Shown here: piece by piece, positions 1 through 64,000 of the stretch
Layout: each line of letters opens with the position of its first letter
Position numbering within the stretch: position 1 is the first letter of the stretch
From: Arthrobacter sp. NEB 688
Lineage (GTDB): Bacteria; Actinomycetota; Actinomycetes; Actinomycetales; Dermatophilaceae
Assembly: GCF_013201035.1 (NCBI RefSeq)
Contig: NZ_CP053707.1
Coordinates: 3,286,001 to 3,350,000 of the forward strand
Reading direction: 5' to 3'
Length of the DNA: 64,000 nucleotides
Program-made: the position numbers and the translations under genes
The notes under the pieces: generated by a model
What the model saw: the letters and a program-made list of their open reading frames with translations, nothing else
The model's database searches: none
Told to the model about the DNA's origin: nothing

Positions 1-296
1 GCCTGCTTCGCGGCGACCGTCGGGCAGAGCACGATGTCGCCGAGGACGCCCTCCTGCGGGGGCACCCCGTCACGGCCGGGCCGCAGCTCGTCCATCGGGA
101 AGCTCATGACGTCGGTCGGGCCGGGCAGGTCCATCCACTGCACGTGGAGGGTCTCCATCGCGGCCTCGTCGACGAGGCGCAGGCAGAGGTCGGCCTGCGG
201 GTGCACGCGCATCTCGGCGAGGACGTAGCGGGCGCAGGCGACGAGCTCGAGCTCGTCGAGCGCGACCTCGGTCTCGTTGAGGACGTCGATGCTCAT
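1..296 (-). CDS. ybeY: Endoribonuclease YbeY, N-terminal part (gene runs off the window)
   Basis: Metal-dependent endoribonuclease family that matures and quality-controls 16S rRNA. About 98 N-terminal codons are visible; the C-terminal HxxxHxxxxxH zinc motif lies outside. The visible part has the conserved stretch [11 protein letters not shown] and the preceding LNxxY-like beta region, typical of YbeY. The ATG at 296 overlaps the phoH stop codon by four bases (ATGA), so phoH and ybeY are translationally coupled, the usual actinobacterial arrangement. Identification rests on the N-terminal motif plus this neighbourhood. Confidence 0.85.
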
Positions 297-2455
297 GCGC
301 CCGGCCCGTCCTGCGGGGCGGGGCGGCGGGCCGGCGCGCGGCGCGGGCCCTTCTGCTGGCCCGCGTCCCAGCGCTCGTAGGCGTCGACGATGTGCCCGAC
401 GAGGCGGTGGCGCACGACGTCGGCGGCCGTGAGCTCGCTGAAGTGGACGTCCTCGATGTCGCCGAGGATGTCGCGGACGATCCGCAGGCCGCTCGTCGTG
501 CCGCCCGGCAGGTCGACCTGCGTCACGTCGCCGGTGACGACCATCTTCGAGCCGAAGCCGAGGCGGGTGAGGAACATCTTCATCTGCTCGCCGGAGGTGT
601 TCTGCGCCTCGTCGAGGATGATGAACGCGTCGTTGAGCGTGTTGTGCGTGACGAGGTAGTCGTCGGTCACGTAGAGCGAGTCCGCCGCCGCGACCTGGAT
701 GCACATCGTCTCCGCCGTGCCGGCCGGCTCGATCGACTCGACGTAGCGCATCGGTCGGCCCCCGCCGTGGCGCAGGAAGGTGTCGCGCTTGCGCCCGAGG
801 CGGAAGGGGACGTAGCCCTCCGGGAGCCGCAGCTCGACGGTGTAGGAGTCGTGCCGGTGCTCGACCGGACGGCCCTGCGCGAGACCGGGCGTGCGGCCGG
901 CGGCCGGGCGCACGCGCCAGGTCGCCACCCCACCGAGGGAGCGCACGATCGCGACCACGTCGTCGCGCAGGCGGGGCGAGGTCGTCGAGTACTGCACCCG
1001 GCAGGTGCGGTCGGTCTGGGTGACCGGCCCACCGTCGGAGTCGAGCAGCCCCTCGAGCACCGCGAGCCGCACCCACGGCGCGTTGTCGAGGTAGACCTGC
1101 GGGACGAACTTCGTGTGGGACGTCGTGCCCGCCAGACCGAGGTCTCGCACGACCTCGGTGACCGGGTTCGCGACCCGGAGGCCGCCTCGGGAGTGGCCGC
1201 GGTGGCGCAGGACGTGGTCGTAGCCGGTCTTGCGGGTGACGTCGACGGCGAGCAGCGGCTCGCCGAGGGCCTCCTGCAGGCGCTCAACGAGCTCGGGGTC
1301 CGCCGTGGTGAACGACGGGGTGGTCGACGTCGTCAGGCAGCCGTCGCCCAGCAGCAGCCCGAGCGCGTACGGGTCCATCGGGACGTCTTGGGGCACGACC
1401 TCGACGGCGTCGACGAGGGGCAGCTCGAAGCGGTGGGCGTGGCCCCGGCGCAGCCGACCGACCATCTCGGACGTCTGCACGGTGCGCCAGCGGCCGTGTC
1501 GCCTGTCGTCCGGCGTCCGGACGGTCCAGAGGTGCTCGCCGCACGCGAGGGTGGAGGCGCCGTCCTGCGTGGTGACGCGGAAGACCTCCTTGCGGCCCTG
1601 CGGGTAGACGCCGATGACGGGGGTGGGACGGCCGTCGGAGCCGGTGACGAGGTCGCCGACCTGCAGGTCCCCGAACCGTCGGAACCCGTCCGGGGTGTGG
1701 ACCCGGCTGTCGAGGGGCTGGGCGCGGCCGCGCATGTAGGCCAGGGGTGCGACCTCGACGGTGCCCGAGGCCATGAGCTTGGGGATCGACTCGGGGTCGA
1801 CCATGTCGTGCAGCGCGTCGTAGAGCGGGCGCAGGTAGGGGTCGATCTTGTCGTTGAGGGTGCCGGGCAGGAAGCCCAGCCGCTCCCCCGCCTCGACGGC
1901 CGGTCGGGTGAGGATGATGCGGTTGACCTGCTTGGCCTGCAGCGCCGCGACGGCCTTGGCCATCGCGAGGTAGGTCTTGCCGGTGCCGGCGGGGCCGATG
2001 CCGAAGACGACCGTGTTCTCGTCGATCGCCTCGACGTAGCGCTTCTGGTTGAGCGTCTTGGGCCGGATGGTGCGCCCGCGGCTGCTGACGATGTTCATCG
2101 TCAGGACGTCGGCGGGGCGCTCCTTGGTCTGCGCGCGGAGCATCTGGATGGAGCGCTCGACGGCGTCGCGGTTGAGCGGCTGGCCGCCGTCGATGACGTC
2201 GAGGAGCTCGTCGAGCAAGCGCTCGATGAGCGCGACGTCGGCGCTCGGGCCGGCGAGGTGGAACTCGTTGCCGCGCACGTGTACCTGCACCTGCGGGAAC
2301 TGGCGCTCCATCGTCCGCAGCATCTCGTCACGGGGCCCGAGGAGCGTCACCATCTGGACGTCGGCGGGGATCGTGACCGTGTGCAGCGGCACGTGCGGTT
2401 GGCTGGGGCTGGAGCCGGCGTCGGTGGCCGGGCCGTCGGTCTGCGCGTCTGACAT
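293..2455 (-). CDS. phoH: PhoH-family ATPase interrupted by an in-frame intein
   Basis: Cytosolic P-loop ATPase of the PhoH (PhoH1/PhoL) family, encoded next to ybeY in many bacteria and thought to act in RNA metabolism. The reading frame gives 720 residues, about twice the usual length. Residues 1-244 are PhoH with Walker A GPAGTGKT at 154-161. Residues 245-605 are an intein (separate entry). Residues 606-720 resume PhoH exactly at [14 protein letters not shown] (Walker B) and continue through [14 protein letters not shown]. The spliced protein would be 359 residues, normal for the family. The joint MRGR/TLND leaves an uninterrupted family sequence. A TAGACT hexamer lies 9 nt before the ATG. 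The product is probably inactive until spliced, because the intein separates Walker A from Walker B. Confidence 0.95.
641..1723 (-). other. Class 3 type intein with LAGLIDADG endonuclease inside PhoH
   Basis: A 361-residue insert between PhoH residues R244 and T606. It starts with Ala-Gln-Pro-Leu, not Cys or Ser, and ends Thr-His-Asn followed by Thr as the +1 extein residue. Block B reads [14 protein letters not shown], with His64 and Trp66 in the B:10 and B:12 positions. Block F carries Cys341 in [15 protein letters not shown]. Block G is LVTHN with Thr359 before the terminal His-Asn. Trp B:12, Cys F:4 and Thr G:5 together are the WCT signature of class 3 inteins, which splice through the block F cysteine rather than an N-terminal nucleophile. 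Two dodecapeptide-type endonuclease motifs are present, ALGLLLGDG and [11 protein letters not shown], so a homing endonuclease domain appears intact. Activity is inferred. Confidence 0.93.
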
Positions 2456-2511
2456 CGTCGGGCCAGTCTACGGGCCGGGACCGACGGGGATCACGCGGGA
2501 ATGCGCGCCGG

Positions 2512-2859
2512 TCAGCCGGGGGGCCAGGTCAGCTCGCGGCCGCCGAGGACGTGCAGGTGGCAGTGGAAGACCGTCTGCTGCGCCGCGGCCCCGGTGTTGG
2601 CGACGAGCCGGAAGCCCTCGAGCCCGTCGGCCTCGGCGACCTGCCGCGCGAGGGAGACGGCGTCGGCGAGCTCCTCGGGGGCCTCGGCGGCGAGGGTCCC
2701 GACGTCGGGGACGTGCCGACGAGGGATGACGAGGGCGTGCGTCGGCGCCTGCGGGCTGATGTCGCGGAAGGCCAGCGAGTGGTCGGTCTCGGCGACGACG
2801 TCGGCCGGGACCTCCCCCGCGAGGATGCGGCAGAACAGGCACTCGGAGGTCTCGCTCAT
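2512..2859 (-). CDS. HIT-family (HinT-like) nucleotide hydrolase
   Basis: A 115-residue histidine-triad protein, the usual length. The catalytic motif HCHLHVLGG is near residue 100, and an N-terminal CLFC pair resembles the zinc site of Hint proteins. Hint enzymes hydrolyse the P-N bond of purine nucleoside phosphoramidates such as aminoacyl-AMP. The gene sits between rsmE and phoH, as in many actinobacterial genomes, although here a regulatory module separates it from rsmE. A TAGGGT hexamer at 2866-2871 lies exactly 6 nt upstream of the ATG with no Shine-Dalgarno sequence between, so the mRNA is probably leaderless. Confidence 0.92.
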   Translation of the reverse strand: MSETSECLFCRILAGEVPADVVAETDHSLAFRDISPQAPTHALVIPRRHVPDVGTLAAEAPEELADAVSLARQVAEADGLEGFRLVANTGAAAQQTVFHCHLHVLGGRELTWPPG

Positions 2860-2936
2860 GGGGCGACCCTAGACGCCGGGGCGGGTGTCGGTGCGGCCTG
2901 CTGCACTGGGGGTCCACACAGAGCGGGAGGAACGGC

Positions 2937-3373
2937 ATGACGGTGCGGTGGACGGTGGCGGTCGACAGCGCGGACCCACCACGGGTGGCCGCGTTCTGGC
3001 GTGAGGCGCTCGGCTACGTGGACGCGCCCCCACCCGAGGGGTTCGCCTCGTGGGAGGAGTGGAACCGCTTCTTCGACGTGCCGGAGGAGGAGTGGGACGA
3101 CGGCGCCTTCCTCGTCGACCCGGAGGGCGCCCTCCCCCGGCTGTCGTTCCTCCGGGTGCCCGAAGGCAAGGCGACGAAGAACCGCCTGCACCTGGACCTG
3201 CAGGTGAGCGGGGGCGCCACCGCCCACCGGACGAGCGGCAGCAGGCGATCGGGTCGGCGGTGCGGCGGCTGGTCGCGGCCGGCGCCACGGTCCTCGACGA
3301 GCACCACCATGACGGGGCGCTGGACCACGTCGTCCTCGCGGACCCGGAGGGCAACGAGCTCTGCGTCGTCTGA
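2937..3373 (+). pseudogene. VOC (glyoxalase-like) protein gene with a frameshift
   Basis: The ATG at 2937 follows a good Shine-Dalgarno sequence (GGGAGGAA). The first frame encodes a VOC-family start (TVRWTVAVDSADPPRVAAFW) and continues to LHLDLQVSGG near 3214. Homologous continuation then appears in the +2-shifted frame (RPPDERQQAI, LVAAGATVLDE, LADPEGNELCVV) and stops at 3373. The two parts join if one G is restored to the five-G run at 3210-3214. Read as found, the first frame leaves the family fold and runs on to 3476. It could be a real frameshift mutation or a homopolymer sequencing error. The intact product would be about 145 residues, normal for this family. Confidence 0.8.
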
Positions 3374-3390
3374 GCCACCGCCGGCCGGCC

Positions 3391-4242
3391 TCACATGGTC
3401 GGGCGCGCCTGCACGACCCGCCAGCTGCGCCCCTCGGGGTCCACGACCTCGAAGAACGGCAGGCCCCACGGGCTGACCACCGGGCCCACCGCGTCGCCGC
3501 CGCGCGCCGCGACCCGGGCCTGCTCGACGACGACGTCGTCGACGTAGATCCAGGGCTGGTCGGCCGCGGGGTCGAGGGTGGCACCGTCGGGCAGCGGCTC
3601 GACGACGATGCTGGTCCCGGCGGACCGCAGCTCGAGCCACGGGTGACCGTAGGCGGTGTGCGGCAACGGGTCCGGCTCCTGCGGCAGGGGGTCGGGGGTC
3701 CCGAGGCCCAGCACGTCCGCGAGCCAGCGGGCCGCGGCGGCCGGGCGGGCGTAGCGCACGGTCAGCCCGAAGCGGGCGATGTCGCGGACGGCATGGGCGG
3801 TCGACCCGCGGCGTTCCACCCACGGCCCGAACCACTTCGGCACGGTGCGGACCCAGGCCGTGCCGCCGGCGTCCCGCCCACCCGGCCGCAGCGTGGCGGT
3901 GACGCTCACGAGCGTCCCGGTGCCGGTCGCCTCGAAGACGACCTCGGTCGAGACGTCGTCGAGCGAGCTGTCGAAGGCCAGCCGGCGACCCGGGTCCCAC
4001 GCCGTGATGCGGGCCAGCTCGAGCACGTCCTCGCCCGCCTCGTCGTACACCTCCAGGAGCCGCCCGCCGGTCCCCGGCTCGCACCGCATCGTGCGCAGGC
4101 GCCCGCCGTCGACGTGGTTGATCGGCCCCCGCACCCACCAGAGGTCGAGCTCGTCGGTGAAGACGGCGAACGCCACCTCCGGCGCCGCCGGCACCTCCAC
4201 CCGCGAGGTCGTCGTGCCCTGCTCCTGCTCCTGCTCGCTCAT
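3391..4242 (-). CDS. SRPBCC (AHSA1-like) and VOC domain fusion protein
   Basis: A 283-residue two-domain protein. Residues about 10-150 are an SRPBCC/AHSA1-type ligand-binding fold (VEVPAAPEVAFAVFTDELDLWW, ITAWDPGRRLAFDSS). Residues about 158-283 are a VOC domain (VRYARPAAAARWLADVLGL, DPEGRSWRVVQ). The ATG at 4242 overlaps the stop of the upstream ArsR gene by four bases, so the two are one coupled operon. ArsR-SRPBCC pairs are common in actinobacteria; the ligand is usually unknown and is unknown here. The N-terminus contains a Glu-Gln repeat (SEQEQEQ). The VOC domain parallels the frameshifted VOC gene that converges on it, but they belong to different subfamilies. Confidence 0.82.
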   Translation of the reverse strand: MSEQEQEQGTTTSRVEVPAAPEVAFAVFTDELDLWWVRGPINHVDGGRLRTMRCEPGTGGRLLEVYDEAGEDVLELARITAWDPGRRLAFDSSLDDVSTEVVFEATGTGTLVSVTATLRPGGRDAGGTAWVRTVPKWFGPWVERRGSTAHAVRDIARFGLTVRYARPAAAARWLADVLGLGTPDPLPQEPDPLPHTAYGHPWLELRSAGTSIVVEPLPDGATLDPAADQPWIYVDDVVVEQARVAARGGDAVGPVVSPWGLPFFEVVDPEGRSWRVVQARPTM

Positions 4243-4592
4243 CCGTCCGCTCCCGTCGTCGTGCGCAGCTCCACGTGGCGGCGGTACGCCTCGAGCTGCT
4301 CGTCCCATCCGGTCTGCACCCGGTCCAGCCACGCGCGCACCTCGTCCACCGGGCCCCCGTCGAGCCGGAAGACGCGCAGCCGGGCGTCGCCCTCCCCCCG
4401 GGCGTCGGCCACGAGGCCGGCCGCCAGCAGGGTGCGCAGGTGCTTGCTCATCGTCGGGGCGCTGACCCCGACGATCCGGGCCAGCTCGCCGGCGGGCTGC
4501 GGCCCGCGGGCCAGCTCCTCGACGACCCGCGCGCGGACCGGGTCCGCGAGGGCGCGCAAGAGGCCCGTCAGGTGCAGCGTGTCCGTCGTCAT
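4239..4592 (-). CDS. ArsR-family winged-helix repressor
   Basis: A 117-residue ArsR/SmtB-type regulator. The winged helix spans roughly residues 8-80 (LLRALADPVRARVVEELARG, then the recognition helix in VSAPTMSKHLRTLLAAGLV). The cysteine metal sites of classical ArsR or CadC are absent, fitting the non-metal ArsR group that is paired with SRPBCC proteins. It is the first gene of the pair and probably autoregulates: direct repeats and a TACCAT hexamer lie just upstream, and three 52-bp repeats lie farther upstream. Confidence 0.88.
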   Translation of the reverse strand: MTTDTLHLTGLLRALADPVRARVVEELARGPQPAGELARIVGVSAPTMSKHLRTLLAAGLVADARGEGDARLRVFRLDGGPVDEVRAWLDRVQTGWDEQLEAYRRHVELRTTTGADG

Positions 4593-4599
4593 GACGGCA

Positions 4600-4621
4600 A
4601 TGGTTGCCGCATATGGTAACC
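4600..4621 (-). promoter_or_regulatory. Candidate promoter/operator of the arsR pair
   Basis: Two nonanucleotide direct repeats, ATGGTTGCC (4600-4608) and ATGGTAACC (4613-4621), lie 8-29 nt upstream of the arsR ATG. On the minus strand the second contains TACCAT, a plausible -10 hexamer. Repeats overlapping a -10 element next to an autoregulated ArsR gene suggest an operator; this is inference. Confidence 0.4.
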
Positions 4622-4648
4622 GACGTCAAGAGGCCCGACGCCGGGAGC

Positions 4649-4790
4649 GTGCACGAATCGTCGAAGGTGTCGAACGATGCACACCGCCGACCCGCTGCAC
4701 GTGCACCAATCGTCGAAAGCGTCGAAAGTTGCACACCGCCGACCCGCCGCCCGTGCACGAATCGTCGAAAGCGTCGAAAGATGCACACCG
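4649..4790. repeat. Three tandem 52-bp units with GTGCA/TGCAC ends
   Basis: Units begin at 4649, 4701 and 4753, giving an exact 52-bp period; the third breaks off at about 4790. Each carries GTGCAC, AATCGTCGAAAGCGTCGAAA, then TGCACAC and a CGACCCGC linker. Within a unit GTCGAAAG is itself duplicated 8 bp apart, and GTGCA/TGCAC form short inverted ends around a 24-bp core. The block lies between the rsmE 3' end and the arsR promoter. There are no variable spacers, so it is not a CRISPR array. Possible roles are a multi-site operator or a dispersed intergenic repeat family. Confidence 0.85.
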
Positions 4791-4840
4791 GCCGCATCCC
4801 GGGCCCGACCGTCAGCGGGTCGGAGGCGGCTCCGGACGGG

Positions 4841-5584
4841 TCAGCGCCAGCGGGCGGCGGCGCTGAGGACCGCGAGCGCGGCGGGGCCGGCGCTCGAGGC
4901 GCGCAGCACGGTCGAGCCCAGCCGCACCGTCCGCGCCCCGACGGCCTCGAGGGCCGCGACCTCCTCCGGCGCGATGCCGCCCTCGGGACCGACGACGACG
5001 AGCACGTCGCCGGCGTCCGGCAGCGCCACCCCGGCCAGCGGCAGCCCGGCGTCCTCGTGCAGGACGAGGACGAGCGCGGCGCCGCGGGCGCGCTGGACGA
5101 GGCCCGCGATGGTGACCGTCGGGCCGAGCACCGGGCGACGGGTGCGCCGCGACTGCTTCGTGGCCGCGACGAGCACGGCGTCCCACTTGCGCCGGGCCTT
5201 CTCGCCGCGTTCCCCCCGCCACTGGACGATGCTGCGGGCGGCCTGCCAGGGCACGACCTCGTCGACGCCGCACTCCGTGGCCGCCTCGACCGCCTGGTCG
5301 TCGCGCTCGCCCTTGGCCAGGGCCTGCACGAGGACGAACCGCGGCGAGGGCTCGGGCTCGTCGAGCACCTCGTCGACGCGCAGGTCGAGCACGTCGCGCC
5401 CGACCTCGACGACCTCGCCGCGCACCGCACGCCCGGACCCGTCGGCGAGCACCAGGTGCTCACCGATCCGGGTGCGCCGCACCGCGACCGCGTGCCGACC
5501 CTCGGGGCCGTCGAGCCGCACGAGCCCGCCGGGGGCGACGGCGTCGAGCGTCCCGGCGGGCACGAGGTGGACGGGCAGGGTCAT
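4841..5584 (-). CDS. rsmE: 16S rRNA (uracil1498-N3)-methyltransferase RsmE
   Basis: A SPOUT-class methyltransferase of 247 residues that methylates U1498 of 16S rRNA using S-adenosylmethionine. An N-terminal PUA-like region (about 1-75) precedes the knotted SPOUT domain, with ALAKGERDDQAVEAATECG, VVVGPEGGI and LGSTVLRASSAGPAAL near the C-terminus; the last two form the trefoil-knot cofactor site. It starts at ATG 5584, 14 nt after the dnaJ stop, and is probably cotranscribed with hrcA-dnaJ, a standard gene order in Actinobacteria. Confidence 0.95.
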   Translation of the reverse strand: MTLPVHLVPAGTLDAVAPGGLVRLDGPEGRHAVAVRRTRIGEHLVLADGSGRAVRGEVVEVGRDVLDLRVDEVLDEPEPSPRFVLVQALAKGERDDQAVEAATECGVDEVVPWQAARSIVQWRGERGEKARRKWDAVLVAATKQSRRTRRPVLGPTVTIAGLVQRARGAALVLVLHEDAGLPLAGVALPDAGDVLVVVGPEGGIAPEEVAALEAVGARTVRLGSTVLRASSAGPAALAVLSAAARWR

Positions 5585-5598
5585 CGGCGGGGCCGGCC

Positions 5599-6726
5599 TC
5601 AGCGGGCCTTGAAGGCGTCGCGCAGCTTGCCGAAGAGGCCGCCGTCGGCGGGGTTGGCCATCTTCCCCTGCGGGCGCTCCTCGCCGCGCAGGGTCGCGAG
5701 CCGCCGCAGCAGCTCCTCCTGCTCGGCGTCGAGCTTCGTCGGCGTCTGCACGCTCGTGTGGACGATGACGTCACCGCGGCCGCCACCGCGCAGGTGGGTG
5801 ACCCCGAGGCCGCGCAGCGTCAGCGTGTCGCCGGACTGCGTGCCCCGCCGGATGTCGAGCTCCTGCTGGCCGTCGAAGGTGTCCATCGAGAGCGAGGCCC
5901 CGAGCGCGGCGGCGGTCATCGGCAGCTCGACGCTCGCGTGGAGGTCGTCGCCCCGCCGCTGGAAGACCGCGTGCTTGCGCACCGCGACCTCGACGTAGAG
6001 GTCGCCGGCCGGGCCGTTGCCCGGGCCGACCTCGCCCTCGCCGGCCAGCTGGATGCGGGTGCCGGTGTCGACCCCGGCCGGGACGCGCAGGGTCAGCGTG
6101 CGGCGGGTGCGGACCCGGCCGTCGCCGCTGCACTCGTAGCAGGGGTCGGTGATGATCTGGCCGAAGCCCTGGCAGGTCATGCATGGACGGGTCGTCATCA
6201 CCTGGCCGAGAAAGCTGCGCTGGACCTGCCGGATCTCGCCGCGGCCCTCGCAGACGTCGCAGGTGCGGGTGCCGGTGCCGGGCTGGCGGCCGTCGCCGTG
6301 GCAGGTGCCGCAGCCGACGGCGGTGTCGATGGTCAGCTCCTTCTCGCCACCGAACACGGCGTCGCCGAGGTCGATGTCGAGGCGGACGAGGGCGTCCTGG
6401 CCACGCGCGGTGCGCGAGCGCGGGCCGGCGGTCGGCCCGGCGCCCTGGCCGCCGAAGAACGCGTCCATGATGTCGCTGAACGAGAAGCCCTGGCCGAAGC
6501 CGGCCGCCCCGCCCGAGTACGGGTCGGCGCCCATGTCGTACTGGCGGCGCTTGTCGGCGTCGGAGAGCACGTCGTAGGCCTGCGAGACCTTCTTGAACTG
6601 CTCCTCGGCCTCGGCGCCGGGGTTGACGTCCGGGTGCAGCCGGCGCGCGGCCTTGCGGTAGGCGCGCTTGATGTCCTCGGGGCTCGCGTCGCGGGCGACG
6701 CCGAGGTCGGCGTAGTAGTCGTTCAC
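5599..6726 (-). CDS. dnaJ: Chaperone DnaJ (hrcA-linked DnaJ2 type)
   Basis: A 375-residue type I Hsp40 co-chaperone that stimulates DnaK. The J domain occupies residues 1-68 with the HPD motif (LHPDVNPG). A Gly/Phe-rich linker follows ([12 protein letters not shown]). The zinc region has four CxxCxGxG repeats: [24 protein letters not shown] and CYECSGDG. The C-terminal peptide-binding domains then follow ([18 protein letters not shown]). The start is GTG. The gene lies 38 nt downstream of hrcA and is probably under the CIRCE/HrcA control seen upstream of that gene. The link to hrcA rather than grpE/dnaK marks it as the second actinobacterial DnaJ. Confidence 0.96.
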
Positions 6727-6764
6727 GGGTGGGGGGTCCTCCGTGGGTCGGTGGGTGGCTCGCC

Positions 6765-7796
6765 TCAGTCGGCGAGGATGCGGGAGACGTACGTGGCGAC
6801 GGCGCGGACGGCTGCCATCGTCGAGGGGTAGTCCATGCGGGTCGGGCCGACGACGCCGAGACCGGCGACGAGGTCGGCGCCGGAGCCGTAGCCGGTGCTC
6901 ACCATCGAAGTCGACTGCAGCCCGGCGTAGGGGTTCTCGTGCCCGATGCGGACCGCGAGGCTGCCGCCCTGCTCCGCGACGGTGCCGAGCAGGCGCAGGA
7001 GGACGACGTGCTCCTCGAGCGCCTCGAGCACCGGGCCGATGCTCGCCGTGAAGTCGCCGCCCGCGCGGGCGAGGTTGGCGGTGCCGGCGAGGACGAGCCT
7101 CTCCTCGCGCTCCTCGACGAGGGAGTCCTCGAGGGCGCCGACGACGGCCCGGACGACCGGTCGCGCGTCGGCCTCGAAGCGCTCGGTGACCCCCGCCAGC
7201 TCGGTCGAGGCGTCGGCGAGCGTGCGCCCGGTCGTGGCGGCGTTGAGCTCGGTGCGCAGCGCCGACAGCACGCGCTCGCCGTCCTCCGTCGTGAGGTCGC
7301 CGGGGACCTCGATGACGCGCTGCTCGACCCGGCCGGTCGTCGTGATGAGGACGACGAGCAGCCGCTCGCCGCCGATCGGCACGAGCTCGACGTGCCGCAC
7401 CGAGGAGCGCGAGAGCGACGGGTACTGCACGACGGCGACCTGGCGGGTCAGCGACGCGAGCAGCCGGACGGTGCGGTCGACGACGTCATCGAGGTCGACC
7501 GCGCCCTCGAGGAAGTGCGCGATGGCGCGCTGCTCGGCGGTCGACATCGGCTTGATCTGCGAGAGGCGGTCGACGAACAGCCGGTAGCCGGCGTCGGTGG
7601 GGACGCGGCCGGCGCTCGTGTGCGGCGCGGCGATGAGGCCGTCCTCCTCGAGCGCGGCCATGTCGTTGCGCACCGTCGCCGCGGAGACCCCGAGGTGGTG
7701 GCGCTCGAGGAGTGCCTTGGAGCCGACGGGCTCGGAGGTGTGGACGTAGTCCTGGACGATCGCCCGGAGCACGCGCAGTCGGCGGTCCTCGCTCAT
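6765..7796 (-). CDS. hrcA: Heat-inducible transcription repressor HrcA
   Basis: A 343-residue repressor of class I heat-shock genes that binds CIRCE operators and is kept active by GroEL. The N-terminal winged helix ([48 protein letters not shown]) is diagnostic. The central GAF-like and dimerisation parts end with [14 protein letters not shown]. It is first in an operon with dnaJ and rsmE and has a CIRCE element 53 nt upstream, so it should repress itself and dnaJ. It is divergent from the DUF3097 gene. Confidence 0.96.
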
Positions 7797-7849
7797 CGGT
7801 GCACCTCCAGGGGCTGCTCGGCGGTTCGGGCGGACGACGCGGCGGGTAC

Positions 7850-7874
7850 TGGCACTCTCGTCGTCCGAGTGCCA
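7850..7874 (-). promoter_or_regulatory. CIRCE operator (HrcA binding site)
   Basis: A perfect inverted repeat, TGGCACTC - 9 nt - GAGTGCCA. Arm sequence and 9-nt spacer match the CIRCE consensus (GCACTC-n9-GAGTGC core). It lies 53 nt upstream of hrcA and 95 nt upstream of the divergent DUF3097 gene, and should mediate autorepression of hrcA-dnaJ. Confidence 0.93.
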
Positions 7875-7969
7875 ATGCTACGTCGTCGCACCGTCGGGCG
7901 CGAAAGCCGAGGGGGCCTCGCGCGTGCCGGTCCCGCGACCCGCCCGTCCGCGCGACTAGCCTCGCCGCC

Positions 7970-8845
7970 GTGGTGGACAGGTACGGATCCGACGTGCTCT
8001 CCGGCGACTGGCGCGCCCCGAAGCGGGGACGCTCGGTCGACCTGCCGGCCGAGCCGGGCACGGTCGTCGAGGACGTCGAGACCGGCTGGGTCGGTGCGGT
8101 GGTGCGGGTCGAGAAGGCCGGCGGCATCCACGTCGTGCACCTCGAGGACCGCCGCGGCCGGACGAAGGGGTTCCGGCTCGGGCCGGGCTTCCTCGTCGAC
8201 GGCGCCCCGGTGACGCTCGTCGCCCCCCGGGCGGCCGAGGCGCAGCGCCTCGCCGCCGCGCGGGCCGCGAGCACCCGGACGGCCAGCGGCTCGGTCGCGG
8301 TCCACGGGCAGCGGGCCCGCGTCGCGAGCGGCTCGCGCATCTTCGTCGAGGGCAAGCACGACGCCGAGCTCGTCGAGAAGGTCTGGGGCCACGACCTGCG
8401 GGTCGAGGGCGTCGTCGTCGAGATGCTCGACGGGGTCGACGACCTCGCCGGCGCCATCCGCGACTTCGCCCCCGTCCCCGGCCGCCGGATGGGGGTCCTC
8501 GTCGACCACCTCGTCCCCGGCACCAAGGAGTCGCGCGTCGTCGACGAGGCACGGGCGCTGCGGCCCTGGGCGCAGCACGTGCTGGTCGTCGGCCACCCCT
8601 ACGTCGACGTCTGGCAGTCGGTGAAGCCCGGCCGCCTCGGGATGGACGCCTGGCCGGTCATCCCCCGCGGCACCTCGTGGAAGCACGGCATCGCCGCGCA
8701 CCTCGGCTGGCCGCACGCGACCCAGGCCGACATGGCGCACGCCTGGCGCCGCATCCTCGCCTCGGTCGGGTCCTGGACCGACCTCGAGCCCGAGCTGCTC
8801 GGGCGCGTCGAGGAGCTCATCGACTTCGTGACCGCGCCCGAGTAG
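7970..8845 (+). CDS. DUF3097 family protein
   Basis: A 291-residue protein of the actinobacterial DUF3097 family; function unknown. It begins VVDRYGSDVLSGDWRAPKRG. The central part has FVEGKHDAELVEKVWGHDLR and MGVLVDHLVPGTKESR, a Toprim-like arrangement of acidic residues (E in EGKHD, D in LVDHL), so a nucleic-acid role is possible but not shown. The GTG at 7970 is chosen because TAGCCT (7957-7962) lies 7 nt upstream without a Shine-Dalgarno sequence, indicating a leaderless transcript; the second GTG at 7973 is an alternative. It is divergent from hrcA. Confidence 0.85.
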   Translation: MVDRYGSDVLSGDWRAPKRGRSVDLPAEPGTVVEDVETGWVGAVVRVEKAGGIHVVHLEDRRGRTKGFRLGPGFLVDGAPVTLVAPRAAEAQRLAAARAASTRTASGSVAVHGQRARVASGSRIFVEGKHDAELVEKVWGHDLRVEGVVVEMLDGVDDLAGAIRDFAPVPGRRMGVLVDHLVPGTKESRVVDEARALRPWAQHVLVVGHPYVDVWQSVKPGRLGMDAWPVIPRGTSWKHGIAAHLGWPHATQADMAHAWRRILASVGSWTDLEPELLGRVEELIDFVTAPE

Positions 8846-8848
8846 GGG

Positions 8849-9151
8849 TCAGCGGGCGGCGCGCGCGGCGGCCACGCCGACGTCGAGCCAGGCCCGCAGC
8901 TCCGCGTCGTCCTCGAGCACCGAGGCGTGGACGTCGACCCAGCCGCGGCTGGTCCGCCCCTTCATGACCATCGACTCGACGCCGGCCCGGGCCACCAGCT
9001 CGGCGAAGCGCTCCGGCCCGGTCCGCACGAGGAGCCCCCGCGGCCCGACCGAGCAGGCGAGCGCGCCGTCGACCATGAAGGCGACGCCCCCGAACATCCG
9101 CTTCTCCTCCGCGGGCGGCAGCGCCGCGCGGACCCGCTCGAGCAGCCCCAT
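8849..9151 (-). CDS. TfoX/Sxy N-terminal domain protein
   Basis: A 100-residue single-domain protein resembling the TfoX N-terminal domain: KRMFGGVAFMVDGALACSVG, LLVRTGPERFAEL and MKGRTSRGWVDV match the conserved pattern. In gammaproteobacteria TfoX regulates competence, but short stand-alone versions like this are widespread in Actinobacteria and have no assigned role. It converges on the DUF3097 gene with a 3-nt gap. The ATG at 9151 is preceded by CACACT and a 6-nt gap, consistent with a leaderless start. Confidence 0.8.
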   Translation of the reverse strand: MGLLERVRAALPPAEEKRMFGGVAFMVDGALACSVGPRGLLVRTGPERFAELVARAGVESMVMKGRTSRGWVDVHASVLEDDAELRAWLDVGVAAARAAR

Positions 9152-9298
9152 CGCGCCAGTGTGGCCCCGGGCGCGACCCCGGCGGTAGGGGTCGGCCCTG
9201 AGCGCACCCCGACGCCGACCCCGACATGCCCCCGGAACCGCTTGGGCCGGGGCGGCGTCGGGTGTTCGATGGGACCAGACCCACTCCAGGAGGAAGAG

Positions 9299-9889
9299 AT
9301 GAGCGAGAACACCCCTCGCGACGACGTCCCGGGCGACGAGCCCACGCAGATCGTGCCGCCGCCGCCCGCCGGGCCCCCGGCCCCGCCCGCGGCGCCGGCG
9401 CCGACCCCCGGCTGGCAGACCCCGGCCGCCGGCGAGGTGCCCCCGCCGCCGCCCCAGCCGGCCTACGCCCAGCAGCAGTACGCCCAGGGACAGCCCGCCC
9501 ACGGCCAGCAGTACGGAGGCTCGGCGCCGCTCTCCCCGCAGGAGGAGAAGACGTGGTCGATGCTCAGCCACGTCATCGGCCTCGCGGCGATGGTCCTGTC
9601 GGCCGGCTTCCTCGGCTTCGTCGGCAGCCTCGTCATCTACCTCGTCTACAAGGACCGCGGCCCGTTCGTGCGCGCCCACGCGTCGAACTCGCTCAACGTC
9701 CAGATCACGGCGGCCATCGCGGCCGTCGTCGGGTGGCTCCTCATCCTCACCCTCATCGGCGCGATCATCGGCATCCCGCTGCTCATCGCGGCCTTCCTCT
9801 ACGCCGTGATCGTGCACATCATGGGGGCGATCAAGGCGAACAACGGCGAGTGGTGGGACCCGCCCTTCACGCCGCGCTTCGTCAAGTGA
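9299..9889 (+). CDS. DUF4870 membrane protein with Pro/Ala/Gln-rich N-terminus
   Basis: A 196-residue protein. Residues 1-78 are a disordered Pro-, Ala- and Gln-rich cytosolic segment. Residues about 85-190 form the DUF4870 (Tic20-like) membrane domain with three hydrophobic helices (SMLSHVIGLAAMVLSAGFLG, ITAAIAAVVGWLLILTLIGA, PLLIAAFLYAVIVHIMGAI). The family motif YKDRGPFVRAHASNSLNVQ lies between the first two helices. A strong AGGAGG Shine-Dalgarno sequence at 9288-9293 fixes the ATG at 9299, unlike the leaderless neighbours. Function unknown. Confidence 0.88.
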   Translation: MSENTPRDDVPGDEPTQIVPPPPAGPPAPPAAPAPTPGWQTPAAGEVPPPPPQPAYAQQQYAQGQPAHGQQYGGSAPLSPQEEKTWSMLSHVIGLAAMVLSAGFLGFVGSLVIYLVYKDRGPFVRAHASNSLNVQITAAIAAVVGWLLILTLIGAIIGIPLLIAAFLYAVIVHIMGAIKANNGEWWDPPFTPRFVK

Positions 9890-9908
9890 CCCGACGCTGA
9901 CCCCGGAC

Positions 9909-9953
9909 GTGCGCCGGCCGCTCCCCCGATCAGGGACCGAGCAGCCGGCGCAC
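9909..9953. terminator. Hairpin between convergent DUF4870 gene and hemW
   Basis: GTGCGCCGGC (9909-9918) and GCCGGCGCAC (9944-9953) form a 10-bp stem around a 25-nt loop. The right arm lies inside the last codons of hemW. There is no U-tract, so a terminator role is only plausible. Confidence 0.35.
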
Positions 9954-11150
9954 GACCGTGTCGGCGAGCAGGCGGCCGCGCAGCGTGAGGACGGCCCGGC
10001 GGTCACGGACGGCGGCGACTCCCTCGAGGAGCCCGTCGGCGACGAGCCCGGCCACCGCGGTGCGGCCCGCGTCGTCGAGCCGACGCAGGTCGAGCCCCTC
10101 GCGCAGCCGCACCCCGAGGAGGACCTCCTCGTCGTGGCGCTGCTCGTCGGTCAGGACCTCGCGGGCCGCCGCCGGCGACTCCCCTGCCGCCAGCCGCGCG
10201 GCGTACGCGCGCGGGTGCTTGACGTTCCACCAGCGCACGCCACCGACGTGGCCGTGCGCCCCGGGGCCGACGCCCCACCACGCGTCCCCGCGCCAGTAGC
10301 CCTCGTTGTGGCGGCACCGGTCGGCCGGGGTCCGCGCCCAGTTGCTCACCTCGTACCAGCCGTAGCCGGCCTGCGCGAGAACGGAGTCCGCGAGCTCGTA
10401 CTTGTCGGCCTCGTCGTCGCCCTCGGGCTCCGGCAGCTCGCCGCGCGCCACCTGGCGGGCCATCCGGGTGCCCTCCTCGACGACGAGCGCGTACGCCGAG
10501 ACGTGGTCCGGCCCGAGCGCGATGGCAGCCTCGAGGCTCGTGCGCCAGTCCTCCAGCGTCTCCCCCGGCGTGCCGTAGATGAGGTCCAGGCTCGTCGCGA
10601 GGCCGGCGGCGCGCGCGGCCGCGACGGCGTCGCCGACCCGGGCCGGGTCGTGGGTGCGGTCGAGCGTCGCGAGGACGTCGGGCACGGCGCTCTGCATCCC
10701 GATGCTCACCCGGGTGAAGCCGCCGGCCGCCAGCGTGGCCAGGCCCTGCGGGGTGACCGAGTCGGGGTTGGCCTCGGTCGTGACCTCGGCGCCCTGGGCG
10801 AGCCCGAAGCGCTCGCGCACGCCGTCGAGGAGGCGCACGAGGTCGTCGGCCGGCAGGAGGGTGGGAGTGCCGCCCCCCACGAACACCGTGTCGACGACCG
10901 GGGCGGCGTCACCGAGGACGCGCGCCGCGAGGTCGAGCTCGGCGAGCGCCGTGCCCGCGAAGTCCGCGGTGGAGGCCCCGGGTCCGAGCTCGGTCAGCGT
11001 GTAGGTGTTGAAGTCGCAGTAGCCGCAGCGCACCGCGCAGAAGGGCACGTGGAGGTAGAGGCCGAACTGCCCGTCCCCGAGGCGGGCGAGGGCGTCGGGG
11101 GGCAGCTCGCCGGTGGCGGGCGCGGGGTCGCCGTCGGGCAGTCGGGGCAC
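9930..11150 (-). CDS. hemW: HemW-like radical SAM protein
   Basis: A 406-residue radical SAM protein of the HemW group (formerly called oxygen-independent coproporphyrinogen oxidase), thought to insert haem into target proteins rather than to make it. The cluster motif CAVRCGYC follows GLYLHVPFC. FVGGGTPTLLP, TTEANPDSV and RVSIGMQS are typical, and the C-terminal HemN-C region contains NYLH-like YWRGDAWWGVGPGAHG. The GTG at 11150 starts VPRLPDGDPA; GAGACT lies 6 nt upstream, as in other leaderless genes of this window. In many actinobacteria the gene lies near hrcA-dnaJ, as here. Confidence 0.93.
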   Translation of the reverse strand: MPRLPDGDPAPATGELPPDALARLGDGQFGLYLHVPFCAVRCGYCDFNTYTLTELGPGASTADFAGTALAELDLAARVLGDAAPVVDTVFVGGGTPTLLPADDLVRLLDGVRERFGLAQGAEVTTEANPDSVTPQGLATLAAGGFTRVSIGMQSAVPDVLATLDRTHDPARVGDAVAAARAAGLATSLDLIYGTPGETLEDWRTSLEAAIALGPDHVSAYALVVEEGTRMARQVARGELPEPEGDDEADKYELADSVLAQAGYGWYEVSNWARTPADRCRHNEGYWRGDAWWGVGPGAHGHVGGVRWWNVKHPRAYAARLAAGESPAAAREVLTDEQRHDEEVLLGVRLREGLDLRRLDDAGRTAVAGLVADGLLEGVAAVRDRRAVLTLRGRLLADTVVRRLLGP

Positions 11151-11228
11151 GCGCCCAGTCTCGCAAGGTCCACGCGCCGGCCGCTCCCCCGCCCCCGGCC
11201 GTCCACCGGCGCTGCCTAGGATGACGAG

Positions 11229-12011
11229 GTGACAGACCGCTGGATCCACCTCGACGGGCTCGTCAACATGCGCGACCTCGGCGGGCTGCCCACCCGTGAC
11301 GGGCGCACGACCGTGCCGGGGCGGCTGATCCGCTCCGACAACCTCCAGGACCTCAGCGAGGCCGACGTCGACCGGCTCGTCCGCGAGCTCGGGGTCACCG
11401 ACGTCGTCGACCTGCGCACCGGGGCCGAGGTGCACGTCGAGGGACCCGGGCCGCTGCGCGCCGTCGGCTCGCTGACCCACCACCACCACTCGCTCATCCA
11501 GGAGCGCCCGCCGGGCGAGAGCCTGCGCGAGACCGCGGAGCGCGCCCTGCCGTGGAGCGAGGACGAGCCCGAGCGCGACGCCGCCTTCTGGGCGAAGCAC
11601 TACCTCGGGTACCTCGCGAGGCGACCCGAGGCCGTGGCCGCCGCCCTCGACGTCGTCGCCCGCGCGGAGGGCGCCGCGGTCGTGCACTGCGCCGCCGGCA
11701 AGGACCGCACCGGCACGGTCGTCGCGATGGCCCTGTCGGTGGCCGGCGTCCCCCGCGAGGAGGTCGTCGCCGACTACGTGCTGACCGCCGAGCGGCTCGA
11801 GCAGATCGTCGGTCGGCTGATGCCGCGGCCGGCGTACGGCGAGGCACTCAAGCGGCAGAGCCTCGATGACCAGCGGCCTCGCGCCGAGTCGATGGAGGCC
11901 ATCCTCGACGCGGTCGAGGAGGGCTGGGGCGGCGCCGCCGGCTGGCTGCGCGCCCAGGGCTGGTCGGACGCCGACGTCGAGCGCCTGCGTGACCGCCTCA
12001 CCGTCGAGTAG
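11229..12011 (+). CDS. Tyrosine-protein phosphatase (MptpB-like)
   Basis: A 260-residue phosphatase. The P-loop VHCAAGKDRTGT (CX5R type) places the catalytic cysteine at residue 154. The N-terminal LVNMRDLGGLPTRDGRTT and RSDNLQDLSEADV are characteristic of the MptpB/triple-specificity subgroup that can also act on phosphoserine/threonine and phosphoinositides. No signal peptide is visible. TAGGAT (11217-11222) lies 6 nt upstream of the GTG start, so the message is probably leaderless. It is divergent from hemW. Confidence 0.9.
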   Translation: MTDRWIHLDGLVNMRDLGGLPTRDGRTTVPGRLIRSDNLQDLSEADVDRLVRELGVTDVVDLRTGAEVHVEGPGPLRAVGSLTHHHHSLIQERPPGESLRETAERALPWSEDEPERDAAFWAKHYLGYLARRPEAVAAALDVVARAEGAAVVHCAAGKDRTGTVVAMALSVAGVPREEVVADYVLTAERLEQIVGRLMPRPAYGEALKRQSLDDQRPRAESMEAILDAVEEGWGGAAGWLRAQGWSDADVERLRDRLTVE

Positions 12012-12023
12012 CGCGGACAGCGT

Positions 12024-12494
12024 TCAGCGCGAGGGGCGCTCGCTGACGTAGATGGTGATGACGCCCTCGACGACGACCGTCCCGTCGGTGCGCAGCGCCC
12101 GCACCCGCACCGGCACGTCGCCGGAGGCACCGACGGCCCAGTCCCCCGGCGAGGTCTCGGCCACGCAGAGCAGGTCCGTCGTCGACCTCGCGAGGTAGCG
12201 CACCTCCATCCCGCGCGGGATCCAGCGGTGGGTCGCCGGCGTCGTCGCCTCGGCGAGCAGCCCCATCGCGGCCTCCAGCCCGTTGCAGACCGCGATCGCG
12301 TGCACGCCGCCGAGGTGGTTCTGCACGCCCCATCGCTTGGCGACGACGAGCTCGGCGCGGTGCGGGCCGACCTCGCGCACCCGCGGGCGGACGGTGCGGA
12401 AGTAGGGCGCCTTGAGCGCGAAGAGCACCGAGAAGGCCTCGCGCCCGAGCGGACGGGCGGCGAGGCGACGGTAGAGGGCGTGGGTGTCGGTCAC
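12024..12494 (-). CDS. DUF4442 hotdog-fold protein, thioesterase-like
   Basis: A 156-residue protein with the hotdog pattern of the PaaI/DUF4442 group: RWGVQNHLGGVHAIAVCNGLE supplies the H-G-x-x-x-x-x-x-x-E type helix region and RGMEVRYLARSTTDL the following strands. Members may hydrolyse acyl-CoA thioesters; the substrate is not predictable. The GTG at 12494 is preceded by TAACAT with a 6-nt gap. It forms a divergent leaderless pair with the Nudix gene, and converges on the phosphatase gene. Confidence 0.78.
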   Translation of the reverse strand: MTDTHALYRRLAARPLGREAFSVLFALKAPYFRTVRPRVREVGPHRAELVVAKRWGVQNHLGGVHAIAVCNGLEAAMGLLAEATTPATHRWIPRGMEVRYLARSTTDLLCVAETSPGDWAVGASGDVPVRVRALRTDGTVVVEGVITIYVSERPSR

Positions 12495-12500
12495 GCGCCG

Positions 12501-12538
12501 ATGTTACCCACGGGTAGCGCCGCGGGCGTGGGTAGCGT
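12501..12538. promoter_or_regulatory. Divergent leaderless promoters
   Basis: Within 51 bp between the DUF4442 and Nudix start codons there are two -10-like hexamers: TAACAT on the minus strand (12501-12506), 6 nt from the DUF4442 GTG, and TAGCGT on the plus strand (12533-12538), 7 nt from the Nudix GTG. A second GGGTAGCG copy lies at 12512-12519. Confidence 0.55.
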
Positions 12539-12545
12539 GGCGCCG

Positions 12546-13127
12546 GTGACCTCCCCCCTCCCCGGACAGCCCGGCTTCGTCGTGCCCGCCCCCGAGGACC
12601 GCCCCCGCTTCGAGCGTCGGGCCGTGCGCGTCCTGCTCCTCGACGAGAACGGCCGGGTGCTGCTCCTCGAGGACTCCGACCTCGGCCTCGACCCCGCGCC
12701 GCACTGGTGGAGCACCCCCGGCGGCGGGGTCGACCCCGGCGAGAGCGACGCGCAGGCCGTCGTGCGCGAGCTGTGGGAGGAGACCGGGCTGCGGGTCGCC
12801 GAGACCGACCTGGCCGGCCCGGTGATGGCCCGCACCGTCGTCCACGGCTGGAGCGACAAGGTCGTCGACCAGGCCGAGACCTTCTGGGTGGTGCGCGTCC
12901 CCGCGTTCGACGTCGACACCTCGGGGCACACCGAGGAGGAGCGGATGACCGTCGTCGCCATCACCTGGTGGGACCTCGACGCCCTCGCGGCGACGGGCGA
13001 CCTCGTCTGGCCGGTGGACCTGCCCGCGCTCGTGGCCCTCGCCGACCGGCCGCAGGAGTGGCGTGACGCGCCGGTCGACGGTGGCCGGGTCGAGGAGTCG
13101 ACCGTGCCGCTCGGCCCCCTCATCTGA
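12546..13127 (+). CDS. Nudix hydrolase
   Basis: A 193-residue Nudix protein. The Nudix box is complete in GGVDPGESDAQAVVRELWEETGL (G-x5-E-x7-RE-x-x-EE-x-GL), positioned about residues 58-80 and expected to bind the catalytic Mg2+. These enzymes hydrolyse nucleoside diphosphates linked to another moiety, but nothing here identifies the substrate. The GTG at 12546 is chosen because of the TAGCGT hexamer 7 nt upstream and because the family fold begins at VRVLLLDENGRVLLLE. A hairpin overlaps the stop codon. Confidence 0.9.
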   Translation: MTSPLPGQPGFVVPAPEDRPRFERRAVRVLLLDENGRVLLLEDSDLGLDPAPHWWSTPGGGVDPGESDAQAVVRELWEETGLRVAETDLAGPVMARTVVHGWSDKVVDQAETFWVVRVPAFDVDTSGHTEEERMTVVAITWWDLDALAATGDLVWPVDLPALVALADRPQEWRDAPVDGGRVEESTVPLGPLI

Positions 13128-13143
13128 GGGGGCGGGCGCCCCC
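13114..13143 (+). terminator. Hairpin over the Nudix stop codon
   Basis: GCCCCCTCA (13114-13122), TC, then TGAGGGGGC (13125-13133) is a perfect 9-bp stem that includes the TGA stop. An overlapping alternative stem GGGGGC/GCCCCC ends at 13143. No U-tract follows. Confidence 0.5.
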
Positions 13144-13231
13144 GCACCCTCGGGTCCCGCCGCGGGTCCCGGCGGCGCACACTCGAGGGACCGCGACACC
13201 CCGTCGCGCCCTGACCCCCCGAGGACGCTCG

Positions 13232-13801
13232 ATGCGCCTGGTCCGGCTGTTCGGCACGACCGCCGTGGTCGTCACCGACACGACGCTGCTCACGGGCGAC
13301 GCCCTCGGCGACGACCGCAGCCGGCGCCTCCTCGCGCGCCTGGCCCTGGCGGCACCCGGGCCGGTGCCCCTCGCCCGCCTCGAGCGCGACCTCGGCCGTC
13401 CCACCCTCCTGCGGCGCGACGCCGCGACCCTCGCGCACGCGCTCGGTGCGCCCGGCCTCGTCGTCGAGCAGGACGACGGGTGGATGCTGCGCCCCGGGTG
13501 GGCCCGCGTCGACGTCCAGGTCGCCCACGCCCTCTTCGCGCGGGCCGTGACGGCGCCCCCGACGACGACCCTCGCGCTCGTCCTGCGCGCCCTGCGCAGC
13601 TGCTGCACCGCGACCCTGCTCGCCTCCGAGGACGACGCCGCGCCGTGGGTGCTCGAGGCCCGGACCCGCCACGACCGGCTGCTGCGCGACGCCCTCGTCC
13701 GGGCGGCCGCCGCCGCCCGCGTCCTCCACGACGAGGAGCTCGCCGACGACCTCCTGGCCCGCGCCCTCACCCCGGCGCCGGCCCACCGCCGCGCCGGCTG
13801 A
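13232..13801 (+). CDS. Truncated SARP-like (AfsR/DnrI-type) regulator
   Basis: A 189-residue protein beginning MRLVRLFGTTAVVVTD. It is a clear paralogue of the SARP-like regulator at 18713: both start with an LFGTT strand, share the winged-helix order, and share LLASE followed by an Arg/Ala-rich helix. The DNA-binding part is about 95 residues and poorly conserved in the recognition helix (RDAATLAHALGAPG). The BTAD part stops after one helical repeat. It may be a degenerate activator, a dominant-negative partner or a regulator with altered specificity. It lies 200 bp upstream of the giant secreted protein gene on the same strand. Confidence 0.65.
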   Translation: MRLVRLFGTTAVVVTDTTLLTGDALGDDRSRRLLARLALAAPGPVPLARLERDLGRPTLLRRDAATLAHALGAPGLVVEQDDGWMLRPGWARVDVQVAHALFARAVTAPPTTTLALVLRALRSCCTATLLASEDDAAPWVLEARTRHDRLLRDALVRAAAAARVLHDEELADDLLARALTPAPAHRRAG

Positions 13802-13924
13802 GCGCGCGCTCCACCCACCCAGCGGGCTCGCGTCGCCGGCGCGTGCCGCCCCGCCGTGCGCCGCCCCGACCCGCCCCCGGGCACGGCGGCGCCGAGCGAC
13901 CCCGCACGCCGTCCGCGGCTGTCC

Positions 13925-13943
13925 GCCACAGGCTTTCCCCAAG
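13925..13943 (+). promoter_or_regulatory. Conserved 19-nt upstream element, copy A
   Basis: GCCACAGGCTTTCCCCAAG. An almost identical copy (one mismatch) lies at 21703-21721. In both cases the element ends exactly 57 nt before the ATG of the next gene (14001 here), which argues for a shared promoter or regulator site. Confidence 0.6.
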
Positions 13944-14000
13944 GTGGCGCTGGGTCAATGACCGTGTCCATGGCGACCTGCGGACCCGAGGAGCACGGCC

Positions 14001-17000
14001 ATGACCGCGACCACCATCCACCACACCCGACCTGCCACAACGCCCCACCGGGGGCTGACGACCGCGCTCGTCACGCTGCTCGCCGTCGCGCTCGGCCTCG
14101 TGGCCCTGCCGGCCCGGGACGCGCTCGCGGCGGCCGGGCAGCCGGCCGTGTCGCCCGTGCTCGACAGCGGGCACGGGTTCCCGACGTGGTTCGAGGACTC
14201 CGGCGGGACCCGCCTCGCGCCGTGTCTCGACCCGACCGACACCCGGTGCGTGGTCCTCGCGGACGCGGGCTACGACCCGGCCCGGCCGCAGGTCTTCCCG
14301 ACCAACTTCCCCTCGGAGTTCTTCTACCTCGTCGCGGACTCGCAGCGGCTGACGACCGCGGGCTGCTCGGGCACCAAGCGCGGCACGGCCTCGGTCCGCC
14401 TGGCCCTCGAGGGAGCCTTCGCCAACGGCGCCCCCGTCCCCGGCGAGCAGATGGTCTTCGGTCGCGTCCGCCTCTCGGTGAGCAGCGGCCTGTGCGCCAA
14501 CGGCACCTACACCGCCACGACGCCGTTCGGCGCGATCTCCTTCCGGACCGACGCCGCGGGCGCCCTCGCCCGCAACCAGGGGACGACCGACGTCGGCTGC
14601 GTCCCGGTCGCGCCGGCGACGTGCGACTGGCGCCTGGCGCTCTCGAGCCCCGTCGCCCGCAGCTTCCTGCGGTGGGACCCCGCCGTCGCCCCCGCGGCCC
14701 CGGCCGGCTACCTCGGCGACGCCACGACCGCGCACCGCATCGTCGGTGCCACCTACACCGCTCCGGGAGAGGCGTCCCCGGCGAACTACCTGAGCATCGT
14801 GGGCACCAAGCTCACGACGCCGCTGCGCACCGACCTGTTCACCGTCGCCGGCAAGGTCGCCGGCGCTCTCGAGGTGTCGCCGCAGTCGGTCACCGTGGGC
14901 GCGACGGAGGTCGGCCGGTCCTCGAGCACGCGGGAGGTGACCGTGCGCAACCTCGCAGCCGGCACGACGACCCCCGGCGCCGTGACCGTCGCCGGAGCCG
15001 CCGCGGGCGACTTCCGCGTCGTCGACACGACGTGCGTCAGCACCGCGCTCGTGCGTGACGCCACCTGCCTCGTGCGGGTCGAGTTCTCCCCCACCGCGAT
15101 CGGTGCCCGCACGGCCGCGTTGACCATCACCCACGACGGCCTGCGCTCCCCGACGACGGTCCCCCTCGCGGGCGAGGGCACGGCGCCGCACCAGGTCCCG
15201 CACGCCGTCGCGGACCCGACCTCCCTCGGGTTCGGGCAGGAGCGCCTGCGCGTCCCCTCCGCCGCGCGGACGGTCACGGTGGGCAACACCGGGACCGCCC
15301 CGCTGACCCTCGGCACCCTCGAGCTGGCCGGCTCGGGTCGCACGCACTTCGAGAAGGGCTTCGACACCTGCACCGGCGCCGTCGTCCCCGTCGGCGGCAC
15401 GTGCCGGGTCGACCTCTCCTTCCTCCCGCAGGCCGTGGGCGACCAGTCCGCCGCGCTGCGCATCCCGTCGGACGACCCGGCGGGCACGCTCGAGGTCGCC
15501 CTCCAGGGCACCGGCTTCGGCGGGGTCGCCCGGGCCGCGTCGACCCTCGACCCGGCCACCGGCTTCCCCCGGTGGTACCAGGACGAGCGTGGCGTGCGGC
15601 TCGCGCAGTGCATCGACGCCACCGACCCGAACTGCATCGTCCTCGCCGGTGGCACCTACCCCGGCAGCGGCCCGGTCTCGTTCCCGAGCACGTTCCCGGA
15701 CGAGTTCTTCTACAGCGTCGTCGACAGCGACCTCATCACCACGCCCGGCTGCGGCGACAGCCCGCCCGGCAAGATGATGGTGCGGATGGCCCTCGAGGCC
15801 GCCTTCGTGAACGGCGAGCCGGTCAGCGGCGAGCAGATGACCTTCGGGCGCCTGCGCGTCAACGCGACGAGCGGCCTGTGCGCCGGCCAGGAGTACTCGG
15901 TCGTCCACCCGTACGGCACGTACACCTTCACGGCGGACGCCGCGGGCGGGCTCAAGCGCACGACCGGGACGAGCGACGTCGGCTGCCTCGCCGCCACCGT
16001 CGACGCCCCGTGCGCCTGGGACCAGGCCATCGCCAGCCCCGTCCTCGGCGGCTTCCTGCGGTGGGACCCGGCGCGCGGCGCCGCGGCCCCCGCCGGCTAC
16101 CTCGGGGACGCGACGACGCTGCACCGCGTCGTCGGCTCCTCCTTCGTGCCCGTCGGTGAGTCGGCCCCGGCCAACTACGTCCGGCTCGTGCGGGGCGGCG
16201 CCACCCTCGCGCAGACCGACCTGTTCACCGTCATGGGCAAGCTCGCCGGCCCGCTCGTCGCCGACCCCGAGGTCGCCGACGCCGGCGGCGTCGAGGAGGG
16301 CGCCTCGGGCCCGACCCGCGTCACGCTGCGCAACGAGGGCATCGAGACCGTCGGTGTCACCTCGCTCGCCGTCGCGGGCACCGACGCCGCCGACTTCACG
16401 GTGACCGGCGACGCGTGCTCCGGCCGCGACCTCGCGCCGGGCGGCGCGTGCCAGGTCGACCTGGCCTTCGCCCCCGGTGGCGTCGGCGACCGGGCCGCGG
16501 TCCTGCGGGTCCGCCACACCGGGCTCAACGACCCGTTCGAGGTGCGCCTGCGCGGGGTCGGCACGGTGGCGGCCGGGGTCGCGGCCCTCTCGTCCTCCGG
16601 GGCCCTGGCCTTCGAGCAGCGACACGTCGGCCGTCCCGCGGCCCGGCAGGTCGTCACGGTCTCCAACCGTGGCGGCACGGCGCCGCTCGTCCTCGACGCC
16701 CCGACGCTCGTCGGTGGCGACGCCGCGGACTTCGCGGTCGTCGGCACGACCTGCGACACCGAGGTCGCCGTCGACGCGACGTGCACGGTGACCGTCGGGT
16801 TCACGCCCTCCGCCACCGGCACCCGCACGACCGCGCTGCGGCTCACCGCCCCCGGTGCGCGCCCCGCGCAGCTCGACGTGGGGCTCTCGGGCCGCGGCAG
16901 CACCGCCGACCCGGCGGTCTCGGCCGCCCTGCGTCCCGACGGGTTCCCGCTCTGGTACCAGGACGGCGACGGGGTGCGCCTCGACCTGTGCGACGACCCG

Positions 17001-18566
17001 GCCGACCCCGGCTGCATCGTCCTCGCGGGCGACGGCTACGACCCGACGCAGCCCGTCGCGTTCCCGGGCAACTACCCGCCGGAGCTGTTCTACGCGGTGG
17101 CGGACAGCGACGTCATGCCCACCCCCGGCTGCGACACCGTCGCCCCCGGCACGGCGAGCCTGCGGGTCGCGCTGGAGGCCGCGTTCACCGGGCCGACGGC
17201 CGAGGCCGGCCAGCAGCTGGTCTTCGGGCGCACCCGCTTCCACGCGACCGGGCTCTGCCCCGACACCGACTACACGGTGACGACCCCGTACGGGCCGCTG
17301 ACGGTCCACACGGACGCCTCCGGGTCGGTGGCCCGCAATGCCGCGACGCAGAACGTCGGCTGCGGGGCGGCTCCGTGCGACATGGCGCAGGCCCTGGCCT
17401 CGCCCGTCGCCGGCAGCTTCCTCCGCTGGGCCCCCGGGGTCGGTCGGGCCGCGCCCGCCGGGCACCTCGGCGACGCCGTCACCCTCCACCGGGTCGTCGG
17501 CGGGACCTACGCACCCGACGGGGTGCCGGTCGAGCACGTCGCGGTCAGCGGGCCGGAGGGCGAGGTCGCCCGCACCGACCTCTTCACGGTCGCCGGCCGC
17601 TACGCCACCGGGCTGACGGGTGACGCGGCGCTGGCCTTCGGGGACCACGACCTCGGCACGACCACCGAGCGCACCGCCACCCTGGAGAACGTCGGGACCG
17701 GCGCGCTCGCCCTCGGTGTCGTCCGGGTGACCGGTCCGCAGGCCGCCGCCTTCATCCTCGGGGCGGGCACCTGCGCCGGGAGCTCCCTCCCCGGTGACGG
17801 GACGTGCACCCAGACCGTCCGCTGGACCCCGACCACGGCCGGGGACGCCACCGCGACGCTCGAGGTGCTCGGCGCCGACGGGACCGTCCTGGCCCGGACG
17901 GGCCTGTCCGGCCACGGCATCGAGCCGCCGACGCCGGCCCGCGCCACCGTCTCGCCGACGACGCTCACCTTCGCCGGCCAGCGGGTCACGACGACCTCGA
18001 CCGCGCAGGTCGTCGGCATCCGCAACACGGGTGGGGCACCGTTGACCGTCACCTCGCTCGGCCTCTCCGGCGCCGCCGCGGCCGACTACACCGCCACGAT
18101 GGACCCGGGCTGCGCCTCGGTCGTGGCCGGCGCCTCGTGCTCGGTGCGGGTCACGTTCTCCCCCAGCGTGACCGGCACGCGGGCGGCGACCCTGTCCATC
18201 CGGAGCAACGACCCGGGCGCCGCCCCGGCCGTGGCGCTGACCGGGACCGGGACGAGCTCGGTGCTCACGCCGAAGTCGACGACCGTCGCGCTCGGGACGG
18301 TCAAGCTCGGACGCTCGGCGTCGGCGAGCGTGACGATCACCAACACGGGGACGGCGCCGCTGACGATCACCGGGACGACGTCGACGAGCCGGGCCTACAC
18401 CGTGGCCCTCGGCACGTGCGCCGTCGCGGTGGCCCCCGGGCGGAACTGCGCCATCACGGTGACGCTCATCGCCCAGGCGGTGGCGGGGTCCTACCCCGCG
18501 ACCATCGGCTTCGTCAGTGACGCGGCCAACCGGCCGACGGTGGCGTTCACCGCGACCGTGCGCTGA
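14001..18566 (+). CDS. Giant secreted protein with three six-cysteine modules and choice-of-anchor-D repeats
   Basis: A 1521-residue protein with a Sec signal peptide (hydrophobic LTTALVTLLAVALGLVALPA, probable cleavage after ALA near residue 44). Three copies of a roughly 228-residue module start with GFPxW at residues 59, 521 and 981 and end at TDLFTVxGK/R near 285, 747 and 1200. Each has six conserved cysteines (C-D-x4-C-IVLA, TPGC, GLC, VGC and a last C) and the signature SFLRW-P-x-AAPAGYLGDA. I do not recognise this module. Between and after the copies are two, two and about three immunoglobulin-like choice-of-anchor-D domains, each with a Cys pair (for example CSVRVTFSPSVTGTR). There is no C-terminal LPxTG or membrane anchor. 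A GAGGAG Shine-Dalgarno sequence lies 7 nt upstream. SARP-like genes flank it. Adhesin or surface-matrix function is a guess. Confidence 0.88.
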   Translation: MTATTIHHTRPATTPHRGLTTALVTLLAVALGLVALPARDALAAAGQPAVSPVLDSGHGFPTWFEDSGGTRLAPCLDPTDTRCVVLADAGYDPARPQVFPTNFPSEFFYLVADSQRLTTAGCSGTKRGTASVRLALEGAFANGAPVPGEQMVFGRVRLSVSSGLCANGTYTATTPFGAISFRTDAAGALARNQGTTDVGCVPVAPATCDWRLALSSPVARSFLRWDPAVAPAAPAGYLGDATTAHRIVGATYTAPGEASPANYLSIVGTKLTTPLRTDLFTVAGKVAGALEVSPQSVTVGATEVGRSSSTREVTVRNLAAGTTTPGAVTVAGAAAGDFRVVDTTCVSTALVRDATCLVRVEFSPTAIGARTAALTITHDGLRSPTTVPLAGEGTAPHQVPHAVADPTSLGFGQERLRVPSAARTVTVGNTGTAPLTLGTLELAGSGRTHFEKGFDTCTGAVVPVGGTCRVDLSFLPQAVGDQSAALRIPSDDPAGTLEVALQGTGFGGVARAASTLDPATGFPRWYQDERGVRLAQCIDATDPNCIVLAGGTYPGSGPVSFPSTFPDEFFYSVVDSDLITTPGCGDSPPGKMMVRMALEAAFVNGEPVSGEQMTFGRLRVNATSGLCAGQEYSVVHPYGTYTFTADAAGGLKRTTGTSDVGCLAATVDAPCAWDQAIASPVLGGFLRWDPARGAAAPAGYLGDATTLHRVVGSSFVPVGESAPANYVRLVRGGATLAQTDLFTVMGKLAGPLVADPEVADAGGVEEGASGPTRVTLRNEGIETVGVTSLAVAGTDAADFTVTGDACSGRDLAPGGACQVDLAFAPGGVGDRAAVLRVRHTGLNDPFEVRLRGVGTVAAGVAALSSSGALAFEQRHVGRPAARQVVTVSNRGGTAPLVLDAPTLVGGDAADFAVVGTTCDTEVAVDATCTVTVGFTPSATGTRTTALRLTAPGARPAQLDVGLSGRGSTADPAVSAALRPDGFPLWYQDGDGVRLDLCDDPADPGCIVLAGDGYDPTQPVAFPGNYPPELFYAVADSDVMPTPGCDTVAPGTASLRVALEAAFTGPTAEAGQQLVFGRTRFHATGLCPDTDYTVTTPYGPLTVHTDASGSVARNAATQNVGCGAAPCDMAQALASPVAGSFLRWAPGVGRAAPAGHLGDAVTLHRVVGGTYAPDGVPVEHVAVSGPEGEVARTDLFTVAGRYATGLTGDAALAFGDHDLGTTTERTATLENVGTGALALGVVRVTGPQAAAFILGAGTCAGSSLPGDGTCTQTVRWTPTTAGDATATLEVLGADGTVLARTGLSGHGIEPPTPARATVSPTTLTFAGQRVTTTSTAQVVGIRNTGGAPLTVTSLGLSGAAAADYTATMDPGCASVVAGASCSVRVTFSPSVTGTRAATLSIRSNDPGAAPAVALTGTGTSSVLTPKSTTVALGTVKLGRSASASVTITNTGTAPLTITGTTSTSRAYTVALGTCAVAVAPGRNCAITVTLIAQAVAGSYPATIGFVSDAANRPTVAFTATVR

Positions 18567-18574
18567 GCCGAGCG

Positions 18575-18617
18575 ACGGGGCCCGGTACCCCCACAGATGT
18601 GGGGTACCGGGCCCCGT
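18575..18617 (+). terminator. Strong hairpin after the giant secreted gene
   Basis: A near-perfect 19-bp stem (GGGGCCCGGTACCCC / GGGGTACCGGGCCCC core, plus flanking AC/GT and CAC/GTG pairs, one bulged C) with loop AGAT. It starts 8 nt after the stop codon. There is no U-tract, as is usual in high-GC actinobacteria. Confidence 0.8.
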
Positions 18618-18712
18618 AGTCTGCGTCTGTCCGCTCGAGTGGCGGAATCCGATACTCGGTGGTAGGACGCCGTCTGCAGGGGACGACGACCGGAGCCGCA
18701 GGGGGCTTCACC

Positions 18713-19609
18713 ATGCACAAGATCATGTTGTTCGGCACGACGACGGTGACCGTCGACGGCCGCGAGGTCAGCGGACCGGCGCTCGGCGGGGCCAAGCCCC
18801 GCCAGGTGCTCGAGCTGCTCGCCCTCGCGGACGGCGCACCGGTGACCAAGGACCGCCTCGTCGAGATGGTCTGGGGGGACGACGCCCCCGCGTCGGCCGT
18901 CCCGACGCTCGAGAGCTACGTCTGCGTCGTCCGGCGGGCCATCGGCGGCCCGGCCGGCGGGCGCGACTCCGTCGTCCAGACCACGTCGGCGGGCTACCGC
19001 CTCGACACCTCGCGTGTCCTCGTCGACCGCTCGGAGTGCCTCGCGCTCCTCGCGGGCTCGGCGGGCGCGCCGGCGGCCGACGCCGTCGGGATGGTGCAGG
19101 AGGCGCTGGCGCTCGCCCAGGCGCCGCTCCTGGCGTCCGAGAACCGCTCGGCCTGGGCCGACCGGGAGCGCGACCTCGTGACGGCCCGGCTCGCCGAGGC
19201 GTGCTGCGCCGTGGCGGCCCGCGCCCTCGCGGACCAGGACGTCCCGGCCGCGACCGAGCTCGCCCGTCGGGCCGTCGAGCTCGCGCCGTTCGACGAGCGG
19301 GCCGCCACGGTGCGGATGTCCGCGCTCGAGGCGGCCGGTCGCCGGGCGGAGGCGCTGCGCTGCTACCTCGACCTGCGTCGGCGCCTCGTCGACGAGCTCG
19401 GGGTCGAGCCGGGGGCGCAGGCCCGCGCGCACTACCTCCGGCTGCTCACGGGGCCCGGGCAGGAGGTGCTCGAGACGCCGTCCCGGACGGAGATCGCCGC
19501 GCTGCTCGAGCTCCTCCGCGAGACCCTGGGCCGGGTCCCGGGCCTCGACCCGGCGCCCGTCGACCGCGCCCTCGGGCGGGTCGCCACCCATGCGTTGGCC
19601 CTCCTGTGA
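18713..19609 (+). CDS. SARP-family (AfsR/DnrI-like) transcriptional activator
   Basis: A 298-residue regulator. Residues 1-95 form an OmpR-like winged helix (MLFGTTTVTVDGREV, KPRQVLELLALADGAPVTKD, LVEMVWGDDAP, LESYVCVVRRAIGG, QTTSAGYRLD). Residues about 100-250 form the BTAD helical-repeat domain (ARRAVELAPFDERAATVRMSAL, RCYLDLRRRLVDELGVEPG). SARPs typically activate adjacent clusters by binding repeats near the -35 element. A further about 50 helical residues end the protein. It lies downstream of the giant secreted gene and upstream of the two-component genes, so its targets may be either. It is paralogous to the truncated protein at 13232. Confidence 0.85.
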   Translation: MHKIMLFGTTTVTVDGREVSGPALGGAKPRQVLELLALADGAPVTKDRLVEMVWGDDAPASAVPTLESYVCVVRRAIGGPAGGRDSVVQTTSAGYRLDTSRVLVDRSECLALLAGSAGAPAADAVGMVQEALALAQAPLLASENRSAWADRERDLVTARLAEACCAVAARALADQDVPAATELARRAVELAPFDERAATVRMSALEAAGRRAEALRCYLDLRRRLVDELGVEPGAQARAHYLRLLTGPGQEVLETPSRTEIAALLELLRETLGRVPGLDPAPVDRALGRVATHALALL

Positions 19610-19679
19610 GGTCGTCCGTCCGGCCATCGTGGGCCGGATCGCTACAGACAGCCGAGCGCCGACCGGTCACACTGTTCGC

Positions 19680-20372
19680 GTGAGCGACAGGGGGCCCACG
19701 GACGGGCCGTCACGGGCGGCCGTGCCGACGGTGCGACGCGTCCTCGTCGTCGACGACCACCGGACCTTCACCGACCTCCTGGGTCGGGCGATCGACGCCG
19801 AGCCGGACCTCGAGTGCCTCGGCGCCGCGCACACCGTCGAGGACGCCGTGGCGCGGACCCGCGCGCTCGTGCCCGACGCGGTCGTCATGGACGTCCAGAT
19901 CGGGGACGGCGACGGGCTCGAGGCCACGTCCACGCTGCTCGCGCACTTCCCCGACCTCCGGGTCGTCGTGCTCACGGCCTTCGCCACGCACTCCCTCCTC
20001 GAGCGCGCCATGACGGCGGGGGCGAGCGCCCTGCTGCCCAAGGACGGGACGCTCGAGGACCTGCTCGAGGCGCTGCGCGACACCGGTGGCGGCGGCTTCC
20101 GCGTCCATCCGGCGCTCCTGCGGCGGCTGCTCGAGCTGCAGCGCGCCGCTCCCGCCGCCACGGAGACGGTGCGGCTGACCGCCCGCGAGGACGAGGTGCT
20201 CCACCTCCTCGCCGACGGGCTCGACCCGGGGTCGATCGCGCGGCGGCTCGGCATCTCGCGGCACACCTCCCGCGGGTACGTCGCCGCGCTGCTCACCAAG
20301 CTCGGTGCCCACTCCCAGCTCGAGGCGGTCGCCGTCGCCCGCCGCAGGGGCCTGGTCCGTGACGGCGGCTGA
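19680..20372 (+). CDS. NarL/FixJ-type response regulator
   Basis: A 230-residue two-domain regulator. The receiver domain has VLVVDDHRTF, phospho-acceptor Asp71 (AVVMDVQIG) and the switch Thr and Lys in VVLTAF and LLPKDG. The LuxR-type HTH is in LTAREDEVLHLLADGLDPGSIARRLGISRHTSRGYVAALLTKLG. The normal SxKTVxxH of the recognition helix is altered to RHTSRGYV, so DNA specificity may be unusual. The GTG at 19680 is preceded by CACACT with a 6-nt gap. Its end overlaps the kinase gene by 14 bases, so the two form a cognate pair. Confidence 0.9.
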   Translation: MSDRGPTDGPSRAAVPTVRRVLVVDDHRTFTDLLGRAIDAEPDLECLGAAHTVEDAVARTRALVPDAVVMDVQIGDGDGLEATSTLLAHFPDLRVVVLTAFATHSLLERAMTAGASALLPKDGTLEDLLEALRDTGGGGFRVHPALLRRLLELQRAAPAATETVRLTAREDEVLHLLADGLDPGSIARRLGISRHTSRGYVAALLTKLGAHSQLEAVAVARRRGLVRDGG

Positions 20373-21702
20373 GCCCGGGGGCGGTGCGCCTCCCCGCAGC
20401 CGGGTCGTCGTGCGCACCGCGGTGCGGCGCTTCGTCGTCCTGAGCATCGTCACGCTCCTCGTCCTCGGCGCCGGCGCGGTCTTCGTCTGCCACCGCATCG
20501 CCCAGGACTCGGCGCTCGCCGAGGCCCAGCTGCGGGGCGCGACCCTCGCCGGCACCGTTGCCGCGCCGCTGGTCGACGAGCGGGTCCGCGAGCGCGACCC
20601 GGAGGCGATGGCCAGCCTCGGCACGGTGCTGCGGCGCAGCATGGCCGTGGGGTCCATCCGGCACGTCAAGCTGTGGACCCCCGAGGGCCGCGTCCTCTGG
20701 TCGGACGAGAGCGAGCTCATCGGCCGCACCTACGACCTCGAGCCCGTCGTCGACGGCCTCGTCGGGACGACGCGGACGGTGGCCGAGCTCTCGCTCCTCG
20801 ACAAGGCTGAGAACGTCTCCGAGCGCTCCGAGGTCGAGCTCCTCGAGGTGTACGCGGGCGCCCGGGACGCCGACGGCAAGGACCTCGTCTTCGAGGCGTA
20901 CTACTCGACGGCCGAGATGCGCGAGCGCGAGCAGGAGATCCTCGGCGCCATCCTGCCCGTCGCCCTCGGAGGGCTGCTGCTGTTCCAGGTCGCCGTGATG
21001 CCCCTCGCCATCTCGCTCGCGCGCCGCGTCGAACGCGGTGAGCTGCAACGCATCCGCCTGCTGCGCCAGACCGTCCTCACGACGCACCGCGAGCGCCTGC
21101 GCATCGCCCGCGACCTCCACGACGGTGTCGTCCAGGACCTCGCCGGGCTGCGGTACGCCCTCCCCGTCGTCGCCGCCCACGTCTCCGACGCGCCGGAGGC
21201 GGCCGCCGCTCGCGACACCCTGGAGCAGGCCCGTGAGATCCTCGGCCGCGACGTCGAGGCGCTGCGCTCGCTCCTCGTCGACATCCACCCGCCGGGCCTC
21301 GAGGGCACCGCCTTCCGGGACGCCGTCGAGGACCTCGCGGAGCGGACCCGGCGCGCCGGGCCGGAGGTCTGGCTCGAGATGCCCGAGCGCTCGGAGTGGT
21401 CGATCGACGTCGCGCGCGTCTGCTACCGGGTGGTCCAGGAGGCGCTGCGCAACGTCGCGACGCACGCCGGGGCCGCCAACGCCTGGGTCGACGTCGAGAC
21501 CGTCGAGCGGCAGGTGCGCGTGGTCGTCGCCGACGACGGTCGGGGGATGCCGCCCGGCGGCACGCAGGACGGTCACGTGGGGCTGCGGCTGCTCGCCACC
21601 CACCTCGAGGACCTCGGGGGCTCGCTCGAGGTGGCACCCCGCCCGGGCGGCGGTACGCTGCTGAGGGCGCTCGTCCCCGCCGACCTGCCGGCCGGCACCT
21701 GA
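20359..21702 (+). CDS. Sensor histidine kinase (HisKA_3 / NarX-like)
   Basis: A 447-residue membrane kinase. The first transmembrane helix is near residues 20-40 (RRFVVLSIVTLLVLGAGAVFV). An extracytoplasmic sensor of about 160 residues follows (SMAVGSIRHVKLWTPEGRVLW, a PAS/CACHE-like pattern). The second helix is near 198-218 (ILPVALGGLLLFQVAVMPLAI). The dimerisation motif RIARDLHDGVVQDLAG carries phospho-acceptor His254. The ATPase domain has NVATHAGAANAWV (N box) and VVADDGRGMPPGG (G1). It overlaps the response regulator gene and should phosphorylate it. The envelope signal is unknown. Confidence 0.92.
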   Translation: MTAAEPGGGAPPRSRVVVRTAVRRFVVLSIVTLLVLGAGAVFVCHRIAQDSALAEAQLRGATLAGTVAAPLVDERVRERDPEAMASLGTVLRRSMAVGSIRHVKLWTPEGRVLWSDESELIGRTYDLEPVVDGLVGTTRTVAELSLLDKAENVSERSEVELLEVYAGARDADGKDLVFEAYYSTAEMREREQEILGAILPVALGGLLLFQVAVMPLAISLARRVERGELQRIRLLRQTVLTTHRERLRIARDLHDGVVQDLAGLRYALPVVAAHVSDAPEAAAARDTLEQAREILGRDVEALRSLLVDIHPPGLEGTAFRDAVEDLAERTRRAGPEVWLEMPERSEWSIDVARVCYRVVQEALRNVATHAGAANAWVDVETVERQVRVVVADDGRGMPPGGTQDGHVGLRLLATHLEDLGGSLEVAPRPGGGTLLRALVPADLPAGT

Positions 21703-21721
21703 GCCACAGGGTTTCCCCAAG
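21703..21721 (+). promoter_or_regulatory. Conserved 19-nt upstream element, copy B
   Basis: GCCACAGGGTTTCCCCAAG, immediately after the kinase stop codon. It differs from copy A (13925-13943) at one position and lies the same 57 nt from its downstream ATG (21779). Confidence 0.6.
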
Positions 21722-21778
21722 CGCGATGCCCGAGACTCGTCCCGTTCAGCCGTCCCCCACCCCTGTCAGGGAGGACCG

Positions 21779-22150
21779 ATGATCCGGATGCTCCTCGCCG
21801 ACGACCACGAGGGGATCCGGCTGGGCGTCAGGGCACTCGTCGACGCCGAGCCGGACCTCGAGCTCGTCGGCATGGCGACCACCGGTGAGGACGCCGTGCA
21901 GCTGGCCGGCAGCCACGACCCCGACGTCGTCCTCATGGACCTCTCGATGCCCGGCCGCGGTGGCCTGTGGGCCCTGACGGAGATCCGTCGCACCCGCCCG
22001 GCCACCCGCCTGGTCGTCCTCACGAGCGACGGGCGCGCCGCGACCCTGCGCGCCGCCGTCGCCGCCGGGGCCGACCGCTGCGTCGGCAAGGACGAGGAGG
22101 TCGACGCGCTGCTGCGCGCCGTCCGGGAGGGCGCGCCGACCCCAAGGTGA
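21779..22150 (+). CDS. Stand-alone receiver-domain protein
   Basis: A 123-residue receiver domain: MIRMLLADDHEG with the acidic pair, phospho-acceptor Asp54 (VVLMDLSMPG), LVVLTSDG and Lys in CVGKDEEV. The protein ends shortly after the last receiver helix with no DNA-binding domain, and the next bases contain no open continuation of a LuxR HTH. It may act as a phosphate sink, a protein-protein regulator or an output-less remnant of a NarL-type regulator. A GGGAGG Shine-Dalgarno sequence precedes the ATG. It has its own upstream element (21703-21721) and lies just upstream of the copper-oxidase operon. Confidence 0.88.
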   Translation: MIRMLLADDHEGIRLGVRALVDAEPDLELVGMATTGEDAVQLAGSHDPDVVLMDLSMPGRGGLWALTEIRRTRPATRLVVLTSDGRAATLRAAVAAGADRCVGKDEEVDALLRAVREGAPTPR

Positions 22151-22158
22151 CCCCAAGG
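22140..22158 (+). repeat. CCCCAAGG direct repeat upstream of the multicopper oxidase
   Basis: CCCCAAGGTGACCCCAAGG: two CCCCAAGG octamers 11 bp apart, one helical turn, beginning in the last codons of the receiver gene. The CCCCAAGGTG part also occurs in the element at 13925. This is a possible activator site for the operon starting at 22229. Confidence 0.4.
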
Positions 22159-22228
22159 ACCCTCGCCCATCCTCGTCGTGGGGCCGACCGGCCCCACCGG
22201 GAATCGTGGGCAAGGCAGGGAACGACCC

Positions 22229-23935
22229 ATGGGAATCACTCGTCGTGACGCACTGAAGCTGGGTGTCGTCGGAGGTGCCCTCGCGGCCCTCCCGCTGGAA
22301 CGGATGGCGTTCGCCGCCACCATCGTCAACCGGATGCCCGCGAGCAAGATGGTGAAGCCGTTCACCCTCCCGTTCGTGGTGCCCCCGGTCCTCTCGCCGA
22401 CCGGGTCGCAGGAGGTCGCCTGCACGGACGGGCAGATGCGCTCCTACGACCGGTACGACATCACCCAGACCTTCTCCGTGACGACGATCATGCCGGGCTT
22501 CCGGACGCCGTTCTTCGGCTACAACGGGGTCACGCCCGGGCCGACGATCGTCAACCGGCGCGGCCGGCCGATCGTCGTGCACCAGACCAACCTGCTGCAC
22601 CAGCCGCCCGCGAGCGCGCCGAACGCCGCCGTGCCCTCGCGCTACTCCACCGACCCGCTCGACCGCTGGACCTCGACCCACCTCCACGGCTCGGCGTCGC
22701 TCCCCCAGTACGACGGCTACGCCTCCGACGTGACGCTGCCCGGGCGCACCAAGCGCTACGTCTACCCGAACTGCCAGGAGGCCCGCACCCTCTGGTACCA
22801 CGACCACGGCGTCCACCACACCTCGCAGAACGCGTACAACGGCCTGGCCGGGATGTACGTCCTCCACGACGACGTCGAGACCTCCCTCGGCATCCCGCAG
22901 GGCCGCTACGACGTCCCGCTCATCGTCAAGGACGTCATGCTCGACACCAAGGGCGGGCTGATCTACGAGGACAACAGCGAGTCGGGCGCCTACGGCGACA
23001 TCGTCCTCGTCAACGGCGTGCCGTGGCCGGCCATGCAGGTCGAGCCGCGCAAGTACCGCTTCCGGATGCTCAACGCGTCCGTCTCGCGCTCCTACGAGTG
23101 GCAGCTGCACGACGGCAAGAGCGCCGTGCCGATGACCGTCATCGGCACCGACGCCGGCCTGGTGCCCCAGCCGCAGGTCGTCTCGTCGCTGCGGCACGGC
23201 ATGGCCGAGCGCTACGAGGTGGTCATCGACTTCGCGCCGTACGCGCAGAAGCCCGGTCAGGCGCCGGCGAAGCTGACGCTCAAGAACCTCGGCCCGAAGA
23301 ACAACGTCGCCGAGGCCACCGCGCTGTACGCGATGCAGTTCGTCGTCGGCCCGGAGTCCTCCGTGCAGAGCACCGAGAACAACGCCGTGCCGACGCTGTG
23401 GAACTCCGCCGTCGCGCCCCAGGAGTGCATGACCTGGACCGAGGCGGGCCTGCTCGCCCAGGGCGTGACGCAGCGCCGCTTCGCGTTCGTGCGCGCCAAC
23501 GGGCACTGGACGATCAACGGCGAGACCTGGCAGGACGTCGTCGACAGCGACTACACGCACTGCATGGCCGAGCCGGAGCAGGGTGCGGTCGAGATCTGGG
23601 AGCTCGCGAACACCTCCGGCGGCTGGTTCCACCCGGTGCACATCCACCTCGTCGACTTCCAGGTGCTCTCGCGCAACGGCAAGGCGAGCCTGGTGCGGCC
23701 TCACGAGAAGGGCGGCAAGGACGTCGTCTACGTCGGCGAGAACGAGACGGTGCGGGTGGCCATGCGGTTCGCCGGGCCGTCGGCCGGCGAGGGGTGGGAG
23801 ACCCCCCGGGGGCGCTACATGATGCACTGCCACAACCTGGTCCACGAGGACCACGACATGATGATGCAGTTCAGCGTCGGCGACCCGGACCACGACCCCG
23901 AGTGCGACCCGATCACCGCCGACCCGGCGTGGTGA
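22229..23935 (+). CDS. Tat-exported multicopper oxidase
   Basis: A 568-residue multicopper oxidase. The Tat signal is clear: MGITRRDALKLG with a hydrophobic stretch to about residue 33. Copper ligands are in STHLHGSAS, WYHDHGVHH, HPVHIHLVDF and HCHNLVHEDHDMMM, so the type 1, 2 and 3 sites appear complete. This family oxidises phenols, metal ions (Cu+, Mn2+) or bilirubin-like substrates with reduction of O2 to water. The C-terminal MMM-rich motif and neighbouring copC/copD genes favour copper handling. It is the first of four genes with GTGA overlaps; upstream DNA has a CCCCAAGG direct repeat. Confidence 0.93.
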   Translation: MGITRRDALKLGVVGGALAALPLERMAFAATIVNRMPASKMVKPFTLPFVVPPVLSPTGSQEVACTDGQMRSYDRYDITQTFSVTTIMPGFRTPFFGYNGVTPGPTIVNRRGRPIVVHQTNLLHQPPASAPNAAVPSRYSTDPLDRWTSTHLHGSASLPQYDGYASDVTLPGRTKRYVYPNCQEARTLWYHDHGVHHTSQNAYNGLAGMYVLHDDVETSLGIPQGRYDVPLIVKDVMLDTKGGLIYEDNSESGAYGDIVLVNGVPWPAMQVEPRKYRFRMLNASVSRSYEWQLHDGKSAVPMTVIGTDAGLVPQPQVVSSLRHGMAERYEVVIDFAPYAQKPGQAPAKLTLKNLGPKNNVAEATALYAMQFVVGPESSVQSTENNAVPTLWNSAVAPQECMTWTEAGLLAQGVTQRRFAFVRANGHWTINGETWQDVVDSDYTHCMAEPEQGAVEIWELANTSGGWFHPVHIHLVDFQVLSRNGKASLVRPHEKGGKDVVYVGENETVRVAMRFAGPSAGEGWETPRGRYMMHCHNLVHEDHDMMMQFSVGDPDHDPECDPITADPAW

Positions 23936-24492
23936 CCGCCGTGGCCGCCACCACGGCCCCCGTGCGACCGGCCGGCCCCCGCCGGCCGGTGCGCCGCGGG
24001 AGGCGCCTGGTCGACGCCGCCCTCCTGCTCGCGCTGGTCCTCCTCGTCGGCCGGTTCGCGCTGGAGCCGGTCCTCGTGCCCACCTCGAGCATGGAGCCGA
24101 CGCTGCACGCGGGCTCGCACGTCCTCGTCGACCACGTCGGGCCCCTGGTGCGCGGCTACGGGCGCGGCGACGTCGTGCTCCTCGACGCGCCGGACGGCAG
24201 CGGCCTGCTCGTCAAGCGGGTCGCCGCCGTCGGTGGCGAGGACGTCGCGATCCTCGACGGCGTCCTCAGCGTCGACGGCATCCCGGTCGACGAGCCGTGG
24301 GTCGACCCCGGTGACGTCGACTCGGTCTACGCCGAGCTCGGGCGGGTGCCCGCCGGGCACGTCGTCGTCCTCGCCGACCATCGCCCGGACGCGCGCGACT
24401 CGCGCTCGTTCGGCCCGGTGGCCCTCGACGCCCTCCACGGGCGCGTCGTCGCGACGGTCTGGCCGCTCGGCGACGCCGGGGGCACCCCGTGA
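23932..24492 (+). CDS. Signal peptidase I (S26 family)
   Basis: A 186-residue type I signal peptidase with one N-terminal transmembrane helix (LVDAALLLALVLLVGRFAL). The catalytic Ser53 is in PTSSMEPTL and Lys95 in LLVKRVAAVGG. The box E region is DARDSRSFGPV, with ADHRPD replacing the common GDNR. It overlaps the multicopper oxidase stop and the copC start by four bases each, so it is translationally coupled to both. A private peptidase in a copper-oxidase operon suggests it processes CopC or another exported partner; Tat substrates are also cleaved by signal peptidase I. That role is inference. Confidence 0.92.
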   Translation: MTAVAATTAPVRPAGPRRPVRRGRRLVDAALLLALVLLVGRFALEPVLVPTSSMEPTLHAGSHVLVDHVGPLVRGYGRGDVVLLDAPDGSGLLVKRVAAVGGEDVAILDGVLSVDGIPVDEPWVDPGDVDSVYAELGRVPAGHVVVLADHRPDARDSRSFGPVALDALHGRVVATVWPLGDAGGTP

Positions 24493-25148
24493 GCGCGGCC
24501 CGCACCCGACGGGGGTGGTCGGCGCGGCTCGTCGCGGTCCTCGCCGCCGTCGTCGGCCTCGCGCTCGCCGCGGCCACCCCGGCCGCCGCGCACACCGGCC
24601 TCGAGGGCAGCAGCCCGGCCGACGGCAGCACGCTGCGGCGCGCCCCCACCACCCTCGTCCTCCGCTTCGCCGACCCCGTGGTCCCCGGTACCGCCGTGGG
24701 CGCCCTCGACGGCCCGGGGGGCCGCCACTCCCTGCGGGCGCCCACGGTCCGGGGCGCGACGGTGCGCCTGCGCCTGGACGGGCCGGCGACGCCCGGGCGG
24801 TACACGCTCGCGTGGCGCGTCGTCGCGGCCGACGGGCACCCCGTCTCCGGGACGCTCACCTTCCGGGTCTCCCCGGCCCCCGCGGCGGCCGCCTCGCCGT
24901 CCGTGGAGGCCTCCGCGGCGCCGGCTGCACCGGACCGGTCCGGAGCGACCGGGGCACCGGCCGAGCCCGCCACCGACGCGCTGGCGGTCGTCGAGGGCGC
25001 AGGGTCCGGCGACCCGGCCACGACACCCACGGCCGGCGGCCCGCTGCTGGCCTGGGGCCTCTTGGCCGGCCTCGTCGCCCTCGGCGCCGCCGGGCCCGCC
25101 GTCCTGCGCGGCCGACGACGCGCCCCCGCGACGGAGGTGTCGTCGTGA
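24489..25148 (+). CDS. CopC-domain copper-binding protein with C-terminal membrane anchor
   Basis: A 219-residue protein. The Sec signal (ARLVAVLAAVVGLALAAATP) ends near AAAH, leaving a His at or next to the mature N-terminus, as in CopC Cu(II) sites. The CopC beta-sandwich spans about residues 34-130 (TGLEGSSPADGSTLRRAPTT, LAWRVVAADGHPVSGTLTF with the second His). A Pro/Ala-rich linker of about 50 residues follows, then a membrane helix (LLAWGLLAGLVALGAAGP) and a basic tail. It is therefore tethered to the outer face of the membrane. It overlaps the genes on both sides and should pass copper to the CopD-like protein. Confidence 0.9.
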   Translation: MSAARTRRGWSARLVAVLAAVVGLALAAATPAAAHTGLEGSSPADGSTLRRAPTTLVLRFADPVVPGTAVGALDGPGGRHSLRAPTVRGATVRLRLDGPATPGRYTLAWRVVAADGHPVSGTLTFRVSPAPAAAASPSVEASAAPAAPDRSGATGAPAEPATDALAVVEGAGSGDPATTPTAGGPLLAWGLLAGLVALGAAGPAVLRGRRRAPATEVSS

Positions 25149-26839
25149 GCGCGCCGGGCCTGCCGCTGCGGGTGGTCTCGCCCGGGCGGCTCGTCGTGGC
25201 CACCGCTGTCCTCGGCGCCGCCGTCGCCCTCGTCCTGCTCACCCTCGCCGCGCCCACGGCGGACCCCACGGGCGCGCTCCCCGACGCCGGGGTGGGGGTC
25301 GCCCTCCTCACCAGCGGTGCGCGGCTCGCGGCCCGCGTGTGCGCGGTCGTCGTCGCCGGGGGTCTCCTCGTCCCGGCCTGGCTGCTCGCCGGGGACGACG
25401 CCCCGCCGCGGGTCCTGCGGACCGTCCGGGTCGCGGCCTGGACCTGGGTCCTCTCCTGCCTGCTCGCGATGCTCGGCGGCGCCGCCGAGGCCCTCGCGGT
25501 CCCGCTCCCCGGGGCGCTGACCAGCGGGCGGGTGTGGGCGTTCGTGCCGAGCCTCGAGGGCGGGCGCGCCCTCATGGTCACCGCCGTGCTCGCCGCGTTC
25601 GTCGCCGGGGGCACCCTCCTCGTGCGGTCCGCCGCCGAGAGCCTAGCCCTGCTCGGCCTCGCCCTGCTCGCCGTGCTGCCGACGTCGCTCACCGGCCACG
25701 TCGCGACCTCCGAGCTGCACGTGCCGGTCAGCGTCGGCACGGCGGTCCACGTCGTCGCCGCCGTCCTGTGGGTCGGCGGGCTGGTCGGGCTGGCGCTGCT
25801 CGGGCGATCCCCCTCGCTCGCCGACGCCGTCGGCCGCTTCTCGGGCCTCGCGCTGGTCGCCGTCTCGCTCGTGACGGTCAGCGGCCTGCTCTCGGCCTGG
25901 TGGCGGCTGGGCGCCGTCGGGGTCGCGTGGCGGACGACGTACGGCGCCCTCGTGCTGGCCAAGGTCGTGCTGCTCGTCCTCCTGCTCGCGCTCGGGGCGG
26001 CCCACCGCCGGGCGAGCCTCCCGGCGCTGCGCCGGGGGTCCAGCCGGGTGTGGTGGCGGCTCGCCGGGGTCGAGACCGCCCTCATGGGGGCGGCGCTCGG
26101 TGCGGCCGTCGCCCTCGGGCGCACCCCGACCCCCACCCGTCCCGACGTCGTCGCCCTCCCCCACGGTGGCGTGACGACCGTGGACCGCGCGCTGCCGGCG
26201 CCCACCCCGTGGCGCCTCCTCCTCGAGCCGCGCGGGTCCGCCACCGGCGTGGTCGCCCTCGCCCTCCTCGTCCTCGTCGTCGGCCTCGCGGCCGGCCGCC
26301 CGGGCCTGGCGCCCCGCGCGGTGGTGCGGGGGCTCGCCGCCGGTCTCGGGGCCGCGGCGGTCCTCGGCTGGCTGCTGCTCGGCGGGCCGGGGGCCTACGG
26401 CAGCGCGCTCCTCGCGGTCCACGGCCTGCGGCTCGTCGCGGCGGCCCTGCTCGTGCCGCCTCTGCTCGTCCTCGCGGCGCACCACCTCGTGCCCGGCGCC
26501 CTCCCCCGCGGCTCCCGCAGCCCCGTCGACGCCGTGCTGCCCGTCGCGCTCCTCGTCGGCGTGGTCCTCGGCAGCCCGCTGCTCACGGTCTCGCTCGCGC
26601 GGGATTCGGTCGGCACGGCCCTCGTCGCCGGCGCGGTGCTCGCCGGGATGCCCGCCGCCCTCCTGCGCGAGCGGGGCGAGCGACGCTGGGCCGCCGGGGT
26701 GCTCGTCGTCCTCGGCGTCGTCCTGCTCCTCGTCCTCGTCACCCGGCCCGACGCCTTCGCCCCCGAGTGGTTCGGCGACCTGCCGCTGGACTGGGCGGAC
26801 CCGGTGCGCGGCACCGGCGTCGGCGAGCGCGCCGCCTGA
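25145..26839 (+). CDS. CopD-like multi-pass membrane protein with divergent C-terminal half
   Basis: A 564-residue polytopic membrane protein. Residues about 40-330 match the CopD/YcnJ copper-import family: VWAFVPSLEGGRALMVTAVL, the GHVATSE and AVHVVAAVLWVGGLVGLALL helices and TTYGALVLAKVVLLVLLL. The C-terminal half has about six more helices. It could be a degenerate CtaG-like region (AVHGLRLVAAALLVPPLLVL resembles the CtaG HMxxH helix but lacks the second His); this is uncertain. Its GTG overlaps the copC stop (GTGA). It is the last gene of the operon and converges on the MFS gene 12 bp away. Confidence 0.82.
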   Translation: MSAPGLPLRVVSPGRLVVATAVLGAAVALVLLTLAAPTADPTGALPDAGVGVALLTSGARLAARVCAVVVAGGLLVPAWLLAGDDAPPRVLRTVRVAAWTWVLSCLLAMLGGAAEALAVPLPGALTSGRVWAFVPSLEGGRALMVTAVLAAFVAGGTLLVRSAAESLALLGLALLAVLPTSLTGHVATSELHVPVSVGTAVHVVAAVLWVGGLVGLALLGRSPSLADAVGRFSGLALVAVSLVTVSGLLSAWWRLGAVGVAWRTTYGALVLAKVVLLVLLLALGAAHRRASLPALRRGSSRVWWRLAGVETALMGAALGAAVALGRTPTPTRPDVVALPHGGVTTVDRALPAPTPWRLLLEPRGSATGVVALALLVLVVGLAAGRPGLAPRAVVRGLAAGLGAAAVLGWLLLGGPGAYGSALLAVHGLRLVAAALLVPPLLVLAAHHLVPGALPRGSRSPVDAVLPVALLVGVVLGSPLLTVSLARDSVGTALVAGAVLAGMPAALLRERGERRWAAGVLVVLGVVLLLVLVTRPDAFAPEWFGDLPLDWADPVRGTGVGERAA

Positions 26840-26850
26840 CCCCGGACGCG

Positions 26851-28053
26851 TCAGGCCGCGCGGCGGACGGCGGCCGCCCGCGTCAGGCGCGGCGTCACGA
26901 GGACGAGCAGACCGACGAGGACGAGCACCCCGCAGCCGAGGAAGACGCCCGAGTAGCCGAGCGCGCTCGTGCCGCCGAGGGCGATGACCGGGCCGGCGAC
27001 GATGGCGCCGACGCGCGTCGTGTTCATGAAGAGCGACGACGCGAGCCCCGGCCGCCCGACGACGTCCTGGAAGAGCGTCAGCCCGACCCCCGACATCGTC
27101 GCGATGAAGACCGCGTTGGGCAGCTGCCCGAGGAGGAGCACGAGCGGGGAGGCGGCGAGGGTCATCGCGGCGTAGTAGCCGAGCCCGGCGAGGCATCCGA
27201 CCGCCACGACCCGACGGGGGCCGAACCGGGCGGTGATCCGTCCGAGCAGGACGAGGATGGGGATCTCGAGGGCCGCGCACGCGCCGAGGGCGATGCCGCT
27301 CCACTCGAGGTCGAGCCCCAGCTCGTCGGTGACGAGCAGCGGCAGCGACGAGACGGCGGCGTTGAGCGCGGCGCCGAGCGCGACGAAGGTCGCGAGCAGG
27401 ACCAGCACCTCGGGCCGGCGCAGCGCGACGCTCATCGGCTCCCCTTGCGGCGGAGGCGCCTTCGCGTGGGGCGAGGTGGCGTGTGCGTGCATCATCACGC
27501 GGGTGAGGGCCAGGCCGAGGACGCCGAGCGCCGCGACGACCCAGAGCACCGAGCGCTGCCCGAGCACCCCCATGAGGAACGCCGCGAACGGCGGCCCACC
27601 GACCCACGCGAAGGAGAAGACCGCCCGCGTGCGCATGATCTGCTGGACGCTCGCGCCCGTGTGCCGCTGGTACGCGAAGAGCAGCCCGATGGCGATGCCG
27701 GCGGGGCCGCCGAGCGCCACGAGGGCGAGCACCGCCAGCGGCAGGGTCGTCGCGAGGGCCAGGGCGGTGGTCAGCGCGATCGTGAAGCCGCCGCACCAGA
27801 GCAGCGGCCGCAGGTAGTCGCCCCGCCGGTCGGCCCGCGTCGGCACGACGAGCGTCGAGACGAAGCCGCTCACGTTGTACGCCGCCAGGGCCAGGCCGAC
27901 CTCGCCCGCGGACGCCCCGTAGAGCGACACGAGGATGATGCCGATCGCCGGGTTGAGGAAGGCGAACTGCGTCCCCCACAGCAGGGCCGCGGAGGGGACG
28001 AGCAACGAACGACGGTGCCCGGCGAGGAAGCCGGACCTCGCGACCGGGGTCAC
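26851..28053 (-). CDS. MFS transporter, sugar-efflux-like
   Basis: A 400-residue permease with twelve predicted helices in two halves separated by a cytosolic loop rich in His, Pro and Lys ([18 protein letters not shown]). The conserved loop motif after helix 2 appears as RADRRGDY. The pattern resembles the SetA-type sugar efflux subgroup, but substrate assignment is not safe. The GTG start overlaps the lepA stop by four bases, so it is probably coexpressed with lepA, an unusual pairing. Confidence 0.8.
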
Positions 28054-29906
28054 TTCTTGGTGGCCTGCGCCCCGGCGCCGTCGGAGGTCAGCGCGGCGAT
28101 GAAGGCCTCCGGCGGCACCTCGACCGACCCGATGTTCTTCATCCGCTTCTTGCCGGCCTTCTGCTTCTCGAGCAGCTTGCGCTTGCGGCTGATGTCACCG
28201 CCGTAGCACTTGGCGAGGACGTCCTTGCGGATCGCGCGGATGTTCTCGCGGGCGATGACCCGGGCGCCGATGGCGGCCTGGATCGGCACCTCGAACTGCT
28301 GACGCGGGATGAGCTCCTTGAGCTTGCCGGCCATCATCAGGCCGTAGCCGTAGGCCTTGTCCTTGTGCACGATCGCCGAGAAGGCGTCGACGGTCTCGCC
28401 CTGGAGGAGGATGTCGACCTTGACGAGGTCGGCGGCCTGGTCGCCGTCGGGCTCGTAGTCGAGGCTCGCGTAGCCGCGCGTGCGCGACTTCAGCTGGTCG
28501 AAGAAGTCGAAGACGACCTCGGCGAGCGGCAGCGTGTACCGCATCTCGACGCGGTCCTCGGAGAGGTAGTCCATCCCGAGCAGGGTGCCGCGCTTGCCCT
28601 GGCACAGCTCCATGATCGCGCCGATGAACTCGCTCGGCGCGAGGACGGTCGTGCGGACCTTGGGCTCGCGGACCTCGGCGATCTTGCCGCCGGGGAACTC
28701 GCTGGGGTTGGTCACGACGACCTCGGTGCCGTCGTCCATCGTCACGTCGTAGACGACGTTCGGCTGGGTCGAGATGAGCTCGAGGTCGAACTCGCGCTCG
28801 AGCCGCTCGCGGACGATCTCGAGGTGGAGCAGGCCGAGGAAGCCGCAGCGGAACCCGAAGCCCAGCGCGACGGAGGTCTCGGGCTCGTAGACCAGGGCGG
28901 CGTCGTTGAGCTTGAGCTTGTCGAGCGCCTCGCGCAGGTCCGGGTAGTCGGAGCCGTCGAGCGGGAAGAGGCCGGAGAAGACCATCGGCTTGGGGTCGCG
29001 GTAGCCGCCGAGCGCGTCGGTGGCCGGCTTGGCCGCGTTGGTCACGGTGTCGCCGACCTTCGACTGGCGCACGTCCTTGACGCCGGTGATGAGGTAGCCG
29101 ACCTCGCCGACGCCGAGTCCCTTGCCGGGCACCGGCTCCGGGCTGATGACGCCGATCTCGAGCAGCTCGTGGTGCGCCTTGGTCGACATCATGACGATGC
29201 GCTCGCGCGGGTTGAGGTTGCCGTCGATGACGCGGACGTACGTGACGACGCCGCGGTAGGTGTCGTAGACCGAGTCGAAGATCATCGCGCGCGCCGGGGC
29301 GTCGGCGTCGCCCTGCGGCGAGGGGATCTGGGCGACGATCGAGTCGAGCAGCGGCTCCACGCCGACACCGGTCTTGCCGGAGACCTGGAAGCAGTCCTCG
29401 GGCTCGCAGCCGATGAGGCCGGCGAGCTCCTCGGCGTACTTCTCGGGCTGGGCCGCCGGCAGGTCGATCTTGTTGAGCACCGGGATGATCGTGAGGTCGT
29501 TCTCCATCGCGAGGTAGAGGTTCGCGAGGGTCTGCGCCTCGATGCCCTGCGCGGCGTCGACGAGCAGCACGGCGCCCTCGCACGCGGCGAGGCTGCGGGA
29601 GACCTCGTAGGTGAAGTCGACGTGGCCCGGGGTGTCGATCATGTTGAGGACGTGGCTCGTGCCGTCGACCTCCCACGGCATCCGGACGGCCTGGCTCTTG
29701 ATCGTGATGCCGCGCTCGCGCTCGATGTCCATCCGGTCGAGGTACTGCGCGCGCATCGCGCGGTCGTCGACGACCCCGGTGATCTGGAGCATCCGGTCGG
29801 CGAGGGTCGACTTGCCGTGGTCGATGTGGGCGATGATGCAGAAGTTGCGGATCGCCTCCGGCGGTGTCGCGTGCGGCTGCAGCACGGTGCGGGCGCGGGG
29901 TGACAC
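28050..29906 (-). CDS. lepA: Elongation factor 4 (LepA)
   Basis: A translational GTPase acting on the ribosome during stalled or stressed translation and initiation. GTPase motifs are [11 protein letters not shown] (G1), ERGITI (G2), DTPGHVDF (G3) and NKIDLP (G4). EF-G-like domains and the LepA C-terminal domain follow, with [29 protein letters not shown] near the end. The GTG at 29906 gives 618 residues, normal length. The frame is open to a GTG at 29963, but those extra codons ([11 protein letters not shown]) do not resemble the family. AAGGA lies 11 nt upstream. Upstream DNA holds the minisatellite. Confidence 0.93.
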
Positions 29907-29998
29907 GGGTGCGCGGTTCCTTGCGGTCGGGGGCTGGCGGGCGGTGAAGGACCAGTCTCCCACGGCTCACGGCCCCGGGTGTCACCGCCGCGTCCGTC

Positions 29999-30312
29999 CA
30001 CCCCGACACCGCCCCGCCGCCCCGACCTCGCCCGGCCGACCCGCCACGGCACCCCGACACGGCGACGTCACCCCGGCACGACGAGATCACCCCGTCACAG
30101 CGAGTACACCCCGTCACAGTAAGTACACCCCGTCACCGCCCCGCCGCCCCGACCTCGCCCGGCCGACCCGCCACGGCACCCCGGCACGGCGACGTCACCC
30201 CGGCACGACGAGATCACCCCGTCACAGCGAGTACACCCCGACACCGCCCCGCCGCCCCGACCTCGCCCGGCCGACCCGCCACGGCACCCCGGCACGACGA
30301 GATCACCCCGGC
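29999..30312. repeat. Compound minisatellite of 19-bp and 51-bp units
   Basis: This fills most of the 456-bp gap between lepA and the APH-like gene. A 51-bp block (CACCCCGACACCGCCCCGCC ... CCCGCCACGG) starts at 29999, 30126 and 30234. The blocks are followed by 4, 3 and 1 copies of a 19-bp unit such as CACCCCGGCACGACGAGAT, CACCCCGTCACAGCGAGTA or CACCCCGTCACAGTAAGTA. The block spacing is exactly 127 (51+4x19) and 108 (51+3x19). Copies at corresponding positions are nearly identical between blocks, showing duplication of the whole compound unit followed by loss or gain of 19-bp units. No coding potential is apparent. Confidence 0.9.
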
Positions 30313-30362
30313 GCGCGGGGAACCCGGTCGTACCCGGACGCGGCGCATGGCACGGTGGGCGG

Positions 30363-31364
30363 ATGACTCCCCCGGTGCCCGAGGTCGACTACGGCCGCAC
30401 GAGCCGCCGGCCCGCCTTCGACACCCTGCCGGCCGCAGTCTCCGACGCGGTGGCCGCGGTGGCCGGCAGCCCCGTCGTCGGGGCGCACGCCCCGGTGGGC
30501 TCGGGCTTCGGCGGCGCCTTCGCCGGCTCCGTCGCCCTCGCCGACGGCCGGACGGTGTTCGTCAAGGCGGCGGGCGCCTCGACCCCGCACGTGCTGCGCG
30601 CCCTGCGCCGCGAGTCGCAGCTGCTGCCGGGGCTCGCCGGGCTCGCCTGCACCCCTCGGATGCTGGGCCTGCGCGACGTCGAGGCGGGCGGCGGATGGCG
30701 CGTCCTCGTCCTCGACCACGTCGACGGCACCCGACCGGGCGCCCCGTGGACACCGCGGGACGTCGACGCGGTCCACGACGCCTGCCGCGAGATCGCGGCC
30801 ACGCCCGCGCCCGTCGTGCAGGGCCTCGGGCTCGCGACGGTCCGCGACGAGCTGGCCGGCGCCACCGCGTCGGTGCCCGCGCTGCGCCGGCTCGCGGAGG
30901 GCTCGCAGCCCTGGCCGGCCGGTCACGTCGTCCCCGAGCGGGCCGCCGCCGCCGAGCTCGTCCACCTGGCCTCGCGCGTCCTCGACGCCGTCCACGGCGA
31001 CGCGCTGGCGCACCTCGACCTGCGGCCGGACAATCTCCTGCGCGAGCCGGACGGCCGGATGCGCGTCGTCGACTGGAACCAGGCCGCCGTCGGGCCCGCG
31101 TGGTTCGACCTCGTCACGCTCTGGCCGCTGATGCACCACCACGGCATCGACCTGACCGCCCTCGAGCGCTCCCCGCTGCTCGACGGCGCCACCGACGACG
31201 ACGTCGACGCGGTGCTGGCCTTCCTCGTCGGCTTCATGCTCGAGGACCTCGACGCACCCCCGCCGCCGGGGTGCACGGAGGCGCTGCGGGCGCACGCGCT
31301 CTTCTTCTCCGACACCACGACCCGGCTGCTCGCGCACCGCCGCGGCTGGTCCCTGACGCGCTGA
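30363..31364 (+). CDS. Aminoglycoside phosphotransferase-like (APH) kinase
   Basis: A 333-residue protein with the bilobal kinase fold of the APH family. The N-lobe has SVALADGRTVFVKAAG with the ATP-binding Lys. The catalytic loop is HLDLRPDNLL (HxDxxxxN), and VVDWNQA replaces the metal-binding DFG-like Asp motif. Family members phosphorylate antibiotics, choline, sugars or macrolides; the substrate cannot be inferred and drug resistance should not be assumed. CACGGT lies 6 nt before the ATG, consistent with a leaderless message. Confidence 0.85.
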   Translation: MTPPVPEVDYGRTSRRPAFDTLPAAVSDAVAAVAGSPVVGAHAPVGSGFGGAFAGSVALADGRTVFVKAAGASTPHVLRALRRESQLLPGLAGLACTPRMLGLRDVEAGGGWRVLVLDHVDGTRPGAPWTPRDVDAVHDACREIAATPAPVVQGLGLATVRDELAGATASVPALRRLAEGSQPWPAGHVVPERAAAAELVHLASRVLDAVHGDALAHLDLRPDNLLREPDGRMRVVDWNQAAVGPAWFDLVTLWPLMHHHGIDLTALERSPLLDGATDDDVDAVLAFLVGFMLEDLDAPPPPGCTEALRAHALFFSDTTTRLLAHRRGWSLTR

Positions 31365-31386
31365 ACGGACAGCGACGCAGGACGGC

Positions 31387-31743
31387 TCAGGCGCTCCCGC
31401 GCTTGATCGAGGTCATCTTCTTGCCGCGCGCGACCTCGTCGACGAGGAGGTCGAGGTAGCGGATGCGCTGCATGAGCGGGTCCTCGATCTCCTGGACGCG
31501 GTGGCCGCAGATCGTGCCGGTGATGAGCCCGGCGTGCGGCGTGAAGGCAGGGGCGCGCTCGAAGAACGTCTCGAGGTCGCGCTCGTCGTCGAGGGCCTCG
31601 CGCAGCCCGGCCTCGTCGTAACCGGTCAGCCAGTGGATGACCTCGTCGACCTCCGCACGCGAGTGGCCCTTGCGCTCGGCCTTGGCGACGTAGTGCGGGT
31701 AGATGCTCGCGAACGGCGTGGCGAAGACGCGGTGATCGGCCAC
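31387..31743 (-). CDS. DUF2200 family protein
   Basis: A 118-residue protein that matches DUF2200 along its full length: FASIYPHYVAKAERKGHSR, VDEVIHWLTGYDEAGL, LITGTICGHRVQEIEDPLM and IRYLDLLVDEVARGK are the recurring blocks. The family is cytosolic, small and of unknown function. It starts with GTG after a GAGGAGG Shine-Dalgarno sequence. It converges on the APH-like gene and is divergent from the PemK-like gene. Confidence 0.9.
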   Translation of the reverse strand: MADHRVFATPFASIYPHYVAKAERKGHSRAEVDEVIHWLTGYDEAGLREALDDERDLETFFERAPAFTPHAGLITGTICGHRVQEIEDPLMQRIRYLDLLVDEVARGKKMTSIKRGSA

Positions 31744-31842
31744 GGGTCCTCCTCGGTGTCCCGGGCCGACGTCCCGGTGGCCGGCCCCACCCGAGCCTAG
31801 GAGACCCCGGCCGCCACGTCACGGCCCGGCTAGGGTCGGCGC

Positions 31843-32391
31843 ATGCAGTGGCAGCGCATCCTCCGCCCGGTCCTCGACGGCGCCCTGCGCGAGCTGCTGC
31901 GCGGCGGCTCGCGCCGCGGGTCGCGCCCGGCCACCCCGGCGCCGCGCTCCCGGCCCTCCGCGCCGGCGCCCGCCCCGCGTCCGGCCGGCGGCTACCCGGG
32001 CGACTACACCGGGGCGCTCGACCCCGTGTACGCCCCGCGGCCCGACGGACGCCCCGACCCCGGCGAGATCGTCTGGACGTGGGTGCCCTACGAGGAGGAC
32101 CACGCGCAGGGCAAGGACCGGCCGGTGCTGCTCGTCGGGCACGACGGCCCCTGGCTGCTCGGGCTGCAGCTGACGAGCAAGGACCACGACCGCGACGCCG
32201 AGCAGGAGCGGCGGGCCGGGCGGCGCTGGGTCGACATCGGCACCGGCGCCTGGGACCGGCAGGGCCGTCCGAGCGAGGTGCGCGTCAACCGGGTGCTGCG
32301 GGTCGACCCCGACGCCGTCCGCCGCGAGGGGGCCGTCCTCGACCGCGACCGCTTCCTCGAGGTCGCCGCGGCGGTCCGCGCCGGCCGCTGA
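31843..32391 (+). CDS. PemK/MazF-fold protein, orphan
   Basis: A 182-residue protein with a Pro/Ala/Arg-rich N-terminal extension (about residues 1-60) and a C-terminal PemK/MazF-like beta barrel: PDPGEIVWTWVPYEEDHAQG, KDRPVLLVGHDG, GLQLTSKDHDRD and VRVNRVLRVDPDAV. The family contains mRNA-cleaving toxins, but no antitoxin gene is adjacent and this long actinobacterial version is commonly solitary, so toxin activity is uncertain. TAGGGT (31831-31836) lies 6 nt upstream of the ATG: a leaderless start. Confidence 0.82.
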   Translation: MQWQRILRPVLDGALRELLRGGSRRGSRPATPAPRSRPSAPAPAPRPAGGYPGDYTGALDPVYAPRPDGRPDPGEIVWTWVPYEEDHAQGKDRPVLLVGHDGPWLLGLQLTSKDHDRDAEQERRAGRRWVDIGTGAWDRQGRPSEVRVNRVLRVDPDAVRREGAVLDRDRFLEVAAAVRAGR

Positions 32392-32466
32392 CCCACCTCG
32401 CCCGGACCACCTCGTCGGGACACCGGCTCCGGTCGCCGTCGTGCCGTCTGGAGGATTTCCACGTTC

Positions 32467-32495
32467 TTGACCCAATGGGCGGAACTTCTTACCTG
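32467..32495 (+). promoter_or_regulatory. Promoter of the GH25 lysozyme gene
   Basis: TTGACC (32467-32472), a 17-nt spacer, then TACCTG (32490-32495): a good housekeeping sigma-type promoter, unlike the leaderless starts nearby. It predicts a 5' leader of about 68 nt. Confidence 0.6.
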
Positions 32496-32569
32496 AGCGA
32501 GACCCGGGCCGGACCCCGGCGGTCCTACCGTCGAGGCGCTCCCCCGCCCCGACCCAGGAGACCGACCCC

Positions 32570-33427
32570 ATGCGACCACTCCGCACGACCCGACGCAGCG
32601 GCCTCGCGGCCCTCGCCGCCGGGGCCACCGCCCTCGCGGGCCTCGTCGCCGCCCTCCCCGCACAGGCGACGCCGGCGCCCCACCCCACGGCGCAGGCCCG
32701 CGCGGTCGGCATCGACCGGACGGGGGACGCGTTCATGGGCTGGTCCGCCGGCCCGGGCGCCGCGGCCCCGACCGACCGTCCGACCGCGTCCTCGTCGCTC
32801 GCGGCGGTCACGCAGACCCCCGGCATCGACGTCTCGAAGTGGCAGGGCACCGTCGACTGGGCCTCCTGGTGGGCCAAGGGCACGAAGTTCGCCTACGTCA
32901 AGGCGACCGAGGGGACGACCTACCGCAGCCCCACGTTCAGCGCGCAGTACACCGGCTCCTACGACGTCGGGATGATCCGGGGCTCCTACCACTTCGCCCT
33001 GCCCGACTCCTCCTCCGGCGCCGCGCAGGCCGACTGGTTCGTCGACCACGGGGGCGGCTGGAGCGCCGACGGCCGCACGCTGCCCGGGGTCCTCGACATC
33101 GAGTTCAACCCCTACGGTGCGACCTGCTACGGCAAGAGCCAGAGCGGGATGGTCTCGTGGATCCGCGACTTCACGAGCCGCTACAAGGCCCGCACCGGCC
33201 GTGACGCCGTCATCTACACGGCGACGAGCTGGTGGACGCAGTGCACCGGGGGCAGCACCGCGTTCTCCACGACCAACCCGCTGTGGGTGGCCCGGTACAG
33301 CACGAGCGTCGGGACGCTCCCGGCCGGCTGGGGTTACTACACGTTCTGGCAGTGGACCGACAGCCCGCTGGACCAGGACCGCTTCAACGGCGACCTCGCC
33401 GGGCTACGGCGGCTCGCGCTCGGCTGA
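32570..33427 (+). CDS. Secreted GH25 lysozyme (muramidase)
   Basis: A 285-residue exported peptidoglycan hydrolase. The signal peptide (GLAALAAGATALAGLVAALP, cleavage near AQA) is followed by an about 50-residue Ala/Pro-rich stretch, then the GH25 catalytic domain from about residue 85. Family motifs are GIDVSKWQGTVDW, FAYVKATEGTTY, RGSYHFALP, the acidic pair in VLDIEFNP, and YTFWQWTDSPL. It should cleave the MurNAc-GlcNAc bond. No separate wall-binding domain is present. AGGAG lies 9 nt before the ATG, a sigma-type promoter lies upstream and a perfect 21-bp hairpin follows. Confidence 0.94.
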   Translation: MRPLRTTRRSGLAALAAGATALAGLVAALPAQATPAPHPTAQARAVGIDRTGDAFMGWSAGPGAAAPTDRPTASSSLAAVTQTPGIDVSKWQGTVDWASWWAKGTKFAYVKATEGTTYRSPTFSAQYTGSYDVGMIRGSYHFALPDSSSGAAQADWFVDHGGGWSADGRTLPGVLDIEFNPYGATCYGKSQSGMVSWIRDFTSRYKARTGRDAVIYTATSWWTQCTGGSTAFSTTNPLWVARYSTSVGTLPAGWGYYTFWQWTDSPLDQDRFNGDLAGLRRLALG

Positions 33428-33442
33428 CCCGTCGTCCCGCGA

Positions 33443-33487
33443 ACGCACGAGGGCCCGTCACCGGATCGGTGACGGGCCCTCGTGCGT
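33443..33487. terminator. Bidirectional terminator between GH25 gene and rpsT
   Basis: A perfect 21-bp inverted repeat with a 3-nt loop (GAT); the core is GCACGAGGGCCCGTCACCG and its complement. It lies 15 nt after the lysozyme stop and 12 nt after the rpsT stop on the other strand, so it can serve both convergent genes. Confidence 0.9.
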
Positions 33488-33499
33488 GGGCTGCTCCGC

Positions 33500-33760
33500 T
33501 CAGAGCGAGGCGGCCCGCTTGGCCATCGCGGACTTCTTGTTCGCGGCCTGGTTCTTGTGGATGACGCCCTTGCTCACGGCCTTGTCGAGCTTGGTCGACG
33601 CGACCTTGAGCGCCTCGGCGGCCTGCTCGGCGTTGCCGGTGTCGGCCGCCTCGCGGAAGCGACGGATGGCCGTCTTGAACTCGCTCTTGACGGCCTTGTT
33701 GCGCTCGGTCGCGAGACGGTTCGTCTTGATGCGCTTGAGCTGGGACTTGATGTTCGCCAC
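33500..33760 (-). CDS. rpsT: 30S ribosomal protein S20
   Basis: An 86-residue basic protein, normal length for S20, which binds 16S rRNA in the lower body of the 30S subunit. It begins [20 protein letters not shown] and ends [21 protein letters not shown], a diagnostic C-terminus. The GTG at 33760 follows CGAAGG. The gene is divergent from nothing nearby and lies head-to-tail downstream of holA, as in many actinobacteria. It has its own promoter and a leader of about 135 nt, room for the translational autocontrol known for S20 in E. coli; whether that operates here is unknown. Confidence 0.98.
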
Positions 33761-33902
33761 TGTGTATTCGTGCCTTCGGTCGAGGAATCGGTTGCCGTTA
33801 GAGGGCGGCAGTCGCGGGTCGGGACCGGGCGTGGGGCACCCGTGGTTGACTCGCGCTGGATGAAGCTCGTGCGCGCGCGACCACACGCGCACGCAGTCGA
33901 CA

Positions 33903-33931
33903 AAGGTACCAGCGGCGCGCACCCCCGCCAA
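33903..33931 (-). promoter_or_regulatory. rpsT promoter
   Basis: On the minus strand TTGGCG (33926-33931), a 17-nt spacer, then TACCTT (33903-33908). Hexamers and spacing fit a housekeeping promoter firing toward rpsT, with a predicted leader of about 135 nt. Confidence 0.6.
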
Positions 33932-33958
33932 AACGGGTGACGTGGGGCGCTGGGCGGG

Positions 33959-34954
33959 TCACTCGTCGCGGTGCCGACCGTGCTGGGCGGTGATCGTCAG
34001 CACCGCCCGCTCGACGGCGTAGACCGGGTCGCGGCCGCCGCCCTTGACCTCGGCGTCCGCGGCGGCGAGCGCCTGGAGCGAGGTCGCGAGGCCCTCGGCG
34101 TTCCAGCCCGAGAGCGTGCGCCGGGCCCGGTCGACCTGCCACGGGGCCATCCCGACGTCCCGGGCGACGTCGGCGGGGCGCCCGCGGCCGGCGGACCCGA
34201 CCTTGATGAGCTGGCGCACCTGCTGGGCGAGGACGGCGACGATCGGCACGGGGTCGACCCCGACGGCGATGGCGTGCCGGAGCAGGCGCAGCGCCTCACC
34301 GGGGTCGCCGGCGAGGGTGGCGTCGGCGACCCGGAAGCCCGTCGCCTCGACCTTGCCGCCGTGGTAGGTGAGCACGACCTGCTCGTCGATGACGCCGGTC
34401 GTGTCGTCGACGAGCTGCTGGCAGGCGGCCGCGAGCTCGCGGACGTCCTTGCCGACGGCCTCGACGAGCGCGTGCACCGCCTCGGGCGTCGCCTTGCGGC
34501 GGGCGCGCCGGAACTCGTGGGTCGCGAAGTCGGTCTTGTCGCGGTCGGTCTTGACCGCCGGGGCCTCGAGGACCCGCGCCCTCGCGCCGCGCAGGGCGTC
34601 GAGGACCTTCTTGCCGCGCTGGCCGCTCTTGTGGAGCACGACGAGGGTGAGGTCCGGCTCGGGCGGGCCGGCGAGCAGGCCGAGGAGGTCGCCCTGCAGC
34701 TCGTCCGAGGCCTCGTCGAGGTCGTGGACGACGACGCACTTGTCGCCGCCGAAGAGCGAGGGGCTGGTGTGGAGCACGAGCTCGCCCGGCTGGTAGGAGG
34801 CCGCGTACACCCGGATGACCTCGAGGTCGGGGCTCCCGACGCGCAGCTCCTCGAGGGTGTGCGCCAGGGCGCGCTCGGCGAGGATGCCCTCCGGCCCCGT
34901 GACGAGGACCAGCGGCGGCACGCGCTGCGCGACGGCGACGACGTCCTCGGTCAT
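33959..34954 (-). CDS. holA: DNA polymerase III delta subunit
   Basis: A 331-residue clamp-loader subunit that opens the beta sliding clamp. It begins with the degenerate nucleotide-binding fold (PPLVLVTGPEGILAERALAHTL) without a functional Walker A, as expected for delta. Middle motifs are SPSLFGGDKCVVVHDLDEA and LHKSGQRGKKVLDALR, and the C-terminal helical collar has IVAVLAQQVRQLIKVGSAGRG and DVGMAPWQVDRARR. The ATG at 34954 is preferred; in-frame GTGs lie slightly upstream. Position next to rpsT supports the call. Confidence 0.94.
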   Translation of the reverse strand: MTEDVVAVAQRVPPLVLVTGPEGILAERALAHTLEELRVGSPDLEVIRVYAASYQPGELVLHTSPSLFGGDKCVVVHDLDEASDELQGDLLGLLAGPPEPDLTLVVLHKSGQRGKKVLDALRGARARVLEAPAVKTDRDKTDFATHEFRRARRKATPEAVHALVEAVGKDVRELAAACQQLVDDTTGVIDEQVVLTYHGGKVEATGFRVADATLAGDPGEALRLLRHAIAVGVDPVPIVAVLAQQVRQLIKVGSAGRGRPADVARDVGMAPWQVDRARRTLSGWNAEGLATSLQALAAADAEVKGGGRDPVYAVERAVLTITAQHGRHRDE

Positions 34955-35018
34955 GGTGGTCACTCTGCCACCCACCGCCGACGCCCCGCGCGCGGCCCGG
35001 GCGGCCTACGATCCCCCG

Positions 35019-35579
35019 GTGCTGCTCGACGTCCCGTACGACCCCGCCCGGCACCGCCGCGTGGTCGTCGTCGGGGTCACCGGCGCCGGCAAGACGACGT
35101 TCGCGGCCCGCCTCGCCGCCGCGACCGGCACGCCCCTCGTGGCGACGGACGACCTCATGTGGCGGCCGGGATGGGTGCAGCTCGGCCCTGCCGCGCAGGT
35201 CGAGGCGGTGCGCCCGCACGCCGAGGGCCCGGCGTGGGTGATGGACGCCCTGTGGAGCGCCCCGCGCGACCTCGTCCTCGCCCGGACCGACCTCCTCGTG
35301 GCCCTCGACCACCCGCGCCGGGTGTCGCTGCGCCGGCTGCTCGTGCGGACCCTGCGCCGGCTCCTCGACCGCGAGGAGATCTGCGGCGGCAACGTCGAGT
35401 CGTGGCGCCAGACGTTCTCGCGCGACTCCATCATCTTGTGGCACCAGCGCTCGTTCCGGCGTCGGCAGGAGCAGGTCGCGGCGATGGTCGCGGACCCCGA
35501 CGGTCCGCCCGTGCTGCGCTTCACCGACCCTCGCGCGACGGAGGCGTGGCTGCGCGCCGTGGAGCAGCCGGTCACCTGA
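35019..35579 (+). CDS. P-loop kinase-like protein (adenylate kinase / FlaR-like)
   Basis: A 186-residue P-loop protein with Walker A GVTGAGKTTFAARL at residues about 18-31, and TPLVATDDLMWRPGW following, as in the group annotated as topology modulation or adenylate-kinase-like proteins. ALDHPRRVSLRRLLVRTLRR resembles the lid region. The substrate is unknown. The GTG at 35019 is supported by TACGAT (35007-35012) with a 6-nt gap, a leaderless start. It is divergent from holA. Confidence 0.82.
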   Translation: MLLDVPYDPARHRRVVVVGVTGAGKTTFAARLAAATGTPLVATDDLMWRPGWVQLGPAAQVEAVRPHAEGPAWVMDALWSAPRDLVLARTDLLVALDHPRRVSLRRLLVRTLRRLLDREEICGGNVESWRQTFSRDSIILWHQRSFRRRQEQVAAMVADPDGPPVLRFTDPRATEAWLRAVEQPVT

Positions 35580-35651
35580 GCCCGGTCGCGAGGGCAGGCG
35601 ACACGCAGGCGATCCGGCGCGATCCCGCGCGTGTTCCCTCCTCTCGAGGCC

Positions 35652-37022
35652 TCAGCGCCTCCCCCGCCGGCGGCGTCGCCACCCGAACCGCCACAGGGCG
35701 AGGGCCAGGACGGCGAGGGCGAGCTCCTTCCACCGCCAGGCGACCCACGACGTGGAGGTCCCGAAGGGCGACCACGTCGGTCCACCGTCGAGCGCGTCCT
35801 GCGCCCACACCGCGGTGGTCCAGTCCAGCCCGCCCACGTCGACGACGGGGCGGCTGCCGCTCCCCTCGCCCGCCATCACGGTCAGGCCCGTGACGTCCGT
35901 GCCGCCGAAGAGCCGGTCGCGGGCCCATCCCGTGCCCTGCACCATCTGGTCCGGCACCTCGACGGGCGTCGGCCGCTCCACCGGCCGACCGCCCAGGTCG
36001 ACGGGCTCGAGCCCCGGCAGGGCGAACCCCTCCACCCACCAGGTGCTGCTGAGGGAGCCGTCGCCGCCGTCCCGGTCGTCGGAGCCCCGCAGCCAGAGCG
36101 TCCCGTCCCCCCGGATGCTCCCCCACCACTGCCCGAAGGGGACCTGCTCAGACCCGGCCGCGACCTCGTGCAGCCGCACCGTGCCGAAGGCAGTGGTGCG
36201 ACCGGTCCGGCGGTCCCAGACCACGAGGTCGACCGTGGGTCCGCTCGCCACGGTGTCGGTCTGCCCCACCAGCCGCCCCAGCAGCCGGTCGGCGTCGAGC
36301 CAGCCGGCCGGCTGGTCCATCCCCGTGACGACGCTGACGTCGCCACCGCTGCCGAGCACGAGGACGCGCGACGCACCGGTCGCCGTGGACACCGGCACGG
36401 CCACCCGCGAGCCGTCGGGCGAGAAGGTCCCCGGGCTCTGGAACGCGACCCCGTACCGACGGCCGCTCACGAGGAGGCCGTCGCGCCCCTGCACCCCGGA
36501 CCCGACGTCGGGATAGTCCGTGTGCCCACCGGTCCGCAGGTCGAGCACCCGGTAGAGGCCGCGGTCCCCCGCCCCCACGAAGCCCACCCGGGTGCCGTCG
36601 GGCGAGAGGCTCGGCCACATCTCCGCGCCGACCCCCGGCAGGCGGTAGCGGGTGCCGGAGGCATCCACCGCCTGCCACCCGCCGGACCCCGGGTCGCCGG
36701 AGCGCACGAGGAGGGCGACCGGCGTCCCGGCGGCGGGCAGGTCGCGTACCCACCACTGCGGGCCGATGCGCTGTGGGTAGGACCCGACCCCGCCGGGCCG
36801 GCCCTCCGCCGCGGGGAGCGCCGCGCGGGGCAGCCCGGTCGGCGCCAGCACCACGCCGGCGACGACCAGGACGAGGGCGAGGAGGGTGCCGGCGGCGGCC
36901 GCGCGCGAGCCGAGCCGGCGACGACGGCCGCGCCGCCACGTGACGTCGGCCGCGCCCCGCGCCCCGAGGTCGACCGGGGCGTCCTCGGCCGCCCGTCGCA
37001 TCGTCTCCGTGAGGGCGTCCAT
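35652..37022 (-). CDS. Membrane protein with TolB/WD40-like beta-propeller, partner of SigE-type sigma
   Basis: A 456-residue protein. Residues 1-40 are cytosolic and begin [20 protein letters not shown]. One transmembrane helix (AAAAGTLLALVLVVAGVVLA) precedes an extracytoplasmic propeller-like region with repeats such as WPSLSPDGTRVGFVGAG and GTFSPDGSRVAVPVS. A second hydrophobic helix (ELALAVLALALWRFGW) and an Arg-rich tail end the protein. The start codon overlaps the stop of the sigma factor gene, so it is a coupled partner and probably an anti-sigma or signal-sensing protein, although no zinc-finger anti-sigma motif is seen. Confidence 0.75.
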   Translation of the reverse strand: MDALTETMRRAAEDAPVDLGARGAADVTWRRGRRRRLGSRAAAAGTLLALVLVVAGVVLAPTGLPRAALPAAEGRPGGVGSYPQRIGPQWWVRDLPAAGTPVALLVRSGDPGSGGWQAVDASGTRYRLPGVGAEMWPSLSPDGTRVGFVGAGDRGLYRVLDLRTGGHTDYPDVGSGVQGRDGLLVSGRRYGVAFQSPGTFSPDGSRVAVPVSTATGASRVLVLGSGGDVSVVTGMDQPAGWLDADRLLGRLVGQTDTVASGPTVDLVVWDRRTGRTTAFGTVRLHEVAAGSEQVPFGQWWGSIRGDGTLWLRGSDDRDGGDGSLSSTWWVEGFALPGLEPVDLGGRPVERPTPVEVPDQMVQGTGWARDRLFGGTDVTGLTVMAGEGSGSRPVVDVGGLDWTTAVWAQDALDGGPTWSPFGTSTSWVAWRWKELALAVLALALWRFGWRRRRRGRR

Positions 37023-37546
37023 CAGGCCTCCGTCCGCGCCGGCGCGAGCTCGGCGACGAGGTGCGGGTTGAGCTCGCGCAGCCGGGCGAGCGCGTGCCGG
37101 GTCTGGCTCTTGACCGTGTTCGGCGAGCAGCCGAGGACCTCGGCGGACTGCACCTCGGTGCGGTCCTCGAGGAAGCGCAGGACGAGCACGGCGCGCTGAC
37201 GCGGCGTCAGGGTGGCCAGCGCCGCCTGCAGCGTCATCCGCAGGTCGGGGTCACCCGCGCGGCCGGCCCCCTCGGGGACCACGTCGACGAGCCGCTCGGG
37301 CCGCCGTGAGCGCCAGCGCCACCGGTCGACGTGCAGGCGGTGCAGGACGGTGCGGGCGTAGGGCATCGGGTCGGCGTCGTCGCGGGTGACGGAGGCCCAG
37401 CGGGCGGCCATCCGCACGTGGGTCTCCTGCACGAGGTCCTGGGCGGCGTGGTGGTCGCCGGTCAGCAGCCACGCGACCCGCAGCAGCGGGACGGTGCTGG
37501 CGCGCACGAACTCCTCGTACGACGCGTCGGGCACGGAACGCCTCAT
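37022..37546 (-). CDS. SigE-family ECF RNA polymerase sigma factor
   Basis: A 174-residue sigma-70-like ECF factor of the actinobacterial SigE family. Region 2 has [20 protein letters not shown] and [18 protein letters not shown]. Region 4 has [41 protein letters not shown], with the HTH. The ATG at 37546 is chosen because GGAGG ends 5 nt upstream; the GTG at 37552 is an alternative. It is cotranscribed with the propeller membrane protein, which probably controls it. Confidence 0.9.
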
Positions 37547-37609
37547 GACCACCTCCGCACCATGACACGTCGGCGGGGGCGCCCGCGGGTGGATGCCGCG
37601 CCCCGCCGG

Positions 37610-39883
37610 TCAGTCGAAGGTGAGGGTCGGGCCCGACCCGGCCTCGAGGCCGAGCCCGGCCAGGCGCGCCTCGACGGCCGACGGCGGCAGCTCCATCGAC
37701 TCGGCGAGCTCGGTGAGCGAGAGGCCGAGCTCGACGCCGTCGCGCAGCTCCTCGTCCTCCTGCGCGGTCCACGCGTGGCCTTCGGTGACGGCGGTGCGCG
37801 AGGACGGCGGGGGCGGCGGCGCGTCGGCCACCGGGCGCTCGTCGGCCTCGGTGACCCCCGCCACCGGCGCGGCCGCCGCCATCGAGGTGCCGGCGACGGC
37901 GCCGGTCAGGCCTCGGCGGGTCGGCTCGAGGACGGGGAGCGGCGGGGGCGCGATCTCGTCGAGGCGCTTGAGCGCCCCGAGGACCATCTCGCGGTCGGCG
38001 GTCGGCCAGAACGGCGGCAGGGAGCGCTGGAGGAAGCCGGCGTAGCGCGCGGTCATCATCCGGGAGTCGAGGAACGCGACGACGCCGCGGTCGTCGCCGC
38101 GGCGGATGAGCCGGCCGGCGCCCTGCGCGAGCCGCAGCGCGGCGTGCGTCGCCGAGACCGCCATGAAGCCGTTGCCGCCCATCCGCGCGATGGCCTGCGA
38201 GCGCGCCGAGGCCAGCGGGTCGTCGGGGCGCGGGAACGGCACGCGGTCGATGATGACGAGCTGGCACGAGGAGCCCGGGACGTCGACGCCCTGCCACAGC
38301 GACAGCGTGCCGAAGAGGCAGGTGCGCACGTCGCGCGCGAACTCGCGCACGAGCGTGGAGATCTGGTCCTCGCCCTGGCAGAGGACGACGATGTCGGTGT
38401 CCTCCAGCCGGGTCCGCATCTCCTCGGTGGCCTCGCGGGCGGCCCGCATCGACGAGAAGAGGCCGAGCGTGCGGCCGTTGGCGGCGCGCACGAGCGCCTC
38501 GATCTCGTCGAAGGTCTGCGGCGCCGTGCCGTCACGCCCCGGCGGCGGCAGGTGCTTCGCGACGTAGGCGATGCCCTGCTTCGGGTAGTCGAAGGGGCTG
38601 CCGACGTCGAGGCCGCGCCAGCGGGGGGCGCCCTCGCCGCGCAGCCCGATGGTCCCGGCGACGGCGTCGAAGGTGCCGCCGAGCTCGAGCGTGGCCGAGG
38701 TGATGACGACCGTGCGGTCGTCGAACACCTTGTCGCGCACCATCATCGCCACGCTCATCGGCGCGACGCGCAGCACCGGGCCGCGGCGGGGGTCCTTCGA
38801 GAGCCAGACGACGTCGAGCTCGCGCTCCTCGAGCATCCGGGCCGCGGTCTCGAAGAGGTCCTCGACGGCCGCGCGCGCGACCTGCTTTGCGCCGTCGACC
38901 TCCTCGCCCTGCTGCGGCTTGAGCTCGCTCTGCGCCTGGCGGGCGACGTCGCGGATGCGCGCGAGCGCCAGCGCCAAGGAGTCGGGGACGGACGTGAGCC
39001 GCCCCTCGGGCATCGGCTCGAGGACCGACTCCAGGAGCGTGGCGGCATCGTCGAGGGCCTCGGCGGAGTCGGCCTGGCGGCCGGCGCGCTTCGAGGCGGC
39101 GCGCACCGAGCCGGGCGTCAGCTCGTCGGTGATCGTCGAGGTGACGCGGTCGACGAGCTCGTGACCCTCGTCGACGACGAGCACGTCGTGCTCGGGCAGC
39201 ATCTGCCGGCCCTCGAACGCGTCGATGGCCATGAACGAGTGGTTGGTGACGATGACGTCGACGTCGCGGGCGGCCTCGCGGGAGCGCTCGACGAAGCACT
39301 CGCCGACCATCGGGCAGCGCGACCCGAGGCACTCCTCGGCGCTGACCGACACCTGCCGCCAGGCCCGCTCGGAGACGCCGGGCACGAGCTCGTCGCGGTC
39401 GCCGGACTCGGTGACCTCGGCCCAGTCGCGCAGGCGGACGACCTCGGCGCCGAGGCGAGAGGCGGCGCGGTCGACGTCCCCCACCGCGAGCAGGCTGTCG
39501 GCGTCGTCGTCGGGGAAGCCGCCCTCGAGCTTGTGCAGGCAGACGTAGTTGCGCCGGCCCTTGACGAGCGCGTAGGTGGGGCGCCGGCCGAGGACCGGGG
39601 TGAGCGACTCGGCCAGGCGCGGCATGTCGCGGTCGACGATCTGGGCCTGGAGGGCGAGAGTCGCCGTCGCGACGACGGCCGTCTTCCCGGTGGCCATCGC
39701 GTGCTGGACCGCCGGCACGAGGTAGGCGAGGGACTTGCCGGTGCCCGTGCCGGCCTGGACGAGGAGGTGCTCGCCCGTCTCGACCGCCCGCGCGACCGCG
39801 TGCGCCATCTCGACCTGGCCGGGGCGCTCGGTGCCACCGACGCCTCCGACGGCGGCGTGGAGGAGGTCGTCGAGGTCGGGCAC
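37610..39883 (-). CDS. DinG/XPD-like ATP-dependent DNA helicase with Myb-like C-terminal extension
   Basis: A 757-residue superfamily 2 helicase of the DinG/Rad3 type. Motif I is [12 protein letters not shown], motif [10 protein letters not shown], motif [18 protein letters not shown] with [14 protein letters not shown]. Four cysteines ([20 protein letters not shown]) fit the 4Fe-4S cluster domain of this family. Such helicases unwind 5'-3' and act on R-loops, G4s and forks. After residue about 650 there is a Pro/Ala linker and a compact tail starting [12 protein letters not shown] (residue 705), which resembles a SANT/Myb-type HTH. TAGGCT lies 6 nt before the GTG start: a leaderless gene. 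Confidence 0.92.
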
Positions 39884-40036
39884 CCGAGCAGCCTAGGCGG
39901 TCGCTCCGGCGGGCCCGACCCGTCGTCTCCCGGTAGCGTGAGCCAAGCGTGGCGCCACGACGTCTGTTGCGTATCGTGCGTCGCGTTGCGAACAGCGCGT
40001 CGTTTCCCTTGTCGCACGGCCTCGACGGGTGCCACG

Positions 40037-41749
40037 ATGGCGAGCGTGACCACGAGTGCGCAGACCCGCCCCGTCCCGCCCGACATCGAGATCGCCGAGG
40101 CGGCCGAGCTCACCCTGATCGCGGAGCTCGCGCGCGAGAAGCTCGGCATCGACGCCGAGCACCTCGTCCCCTACGGCCACACGAAGGCGAAGATCTCGCT
40201 CGCGTACGTCAACTCGCTCGCCGACCGCCCCGAGGGCCGGCTCGTCCTCGTCACCGCCATCTCGCCGACGCCCGCGGGCGAGGGCAAGACGACGACGTCG
40301 GTCGGCCTCGCCGACGCGCTCGCCTCGCTCGGCGAGAACGCGATGGTGGCGCTGCGCGAGCCCTCGATGGGCCCGGTCTTCGGCATCAAGGGCGGCGCGG
40401 CCGGCGGCGGCTACGCCCAGGTCGTCCCCATGACCGACATCAACCTCAACTTCACCGGTGACTTCGCGGCCATCGCGGCGGCGAACAACCTGCTCTCGGC
40501 GGTGCTCGACAACCACCTCCACCACGGCAACGCCCTCGGGATCGACCCGCGCACCGTCACCTGGAAGCGCGTCGTCGACCTCAACGACCGCGCCCTGCGC
40601 GACGTCGTCGTCGGCCTCGGCGGGGTGGCGAACGGCATCCCGCGCGAGGACGGGTTCGACATCGTCGTCGCCTCCGAGGTGATGGCCATCCTCTGCCTGG
40701 CCACCTCCGTCGCCGACCTGCGCGAGCGGCTCGGGCGCATCGTCGTCGGCTACACCCGCGACAAGCAGCCAGTCCACGCGCGCGACCTCAAGGTGCATGG
40801 TGCGATGACCGTCATCCTGCGGGATGCGTTGGCGCCCAACCTCGTCCAGACCCTCGAGCACACCCCGGCGATGATCCACGGCGGCCCGTTCGCCAACATC
40901 GCCCACGGCTGCAACTCGGTGATGGCCACGCGCACCGCGCTGAAGCTGGCCGACTACGTCGTGACCGAGGCCGGCTTCGGGGCAGACCTCGGCGCCGAGA
41001 AGTTCGTCGACATCAAGTGCCGGACCTCCGGCCTGCGCCCCTCGGCGGTCGTCGTCGTCGCCACCGTCCGTGCGCTCAAGTACCACGGGGGCGTCGCGGT
41101 CGCCGACCTCGGGCCGGAGTCGGTCGAGGCCGTGAACGCCGGGATGGCCAACCTGCGCCGCCACCTGCGCAACGTCCGCGACGTCTACGGGCTGCCCGCC
41201 GTCGTCGCCCTCAACCGCTTCCCCACCGACACCGACGCCGAGGTCGCCGAGGTGCTGCGGCTCGTCGAGGCCGAGGGGTTCCGGGCGTACGAGGCGACCC
41301 ACTACGCCGACGGCTCGGCCGGCGCGCAGGCCCTGGCCCGGGGCGTCCTCGAGGTGGTCGAGGCCGGCACCGCCGACATGCGGCTGGTCTACCCCGACGA
41401 CGCGCCGCTCGCCGAGAAGGCCCGCGCCGTCGCGACGCAGGTCTACGGCGCGGCCGACGTCGTCTTCGAGCCGAAGGCGGCCAAGCGGCTCGCGGCCATC
41501 GAGGCCGAGGGCTACGGGCACCTGCCGATCTGCATGGCCAAGACGCAGAGCTCGTTCTCGACCGACCCGACGTTGCGCGGCGCCCCGGAGGGCCACACGG
41601 TCTCGGTGCGCGAGGTGCGCCTGGCCGCCGGCGCGGGGTTCGTCGTCCTCGTGACCGGCGAGATCATGACGATGCCCGGCCTGCCCCGGGTCCCGGCGAG
41701 CGAGCACATCGACGTCGACGACGACGGGCGGATCGTCGGCCTCAGCTGA
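40037..41749 (+). CDS. fhs: Formate-tetrahydrofolate ligase
   Basis: A 570-residue enzyme that makes 10-formyltetrahydrofolate from formate, THF and ATP. The P-loop is [14 protein letters not shown], and [36 protein letters not shown] and [16 protein letters not shown] are diagnostic; the C-terminus ends [21 protein letters not shown]. The ATG at 40037 gives nine residues more than the GTG at 40046, which has CACGAT 7 nt upstream and could be the true leaderless start. Its last 8 bases overlap the end of the convergent GNAT gene. Confidence 0.96.
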
Positions 41750-42839
41750 TCGCCCGCCCGTCGAGCCGACGGGCCATCCACACGTCGTCGCGGTCGTCGC
41801 CCGGTGCCACCCGGATGCCGCCGGGCAGCCGGCCGACCTCCGCGTACCCGAGGCCGGCGTAGAAGGCATCGACCCCGGTGCCGCCGCGGACGCCGAGCTC
41901 GACGACCTCGACCCCGTCCGCGCGGGCGACCCGGTGCAGCGCCGCCATGAGCAGGCGGCCGAGGTTGCGGCCGCGGCGCTCCGGGTGCGACATCACGCGG
42001 TAGGCCGTGCGACGGTGAGCGAGCAGCGGGTTCGGCCCCTCGACCCACCAGCCGAGGGCGACGAGCGCACCGGCCGGGTCGCGCAGCAGGACGGCGACGG
42101 CCCGATCATCGGCCATCGAGTCCTCGTGCGCCGCCAGCGCCTCGGCCACCCGGCCGCGCGCCGCCCCGGGCAGGAAGCCGACCGCTCCCCCGGCGTCGTT
42201 GACGGCGCACCAGAGGTCGAGCACCTCCGCGCGCGTCGTGGCGTCGAAGGGCGAGCGGTGCGTGTGCACCGACGGGGCGACGAGCACCACCGGCGCGGGC
42301 ACGTCCGCGGGGTCGGCCGCCCGGGCCCGGGCCACGACCTCCGGGGGCACCCCCGGCAGGCGCGCACCCTCGTCCGCGGCGCCGACGTGGGTCAGCCCGG
42401 CCCGCTCCGCGGTGCGCGTCGAGGCGAGGTGGTCGGGGCGCGCGGTGGCGACGAGCGGCAGCGCCGGGCCGTGCTCGACGGCGTCCGCGACGACGGCACG
42501 GGCGACCTCAGGGCCGAGCCCGCGCCCGTGGTGGGGCCGGTCGAAGCGGTAGTAGAGGTTGAGGTGGCGCCCTTCCCGGCCGTGGATGACCCCGGCCACG
42601 CCGAGCGCCTCACCCGACCCGCGGTCCTCGGCGACGCCGTACCCGAAGCCGTGCTCGGCCCAGTGCGCGAGGGCCAGGTCGAGCTTCTCGCCCGCGGCGT
42701 CGGCGTCGCGCGCGACGGCCCACGGCGCGAACGGGTACTGCGCGGGGTCGGTGTGCAGCCGTACCCAGAGGTCGCGGTCGTCCGGGGTGAGCGGACGCAG
42801 CCGCAGGCGGTCGGTCAGCAGGGTGCGGGGGGTCGTCAC
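41742..42839 (-). CDS. Double GNAT acetyltransferase
   Basis: A 365-residue protein with two GNAT domains. The first (about 1-160) is RimJ-like: [20 protein letters not shown] and [19 protein letters not shown]. The second (about 180-360) has [21 protein letters not shown] as the acetyl-CoA pyrophosphate loop and [20 protein letters not shown]. The acceptor is unknown. TAGGGT (minus strand, 42846-42851) lies 6 nt before the GTG, directly abutted by an imperfect palindrome (42852-42868), suggesting a repressed leaderless promoter. Its 3' end overlaps fhs by 8 bases in the convergent orientation. Confidence 0.85.
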
Positions 42840-42851
42840 CCGCGCACCCTA

Positions 42852-42868
42852 TTGCACATCATTCGCAA
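42852..42868 (-). promoter_or_regulatory. Imperfect palindrome next to the GNAT -10 element
   Basis: On the minus strand TTGCGAATGATGTGCAA, an inverted repeat with TTGC/GCAA ends and a central ATGAT, directly upstream of TAGGGT. The sequence TGTTGCGAAT here recurs as TGTTGCGTAT at 39965-39974 upstream of fhs. A metalloregulator-like (Fur/Zur) look is noted, but the regulator is unknown. Confidence 0.35.
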
Positions 42869-42981
42869 CAGTGGGGTGGAGGGCGGTCGCTGCCGGCGAC
42901 GTCACCGAAGAACCGGGTCGTCACCGGGACGACGCGGAAGGTCACCCGGGACGGGGAGGCATCCGCGTCCCGGGCAAGGTT

Positions 42982-43006
42982 CCCCGTCATCACCGTGATG
43001 ACGGGG
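42982..43006 (-). terminator. Hairpin downstream of hflX
   Basis: CCCCGTCATCA, CCG, TGATGACGGGG: a perfect 11-bp stem with a 3-nt loop, 76 nt beyond the hflX stop. It probably terminates hflX before the GNAT gene promoter. Confidence 0.6.
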
Positions 43007-43082
43007 TACCTCGGGCGCGGGCGCGGGTGCCAGCGCCTGTCGGGTCCCGGGCGGACCGGCCCCCGGAGGAGCCGACCGCCGG

Positions 43083-44546
43083 TCAGACCGCGTAGGCCGA
43101 CAGGTCCTCCGCGAGCTCGGGGTCGACGCGGGCGGTGAGGCGCGTGCCGTCGGCGACGTGCTCGCTCGCGAGCACCTCCCCCGTCTCGTGCACCCGGCTC
43201 ACGAGGTCGCCGCGGTCGTAGGGCACGAGGACGTCGACGTCGACGTCGGGCCGCGGGAGCTCGTCGGCGACCAGCGCCCGCAGCTCCTCCATGCCCTCGC
43301 CCGTGCGGGCCGAGACGATGATCGAGTGCTTCTCGTGGCGGCGCAGCCGGTCGAGCACCTCGGGGTCGGCCAGGTCGGCCTTGTTGACGACGATGACCTC
43401 CTTGACGTCCGTGGCGTCGACGTCGGAGAGGACCGAGCGCACCGCGGAGATCTGCCCCTCGGGGTCGGGGTGCGAGCCGTCGACGACGTGGAGCAGCAGG
43501 TCGGCCTCGGCGACCTCCTCGAGCGTCGAGCGGAACGCCTCGACGAGCTGGTGCGGCAGCTGGCGCACGAACCCGACGGTGTCGGTCAGCGTGTAGAGAC
43601 GGCCGTCCGGGGTCTCGGCGCGGCGCACGGTCGGGTCGAGGGTGGCGAAGAGCGCGTCCTCGACGAGCACGCCGGCGCCGGTCAGCCGGTTGAGCAGGCT
43701 CGACTTGCCGGCGTTGGTGTAGCCGGCGATGGCCACGCTGGGCACCTGGTTGGCCCGACGCCCGCCGCGCTTGGTGTCGCGGACGGTCTTCATGTCCTTG
43801 ATCTCGCGGCGCAGCTTGGCCATCCGGGTGTTGATGCGTCGGCGGTCGAGCTCGATCTTCGTCTCACCCGGGCCGCGCGAGCCCATGCCCTGGCCGCCGG
43901 CGGCCTGGCCACCGGCCTGCCGCGACATCGACTCGCCCCAGCCGCGCAGGCGGGGCAGGAGGTACTGCAGCTGCGCGAGCTCGACCTGCGCCTTGCCCTC
44001 CCGGCTCTTCGCGTGCTGCGCGAAGATGTCGAGGATGAGCGCGGTGCGGTCGATGACCTTGACCTTGACGACGTCCTCGAGGGCGCGGCGCTGGCTCGGC
44101 GCGAGCTCGGTGTCGCAGATGACGGTGTCGGCGCCCTCGGCGATGACGACGTCGCGCAGCTCGGCGGCCTTGCCCTTGCCGAGATAGGTCGCGGGATCGG
44201 GGTTGGTCCGGCGCTGGATGACGCCGGCGAGCACCTCGGAGCCGGCGGTCTCGGCGAGCGCCGACAGCTCGCGCAGCGAGTTCTCGGCGTCGAGCAGCGT
44301 GCCGTCGCACCAGACGGCGGCGAGCACGACCCGCTCGAGCCGCAGCTGCCGGTACTCGACCTCGGTGACGTCCTCGAGCTCGGTCGAGAGGCCGCTGACG
44401 CGGCGCAGGGCCGCGCGCTCCTCACGGTCGAGCTGGTCGCCGTCGTAGCCGAAGGCCTCGTCGTCCAGGACGATGCCGGCGTCGTCGTGGCGGGTGGAGT
44501 CGGCGAGCGCCGCGGCCCGCCCGGTGATGGTGTGTCGTCCAGTCAT
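43083..44546 (-). CDS. hflX: Ribosome-associated GTPase HflX
   Basis: A 487-residue GTPase that splits or rescues stalled ribosomes, notably under heat stress. The HflX N-terminal domain has DTELAPSQRRALEDVVKVKV and RTALILDIFAQHAKSREGK; the Gly-rich GSRGPGETKIELDRR motif precedes the GTPase domain, with G1 GYTNAGKSSLLN, G3 DTVGF and G4 NKADL. A 50-residue acidic N-terminal extension (DDAGIVLDDEAFGYDGDQ) is typical of actinobacteria. AGGGAG lies just upstream of the ATG. It is divergent from the methyltransferase gene. Confidence 0.96.
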   Translation of the reverse strand: MTGRHTITGRAAALADSTRHDDAGIVLDDEAFGYDGDQLDREERAALRRVSGLSTELEDVTEVEYRQLRLERVVLAAVWCDGTLLDAENSLRELSALAETAGSEVLAGVIQRRTNPDPATYLGKGKAAELRDVVIAEGADTVICDTELAPSQRRALEDVVKVKVIDRTALILDIFAQHAKSREGKAQVELAQLQYLLPRLRGWGESMSRQAGGQAAGGQGMGSRGPGETKIELDRRRINTRMAKLRREIKDMKTVRDTKRGGRRANQVPSVAIAGYTNAGKSSLLNRLTGAGVLVEDALFATLDPTVRRAETPDGRLYTLTDTVGFVRQLPHQLVEAFRSTLEEVAEADLLLHVVDGSHPDPEGQISAVRSVLSDVDATDVKEVIVVNKADLADPEVLDRLRRHEKHSIIVSARTGEGMEELRALVADELPRPDVDVDVLVPYDRGDLVSRVHETGEVLASEHVADGTRLTARVDPELAEDLSAYAV

Positions 44547-44639
44547 GTTCTCCCTAGGGTCTCACCGTCCAACGCCCGGAGGCGACCGCATTCTTCCGGT
44601 TCACGCCGCCGGCGCCCGCGACGCTAGCCTCTCGACCCG

Positions 44640-45245
44640 ATGAGCGAGCACGAGCACTACTTCACCGCGCAGCCCGCGAGCGCCGCCGAGCGCCGCCCGC
44701 TGCGGGTGCACCTCGCCGGTCGCGCCGTCGAGGTCGAGGTCGCGGGGGGCATCTTCTCGCCGGGCGGGCTCGACAAGGGCACGGCGGTCCTCCTCGACGA
44801 GGTCGCGCCGCCTCCGCCCTCGGGGACCTTCCTCGACCTCGGGTGCGGCTGGGGGCCGATCGCCCTGACCCTCGCGCTGCGCGCGCCGGCCGCGACGGTC
44901 TGGGCGCTCGACGTCAACGAGCGCGCCCTGGACCTCACCCGGCGCAACGCCGCCGCCCTCGGCCTCGACGGGGTGCGCGCGGCCACGGCCGACGCGGTGC
45001 CCGCCGACGTGCGCTTCGACGTCATCTGGTCCAACCCCCCGATCCGGGTCGGCAAGGCCGTCCTCCACGACCTGATGCGCACGTGGCTGCCGCGCCTGGC
45101 GCCGGACGGCGTCGCCTCGCTCGTCGTCCAGAAGAACCTCGGCTCCGACAGCCTCCAGCGCTGGGTCGAGGACGAGCTGGGGATGCCCTGCACCCGGCGC
45201 ACGTCGAGCAAGGGGTTCCGGGTGCTCGAGGTCCGTCAGGGCTGA
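44640..45245 (+). CDS. RsmC-like small-domain class I methyltransferase
   Basis: A 201-residue SAM-dependent methyltransferase of the RsmC/RlmG small-domain group. Motif I is FLDLGCGWGPIALTLAL, the acidic strand 2 end is VWALDVNERAL, and the catalytic SNPPIRVGK replaces NPPF. It lacks the N-terminal pseudodomain of E. coli RsmC, as do most actinobacterial homologues, so an rRNA guanine-N2 target is likely but not certain. TAGCCT lies 9 nt before the ATG. Its last 10 bases overlap the convergent ggt gene. Confidence 0.88.
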   Translation: MSEHEHYFTAQPASAAERRPLRVHLAGRAVEVEVAGGIFSPGGLDKGTAVLLDEVAPPPPSGTFLDLGCGWGPIALTLALRAPAATVWALDVNERALDLTRRNAAALGLDGVRAATADAVPADVRFDVIWSNPPIRVGKAVLHDLMRTWLPRLAPDGVASLVVQKNLGSDSLQRWVEDELGMPCTRRTSSKGFRVLEVRQG

Positions 45246-47113
45246 CGCCGCTCCGGCCGCACGACCATGGCCGAGCCGCCACCGCGCCGCACCTTCTCCG
45301 CGACGGCGGTGTACCGACCGTGGCCGAGGACGCTGATGGCCGTCGCGGCGCCGATCTCGGCGGTCTCCGAGAGCCGGTGCCCGAGACCGGTCAGGCCCGC
45401 ACCGGTGGCCCCGCCGGTGATCGCCGGCTCGGCCTGCTCGCTCGTCCCGTTGCGGCTGGAGAGCCGCGGCGCCTGGAGCGCGTCGCCGACCGTCATCCCC
45501 CGCTCGTAGTGGCCGAGGAGGACCTGGGCGACGGTCGTGATGATCGTCGCGCCGCCCGGGCTGCCCGCCACGAGCTCGAGCCGGCCGTCGTGCAGGACGA
45601 TCGTCGGCGTCATCGACGAGCGCGGACGCTTGGAGGGGCCGGGGAGGTTGGGGTCCGGGACGCCGGGGGTCACGGGCACGAAGTCGAAGTCGGTCAGCTC
45701 GTTGTTGAGCAGGAAGCCCCATCCCGGCACGGTGATGCCCGAGCCGCCGGTCTGCTCGATCGTCGAGGTGTAGGACACCGCGTTGCCCCAGCGGTCGACG
45801 ACCGAGAGGTGCGTCGTCGACATCCCGTCGTGGGGCAGGACGCCGGAGGCCGTGCCGTCGGCGCAGCCGGCGTAGGCGCCGTCGGGACTGCCGAAGGGCA
45901 CGGGGCGGGCCATCGCCGCCGAGCCGGAGAAGAGGCAGGCCCGCTCGTCGGCGAACGCCTGCGAGACGAGCTCGCGGGTCGGGACGCCGCGGACGTCGCC
46001 GACGTAGCGGTTGCGGTCGGCGAAGGCGGTGGCCGACGCCTCGGAGAACCGGTGGAGGTACTGGACGTCGTCGACGCGGGAGGTCGGCCTCCCCGTCCGG
46101 GCGTCGTACGCCTCGACGAGGTTGAGGATCTCGGCCAGCGCGATGCCGCCGCTGCTCGGGACGGGCATCCCGTAGACGTCGCGCCCCTTGTAGGTGGAGT
46201 GCACCGGCTCCTTGTCGAGCGCGCGGTAGCGGCGCAGGTCGGAGCGGGTCAGCTCGCCGCGGGCGACCGTGGTCCCGGAGACGGTCGCCGGGCGGCGCGA
46301 GGCGGCGAGCACCGCGTCCCCGAGCCGACCGCGGTAGAGGCTGTCGACGCCGTGGGTGCGCAGCTCGCGGAACGCGCGCGCGAGGTCGGGGTTGCGGAAG
46401 ACCGACCCGACGGCCGGCGCCTCACCACCGGGGAGGAACACCCGGGCGGTCTCGGGGAAGACCGAGAAGCGCGCGGCGTTGTCGGCGGTCTGGTCGTGGA
46501 AGGTCTGGTCGACGACGAAGCCGCGGCGGGCGATCTCCTCGGCCGGGCGCAGGAGGGTGCCGAGCGTGCGTGTGCCCCATCGGTCGACGGCCCGCTGCCA
46601 GGTCGCCGGCGTCCCGGGCACCCCGACGGACTGGCCGGACCCCACGACGGTGGCGAAGTCGAGGGCCGAGCCGTCGGCGGCGCGGAACTGGTTCGCGTCG
46701 TAGGTGGCCGGTGCGGCCTCGCGCCCGTCGATCGTCTGGACGCGACCCCTACGGGCGTCGTAGTGGACGAAGAAGCCGCCCCCGCCGATGCCCGTCGAGT
46801 ACGGCTCGGTGACCCCGAGGGCCGCGGCCGTCGCGACGGCGGCGTCCGTCGCGTTGCCGCCGGCCCGCAGGACGTCGATGCCGACCTGGCTGGCCACCGG
46901 GTCGACGCTGGCGACGGCCCCGCCGGAGCCGGTCATCACGGCCACCTTGGGCAGCTCGTGCCCGACCGGGGGCGGCCCCGCGCGGCCCGGGCCTCCCTGC
47001 GCCTGCGCCGACGGCGCGGTGACGGCGAGCGCCGCCACGAGGCCGAGGGCGAGGCCCACGACCGCGACACGGCGGCGGGGCTGGGCGGGTGCGGCAGCGG
47101 CTGTGGTCCCCAT
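45236..47113 (-). CDS. ggt: Secreted gamma-glutamyltransferase
   Basis: A 625-residue Ntn hydrolase precursor that cleaves the gamma-glutamyl bond of glutathione and related peptides. It has a Sec signal (RRRVAVVGLALGLVAALAVTA, AQA cleavage). Autoprocessing should occur before the catalytic Thr in DGMSTTHLSVVDRWGNAVS. Family blocks DAAVATAAALGVTEPYSTGIGGGGF, VPGTPATWQRAV and MTPTIVLHDG are present. TACGGT (minus strand 47120-47125) lies 6 nt before the ATG, so it is probably leaderless despite being secreted. Glutathione is rare in Actinobacteria, so other gamma-glutamyl peptides may be the substrates. Confidence 0.95.
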   Translation of the reverse strand: MGTTAAAAPAQPRRRVAVVGLALGLVAALAVTAPSAQAQGGPGRAGPPPVGHELPKVAVMTGSGGAVASVDPVASQVGIDVLRAGGNATDAAVATAAALGVTEPYSTGIGGGGFFVHYDARRGRVQTIDGREAAPATYDANQFRAADGSALDFATVVGSGQSVGVPGTPATWQRAVDRWGTRTLGTLLRPAEEIARRGFVVDQTFHDQTADNAARFSVFPETARVFLPGGEAPAVGSVFRNPDLARAFRELRTHGVDSLYRGRLGDAVLAASRRPATVSGTTVARGELTRSDLRRYRALDKEPVHSTYKGRDVYGMPVPSSGGIALAEILNLVEAYDARTGRPTSRVDDVQYLHRFSEASATAFADRNRYVGDVRGVPTRELVSQAFADERACLFSGSAAMARPVPFGSPDGAYAGCADGTASGVLPHDGMSTTHLSVVDRWGNAVSYTSTIEQTGGSGITVPGWGFLLNNELTDFDFVPVTPGVPDPNLPGPSKRPRSSMTPTIVLHDGRLELVAGSPGGATIITTVAQVLLGHYERGMTVGDALQAPRLSSRNGTSEQAEPAITGGATGAGLTGLGHRLSETAEIGAATAISVLGHGRYTAVAEKVRRGGGSAMVVRPERRQP

Positions 47114-47184
47114 CACCGCACCGTAGACCGGGGTCGGCGGCCTGTCGCGGCGAGCGCTGCGGAGAGCGCCGCGAGGCCCGCGGG

Positions 47185-48063
47185 TCAGCCCGGCAGCAGG
47201 CCGACCGGCACCGTGCCGTCGGCGACGAGCACCGCGGGGCCGGCGAGCTCGACGCCCCCGCCGTCGGACAGGCGGACGGAGAGGCGCCCCCCGGGGACGT
47301 CGACGACCCACGCGGCGCCGGTGTCGAGGGAGCCGGCCCAGAAGCTCGTGGCGATGGCCGCCGCGCAGGCGCCCGTGCCGCAGGAGCGGGTCTCGCCCAC
47401 CCCGCGCTCGTGGACGCGCAGGACGACGTGCCCGGGCCCGACGGGCCGGACGAGCTCGACGTTGGTGCCGTTGACCGGCTCGGGGCGCACGACCGGCGCC
47501 CGGGTGAGGTCGAGCGCGTCGAGGTCGACGTCCTCGGGAAGGGCGACGACCGTGTGCGGGTTGCCGAGGTCGACCGAGAGCGCCGAGTAGGGGTCGCCCT
47601 CCCCCACGTGCACGAGCGAGTCGAAGCCGTCGCGCGCGGCCGCGGCCGGGTCGGCGAGGCGCCACGGCCCGAGGCCGACGGCCCAGTGGTCGCCGTCGCG
47701 GCGCACGACCTTGGCGCCGGCCCGCGTGGCGATGACGAACTCGTCGGCGGTCTCCAGGCCTTCGCGGCGCAGGTACTCGGCGAAGACCCGGGTGCCGTTG
47801 CCGCACATCTCGGCGGCCGAGCCGTCGGCATTGCGGTAGTCCATGAACCACCGGGCGTCGGAGGCCTGCTCGCGCACCGAGGGCTCGCTCGCGGCATCGG
47901 TGGGCACGACGCGGATGACGCCGTCACCGCCGAGGCCGGCCCGCCGGTCGGCGAGCCACGCGGCCCGCCCGGCGCTCAGCCCGAGGGCACCGTCGAGGTC
48001 GGGGACGAGGACGAAGTCGTTCTCGGTCCCGTGGCCCTTCGTGAACGCCAGGGGGTCAGCCAT
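47185..48063 (-). CDS. dapF: Diaminopimelate epimerase
   Basis: A 292-residue enzyme that converts LL- to meso-diaminopimelate for lysine and peptidoglycan synthesis. The two catalytic cysteines are in AAEMCGNGTRVFAEY and ETRSCGTGACAAA. FTKGHGTENDFVLVPD is the typical N-terminus. The ATG at 48063 overlaps the miaA 3' end by 8 bases; an ATG nine bases upstream is possible. The def-miaA-dapF order with small overlaps indicates one operon; miaA-dapF linkage is common in Actinobacteria. Confidence 0.96.
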   Translation of the reverse strand: MADPLAFTKGHGTENDFVLVPDLDGALGLSAGRAAWLADRRAGLGGDGVIRVVPTDAASEPSVREQASDARWFMDYRNADGSAAEMCGNGTRVFAEYLRREGLETADEFVIATRAGAKVVRRDGDHWAVGLGPWRLADPAAAARDGFDSLVHVGEGDPYSALSVDLGNPHTVVALPEDVDLDALDLTRAPVVRPEPVNGTNVELVRPVGPGHVVLRVHERGVGETRSCGTGACAAAIATSFWAGSLDTGAAWVVDVPGGRLSVRLSDGGGVELAGPAVLVADGTVPVGLLPG

Positions 48064-49012
48064 GCGGCCCATCGTCGCATCCCGGCCCGGCGCCCGGGCC
48101 CTGCGCCCGCTCGACGACAGCGAGCGCCTCCTCGAGCAGGCCGGGGTCGGCGGCGTCGAGCCAGTGGATGCGGGGGTCGGCGCCGAACCACGACTCCTGG
48201 CGACGGACGAGGCGCCGGGTGCGCAGCGCGGTGTCGTCGACGGCCTCCTCGACCGTGGCCGTGCCGTCGAGGACCGCGAGCGCCTGCGCGTAGCCCACGG
48301 CGCGGCTCGCCGTCCGCCCCTCGCGCAGGCCGTGCTCCACGAGCTCCCTGGTCTCCTCGACGAGCCCGCCGTCGAACATCGCGCGGGTGCGGCGCCCGAT
48401 GCGCTCGTCGAGCTCCTCGCGCGGCAGCCGCAGGCCGAGGACGAGCGTCGGCCGCAGGTGCTCGCGGGTGGGCATCGTCGCGCTGAAGGGGCGACCGGTC
48501 AGCCGGACGACCTCGAGGGCGCGCACGACCCGCCGGGTGTTGTTCGGCTCGATCGCCGCGGCGGCGGCCGGGTCGAGCGCCGCCAGCTCCGCGTAGAGGG
48601 CGGGCGTGCCCTCGGCGGCGGCCCGGGCCTCCAGGTCGGCGCGCACCGTCGCGTCGGTGGGCGGGATCTCGAGCCGGTCGAGCGCGGCCCGCACGTACAG
48701 GCCCGAGCCCCCGACGAGGAGCGGCACGCGCCCGCGACCCAGGGCGGCCTCGAGGTCCACCCGGGCCTCGCGCTGGTAGGCGGCGACGCTCGCCTCCTGC
48801 GTCACGTCGAGGACGTCGAGCTGGTGGTGCGCGACGCCCTCGCGCTCGGCGAGGGTCAGCTTGGCGGTGCCGACGTCCATCCCGCGGTAGAGCTGCGAGG
48901 CGTCGGCGGAGACGACCTCGCCCCCGAGCCGGTGGGCGAGCGCGACCCCGAGGCCGGACTTGCCCGTGGCCGTCGCCCCGACGACGGCGACGACGAGCGG
49001 CGGCGTGCTCAG
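48056..49012 (-). CDS. miaA: tRNA dimethylallyltransferase MiaA, apparent CTG start
   Basis: A 318-residue enzyme that transfers dimethylallyl to A37 of tRNAs reading U-starting codons; MiaB, encoded at 50510-52021, then methylthiolates it. The P-loop is VVGATATGKSGLGVAL; SADASQLYRGMDVGTAK and LVGGSGLYVRAAL are typical. Family homology begins at LSTPPLVVAVVG. No ATG, GTG or TTG exists in frame near this point: the nearest ATG downstream lies beyond the P-loop, and the frame upstream lies inside def with no start codon in about 90 nt checked. The only fitting start is CTG at 49012, in a CTGA overlap with the def stop. Confidence 0.93.
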   Translation of the reverse strand: MSTPPLVVAVVGATATGKSGLGVALAHRLGGEVVSADASQLYRGMDVGTAKLTLAEREGVAHHQLDVLDVTQEASVAAYQREARVDLEAALGRGRVPLLVGGSGLYVRAALDRLEIPPTDATVRADLEARAAAEGTPALYAELAALDPAAAAAIEPNNTRRVVRALEVVRLTGRPFSATMPTREHLRPTLVLGLRLPREELDERIGRRTRAMFDGGLVEETRELVEHGLREGRTASRAVGYAQALAVLDGTATVEEAVDDTALRTRRLVRRQESWFGADPRIHWLDAADPGLLEEALAVVERAQGPGAGPGCDDGPHG

Positions 49013-49677
49013 CGCGCCTCGTCCCCGTGGTCGTGGTGCTCGTGATCGTGGTGCTCGTGGTCGTGCCCGCCGCCCTCGGCGTCGAGCCCGTCCTCGTCGA
49101 CGTCGTCGTGGCCGAACGGGTCGCGGTCCTCCCCCGGCATCCACGACAGACCGGGCACGCCCCAGCCGTTGGCCTTGACGGCCTTCTTCGCGCGGCGGGC
49201 CCACTTGCCCTGGAGCCGGTCGACGTAGAGGAAGCCGTTGAGGTGGTCGTACTCGTGCTGGAGCATCCGGGCGAACCACCCGGTCGCCTCGTAGCGCAGC
49301 TCGTTCCCCTCGAGGTCCTGGCCGGTGAGGACGGCGCTCTCGCCGCGACGCAGCGGGTACGCCTCGCCGGGCACCGACAGGCAGCCCTCCGACTCGTCGT
49401 GGGGGTCCGGGTCGCCCGGGACGGGCTTGGCGGGGACGAGGTAGGGGTTGATGACGACGCCACGCGCCGGGATGCCGTCCTCGTTGCCGAGCTGCCACGT
49501 GAAGATCCGCAGGCCCACCCCGACCTGCGGCGCCGCGAGCCCCACGCCGCGCGCGGCGTCCATCGTCTCGTACATGTCCGCGACGAGCTCGCGGATGCCG
49601 TCGTCGATGACCTCGACGGGCTCGGCGCGACGGTGGAGGACGGGATCGCCGCTGATGACGACGGGTCGGATGGCCAT
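49009..49677 (-). CDS. def: Peptide deformylase with His/Asp/Glu-rich C-terminal tail
   Basis: A 222-residue metalloenzyme that removes the N-formyl group from nascent proteins. All three signature motifs are present: GVGLAAPQ, EGCLSV and HEYDH, supplying the Cys and two His metal ligands. After the catalytic domain (to about residue 185) there is an acidic linker and the tail HDHEHHDHEHHDHGDEAR, encoded by near-repeated GTGGTCGTG-like DNA. The tail is not part of the normal fold and could store or deliver metal. The stop is embedded in the miaA start (CTGA). Confidence 0.95.
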   Translation of the reverse strand: MAIRPVVISGDPVLHRRAEPVEVIDDGIRELVADMYETMDAARGVGLAAPQVGVGLRIFTWQLGNEDGIPARGVVINPYLVPAKPVPGDPDPHDESEGCLSVPGEAYPLRRGESAVLTGQDLEGNELRYEATGWFARMLQHEYDHLNGFLYVDRLQGKWARRAKKAVKANGWGVPGLSWMPGEDRDPFGHDDVDEDGLDAEGGGHDHEHHDHEHHDHGDEAR

Positions 49678-49821
49678 GCGCGCGATTCTTCCAGAGGACA
49701 CCGACCCGCTCGCACCGCACCCGGCGCCGAAAGGGCTGGCGCGGCGGGCCCCCGCGGGTGTCCACTGGTGGTGCGCCCCGTCGCGGGCGCGTCCTGCCCC
49801 CGAGACGGAAGGAGGTCGCCG

Positions 49822-50013
49822 ATGGGATTCCTCGACAGCGCCAAGGAGAAGCTCACCGAGCTGGCCGAGCAGCACCCGGACCAGGTCGAGTCGCTGAGCG
49901 ACCAGGCCATCGAGCGCGGCGGCGACGCCGTCGACTCGCTGACCGGCGGCAAGTACGCCGACCAGGTCGACAGCGCCCAGACCCGGGCCGACGGAGCCAT
50001 CGGCGGGCACTGA
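49822..50013 (+). CDS. Rv0909-like antitoxin-family small protein, orphan
   Basis: A 63-residue amphipathic protein of the MT0933/Rv0909 family: MGFLDSAKEKLTELAEQHPD, QVESLSDQAIERGGDAVDSL and TGGKYADQVD with charged residues every 3-4 positions. In Mycobacterium the relative is paired with toxin Rv0910 (SRPBCC-type), but no toxin gene is adjacent here, so the antitoxin label should not be taken literally; many actinobacteria carry solitary copies. A GGAGG Shine-Dalgarno sequence lies 7 nt before the ATG, and a strong hairpin follows. Confidence 0.82.
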   Translation: MGFLDSAKEKLTELAEQHPDQVESLSDQAIERGGDAVDSLTGGKYADQVDSAQTRADGAIGGH

Positions 50014-50028
50014 GCCGACCCGAGGCCG

Positions 50029-50064
50029 CGAGACCCCCGACCGAACGACCGGTCGGGGGTCTCG
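50029..50064 (+). terminator. Terminator after the Rv0909-like gene
   Basis: CGAGACCCCCGACCG (50029-50043), 6-nt loop, CGGTCGGGGGTCTCG (50050-50064): a perfect 15-bp stem starting 16 nt after the stop codon; no U-tract. Confidence 0.85.
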
Positions 50065-50194
50065 TCCGTTCGGTCACGGTGTCGTCGGGGTTCGGTCAGG
50101 AACGCGTGTCGGGGGCCCGGATCGGCCGCCCTGAGCGCGTCCCGGGCCCTATGGTCGACAGGCCCCCGCCCCCCGACCGACGAGAGGACCTCCT

Positions 50195-50398
50195 GTGTCG
50201 CACTGGCACTCCGGTCTGCCGAAGCTCGACATCGAGCCCTTCGACCCGACGCCGCTCTACGACGCCGTGAGGTCCACGCAGGCCGAGCAGGCCGTCGTGA
50301 CACGTCGGCGCCGGTCGGCCCTGCGCGTCGTCGGTGGGCTCACGATCGTCTTCGGGGTCTGCCTCGCGGCCGGCTGGGCGGTCAGCGCCCTGCTCTGA
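50195..50398 (+). CDS. Small single-pass membrane protein, unknown function
   Basis: A 67-residue protein: hydrophilic N-terminus (SHWHSGLPKLDIEPFDPTPL), a basic patch (VVTRRRRSALR) and one C-terminal membrane helix (VVGGLTIVFGVCLAAGWAVSALL). The positive patch before the helix predicts a cytosolic N-terminus. The start is GTG 50195. I do not recognise a family. It stands alone, convergent with miaB, with a bulged hairpin in between. Confidence 0.65.
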   Translation: MSHWHSGLPKLDIEPFDPTPLYDAVRSTQAEQAVVTRRRRSALRVVGGLTIVFGVCLAAGWAVSALL

Positions 50399-50426
50399 GG
50401 GCGAGCCCCCGGCCGACCCTCGTCGC

Positions 50427-50473
50427 GGTCGAGGTGAAATGGGACCCCCTCGTGGTCGGGTTCCACCTCGACC
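50427..50473. terminator. Hairpin between the small membrane gene and miaB
   Basis: GGTCGAGGTGAA (50427-50438) pairs with TTCCACCTCGACC (50461-50473) in a 12-bp stem with one bulged base and a 22-nt loop, between convergent genes. Confidence 0.5.
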
Positions 50474-50509
50474 CGCGTGGCGCCGAGGGCGCAGGACGCC
50501 CCCCGACGC

Positions 50510-52021
50510 TCAGGCCGAGCAGACCGGGGCGGCCACCGGGGCCGGTCGACCCACGGCGGGCATCCCGAGGGACACGGCGGGCTTGCCGGGGACCGGCGCG
50601 TCCTGCAGCGCGGCCCAGGCGTCGCCGCCCGAGGTGCGGCGCAGGGCGTAGGTCCCGCCCTGCACCCCGCTGTCGGCGACGAGGTGGTGCGGCGCCCCGT
50701 AGGTGACCGCCACGGTCACGACGTCACCGGGCCGCGGGCGCTCGGCGCCGTCCGGCACGGCGAAGTGCACGAGCCGGTTGTCGCGCGCGCGCCCGCTCAT
50801 CCGGGCCGTCTCGCCGTCCTTGCGCCCCTCGCCCGGGGAGACGAGCACCTCGACCTCACGACCCTCGACCCGCCGGTTCTCCGCCCACGAGACGCGCTCC
50901 TGGAGCTCGATGAGCCGGTCGAAGCGCTCCTGGACGACGGCCTTCGGCACCTGGTCCGCCATCGTCGCGGCCGGGGTGCCGGGGCGGATCGAGTACTGGA
51001 AGGTGAAGGCGCTGGAGAACCGCGAGGCCTCGACGACGCGGAGGGTCTCGGCGAAGTCCTCCTCGGTCTCGCCGGGGAAGCCGACGATGAGGTCGGTCGT
51101 GATGGCGGCGTCCGGGATGGCCGCGCGGACGCGGTCGATGATCCCGAGGAACTTCTCGCTGCGGTAGCTGCGGCGCATCGCCTTGAGCACCCGGTCCGAC
51201 CCGGACTGCAGCGGCATGTGCAGGCTCGGCATGACGTTGGGCGTCTGCGCCATCGCCTCGATGACGTCGTCGGTGAAGGCCGCGGGGTGGGGGCTGGTGA
51301 AGCGCACGCGCTCGAGACCGTCGATCTCGCCGCAGGCGCGCAGCAGCTTGCCGAACGCGAGCCGGTCGCCGAACTCGACGCCGTAGGTGTTGACGTTCTG
51401 GCCGAGCAGCGTCACCTCGACGACGCCCTGCGCGACGAGGGCCTCGATCTCGGCGAGGACGTCGCCGGGGCGGCGGTCCTGCTCCTTGCCGCGCAGGCTC
51501 GGGACGATGCAGAACGTGCAGGTGTTGTTGCAGCCCACCGAGATCGACACCCAGCCGGCGAACGCGGAGTCGCGCCGGGTCGGGAGCGTGGAGGGGAAGG
51601 TCTCGAGCGACTCGAGGATCTCGACCTCGGCGCGCTTGTTGTGTCGCGCGCGCGCGAGCAGCGCCGGGAGGCTGCCGATGTTGTGCGTCCCGAAGACGAC
51701 GTCGACCCACGGGGCGCGCTTGACGATGGTCTCGCGGTCCTTCTGCGCCATGCAGCCGCCGACGGCGATCTGCAGGTCGGGGTTCGCGGTCTTCGCCGGG
51801 CGCAGCTGCCCGAGGTTGCCGTAGAGCTTGTTGTCGGCGTTCTCGCGCACCGCGCAGGTGTTGAAGACGACGACGTCGGCGACGTCGGGACGCTCGGCGT
51901 CCGGGACGCTCGCGAGGTCGACGTAGCCGGCGGTCTCGAGCAGGCCGGCGAGGCGCTCGGAGTCGTGGACGTTCATCTGGCACCCGTGGGTGCGCACGTC
52001 GTAGGTCTTGGCAGCAGTCAT
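50510..52021 (-). CDS. miaB: tRNA methylthiotransferase MiaB
   Basis: A 503-residue radical SAM enzyme that adds methylthio to i6A37 in tRNA, the step after MiaA. The N-terminal UPF0004 domain holds three cluster cysteines (HGCQMN, NTCAVRE, GGCMAQ). The radical SAM motif is [13 protein letters not shown] domain follows near [12 protein letters not shown], with about 60 extra Pro/Ala-rich residues at the end. The ATG at 52021 overlaps the stop of the DedA-fusion gene (ATGA). The miaA gene is 1.5 kb away on the same strand, so both modification steps are encoded together. Confidence 0.96.
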
Positions 52022-53385
52022 GGCCCGTCAAGGGTACGCGTCGCGCCCACCGGCTCGGTCACGCCGGCGACGGGCGGGCGCACGGCGGAGGCGAGCAGCG
52101 CCGCCCACCCGAGGCCCACCCCGAGGGCGAGCACGACCTCGCTCACCGTCGAGTAGCCGAGGACCAGGCGCGAGGCCGCGAGGACGACCACGACGGCCCC
52201 GGCGCCCGTCCACGCGGCGACCCGGCCGGCCCACGGCAGGGCCGGGCCGGCGAGGACGACGGCGAGCGCGAGGGCGGTGAGGACGACGGGCAGCTGGTTG
52301 AGGAAGAGGTAGCGCTCCGCCCCCAGCTCGGCCGGGCCGCGCACCGCCCCGGCCACCCACTTCGTCGCGAGCGCGAGGGCGACGAGCCCGCCGACGCCGA
52401 CGGCGGCGCGCACCCGGGCCTCGGCACCCGGGGAGGCGCGCAGCACGACGGTCAGGGCGACGACGACGGCCGCCGAGACGACGAACGGGGTGCGCAGCAC
52501 CTGGACCACGGTGTCGGCCCAGCCCGCCACCGCGGACGAGGAGTGCCCGGCGAACCAGGCCCCGACCGGGCCGTCGAGCGAGCGCAGCCCGGTCCGGCCG
52601 ACGGCGAAGGCGGCGACCACGGTGGTCAGCACCCCGACGAGGACGGCGGCCGCGGACCACACGAGCGCCGAGAGCACCTGCCCGCGCCGGCCACCGGTCA
52701 GCCCGCCGGTCCGCTCCTCGACCCGGCAGCGCGCGACGCTCCCGAGGGCCGCCGCCGCCCGGGCCGAGGGGGCGCTGCGCCACTCGGGGTGCATCGCGAC
52801 CGACCGCCCCAGCCAGGCGAGGGCCAGGACGAGCCCGGCGAGCACCCCGACCGAGACCATCGCGCGGCCGAGCAGGGCGCTCACGGCGTCCCAGCTCGAC
52901 CCGGCGAGGTGGCCGAGGAGGGTGAGCGAGACCGCCCACGCGGCGGCCGCGGGGACGCTCGCCCGGGCGAAGCGCCGCCACGGCGTCCCCGTCATCCCGA
53001 TGATGCGCGGCACGAGGGTGCGGGCGACGACGACGAACTGGGCGACGACGACGGCCTGGGTGCCGCGCCGCGCGAGCAGGTCGTCGGCGAGGGCCCACCG
53101 GCTCTCGCCGACGCGCAGCCCGAGCCGTGAGGTCCGCACGGCCGCCCCGCCGTCACGCCCCGCGCGCCAGCCGAGCGAGGTGCCGGCGACCGCCGCACCC
53201 ACCGCGAGGACGTAGACGACCGGCGCCGGCACCGCCCCGACGCCGGCGAGCACCCCGAGGCCGATGACGGCCGTCGTGCCCGGCAGGAGCATCCCGAGCA
53301 CCGTGCCGGACTCGGCGAGCACCGACGCGGCGAGCAGCACCGCGAGGGGCCACGCGGGCAGCGAGCCGAGGACGTCGGTCAGCAC
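52018..53385 (-). CDS. DedA-family membrane protein fused to a degenerate PAP2 domain
   Basis: A 455-residue polytopic protein. Residues 1-200 are a DedA/SNARE-associated domain ([54 protein letters not shown]), a family implicated in lipid flipping and membrane homeostasis. Residues about 250-440 look like a PAP2 phosphatase fold: [10 protein letters not shown] corresponds to the KxxxxxxRP motif, but PSGH is replaced near NQLPVV, and [12 protein letters not shown] corresponds to SRxxxxxHxxxD with His to Ser and Asp to Glu. Both catalytic His are lost, so phosphatase activity is unlikely. The GTG at 53385 is the chosen start. It overlaps miaB. Confidence 0.8.
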
Positions 53386-53432
53386 GCGCCCAGCGTGGCA
53401 CGCGACGGCCGGTGCGCGGGAGGCCCTCCCGC

Positions 53433-54272
53433 TCAGGCGAGACGCGTGAACGTGACCTTCACCCCGAGCGCGGCGGTGGCCCGCCCCGAGTAGATGCCCT
53501 TGAAGGGCGGCACGTCGTCGTAGTCGCGGCCGCGCGCGACGACGACGTGGTCGTCGGCGACGGCCGTGCCGTTCGTCGGGTCGGCCGGCACCCAGGCGTC
53601 GTCCCAGAGCTCGACCCACGCGTGGCTCTCGCCGGTCGCGCTCTCGCCGACCTCCAGGTCGCGGCGGGGCACGAGGTAGCCGGACACGTACCGCGCCGGG
53701 ATGCCGAGCGCCCGCAGCGCCCCGACGGTCACGTGGGCGAAGTCCTGGCAGACGCCGGCGCGCTCCCGCCACGCCTCCTCGCCGGTGCTGTGGACGGCGG
53801 TCGCGCCGGGGCGGTACTCCATCGCCTCGCGGACCCGGGCGCACACGGCGTCGGCGGCCTCCCGGGGCGAGCCGAGCCCGCGCACCGACTCGACGAGCTC
53901 GGCGATGCCGTCCCCGACGCGCGTGCGGTCGGAGACCATGAGCCACTCGTAGAGGCGGTCCTGGACGGCGGGGTCGCGGACCGTCGCCCACGTGCAGGTC
54001 GCCGACGGCGGCGGGGTGCTGGAGCGCTCGACCGTCGAGATCGCCTCGATGTCGAGCCGGTCGTGCTGCGCGAGGCTCTCCATCGCCATGACGTGCGCGC
54101 CCCAGTGGTCGCGGTAGACGTGGCTCCACGTCATCGGCCGGATGCGGATGCGGTTCTCGAGCGTCGTCTGCCCGGCCTCGTTCGGCGGGGTCATCCGCAC
54201 CTCGTTGTGCGCGGCGCGGACCGGCCCGTCGTAGACGAGCGAGGTCGTGTGGACGATGCGGTAGCGGCGCAC
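53433..54272 (-). CDS. Transglutaminase-like cysteine protease-fold protein
   Basis: A 279-residue protein with the bacterial transglutaminase N-terminal beta region (YRIVHTTSLVYDGPVRAAHNEVRM) and a catalytic core with Cys in RAGVCQDFAHV, His in SHAWVELW and Asp in VPADPTNG, a complete triad. No signal peptide. It is the third gene of an ATP-grasp/alpha-E/transglutaminase operon, 1 nt after the alpha-E stop. In this conserved trio the transglutaminase-like enzyme is thought to be a peptidase acting on an ATP-grasp-made peptide modification; the substrate is unknown. Confidence 0.93.
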   Translation of the reverse strand: MRRYRIVHTTSLVYDGPVRAAHNEVRMTPPNEAGQTTLENRIRIRPMTWSHVYRDHWGAHVMAMESLAQHDRLDIEAISTVERSSTPPPSATCTWATVRDPAVQDRLYEWLMVSDRTRVGDGIAELVESVRGLGSPREAADAVCARVREAMEYRPGATAVHSTGEEAWRERAGVCQDFAHVTVGALRALGIPARYVSGYLVPRRDLEVGESATGESHAWVELWDDAWVPADPTNGTAVADDHVVVARGRDYDDVPPFKGIYSGRATAALGVKVTFTRLA

Positions 54273-54273
54273 G

Positions 54274-55200
54274 TCAGACCACGTCCCTCGTCCAGGTCGG
54301 CAGCGGGCCGGCCTGGAAGTAGCGGGCGGCGATCGCCGTCGACGCCGCGGTGACGGCCGCCTGCACACGGAGCATCTGCGCCGGCAGGTCGGCGATGACC
54401 TCGGCCGTCGAGCGGTACTCGAGCGAGGTGCGCACGCGCCCGAGCTGGCGACGGGCCTCGTCCGAGACGCCGATGCGCTCGGCCTGCGGCGGCGAGAGCG
54501 CCTCGAGCCGGCGCTCGGCCTCGAGCAGCGAGAAGAAGACCGACCGGGGGAACTCGCGGTCGAGGACGAGGAACGCGGCGGCGCGGTCGTCGCTGAGGAG
54601 ACCGCGCTGGCTGCGCATGAACGCCTGCTGCGCACCGCAGCTCGACAGCACGACCGACCACGGCGCTCCCCCGCCGGGCAGGCCGCCGGTGGCCACGAGG
54701 CGCGCCGTCATGTCGGCCCGCTCGATGCTGCGCCCGAGCACGAGGAAGTCCCACGCCTCGTCGTGCGACATCGTCGAGTCCGCGATGCCGGCGACGAACG
54801 CAGCCCGCTCGCGCACCCACGACAGGTGCCGCTCCGTGACCCCCGCGCGGCCGAAGCCGTTCCAGCGGTGCCACGTCGTGTTGATGCCCTCCCACAGCTC
54901 CGTCGAGAGGGTCTCGCGGGCGCGCCGGGCGTTCTCGCGGGCGGCGAACCACGCGCCGCTGATCGAGCTCGGGTTGGTGCGGTCGAACACGAGCGAGGCG
55001 CCGACGTCGTCGAACGAGACCGGGCCCTCGTGCGGCAGGCCCATGATCACCGACAGGACGGTGCGCGCGGCCTCGGCCTCGACCGCGACGGGGTCCTCCA
55101 GCAGCTGCAGCCGCAGGACGTCGACGATGCGGGCGGTGCCGTCGGCGCGCTCGGTGTAGCGCCCGATCCAGAACAGCGACTCCGCGATCCGGCTCAGCAT
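54274..55200 (-). CDS. Alpha-E domain protein
   Basis: A 308-residue all-helical protein of the alpha-E (DUF403) family, recognised by MLSRIAESLFWIGRYTERAD at the N-terminus, FLVLGRSIERADMTARL in the middle and paired Glu/Arg motifs. The biochemical role is not established; it always accompanies circularly permuted ATP-grasp and transglutaminase-like genes. Its ATG overlaps the ATP-grasp stop by seven bases and its stop is one base from the transglutaminase start, so all three are translationally coupled. Confidence 0.94.
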   Translation of the reverse strand: MLSRIAESLFWIGRYTERADGTARIVDVLRLQLLEDPVAVEAEAARTVLSVIMGLPHEGPVSFDDVGASLVFDRTNPSSISGAWFAARENARRARETLSTELWEGINTTWHRWNGFGRAGVTERHLSWVRERAAFVAGIADSTMSHDEAWDFLVLGRSIERADMTARLVATGGLPGGGAPWSVVLSSCGAQQAFMRSQRGLLSDDRAAAFLVLDREFPRSVFFSLLEAERRLEALSPPQAERIGVSDEARRQLGRVRTSLEYRSTAEVIADLPAQMLRVQAAVTAASTAIAARYFQAGPLPTWTRDVV

Positions 55201-56819
55201 CGGGTCGCTCCCCCGTCGTCCGGACGGCCCTGCTGCTGCTGTTGCTGCTGGGCGCGCATGCTGTCCTCGAGCGAGGCGGTCGGGGCGCTCATGACGACGA
55301 CCTCCCGGTTGTCGGGGTGCGCGGCGGACGCCGGCGGGACTCCGCGGCGGTCGGAGAGGACCCACGTGTCCTTCGACCCGCCACCCTGGCTGGAGTTGAC
55401 GACGAGCTCGCCCTCGGGCAGCGCGACGCGGGTGAGCCCGCCGGGCAGGACGCGCACGCGGTCGCCGTCGTTGACCGCGAAGGGGCGCAGGTCGACGTGG
55501 CGCGGCGCGAGCCGGCCGTCGATGAGCGTCGGCACGGTCGAGAGCTGGACGACGGGCTGGGCGATCCACCCGCGGGGGTCGCGGCGGATGGCCTCGCGCA
55601 CCCGGTCGAGCGTCGCCCCGTCGGCGCGCGGGCCGACGACGAGCCCCTTGCCGCCGGAGCCGTCGACGGGCTTGACGACCATCTCGTCGAGGTGGGCCAG
55701 CACGTGCTCGAGGCCGGCGTCGTCGGCGCAGCGGTAGGTGTCGACGTTGGGCAGGATCGGGTCCTCGTCGAGGTAGAAGCGGATGAGCTCGGGCAGGTAG
55801 CTGTAGATGAGCTTGTCGTCGGCGACGCCGTTGCCGATCGCGTTGGCCACCGTGACGCGGCCGGCGCGCATCGCCGAGACGAGGCCGGCGGCCCCGAGGA
55901 CCGAGTCGCCGCGGAAGTGCACGGGGTCGATGAACTCGTCGTCGACGCGGCGGTAGATGACGTCGACCGGCCGGTCGCCCGTCGTCGTGCGCATCCGCAC
56001 CTGCCCTCCGACACAGACGAGGTCGCGCCCCTCGACCAGCTCGACGCCCATCATCCGGGCGAGGAGGGCGTGCTCGAAGTACGCGCTGTTGAAGACGCCG
56101 GGGGTGAGGACCACGACGGTCGGGTCGCTGGCACCGTCGGGGGCCGCGGCGCGCAGGGCGTCGAGGAGCATCCGCGGGTAGTCGTGCACCGGCCGGATGC
56201 GCATCGTCGCGAACGCCTCGGGGAAGACGTTGGCCATCGCGCGGCGGTTGGCGATGACGTAGCTGACCCCGGACGGCACGCGGACGTTGTCCTCGAGGAC
56301 GCGGAAGGTGCCCTGCTCGTCGCGGATGAGGTCGACCCCGGAGACGTGCACGCGCACGCCGTTGGTGGGCCGGATGCCCATGACCGCCCGGTGGTAGTGG
56401 CTCGAGCTGGCGATGAGGCGCCACGGGAGGATGCCCTCGTGGACCGCGCGCGGGATCTCGCCCTCGCGCGAGTAGATGTCGTCGAGGAACGACTCCAGCG
56501 CCGTGACCCGTTGCTGCACACCGGACTCGATGACCTGCCACTCGTGGGCGCTGATGACCCGGGGCACCGCGTCGAGGGGGAAGGGACGTTCCTCCCCGGC
56601 GTAGTCGAAGGTGACGCCCTGGTCGAGGTAGGAGCGCGCGAGGATGTCCGCCCGCTCGCGCAGCGTCGTCCCCGTCGTCGAGCGCAGGGTGTGGAAGACG
56701 GCCTTGTACGGCGTCCTCGGCTCGTGCGGGGCCGCGAGCATCTCGTCCCACGGTCCGCCGCCGAGCCGGTAGCCGTCGAACAGGCTGCCCGTGGCCTCGG
56801 TGCTGGTCGGCTCGGTCAC
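55194..56819 (-). CDS. Circularly permuted ATP-grasp protein
   Basis: A 541-residue protein of the circularly permuted ATP-grasp type 2 family, predicted to ligate amino acids or peptides using ATP. Conserved blocks are FLDDIYSREGEIPRAVHEG, VLEDNVRVPSGVSYVIANR, NAIGNGVADDKLIYSYLP, MVVKPVDGSGGKGLVVGP and LPEGELVVNSSQGGGSKDTWVL. The last about 30 residues contain a run of seven glutamines encoded mostly by CAG, unusual and possibly length-variable. TAGGTT (56826-56831, minus strand) lies 6 nt before the GTG, indicating a leaderless message that carries the whole three-gene operon. Confidence 0.94.
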   Translation of the reverse strand: MTEPTSTEATGSLFDGYRLGGGPWDEMLAAPHEPRTPYKAVFHTLRSTTGTTLRERADILARSYLDQGVTFDYAGEERPFPLDAVPRVISAHEWQVIESGVQQRVTALESFLDDIYSREGEIPRAVHEGILPWRLIASSSHYHRAVMGIRPTNGVRVHVSGVDLIRDEQGTFRVLEDNVRVPSGVSYVIANRRAMANVFPEAFATMRIRPVHDYPRMLLDALRAAAPDGASDPTVVVLTPGVFNSAYFEHALLARMMGVELVEGRDLVCVGGQVRMRTTTGDRPVDVIYRRVDDEFIDPVHFRGDSVLGAAGLVSAMRAGRVTVANAIGNGVADDKLIYSYLPELIRFYLDEDPILPNVDTYRCADDAGLEHVLAHLDEMVVKPVDGSGGKGLVVGPRADGATLDRVREAIRRDPRGWIAQPVVQLSTVPTLIDGRLAPRHVDLRPFAVNDGDRVRVLPGGLTRVALPEGELVVNSSQGGGSKDTWVLSDRRGVPPASAAHPDNREVVVMSAPTASLEDSMRAQQQQQQQGRPDDGGATRC

Positions 56820-57066
56820 GGGCCGAACCTAGGACGAAACGGTGACCGTGTCATCACGGACGTGTCTCGGCCGTGTTTCCGGACGGAGGGCGCGGGGGCG
56901 CGGCGGCGCGAGCCGGGCGGGGAAACCGGCGAGGGGCGCGGATGCGTCCCCGCCCTCCGCCGACTTCCCCGTCATCGCCGCGAGGGCGCCGGACCTCGGC
57001 CCGGTGCGCCCGCCCCGTCGCGACCGGGGTGTTCGCGGATGCCGTCAGGTCGACCGCGAGGGCGGT

Positions 57067-57762
57067 CTAAGCACCGGGTCTCTGGGCGACCTGTCGCAGG
57101 AGCGCGTACACCTCGGGCATCCCTCGCTCGGTCCAGTCCCGCGCCTGGACGAGCACCTGTGACTGCCCACTGGCCGCGTCCTCCTCCCACATCTCCACAC
57201 GAATCTCTGCTTCTCGCCGCTGGCTCGCGTCCAGAAGCCGTGGGAGCTCGGTCCGGAGCCGCGGCAGATCCTGCGCGACCTCCAGCACGAAGCAGTGGGA
57301 CGGAGGGGGAAACCGCTGGTCGGAGAGGTCGACGCCGCGCCGGAAGCCCACTCCGGAGAGCCTGCACTCCCGGAGGTCGTTTCCCGTGACCCTGTTGCGT
57401 GAGCGACCGAACGCCTGCGCCTCCCAGGCCGAGGGCTGCGCACTGAGCACGGCCTCCTCGATCGTCCCCGAGAAGGAGCAGCGCACGAACTCTGCCGCAC
57501 CCGAGATGAACCGGGAGATGCGCACCGCATCGAAGCGACAGTCCTCGAAGAGCACGTTGCCCGGGGTCACGGACCGGATGTCGCTGTCAGCGAAGAGGCA
57601 GCCTCGAAAGACCGTCTGCTGCACGCCGGACCCGAACTTCGCCTCACCGGTCAGACCGACGAACTGACAGTCTTCGAAGGAGCTCTCGACGACCGTGAGC
57701 TCCCCGTCCACGACATGCCGAACCCCGACCTCGGACACGTGCCGGAGCACGAGCCCGGTCAC
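57067..57762 (-). CDS. Pentapeptide-repeat-like protein of atypical composition
   Basis: A 231-residue protein. The first about 130 residues have the five-residue rhythm of pentapeptide repeats (FEDCQFVGL, FRGCLFADSDI, FEDCRFDAVRI, FVRCSFSGTI, DLRECRLSGVGF), predicting a right-handed beta-helix. The C-terminal about 90 residues are mixed alpha/beta (FVLEVAQDLPRLRTELPRLL, VLVQARDWTERG) and unrecognised. The GTG at 57762 follows GGAGG by 6 nt. Codon third positions are noticeably less GC-rich than in neighbours, suggesting recent acquisition. No mobile-element remnants are seen. A function such as gyrase protection cannot be claimed. Confidence 0.7.
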   Translation of the reverse strand: MTGLVLRHVSEVGVRHVVDGELTVVESSFEDCQFVGLTGEAKFGSGVQQTVFRGCLFADSDIRSVTPGNVLFEDCRFDAVRISRFISGAAEFVRCSFSGTIEEAVLSAQPSAWEAQAFGRSRNRVTGNDLRECRLSGVGFRRGVDLSDQRFPPPSHCFVLEVAQDLPRLRTELPRLLDASQRREAEIRVEMWEEDAASGQSQVLVQARDWTERGMPEVYALLRQVAQRPGA

Positions 57763-58104
57763 TGACGTCCTCCGTCGACGGCTCGGTCCCTGCTCGCACC
57801 AGCCGGAGCCCACACCGTTGCGCACCCACCCATGGCGTGACCCTAGGTCCCTCCGCACGCCTTCGCGGCGGGCCGCGCGGTCCCGCGCCATTCTCGGCAC
57901 GGTTGGGTCGACGGTGTCCTCGTCGCGTCGCGGCGGCACCCCTGGCGTGACCGTCACGGCTGCCGCCCTCGATGGGCGCTCCGCGCTGGTGGCCCTGGGC
58001 GCCTGAGCTCGGCCCCCGCGTCCGGTGACGGCGTGAGCGGGCACCGGGTCACCCGCGCGCCCCGGCGTCGGCCACAATGAGCGGTGCACCGACCGAGCGA
58101 CGAC
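57763..58104. other. Intergenic region between the pentapeptide-like gene and the cold-shock gene
   Basis: A 350-bp gap between divergent genes. I see no convincing coding sequence or RNA gene. CACAAT at 58073-58078 may be the -10 element of the cold-shock gene, giving a short leader of about 35 nt. The part next to 57763 shares the lower GC of the pentapeptide-like gene. Confidence 0.5.
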
Positions 58105-58115
58105 GAGGAGCCGCC

Positions 58116-59078
58116 ATGTCCGAGGGAACCGTCCGCTGGTTCGACGCCGACCGAGGCTTCGGCTTCATCGCGCTCGGCGAGGGCGAGGAGGACCTCTACG
58201 TCCACGCGTCCGACGTCGTCGGCGACGAGCGCACCAAGCAGCTGCGCGAGGGTCAGGTCGTCGAGTTCGAGGTCGCCGAGGGCGACCGGGGCCCGCTGGC
58301 CCGCCACGTCCGGGTCATCTCCGACGTGAGCGCCGACGCGCCCGTGGGCGAGCTCGGCACCGTCGCCTGGTACGAGCCCTCGAAGGGCTACGGCTTCGTG
58401 ACGGCCGACGCCGGTGGTGCCGAGGTCTTCGTGCACGCCTCGGCCATCGTCGTCGGCGGCGTCCTGACGGAGGGCCAGCGCGTCGCGCTGCTCGTCGTCG
58501 ACGGCGAGAAGGGCCCGCAGGCCGACGTCCTCATCCCCCTCGGGCCGGAGGCCGCCGGGCCCGCCGGTGGCGCCGCGGCGTCCGACGGGGCTGACGGCAC
58601 CGTCACCTGGTACGACTGGGACAAGGGCTTCGGCTTCATCACCCCCGAGGCGGGCGGCGCGGACGTCTTCGTCCACGCCCGCGAGCTGGCCGGCGGCCTC
58701 GACGAGCTGGAGGAGGGCGACCGGGTGACCTTCGACGTCGCCCAGGGCGAGAAGGGACCCCAGGCGCGTGGCGTGCGGCTGGTCGGCGGTGGCGGCGGCG
58801 GTGCACCGCGCCGCGCTCCGGCGGCGGCTCCGTCCCGCGGACGCTCCGGTGGCCAGAAGCCCTCGTCCGCGCCGGCGCGCGGTGGCGAGGGTGTCGTCGC
58901 CCGCTACGACGAGGAGCGCGGCTTCGGCTTCATCTCCCCCGACGCCGGCGGCGCGGACCTCTTCGTCCACGTCTCGGTCATCCGGGGCAGCGACCCCCTC
59001 TACCCGGGCGACCGGGTCCGCTACCAGGTGCGACAGAGCGACCGAGGACCCCAGGCCGACCGCGTCGAGCGGGTCTGA
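58116..59078 (+). CDS. Protein with four tandem cold-shock domains
   Basis: A 320-residue protein with four cold-shock (CSD/OB-fold) domains starting at about residues 4, 81, 161 and 259: [15 protein letters not shown]...[22 protein letters not shown]...[22 protein letters not shown]...DVFVHAR and [15 protein letters not shown]...DLFVHVS. RNP1 (KGFGFI) and RNP2 (VFVH) motifs are kept in each copy, so all four may bind single-stranded RNA or DNA. An about 35-residue Gly/Ala/Arg/Ser-rich linker separates domains 3 and 4. Ordinary bacterial Csp proteins have one domain of about 67 residues. GAGGAG lies 5 nt before the ATG. Confidence 0.92.
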
Positions 59079-59087
59079 GCCCGACGC

Positions 59088-59477
59088 TCAGCGGTTGCCG
59101 TCGAGGTAGTACGAGCCCCACACGACGTTGTCCAGCCGCTGCGTGCGCGGCAGGTACTGCCGCGGGTCACGGACCCGGCCGCACCGCACGCACTCGAGCG
59201 CGATGATCATCGGCTCCTCACGGTTGGGGTGCAGGGTCCGGTCGTGGTGCACACCGGCCCAGCACCGCGCCGAGGCTCGACCGCCGCAGCGCACCGCGAC
59301 CAGCTCCCAGCGCAGCCTCGGCGCGCCCGCGAGCACCGACACCGCGTAGCCCAGCCGACGCCGGGCGGGCATCGCGAACAGCTCGGCGTCGAGCTCGTCG
59401 GCGTAGCGCCACCGGGAGGCGACGGGGAGGAGCCGCACCGCGCAGCCCAGCAGCAGGCGGGCCGCCCGCGTCGTCAC
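59088..59477 (-). CDS. Unknown protein coupled to a PadR regulator
   Basis: A 129-residue protein. Residues about 1-60 contain a hydrophobic start (ARLLLGCAVRLLPVASRWRY) and ADELDAELFAMPARRRLGYAVSVLAGAPRLRWEL, a pattern often seen in proteins encoded beside PadR regulators. The C-terminal part has a CxxC pair (LECVRCGRVRD). I cannot assign a function. The GTG overlaps the padR stop by four bases, so it is translationally coupled and probably part of the PadR-controlled response. Confidence 0.68.
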   Translation of the reverse strand: MTTRAARLLLGCAVRLLPVASRWRYADELDAELFAMPARRRLGYAVSVLAGAPRLRWELVAVRCGGRASARCWAGVHHDRTLHPNREEPMIIALECVRCGRVRDPRQYLPRTQRLDNVVWGSYYLDGNR

Positions 59478-59818
59478 GACGTCCCCCCGAGCGCCGGACG
59501 GCCGGCCATCCGGCCCCGCAGCCTGGCCCGTCGAGCCTGGGCTGACGCCAGGGCAGCGGCCGCCTCGCGGACGCCGGACGCGGTGAGGCGGTAGAAGCGC
59601 CGGCGGGGACGACCGACGCCGGCGGGGTCGACGTCCTCCCACCCGCTCTCGAGCCACCCGGCTCCCTCGAGGCGCGCGAGGATCGGGTGGACCGTCCCGC
59701 TCGCCAGGCCCGCGTGCGAGCCGATCTCGAGCCCGTAGCGGGCGACGTCCGGGTCCTCCACGAAGACCTCGAGGACGGCCCGCGTGGGTCCGGTCATCTT
59801 TGGACCTCGCTGTTCCAT
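59474..59818 (-). CDS. PadR-family transcriptional regulator
   Basis: A 114-residue winged-helix repressor of the PadR type: TRAVLEVFVEDPDVARYGLEI, LASGTVHPILARLEGAGWLE and GRPRRRFYRLTASGVREAAAAL are the conserved helix, recognition and wing segments. The dimerisation helix is short. The ATG at 59818 is preceded by TAGGTAGAGGTAGA, a short direct repeat that may be its own operator. An ATG seven codons downstream is an alternative start. It is coupled to the unknown protein at 59088. Confidence 0.9.
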   Translation of the reverse strand: MEQRGPKMTGPTRAVLEVFVEDPDVARYGLEIGSHAGLASGTVHPILARLEGAGWLESGWEDVDPAGVGRPRRRFYRLTASGVREAAAALASAQARRARLRGRMAGRPALGGTS

Positions 59819-59985
59819 GGTCTACCTCTACCTAGGGGTCGGCCCAAGTGTCCATCCCCGCGGGACACGCGTCGGCCGCGCCGGCGACCGGTGCGCGCCC
59901 AGCTGCGCTCATGCCCCACGGCCGGGGGGCTGCAGGCACCCGGAACTCGCTGGCCCGCAGGCCCCCCGCGCCCTAGCCTGCCCGG

Positions 59986-60447
59986 GTGCCGAGCACCCAC
60001 CCGCCGCCCGTCGTCCTCTCCCCCGTCGACGCCACCACGTGGCGAGCCGTCGCCGCGCTCCGGGTCGCCCCGGAGCAGGAGGCCTTCGTGGCCGCGCCGT
60101 TGCACTACCTCGCGCTCTGCGCGTACGGCGGGGTGTGGTCGGCGCTGGCGGCGAGCGTCGAGGACGAGGTGGTCGGGTTCCTCATGCAGGGCGTCGACGA
60201 CGAGGACGGGAGCGTCTGGCTCGGCGGCATCCTCGTCGACGCCCGGCACCAGGGGCGGGGTGTCGGGCGGGCGATGGTCACCGCGGCGCTCGACCGGTGG
60301 GCCGCACAGGCGGCCGGTGCGGGTTTCGCCCTGACCTACGACCCGGCCAACACGCGGGCGGCCGGGCTGTACCGGTCGCTCGGCTTCGTCGAGACCGGCG
60401 AGGTCGACGACGACGAGGTCGTCGCCCGCCGTCCCGCCGCGGGCTGA
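59986..60447 (+). CDS. GNAT-family N-acetyltransferase
   Basis: A 153-residue single-domain acetyltransferase resembling the SpeG/PaiA-like set: GGILVDARHQGRGVGRAMVTAAL is the acetyl-CoA loop and DPANTRAAGLYRSLGFVETGE the C-terminal motif. SPVDATTWRAVAALRVAPEQ at the N-terminus is seen in a diamine or spermidine acetyltransferase-like subgroup, but the acceptor is uncertain. TAGCCT (59974-59979) lies 6 nt before the GTG: leaderless. Confidence 0.88.
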   Translation: MPSTHPPPVVLSPVDATTWRAVAALRVAPEQEAFVAAPLHYLALCAYGGVWSALAASVEDEVVGFLMQGVDDEDGSVWLGGILVDARHQGRGVGRAMVTAALDRWAAQAAGAGFALTYDPANTRAAGLYRSLGFVETGEVDDDEVVARRPAAG

Positions 60448-60510
60448 CCCCGACCGCCGGAACGCTGCGGGCGCCGGACCCGTTGCACCGGTACCGACGA
60501 GAGGACCCGC

Positions 60511-60921
60511 GTGCGCACGCTGCTCAACATCATCTGGTTCGTCTTCGGGGGCTTCTGGCTCGCCCTCGGCTACGCCCTCGCCGGGGTCGTGCTCTGCGTC
60601 CTCGTCGTGACCTTCCCGCTGGGGGTGGCGTCGCTGCGGATGGCCAGCTACGCGCTGTGGCCGTTCGGTCGGGCGGTCGTCGAGAAGCCCGGCGCCGGAA
60701 CGGGATCCGTGCTGCTCAACATCGTCTGGATCGTGCTCGCCGGATGGTGGCTCGCCCTCGGGCACCTGGCGACGGCGGTCGCGCAGGCCGTGACGATCAT
60801 CGGCATCCCGTTGGCGATCGCCAACCTCAAGATGCTGCCGGTCTCGCTCGTGCCCTACGGCAAGGAGATCGTGCGCACGGACGCGCTGCCACCCGGCCGG
60901 CGTCCGCTGCACTCGCTCTGA
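60511..60921 (+). CDS. YccF-domain inner membrane protein
   Basis: A 136-residue membrane protein with two tandem YccF (DUF307) repeats: LLNIIWFVFGGFWLALGYAL and LLNIVWIVLAGWWLALGHLA each start a helix pair, followed by VTFPLGVASLRMASYALWPFG and IGIPLAIANLKMLPVSLVPYG. Function unknown. The GTG start follows GAGAGGA. It lies between GNAT and recX and converges on recX. Confidence 0.92.
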   Translation: MRTLLNIIWFVFGGFWLALGYALAGVVLCVLVVTFPLGVASLRMASYALWPFGRAVVEKPGAGTGSVLLNIVWIVLAGWWLALGHLATAVAQAVTIIGIPLAIANLKMLPVSLVPYGKEIVRTDALPPGRRPLHSL

Positions 60922-60943
60922 CCCGGCGCCTCGGGCCGAGGGG

Positions 60944-61741
60944 TCAGTCGCGCCGGTGCTCCGGCGCCTCACGGACGGCCTCGCGCACCAGGCGCATCGT
61001 CACCTCGGCGTCGTAGCCCTTGCGGGCGAGCATTCCGGCGAGGCGGCGGGTCTGGACGTGCGGCTCGAGCCCGTGCATCGTGCGCATCTTCTTCGCGACG
61101 AGCGCCCGCGCCCGCTCCTCCTCGTCGTGCGGGTCCACCTCCGCGAGGGCCTCGGCGGCGGTGTCGTCGTCGACGCCCTTGCGGCGCAGCTCCTGACGCA
61201 GGGCGCGGCGGGCCAGGCCGCGCCCGACCTGCTGGGAGCGGACGAGCATCCCCGCGTAGACGCCGTCGTCGACGAGGCCGACCTCCTCCATCCGGTCGAG
61301 GACGGCCGCGGCCACCTCGTCGGGGCACTCCTTGCGCCGGAGCACGTCCTCGAGGTGACGCCGGCTGCGCGGCGCCGCCGTCAGCTGGCGCAGCACGATC
61401 TGCCGGGCCCACTCGTGCGGGTCCGGCTCGCTCCCCCGCGTCCGCGGGTCGGCCTCGGGGTCGGCCGGCCGGCCGCGTGAGGCGGCGCCCCGGGCCGAGC
61501 GACCCCCGCGCCCCTCGCCCCGTCCGGCGCGCGAACGCCCACCGGGACGGCGGCGGGTGGCGCCGCCTGCGCCGTCACCACCGGCCGAGCCGTCGTCGGC
61601 GGGCCCCGGTTCGGTCTCGGACCCCGACCACGACGTGCCCCCGGGTGTCTCGCCGGCGAGCACCGCGCGGAGGTCGTCGAGGGACGGGGTCGGCCCCACC
61701 GCCCACTCGGGCGGCGGGGCCGAACCGTCACTGAACGCCAT
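60944..61741 (-). CDS. recX: Regulatory protein RecX with long disordered N-terminus
   Basis: A 265-residue RecA inhibitor. The RecX core occupies the last about 155 residues (RQIVLRQLTAAPRSRRHLED, VLDRMEEVGLVDDGVYAGML, RRALRQELRRKGVDDDTAAEAL, RLAGMLARKGYDAEVTMRLV), three helical repeats. The first about 110 residues are a Gly/Ser/Arg-rich low-complexity extension, longer than usual. It lies 11 nt downstream of recA and is cotranscribed under the same SOS-type control. Confidence 0.94.
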   Translation of the reverse strand: MAFSDGSAPPPEWAVGPTPSLDDLRAVLAGETPGGTSWSGSETEPGPADDGSAGGDGAGGATRRRPGGRSRAGRGEGRGGRSARGAASRGRPADPEADPRTRGSEPDPHEWARQIVLRQLTAAPRSRRHLEDVLRRKECPDEVAAAVLDRMEEVGLVDDGVYAGMLVRSQQVGRGLARRALRQELRRKGVDDDTAAEALAEVDPHDEEERARALVAKKMRTMHGLEPHVQTRRLAGMLARKGYDAEVTMRLVREAVREAPEHRRD

Positions 61742-61752
61742 CGGCGTCGACC

Positions 61753-62835
61753 TCAGAAGTCGACCGGCACGTCCGGCACGGCCTCGAGCTCGGGCTTGAC
61801 CCCGACCCCGAGCTTCTCCTTGATCTTGCGCTCGAGCTCGTCGGCGAGCTCCGGGTTGTCCTTGAGGAACGCGCGGGCGTTCTCCTTGCCCTGGCCGAGC
61901 TGGTCGCCGTCGTACGTGTACCAGGCACCGGCCTTGCGGACGAAGCCGTGGTCGACGCCCATGTCGATGAGGCCGCCCTCGCGGGAGATGCCCTGGCCGT
62001 AGAGGATGTCGAACTCGGCCTGCTTGAACGGCGGGCTGACCTTGTTCTTGACGACCTTGCAGCGGGTGCGGTTGCCGACCGGGTCGGTGCCGTCCTTGAG
62101 AGTCTCGATGCGCCGGACGTCGAGGCGGACGGAGGCGTAGAACTTGAGCGCCTTGCCACCGGTCGTCGTCTCGGGCGAGCCGAACATGACGCCGATCTTC
62201 TCGCGGAGCTGGTTGATGAAGATCGCCGTCGTGCCGGTCGTGTTGAGGGCACCGGTGATCTTGCGCAGCGCCTGCGACATGAGGCGGGCCTGCAGGCCGA
62301 CGTGGCTGTCGCCCATCTCGCCCTCGATCTCGGCGCGGGGCACGAGCGCCGCCACGGAGTCGATGACGATGATGTCGAGCGCGCCGGAGCGGATGAGCAT
62401 GTCGGCGATCTCGAGCGCCTGCTCACCGGTGTCGGGCTGGGAGACGAGGAGCGCGTCGGTGTCGACACCGAGCTTCTTCGCGTACTCCGGGTCGAGCGCG
62501 TGCTCGGCGTCGATGAACGCCGCGATGCCGCCGGCCTTCTGCGCGTTGGCGACCGCGTGCAGCGCGACCGTCGTCTTACCGGAGGACTCCGGGCCGTAGA
62601 TCTCGACGACACGGCCGCGGGGCAGGCCCCCGATGCCGAGCGCGACGTCGAGCGCGATCGAGCCGGTGGGGATGACGGCGATCGGCGGGCGGACGTCGTC
62701 GCCGAGGCGCATGACCGCGCCCTTGCCGTGCTGCTTCTCGATCTGGGCCATCACCGAGGCGATGGCCTTGTCCTTCTCGCTGCCGTTGGCCGCGGCCACC
62801 GGGTTGGGCATCACGCTTCCGCGAGATCCAGCCAT
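61753..62835 (-). CDS. recA: Recombinase RecA
   Basis: A 360-residue strand-exchange ATPase that also stimulates LexA self-cleavage. Walker A is [64 protein letters not shown] and the L2 loop [22 protein letters not shown] are all intact. The ATG at 62835 is used; an ATG eight codons later ([10 protein letters not shown]) is possible. A perfect SOS box lies about 180 bp upstream with a TATGCT -10 element beside it, implying a long leader. recX follows. Confidence 0.98.
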
Positions 62836-62965
62836 GTCACACCAGTCCTTCGTGTCGTCATCCGAGCGCGCCTACCGGCGACCTGGCCCCCGCCGTCGGT
62901 CTCGTCGCGAGGTCTGGGTCAGACGCTAGGCGGAGGCACCGACACCGGTCACGGGTCGCCGTGGG

Positions 62966-63007
62966 ACCTGTGGACGAGTGCTGTCGGAGCCACCACCTGT
63001 GGACGAG
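62966..63007. repeat. Two 13-bp direct repeats resembling DnaA boxes
   Basis: ACCTGTGGACGAG at 62966-62978 and 62995-63007, 29 bp apart, in the recA leader. The reverse complement contains TCGTCCACA, one mismatch from the actinobacterial DnaA box TTGTCCACA. DnaA binding is a possibility only. Confidence 0.45.
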
Positions 63008-63012
63008 CATAG

Positions 63013-63028
63013 GCGAACACGTGTTCGA
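63013..63028 (-). promoter_or_regulatory. LexA SOS box of recA
   Basis: GCGAACACGTGTTCGA: a perfect palindromic core CGAAC-n4-GTTCG, matching the Gram-positive/actinobacterial LexA site. On the minus strand TATGCT (63006-63011) adjoins it as a -10 element, so LexA would block the recA-recX promoter. Confidence 0.93.
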
Positions 63029-63073
63029 CCTCGGGAGGGCGCGCCACGACACGCCGGGCGTCGGCGCGCACCC

Positions 63074-64000
63074 TCAGCCCTGCGGGACCGCGACGCCCCA
63101 CATGGCCGCCACGTGCCGGACGTCGGTGCCGCAGCACCCGCCCAGCACGCGCATCGCCGGCAGCCGCCGGCTCAGGTCCGACTGGTCGGCCGCCAGGCGG
63201 GACGGGTCGCCGTCGTCGAGCTCCTCGGCCGCGTCGAGCTCGGCGTGGCTCATCGTCGAGGCGTTGACCCGCGTGCCGAGCACCCGGCGCACCCACTCCC
63301 CCTCGTCGAGGGCCGGCACGACGTGGGTGGGGTGGGCGCAGTTGACGACGAAGTGCTCGGGCGCGGCGGCGGCGTCGACGGCCGCCACCGCCGCGGCGAG
63401 GGGCGTCCCGTCGGGCAGCCGACCGTCGGTCTCGACGGTGAAGCCGACCGAGACGGGCACCCCGGCCTCGCGCGCCGCGAGGACGACACCGATGCCCTCG
63501 GCCGCCGTCGTCAGGGTGAGCGCCGACACGAGGTCGGCGCCGGCGTCCGCGAAGGCGCGCACCTGGGGCAGGTGGTAGTCGCGCGCCTCCTCGGGGTCCG
63601 GGGCGTCCCCCGCGACGTACCCGTCGCCGCGGGGCCCGACCTGCCCGGCCACGAGGACGGCCCGGACGTCGTACCCGTGGGCCAGCTCCCGCAGGAAGCG
63701 GACCGCGTCGGCGTTGACCCGGGCCGCTGCCGACCCGTCGTACCCGACCCGTTCGGCCCAGTCGGTGTTCGCCCGCCACGTCGGGGACTCGAGCAGGAGC
63801 CCGGCCCCGGCGGCCGCCGCGACCGCGGCGTACCCGTCGTAGTAGCGCGCCAGGAGGTCGCGCCCGGCGGCGTCGTCCAGCAGCGGGAAGGCGGCGAACT
63901 CGGGCAGGTCGACCCCGTGGTGGAAGACCAGGTCGGTCTCGAGCCCGCCGTCGGTGACGAAGCCGCGCAGCGTGGGGTCGTGCAGGACCGCGAGCGGCCC
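63074..64000 (-). CDS. Homocysteine S-methyltransferase, C-terminal part (5' end outside window)
   Basis: At least 308 residues of a zinc-dependent methyltransferase that methylates homocysteine with S-methylmethionine or a similar donor. DGGLETDLVFHHGVDLPEFA is near the N-terminus. Zinc-ligand cysteines are in VVNCAHP and the C-terminal GGCCGTD, both intact. VGPRGDGYVAGDAPDPEEARDYH is typical. The visible part is nearly the whole protein; perhaps only the first few residues lie beyond the window edge. It is the gene upstream of recA on the same strand. Confidence 0.9.
   Translation of the reverse strand, partial: GPLAVLHDPTLRGFVTDGGLETDLVFHHGVDLPEFAAFPLLDDAAGRDLLARYYDGYAAVAAAAGAGLLLESPTWRANTDWAERVGYDGSAAARVNADAVRFLRELAHGYDVRAVLVAGQVGPRGDGYVAGDAPDPEEARDYHLPQVRAFADAGADLVSALTLTTAAEGIGVVLAAREAGVPVSVGFTVETDGRLPDGTPLAAAVAAVDAAAAPEHFVVNCAHPTHVVPALDEGEWVRRVLGTRVNASTMSHAELDAAEELDDGDPSRLAADQSDLSRRLPAMRVLGGCCGTDVRHVAAMWGVAVPQG

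What the first reader, a model, noticed from the sequence alone, without database searches (positions are those of the whole stretch)
641..1723. Class 3 (WCT) intein with LAGLIDADG endonuclease inserted in PhoH just before Walker B
PhoH is split at MRGR/TLND by a 361-residue insert that starts with Ala, ends His-Asn before Thr, and has Trp at B:12, Cys at F:4 and Thr at G:5. That combination defines the class 3 mechanism, which is much rarer than class 1. The insertion separates Walker A from Walker B, so splicing would gate ATPase activity. The endonuclease motifs look intact, so the element may still home. I cannot say whether PhoH inteins of this class are catalogued.
Basis: partly seen in the sequence, partly recalled or inferred. 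Interest (0 to 1): 0.75.

Follow-up and report, generated by a model that had tools for sequence, protein, structure and literature searches.

The report
Class 3 mobile intein in PhoH
A self-splicing, probably still mobile protein insert (an intein) sits in the ATPase PhoH of this actinobacterium; it is a new copy of a kind already known, but silent codons at its landing site, and more clearly at two other intein sites, are unusual and may be a trace of past invasions.

Summary
Window 641-1723 (-) encodes a 361-residue in-frame insert in PhoH at MRGR|TLND, with A1, W66 (B:12), C341 (F:4), T359 (G:5), H360, N361, +1 Thr and two intact LAGLIDADG motifs. Profile alignment to a solved intein with an engineered WCT triad puts W, C and T on its W, C and T; a confident model matches an intein with homing endonuclease.

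Ten of 12 genomes of the genus lack it: nine have the clean empty gene, one an empty site in a frameshifted gene. In the family 13 of 186 genomes carry it, always in PhoH, scattered over the PhoH tree. The 80 named loci kept from one scan, and one viral contig, have the same site. Class 3 PhoH inteins are already reported in mycobacteria (PMC6195587): a new member of a known kind.

Unexpectedly, silent codons are anomalous at this site (modestly) and at two DnaB intein sites (strongly) in intein-free alleles, not at the homologous PhoH2 site. Intein-bearing alleles show it too, so resistance to homing alone does not explain it.

The parts
293..2455 (-). phoH (PhoH1, ybeZ type; gene name recalled) with in-frame intein, 720 aa precursor
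   Evidence: single open frame; PF02562 7e-89 in two stretches
1724..2455 (-). N-extein of PhoH, residues 1-244, ends ...MRGR
   Evidence: aligned to empty alleles; an empty relative aligns through the site to solved PhoH 3b85
641..1723 (-). intein, 361 aa, class 3 signature
296..640 (-). C-extein of PhoH, starts [14 protein letters not shown]
1973..1996 (-). Walker A GPAGTGKT of PhoH
   Evidence: read; offset -91 codons from the insertion point
608..625 (-). Walker B strand FIILDE of PhoH, starts five residues after the +1 Thr
   Evidence: read
1721..1723 (-). intein residue 1, Ala (no N-terminal nucleophile)
   Evidence: Ala in 88 of 91 copies
1526..1528 (-). Trp66, block B position 12 of the WCT triplet
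   Evidence: aligned with Trp of the engineered WCT structure 6riz; 91 of 91
701..703 (-). Cys341, block F position 4, predicted initiating nucleophile
   Evidence: aligned with the engineered Cys of 6riz, where the unmodified intein 6qaz has Asp; 91 of 91
641..649 (-). Thr359-His360-Asn361 (G:5, G:6, G:7)
638..640 (-). +1 Thr of the C-extein
1343..1345 (-). Asp127 of LAGLIDADG motif 1 (LGLLLGDG)
   Evidence: Asp in 88 of 91
1034..1036 (-). Asp230 of LAGLIDADG motif 2 (LEGLLDSDG)
   Evidence: Asp in 87 of 91

Best explanation
It is a class 3 (WCT) intein with an intact LAGLIDADG homing endonuclease, at a fixed allelic site in PhoH1 (MRGR|TLN). Mechanism, inferred from its family: Cys341 attacks the Arg-Ala bond, the N-extein passes to Thr+1, Asn361 cyclises and releases the intein, and an O-to-N shift rejoins PhoH, whose Walker A and Walker B are split in the precursor. 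The endonuclease would cut empty phoH alleles and the intein would be copied in by repair. Shown here: anatomy, signature, empty sites, scattered distribution, the same site in diverged PhoH proteins and in a viral contig, erosion of the endonuclease part in some copies while the splicing residues stay. Inferred: splicing chemistry, cutting activity, present mobility.
For: Exact WCT, Ala1, His-Asn and +1 Thr; in 91 aligned PhoH inteins all invariant except position 1 (88 Ala, 3 Ser). W, C and T align to the engineered WCT intein 6riz. Model pLDDT 87; best fold match PI-SceI (E 1.7e-18), class 3 inteins MchDnaB-1 (2.8e-6) and MsmDnaBi1 (1.1e-5). Empty sites in 10 of 12 genomes of the genus, one in a frameshifted gene. 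13 of 186 genomes of the family carry it, all at this site; on a FastTree tree of 145 PhoH proteins the fewest changes are 13, one per carrier. 80 of 80 named loci kept are in PhoH at this site. Among the most extreme of the 4,095 carrier pairs, the intein is closer than its host protein: window against L147 (labelled Deltaproteobacteria MAG) 0.328 intein, 0.489 extein; L119 against L131 0.286 and 0.462. In five eroded family copies the endonuclease part keeps 30% mean identity (gaps counted as differences) against 68% in eight others, the C-terminal splicing part 76% in both.
Against: No splicing or cleavage was measured. Over all carrier pairs the intein is on average more diverged than the extein (0.331 against 0.276), the same holds for the genus's two carriers (0.233 against 0.146), and the two distances correlate (Spearman 0.42), so part of the history may be vertical. 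G+C and GC3 of the intein are close to the host gene's: no mark of recent arrival from a foreign genome. The tree is a quick one and cannot tell gain from loss.
Confidence: 0.93

Rival explanations
1. The intein is old and vertically inherited in the order, lost many times by precise deletion; the endonuclease is no longer driving spread.
For: Intein and extein distances correlate (Spearman 0.42), inteins are on average more diverged than exteins, and the two carriers of the genus are closest to each other in both. Counts of changes on the tree cannot tell gain from loss.
Against: The catalytic Asp are kept in 88 and 87 of 91 copies, which long-dead endonucleases would not keep. Some copies in strongly diverged PhoH proteins are closer in the intein than in the extein. 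13 carriers of the family need 13 changes.
Confidence: 0.25
2. The intein has become a regulatory switch: splicing is slowed under oxidative or metal stress through Cys341 (and perhaps Cys61), and so gates PhoH.
For: The class 3 DnaB intein of M. smegmatis is blocked by oxidation of its catalytic Cys with a non-conserved Cys48 (PMC6195587, passages). Here Cys61, next to block B, is kept in 84 of 91 copies. The insertion splits the two Walker motifs.
Against: Most relatives live without it (10 of 12 in the genus, 173 of 186 in the family), so no need for it is shown. That Cys61 corresponds to Cys48 was not tested. Nothing tests regulation.
Confidence: 0.1
3. The insert is not spliced, or splices by a class 1 or class 2 route.
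For: Position 1 is Ser in 3 of 91 relatives, which could allow a class 1 first step in those copies.
Against: Position 1 here is Ala. The PhoH motif around the site is nearly invariant in 132 empty alleles, and all splicing residues are invariant.
Confidence: 0.03

Closest known systems
PhoH inteins (PhoHi) of Mycobacterium fortuitum, M. xenopi and M. smegmatis (PMC6195587, PMC7360933)
   Same: Same host protein; the first two are presented as class 3 in a figure legend.
   Different: Their insertion point was not given in the passages read and neither site nor sequence was compared here. The window's copy is in another genus (the one of Phycicoccus avicenniae).
PhoH1 class 3 inteins of Micromonospora, Blastococcus, Lentzea, Nonomuraea and others (80 named loci)
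   Same: Same site MRGR|T[LI][NS], same WCT residues, nearly all 353-365 residues, 58-76% identity.
   Different: Only in sequence; no functional difference is evident.
Class 3 DnaB inteins MsmDnaBi1 (6bs8) and MchDnaB1 (6rix, 6riy)
   Same: Same splicing fold and WCT triplet (passages).
   Different: In DnaB; the solved chains are short (139-146 residues), without endonuclease.
PI-SceI (yeast VMA intein)
   Same: Same overall plan of Hint plus LAGLIDADG domain; best fold match.
   Different: About 18% identity in the structural alignment; another host protein. That it is class 1 is recalled.
PhoH intein of viral contig L148 (same contig as L479; IMG/VR, 100 kb)
   Same: Same site, 52% identity, intact motifs.
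   Different: Shorter PhoH without the long N-terminal part, locus G+C 49%. That the contig is viral rests on its collection.

Membership tests
Class 3 intein | No nucleophile at position 1 | tested here: met
   Ala1
Class 3 intein | Trp B:12, Cys F:4, Thr G:5 | tested here: met
   W66, C341, T359; aligned on the W, C and T of 6riz (the C-terminal stretch alone is weak, 6.0 bits); 91 of 91 copies
Class 3 intein | His G:6, Asn G:7 and Cys, Ser or Thr at +1 | tested here: met
   H360, N361, Thr+1
Class 3 intein | Hint fold | tested here: met
   AlphaFold2 model, pLDDT 87; Foldseek matches to inteins
Class 3 intein | Cys F:4 is essential and forms the branched intermediate | not testable with these tools
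   needs mutants and a splicing assay, as in PMC5222942 (passages)
LAGLIDADG homing endonuclease | Two motifs with catalytic Asp, and domain homology | tested here: met
   PF14528 2e-9; D127 and D230; profile match to the PI-SceI endonuclease region
LAGLIDADG homing endonuclease | Cuts the empty allele | not testable with these tools
   needs a cutting assay
PhoH intein allele (same site in relatives) | Same insertion point and sequence relationship | tested here: met
   13 of 13 family carriers and 80 of 80 named loci; L066 ends THN|TLND and reads ...GR|SL... at its start
Mycobacterial PhoHi allele | Same insertion point as M. fortuitum, M. xenopi or M. smegmatis PhoHi | not tested
   no Mycobacterium is among the 80 titles, and the passages read give no site

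The most novel reading that the evidence does not exclude
Intein target sites in this actinobacterial family carry a lasting trace of homing in their silent codons. At both DnaB intein sites, and more weakly at the PhoH site, intein-free alleles have clusters of rare or AT-ending synonymous codons; at PhoH and the DnaB P-loop site silent changes within genera also run faster than elsewhere in the gene. Candidate causes are selection for uncuttable alleles (natural resistance to homing by synonymous recoding), error-prone repair of endonuclease cuts, or conversion tracts from low-G+C phage donors. Equal anomaly in intein-bearing alleles favours the last two, or repeated gain and loss, over resistance alone.
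Probability: 0.3. Interest if true: 0.7.

Novelty: new member of a known kind. Interest (0 to 1): 0.4.

Why it matters
The element itself adds one more copy to a known kind, but the comparative set is useful. One family holds empty, full and eroding copies at one site, with the splicing residues invariant while the endonuclease part erodes, and the same intein sits at the same codon in strongly diverged PhoH proteins and in a viral contig. If the synonymous anomaly at intein sites is real and caused by homing, it would be a DNA-level record of past invasions readable in genomes that no longer carry the intein, and would make natural resistance to a homing element testable in bacteria, a question also relevant to gene drives.

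Tried and rejected
Homing resistance limited to empty alleles: rejected as the simple explanation of the codon anomaly, because intein-bearing alleles show it equally (share of non-preferred codons at the PhoH site 14.4% in 13 occupied against 12.4% in 132 empty alleles of the family, 15.8% in 80 named occupied ones; at the DnaB P-loop site 21.8% in 13 against 23.9% in 67; backgrounds 4-8%). A general Walker-motif or P-loop effect: not supported for DnaB, since Walker A of PhoH1 (GC3 0.928), Walker A of PhoH2 (0.920), DnaB Walker B (0.961) and the homologous PhoH2 site (0.944) lack the dip of the two DnaB intein sites (0.768, 0.801); the PhoH1 site (0.895) is only a little lower than Walker A. 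An effect of the Arg-Gly-Arg motif: partly possible for PhoH, because a second RGR of PhoH1 also has a lowered GC3 (0.86, 0.76, 0.99 against 0.71, 0.71, 0.86).

A second phage carrier: none seen. In the annotated phages none of 2,715 matching records covers 80% of the viral PhoH precursor in one place, 25 rows listed. GX15bay, whose gene is annotated PhoH, has a related intein with other flanks. PhoH genes of G124, G106 and G132 that match in pieces show no insert at the site: in G106 and G132 the pieces abut, and for G124 the uninterrupted site was read.

One search translated a stretch one base off and was not used. Literature limits: three papers asked for, among them the 2011 one on class 3 inteins, are not held. 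Three searches aimed at silent codons, resistance or rare codons at intein sites listed no paper on that question by title or abstract; only passages of PMC10643990 and PMC1508164 were read, and most subscription papers are outside the library, so absence from print is not claimed.

On checking I lowered the probability of the novel case from 0.35 to 0.3, because results against it (PhoH2 windows elsewhere as low or higher) had been left out.

Full report
WHAT IS THERE. The minus strand of 293-2455 is one open frame of 720 codons, PhoH. PhoH is interrupted after residue 244 (MRGR) by 361 codons at exactly 641-1723 and resumes with [14 protein letters not shown]. Pfam sees PhoH in two stretches and LAGLIDADG_3 inside the insert. 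The solved PhoH domain 3b85 aligns without a break through the site of an empty relative. The genus includes Phycicoccus avicenniae: L070 lies on a contig of the same length (170,750 bases) as the one on which G001 carries its copy.

CLASS 3 SIGNATURE. Ala1, Trp66, Cys341, Thr359, His360, Asn361 and Thr+1 are present. That second stretch is weak on its own (6.0 bits); the whole match to 6riz is strong (3e-16). The AlphaFold2 model (13 sequences, mean pLDDT 87) has PI-SceI as best match and the class 3 inteins of M. chimaera and M. smegmatis among the 31 matches with E up to 0.001. The definition of the triplet was taken from passages of PMC5222942 and PMC7891396; placing the blocks on the sequence otherwise rests on recall.

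EMPTY SITES AND DISTRIBUTION. Of 12 genomes of the genus 2 carry the insert and 10 do not; 9 of the 10 have an unbroken PhoH frame, and the tenth (G008) has an empty site with a frameshift elsewhere. Of 186 genomes of the family, 90 have some match to the intein at E up to 0.001; 13 are the PhoH allele, all at the same site, the other 12 being 51-76% identical to the window's copy. Of the 17 other loci fetched in that search, 14 bear DnaB motifs. On a FastTree tree of 145 PhoH proteins (132 empty, 13 occupied) the fewest changes are 13, one per carrier. One scan of named genomes gave 312 relatives, of which the best 80 were kept; all 80 are PhoH at MRGR|T[LI][NS]. By title they include Micromonospora, Verrucosispora, Blastococcus, Geodermatophilus, Lentzea, Nonomuraea, Pseudonocardia, Nocardioides and Isoptericola, plus MAGs labelled Deltaproteobacteria (L147), Acidobacteria (L146) and Solirubrobacteraceae (L131). 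For L147 and L131 the host protein on the same contig is also strongly diverged from actinobacterial ones while the intein is less so (window against L147: 0.489 and 0.328; L119 against L131: 0.462 and 0.286). These are among the 15 most extreme of 4,095 pairs; over all pairs the intein is the more diverged partner (0.331 against 0.276). They argue for transfer over long distances, although MAG labels can be wrong. A 100 kb viral contig (L148) has a short PhoH, locus G+C 49%, with the same intein at the same codon. No phage record in the annotated collection covered 80% of that precursor.

LIFE CYCLE. In 91 aligned copies the splicing residues are invariant apart from position 1, and the two catalytic Asp are present in 88 and 87. 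Five family copies that I judged eroded (284-356 residues; one of them, L043, keeps both Asp) have 30% mean identity in the endonuclease part, gaps counted as differences, against 68% in the eight others; the first 100 residues have 64% against 73%, the last 37 residues 76% in both groups. This fits invasion, fixation and decay (the homing cycle), and the window's copy is on the intact side.

FUNCTIONAL CONSEQUENCE. Walker A (1973-1996) and the Walker B strand (608-625) lie on opposite sides of the intein, so an unspliced precursor is unlikely to hydrolyse ATP (inference). The phoH stop codon overlaps a start codon at 296 (ATGA) of a gene read as ybeY (name recalled), so that gene's product does not depend on splicing. 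Conditional splicing is known for a class 3 DnaB intein (PMC6195587, passages) but is not shown here.

AN UNEXPECTED SIDE RESULT. Reading the empty sites I saw odd codons, for example GCA TAT ATG CGG GGT AGG | ACG CTT AAC GAT in L007, and tested this. Data: 132 empty PhoH1 alleles of the family (30 loci, 100, 2; about 40 further non-carriers were not fetched or are broken); 67 of 70 fetched intein-free DnaB alleles (3 dropped because the anchor motif was not found); and 70 of 177 PhoH2 paralogues, a gene with the same RGRSL motif that matched in one piece in each of 177 genomes. GC3 in windows of nine conserved codons: the lowest of 197 windows in PhoH1 spans the intein site (0.859; mean 0.94). 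In DnaB the lowest of 146 spans the P-loop intein site (0.717; mean 0.90), and the next separate minimum spans the second intein site (0.753). In PhoH2 the homologous site ranks 34th of 270. Arg codons AGA or AGG: 17 of 132 (12 genera) just before the PhoH site against 0-6 (at most 4 genera) in the 18 other conserved Arg columns; 26 of 67 (12 of 23 genera) at the Arg six codons before the DnaB P-loop site against 0-4 in 13 others; 2 of 70 in PhoH2.

With one value per genus and correction for amino acid, the two DnaB sites stand far above the rest of that gene (0.133 and 0.105; best elsewhere 0.05; 22 and 20 of 23 genera positive). PhoH is only just first (0.059 at centre -3; 0.044 at the site itself, rank 8 of 215; best elsewhere 0.049; 29 of 43 genera positive), and PhoH2 is not clearly above zero (0.023, interval -0.005 to 0.054). 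Synonymous differences within genera are most frequent at the PhoH site (1.30 times expected, rank 1 of 257; next region 1.24) and the DnaB P-loop site (1.79, rank 1 of 249), not at the second DnaB site (rank 30) nor at the PhoH2 site (rank 28 of 357).

RESULTS AGAINST IT. PhoH2, which has no intein, has windows elsewhere that reach the PhoH1 values: GC3 0.862, excess 0.071, synonymous ratio 2.02 near its end. So the PhoH signal alone would not convince; the case rests on DnaB and on position. Intein-bearing alleles have the same excess. LAGLIDADG enzymes can accept sites with several, mostly synonymous, changes (PMC10643990, passages). The viral copy reads ATG AGG GGT AGA at the site, so conversion from a low-G+C donor is another possibility. 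The Fisher test ignores relatedness and is not used as a probability.

VERDICT. It is a new member of a known kind, with class 3 PhoH inteins already in print for mycobacteria. The surprise is at DNA level around intein sites, clearest in DnaB, and needs a wider test before it can be claimed.

Noticed in passing
DnaB and PhoH intein sites in the family (L339-L408; L189-L321): Rare and AT-ending silent codons cluster at both DnaB intein sites (strong) and at the PhoH site (modest) in intein-free alleles, not at the homologous site of PhoH2; occupied alleles show it as well.
   Followed up: partly
L148 2063-3781 (same contig as L479): Viral contig of 100 kb with a short PhoH carrying the same intein at the same codon.
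   Followed up: yes
L139, L143, L144 (and L066 by its junction): PhoH inteins with Ser instead of Ala at position 1; the first three have the full WCT triplet, which might permit two routes of first attack.
   Followed up: no
L047 958-1878: Eroded PhoH intein in which part of the endonuclease is replaced by a Gly/Ser/Val repeat, still in frame.
   Followed up: no
L049, L052: DnaB genes with two inteins, one at the P-loop (GK|S, THN end) and one at LRESG|S whose first residue is Cys.
   Followed up: partly
window 293-296: phoH stop and the next gene's start overlap as ATGA, as in a phoH-ybeY operon (gene name recalled).
   Followed up: no
window 2937-4592: Small genes that look by eye like VOC/SRPBCC-type and ArsR-type proteins lie between a HIT-type gene and an RsmE-like gene near phoH and dnaJ.
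   Followed up: no
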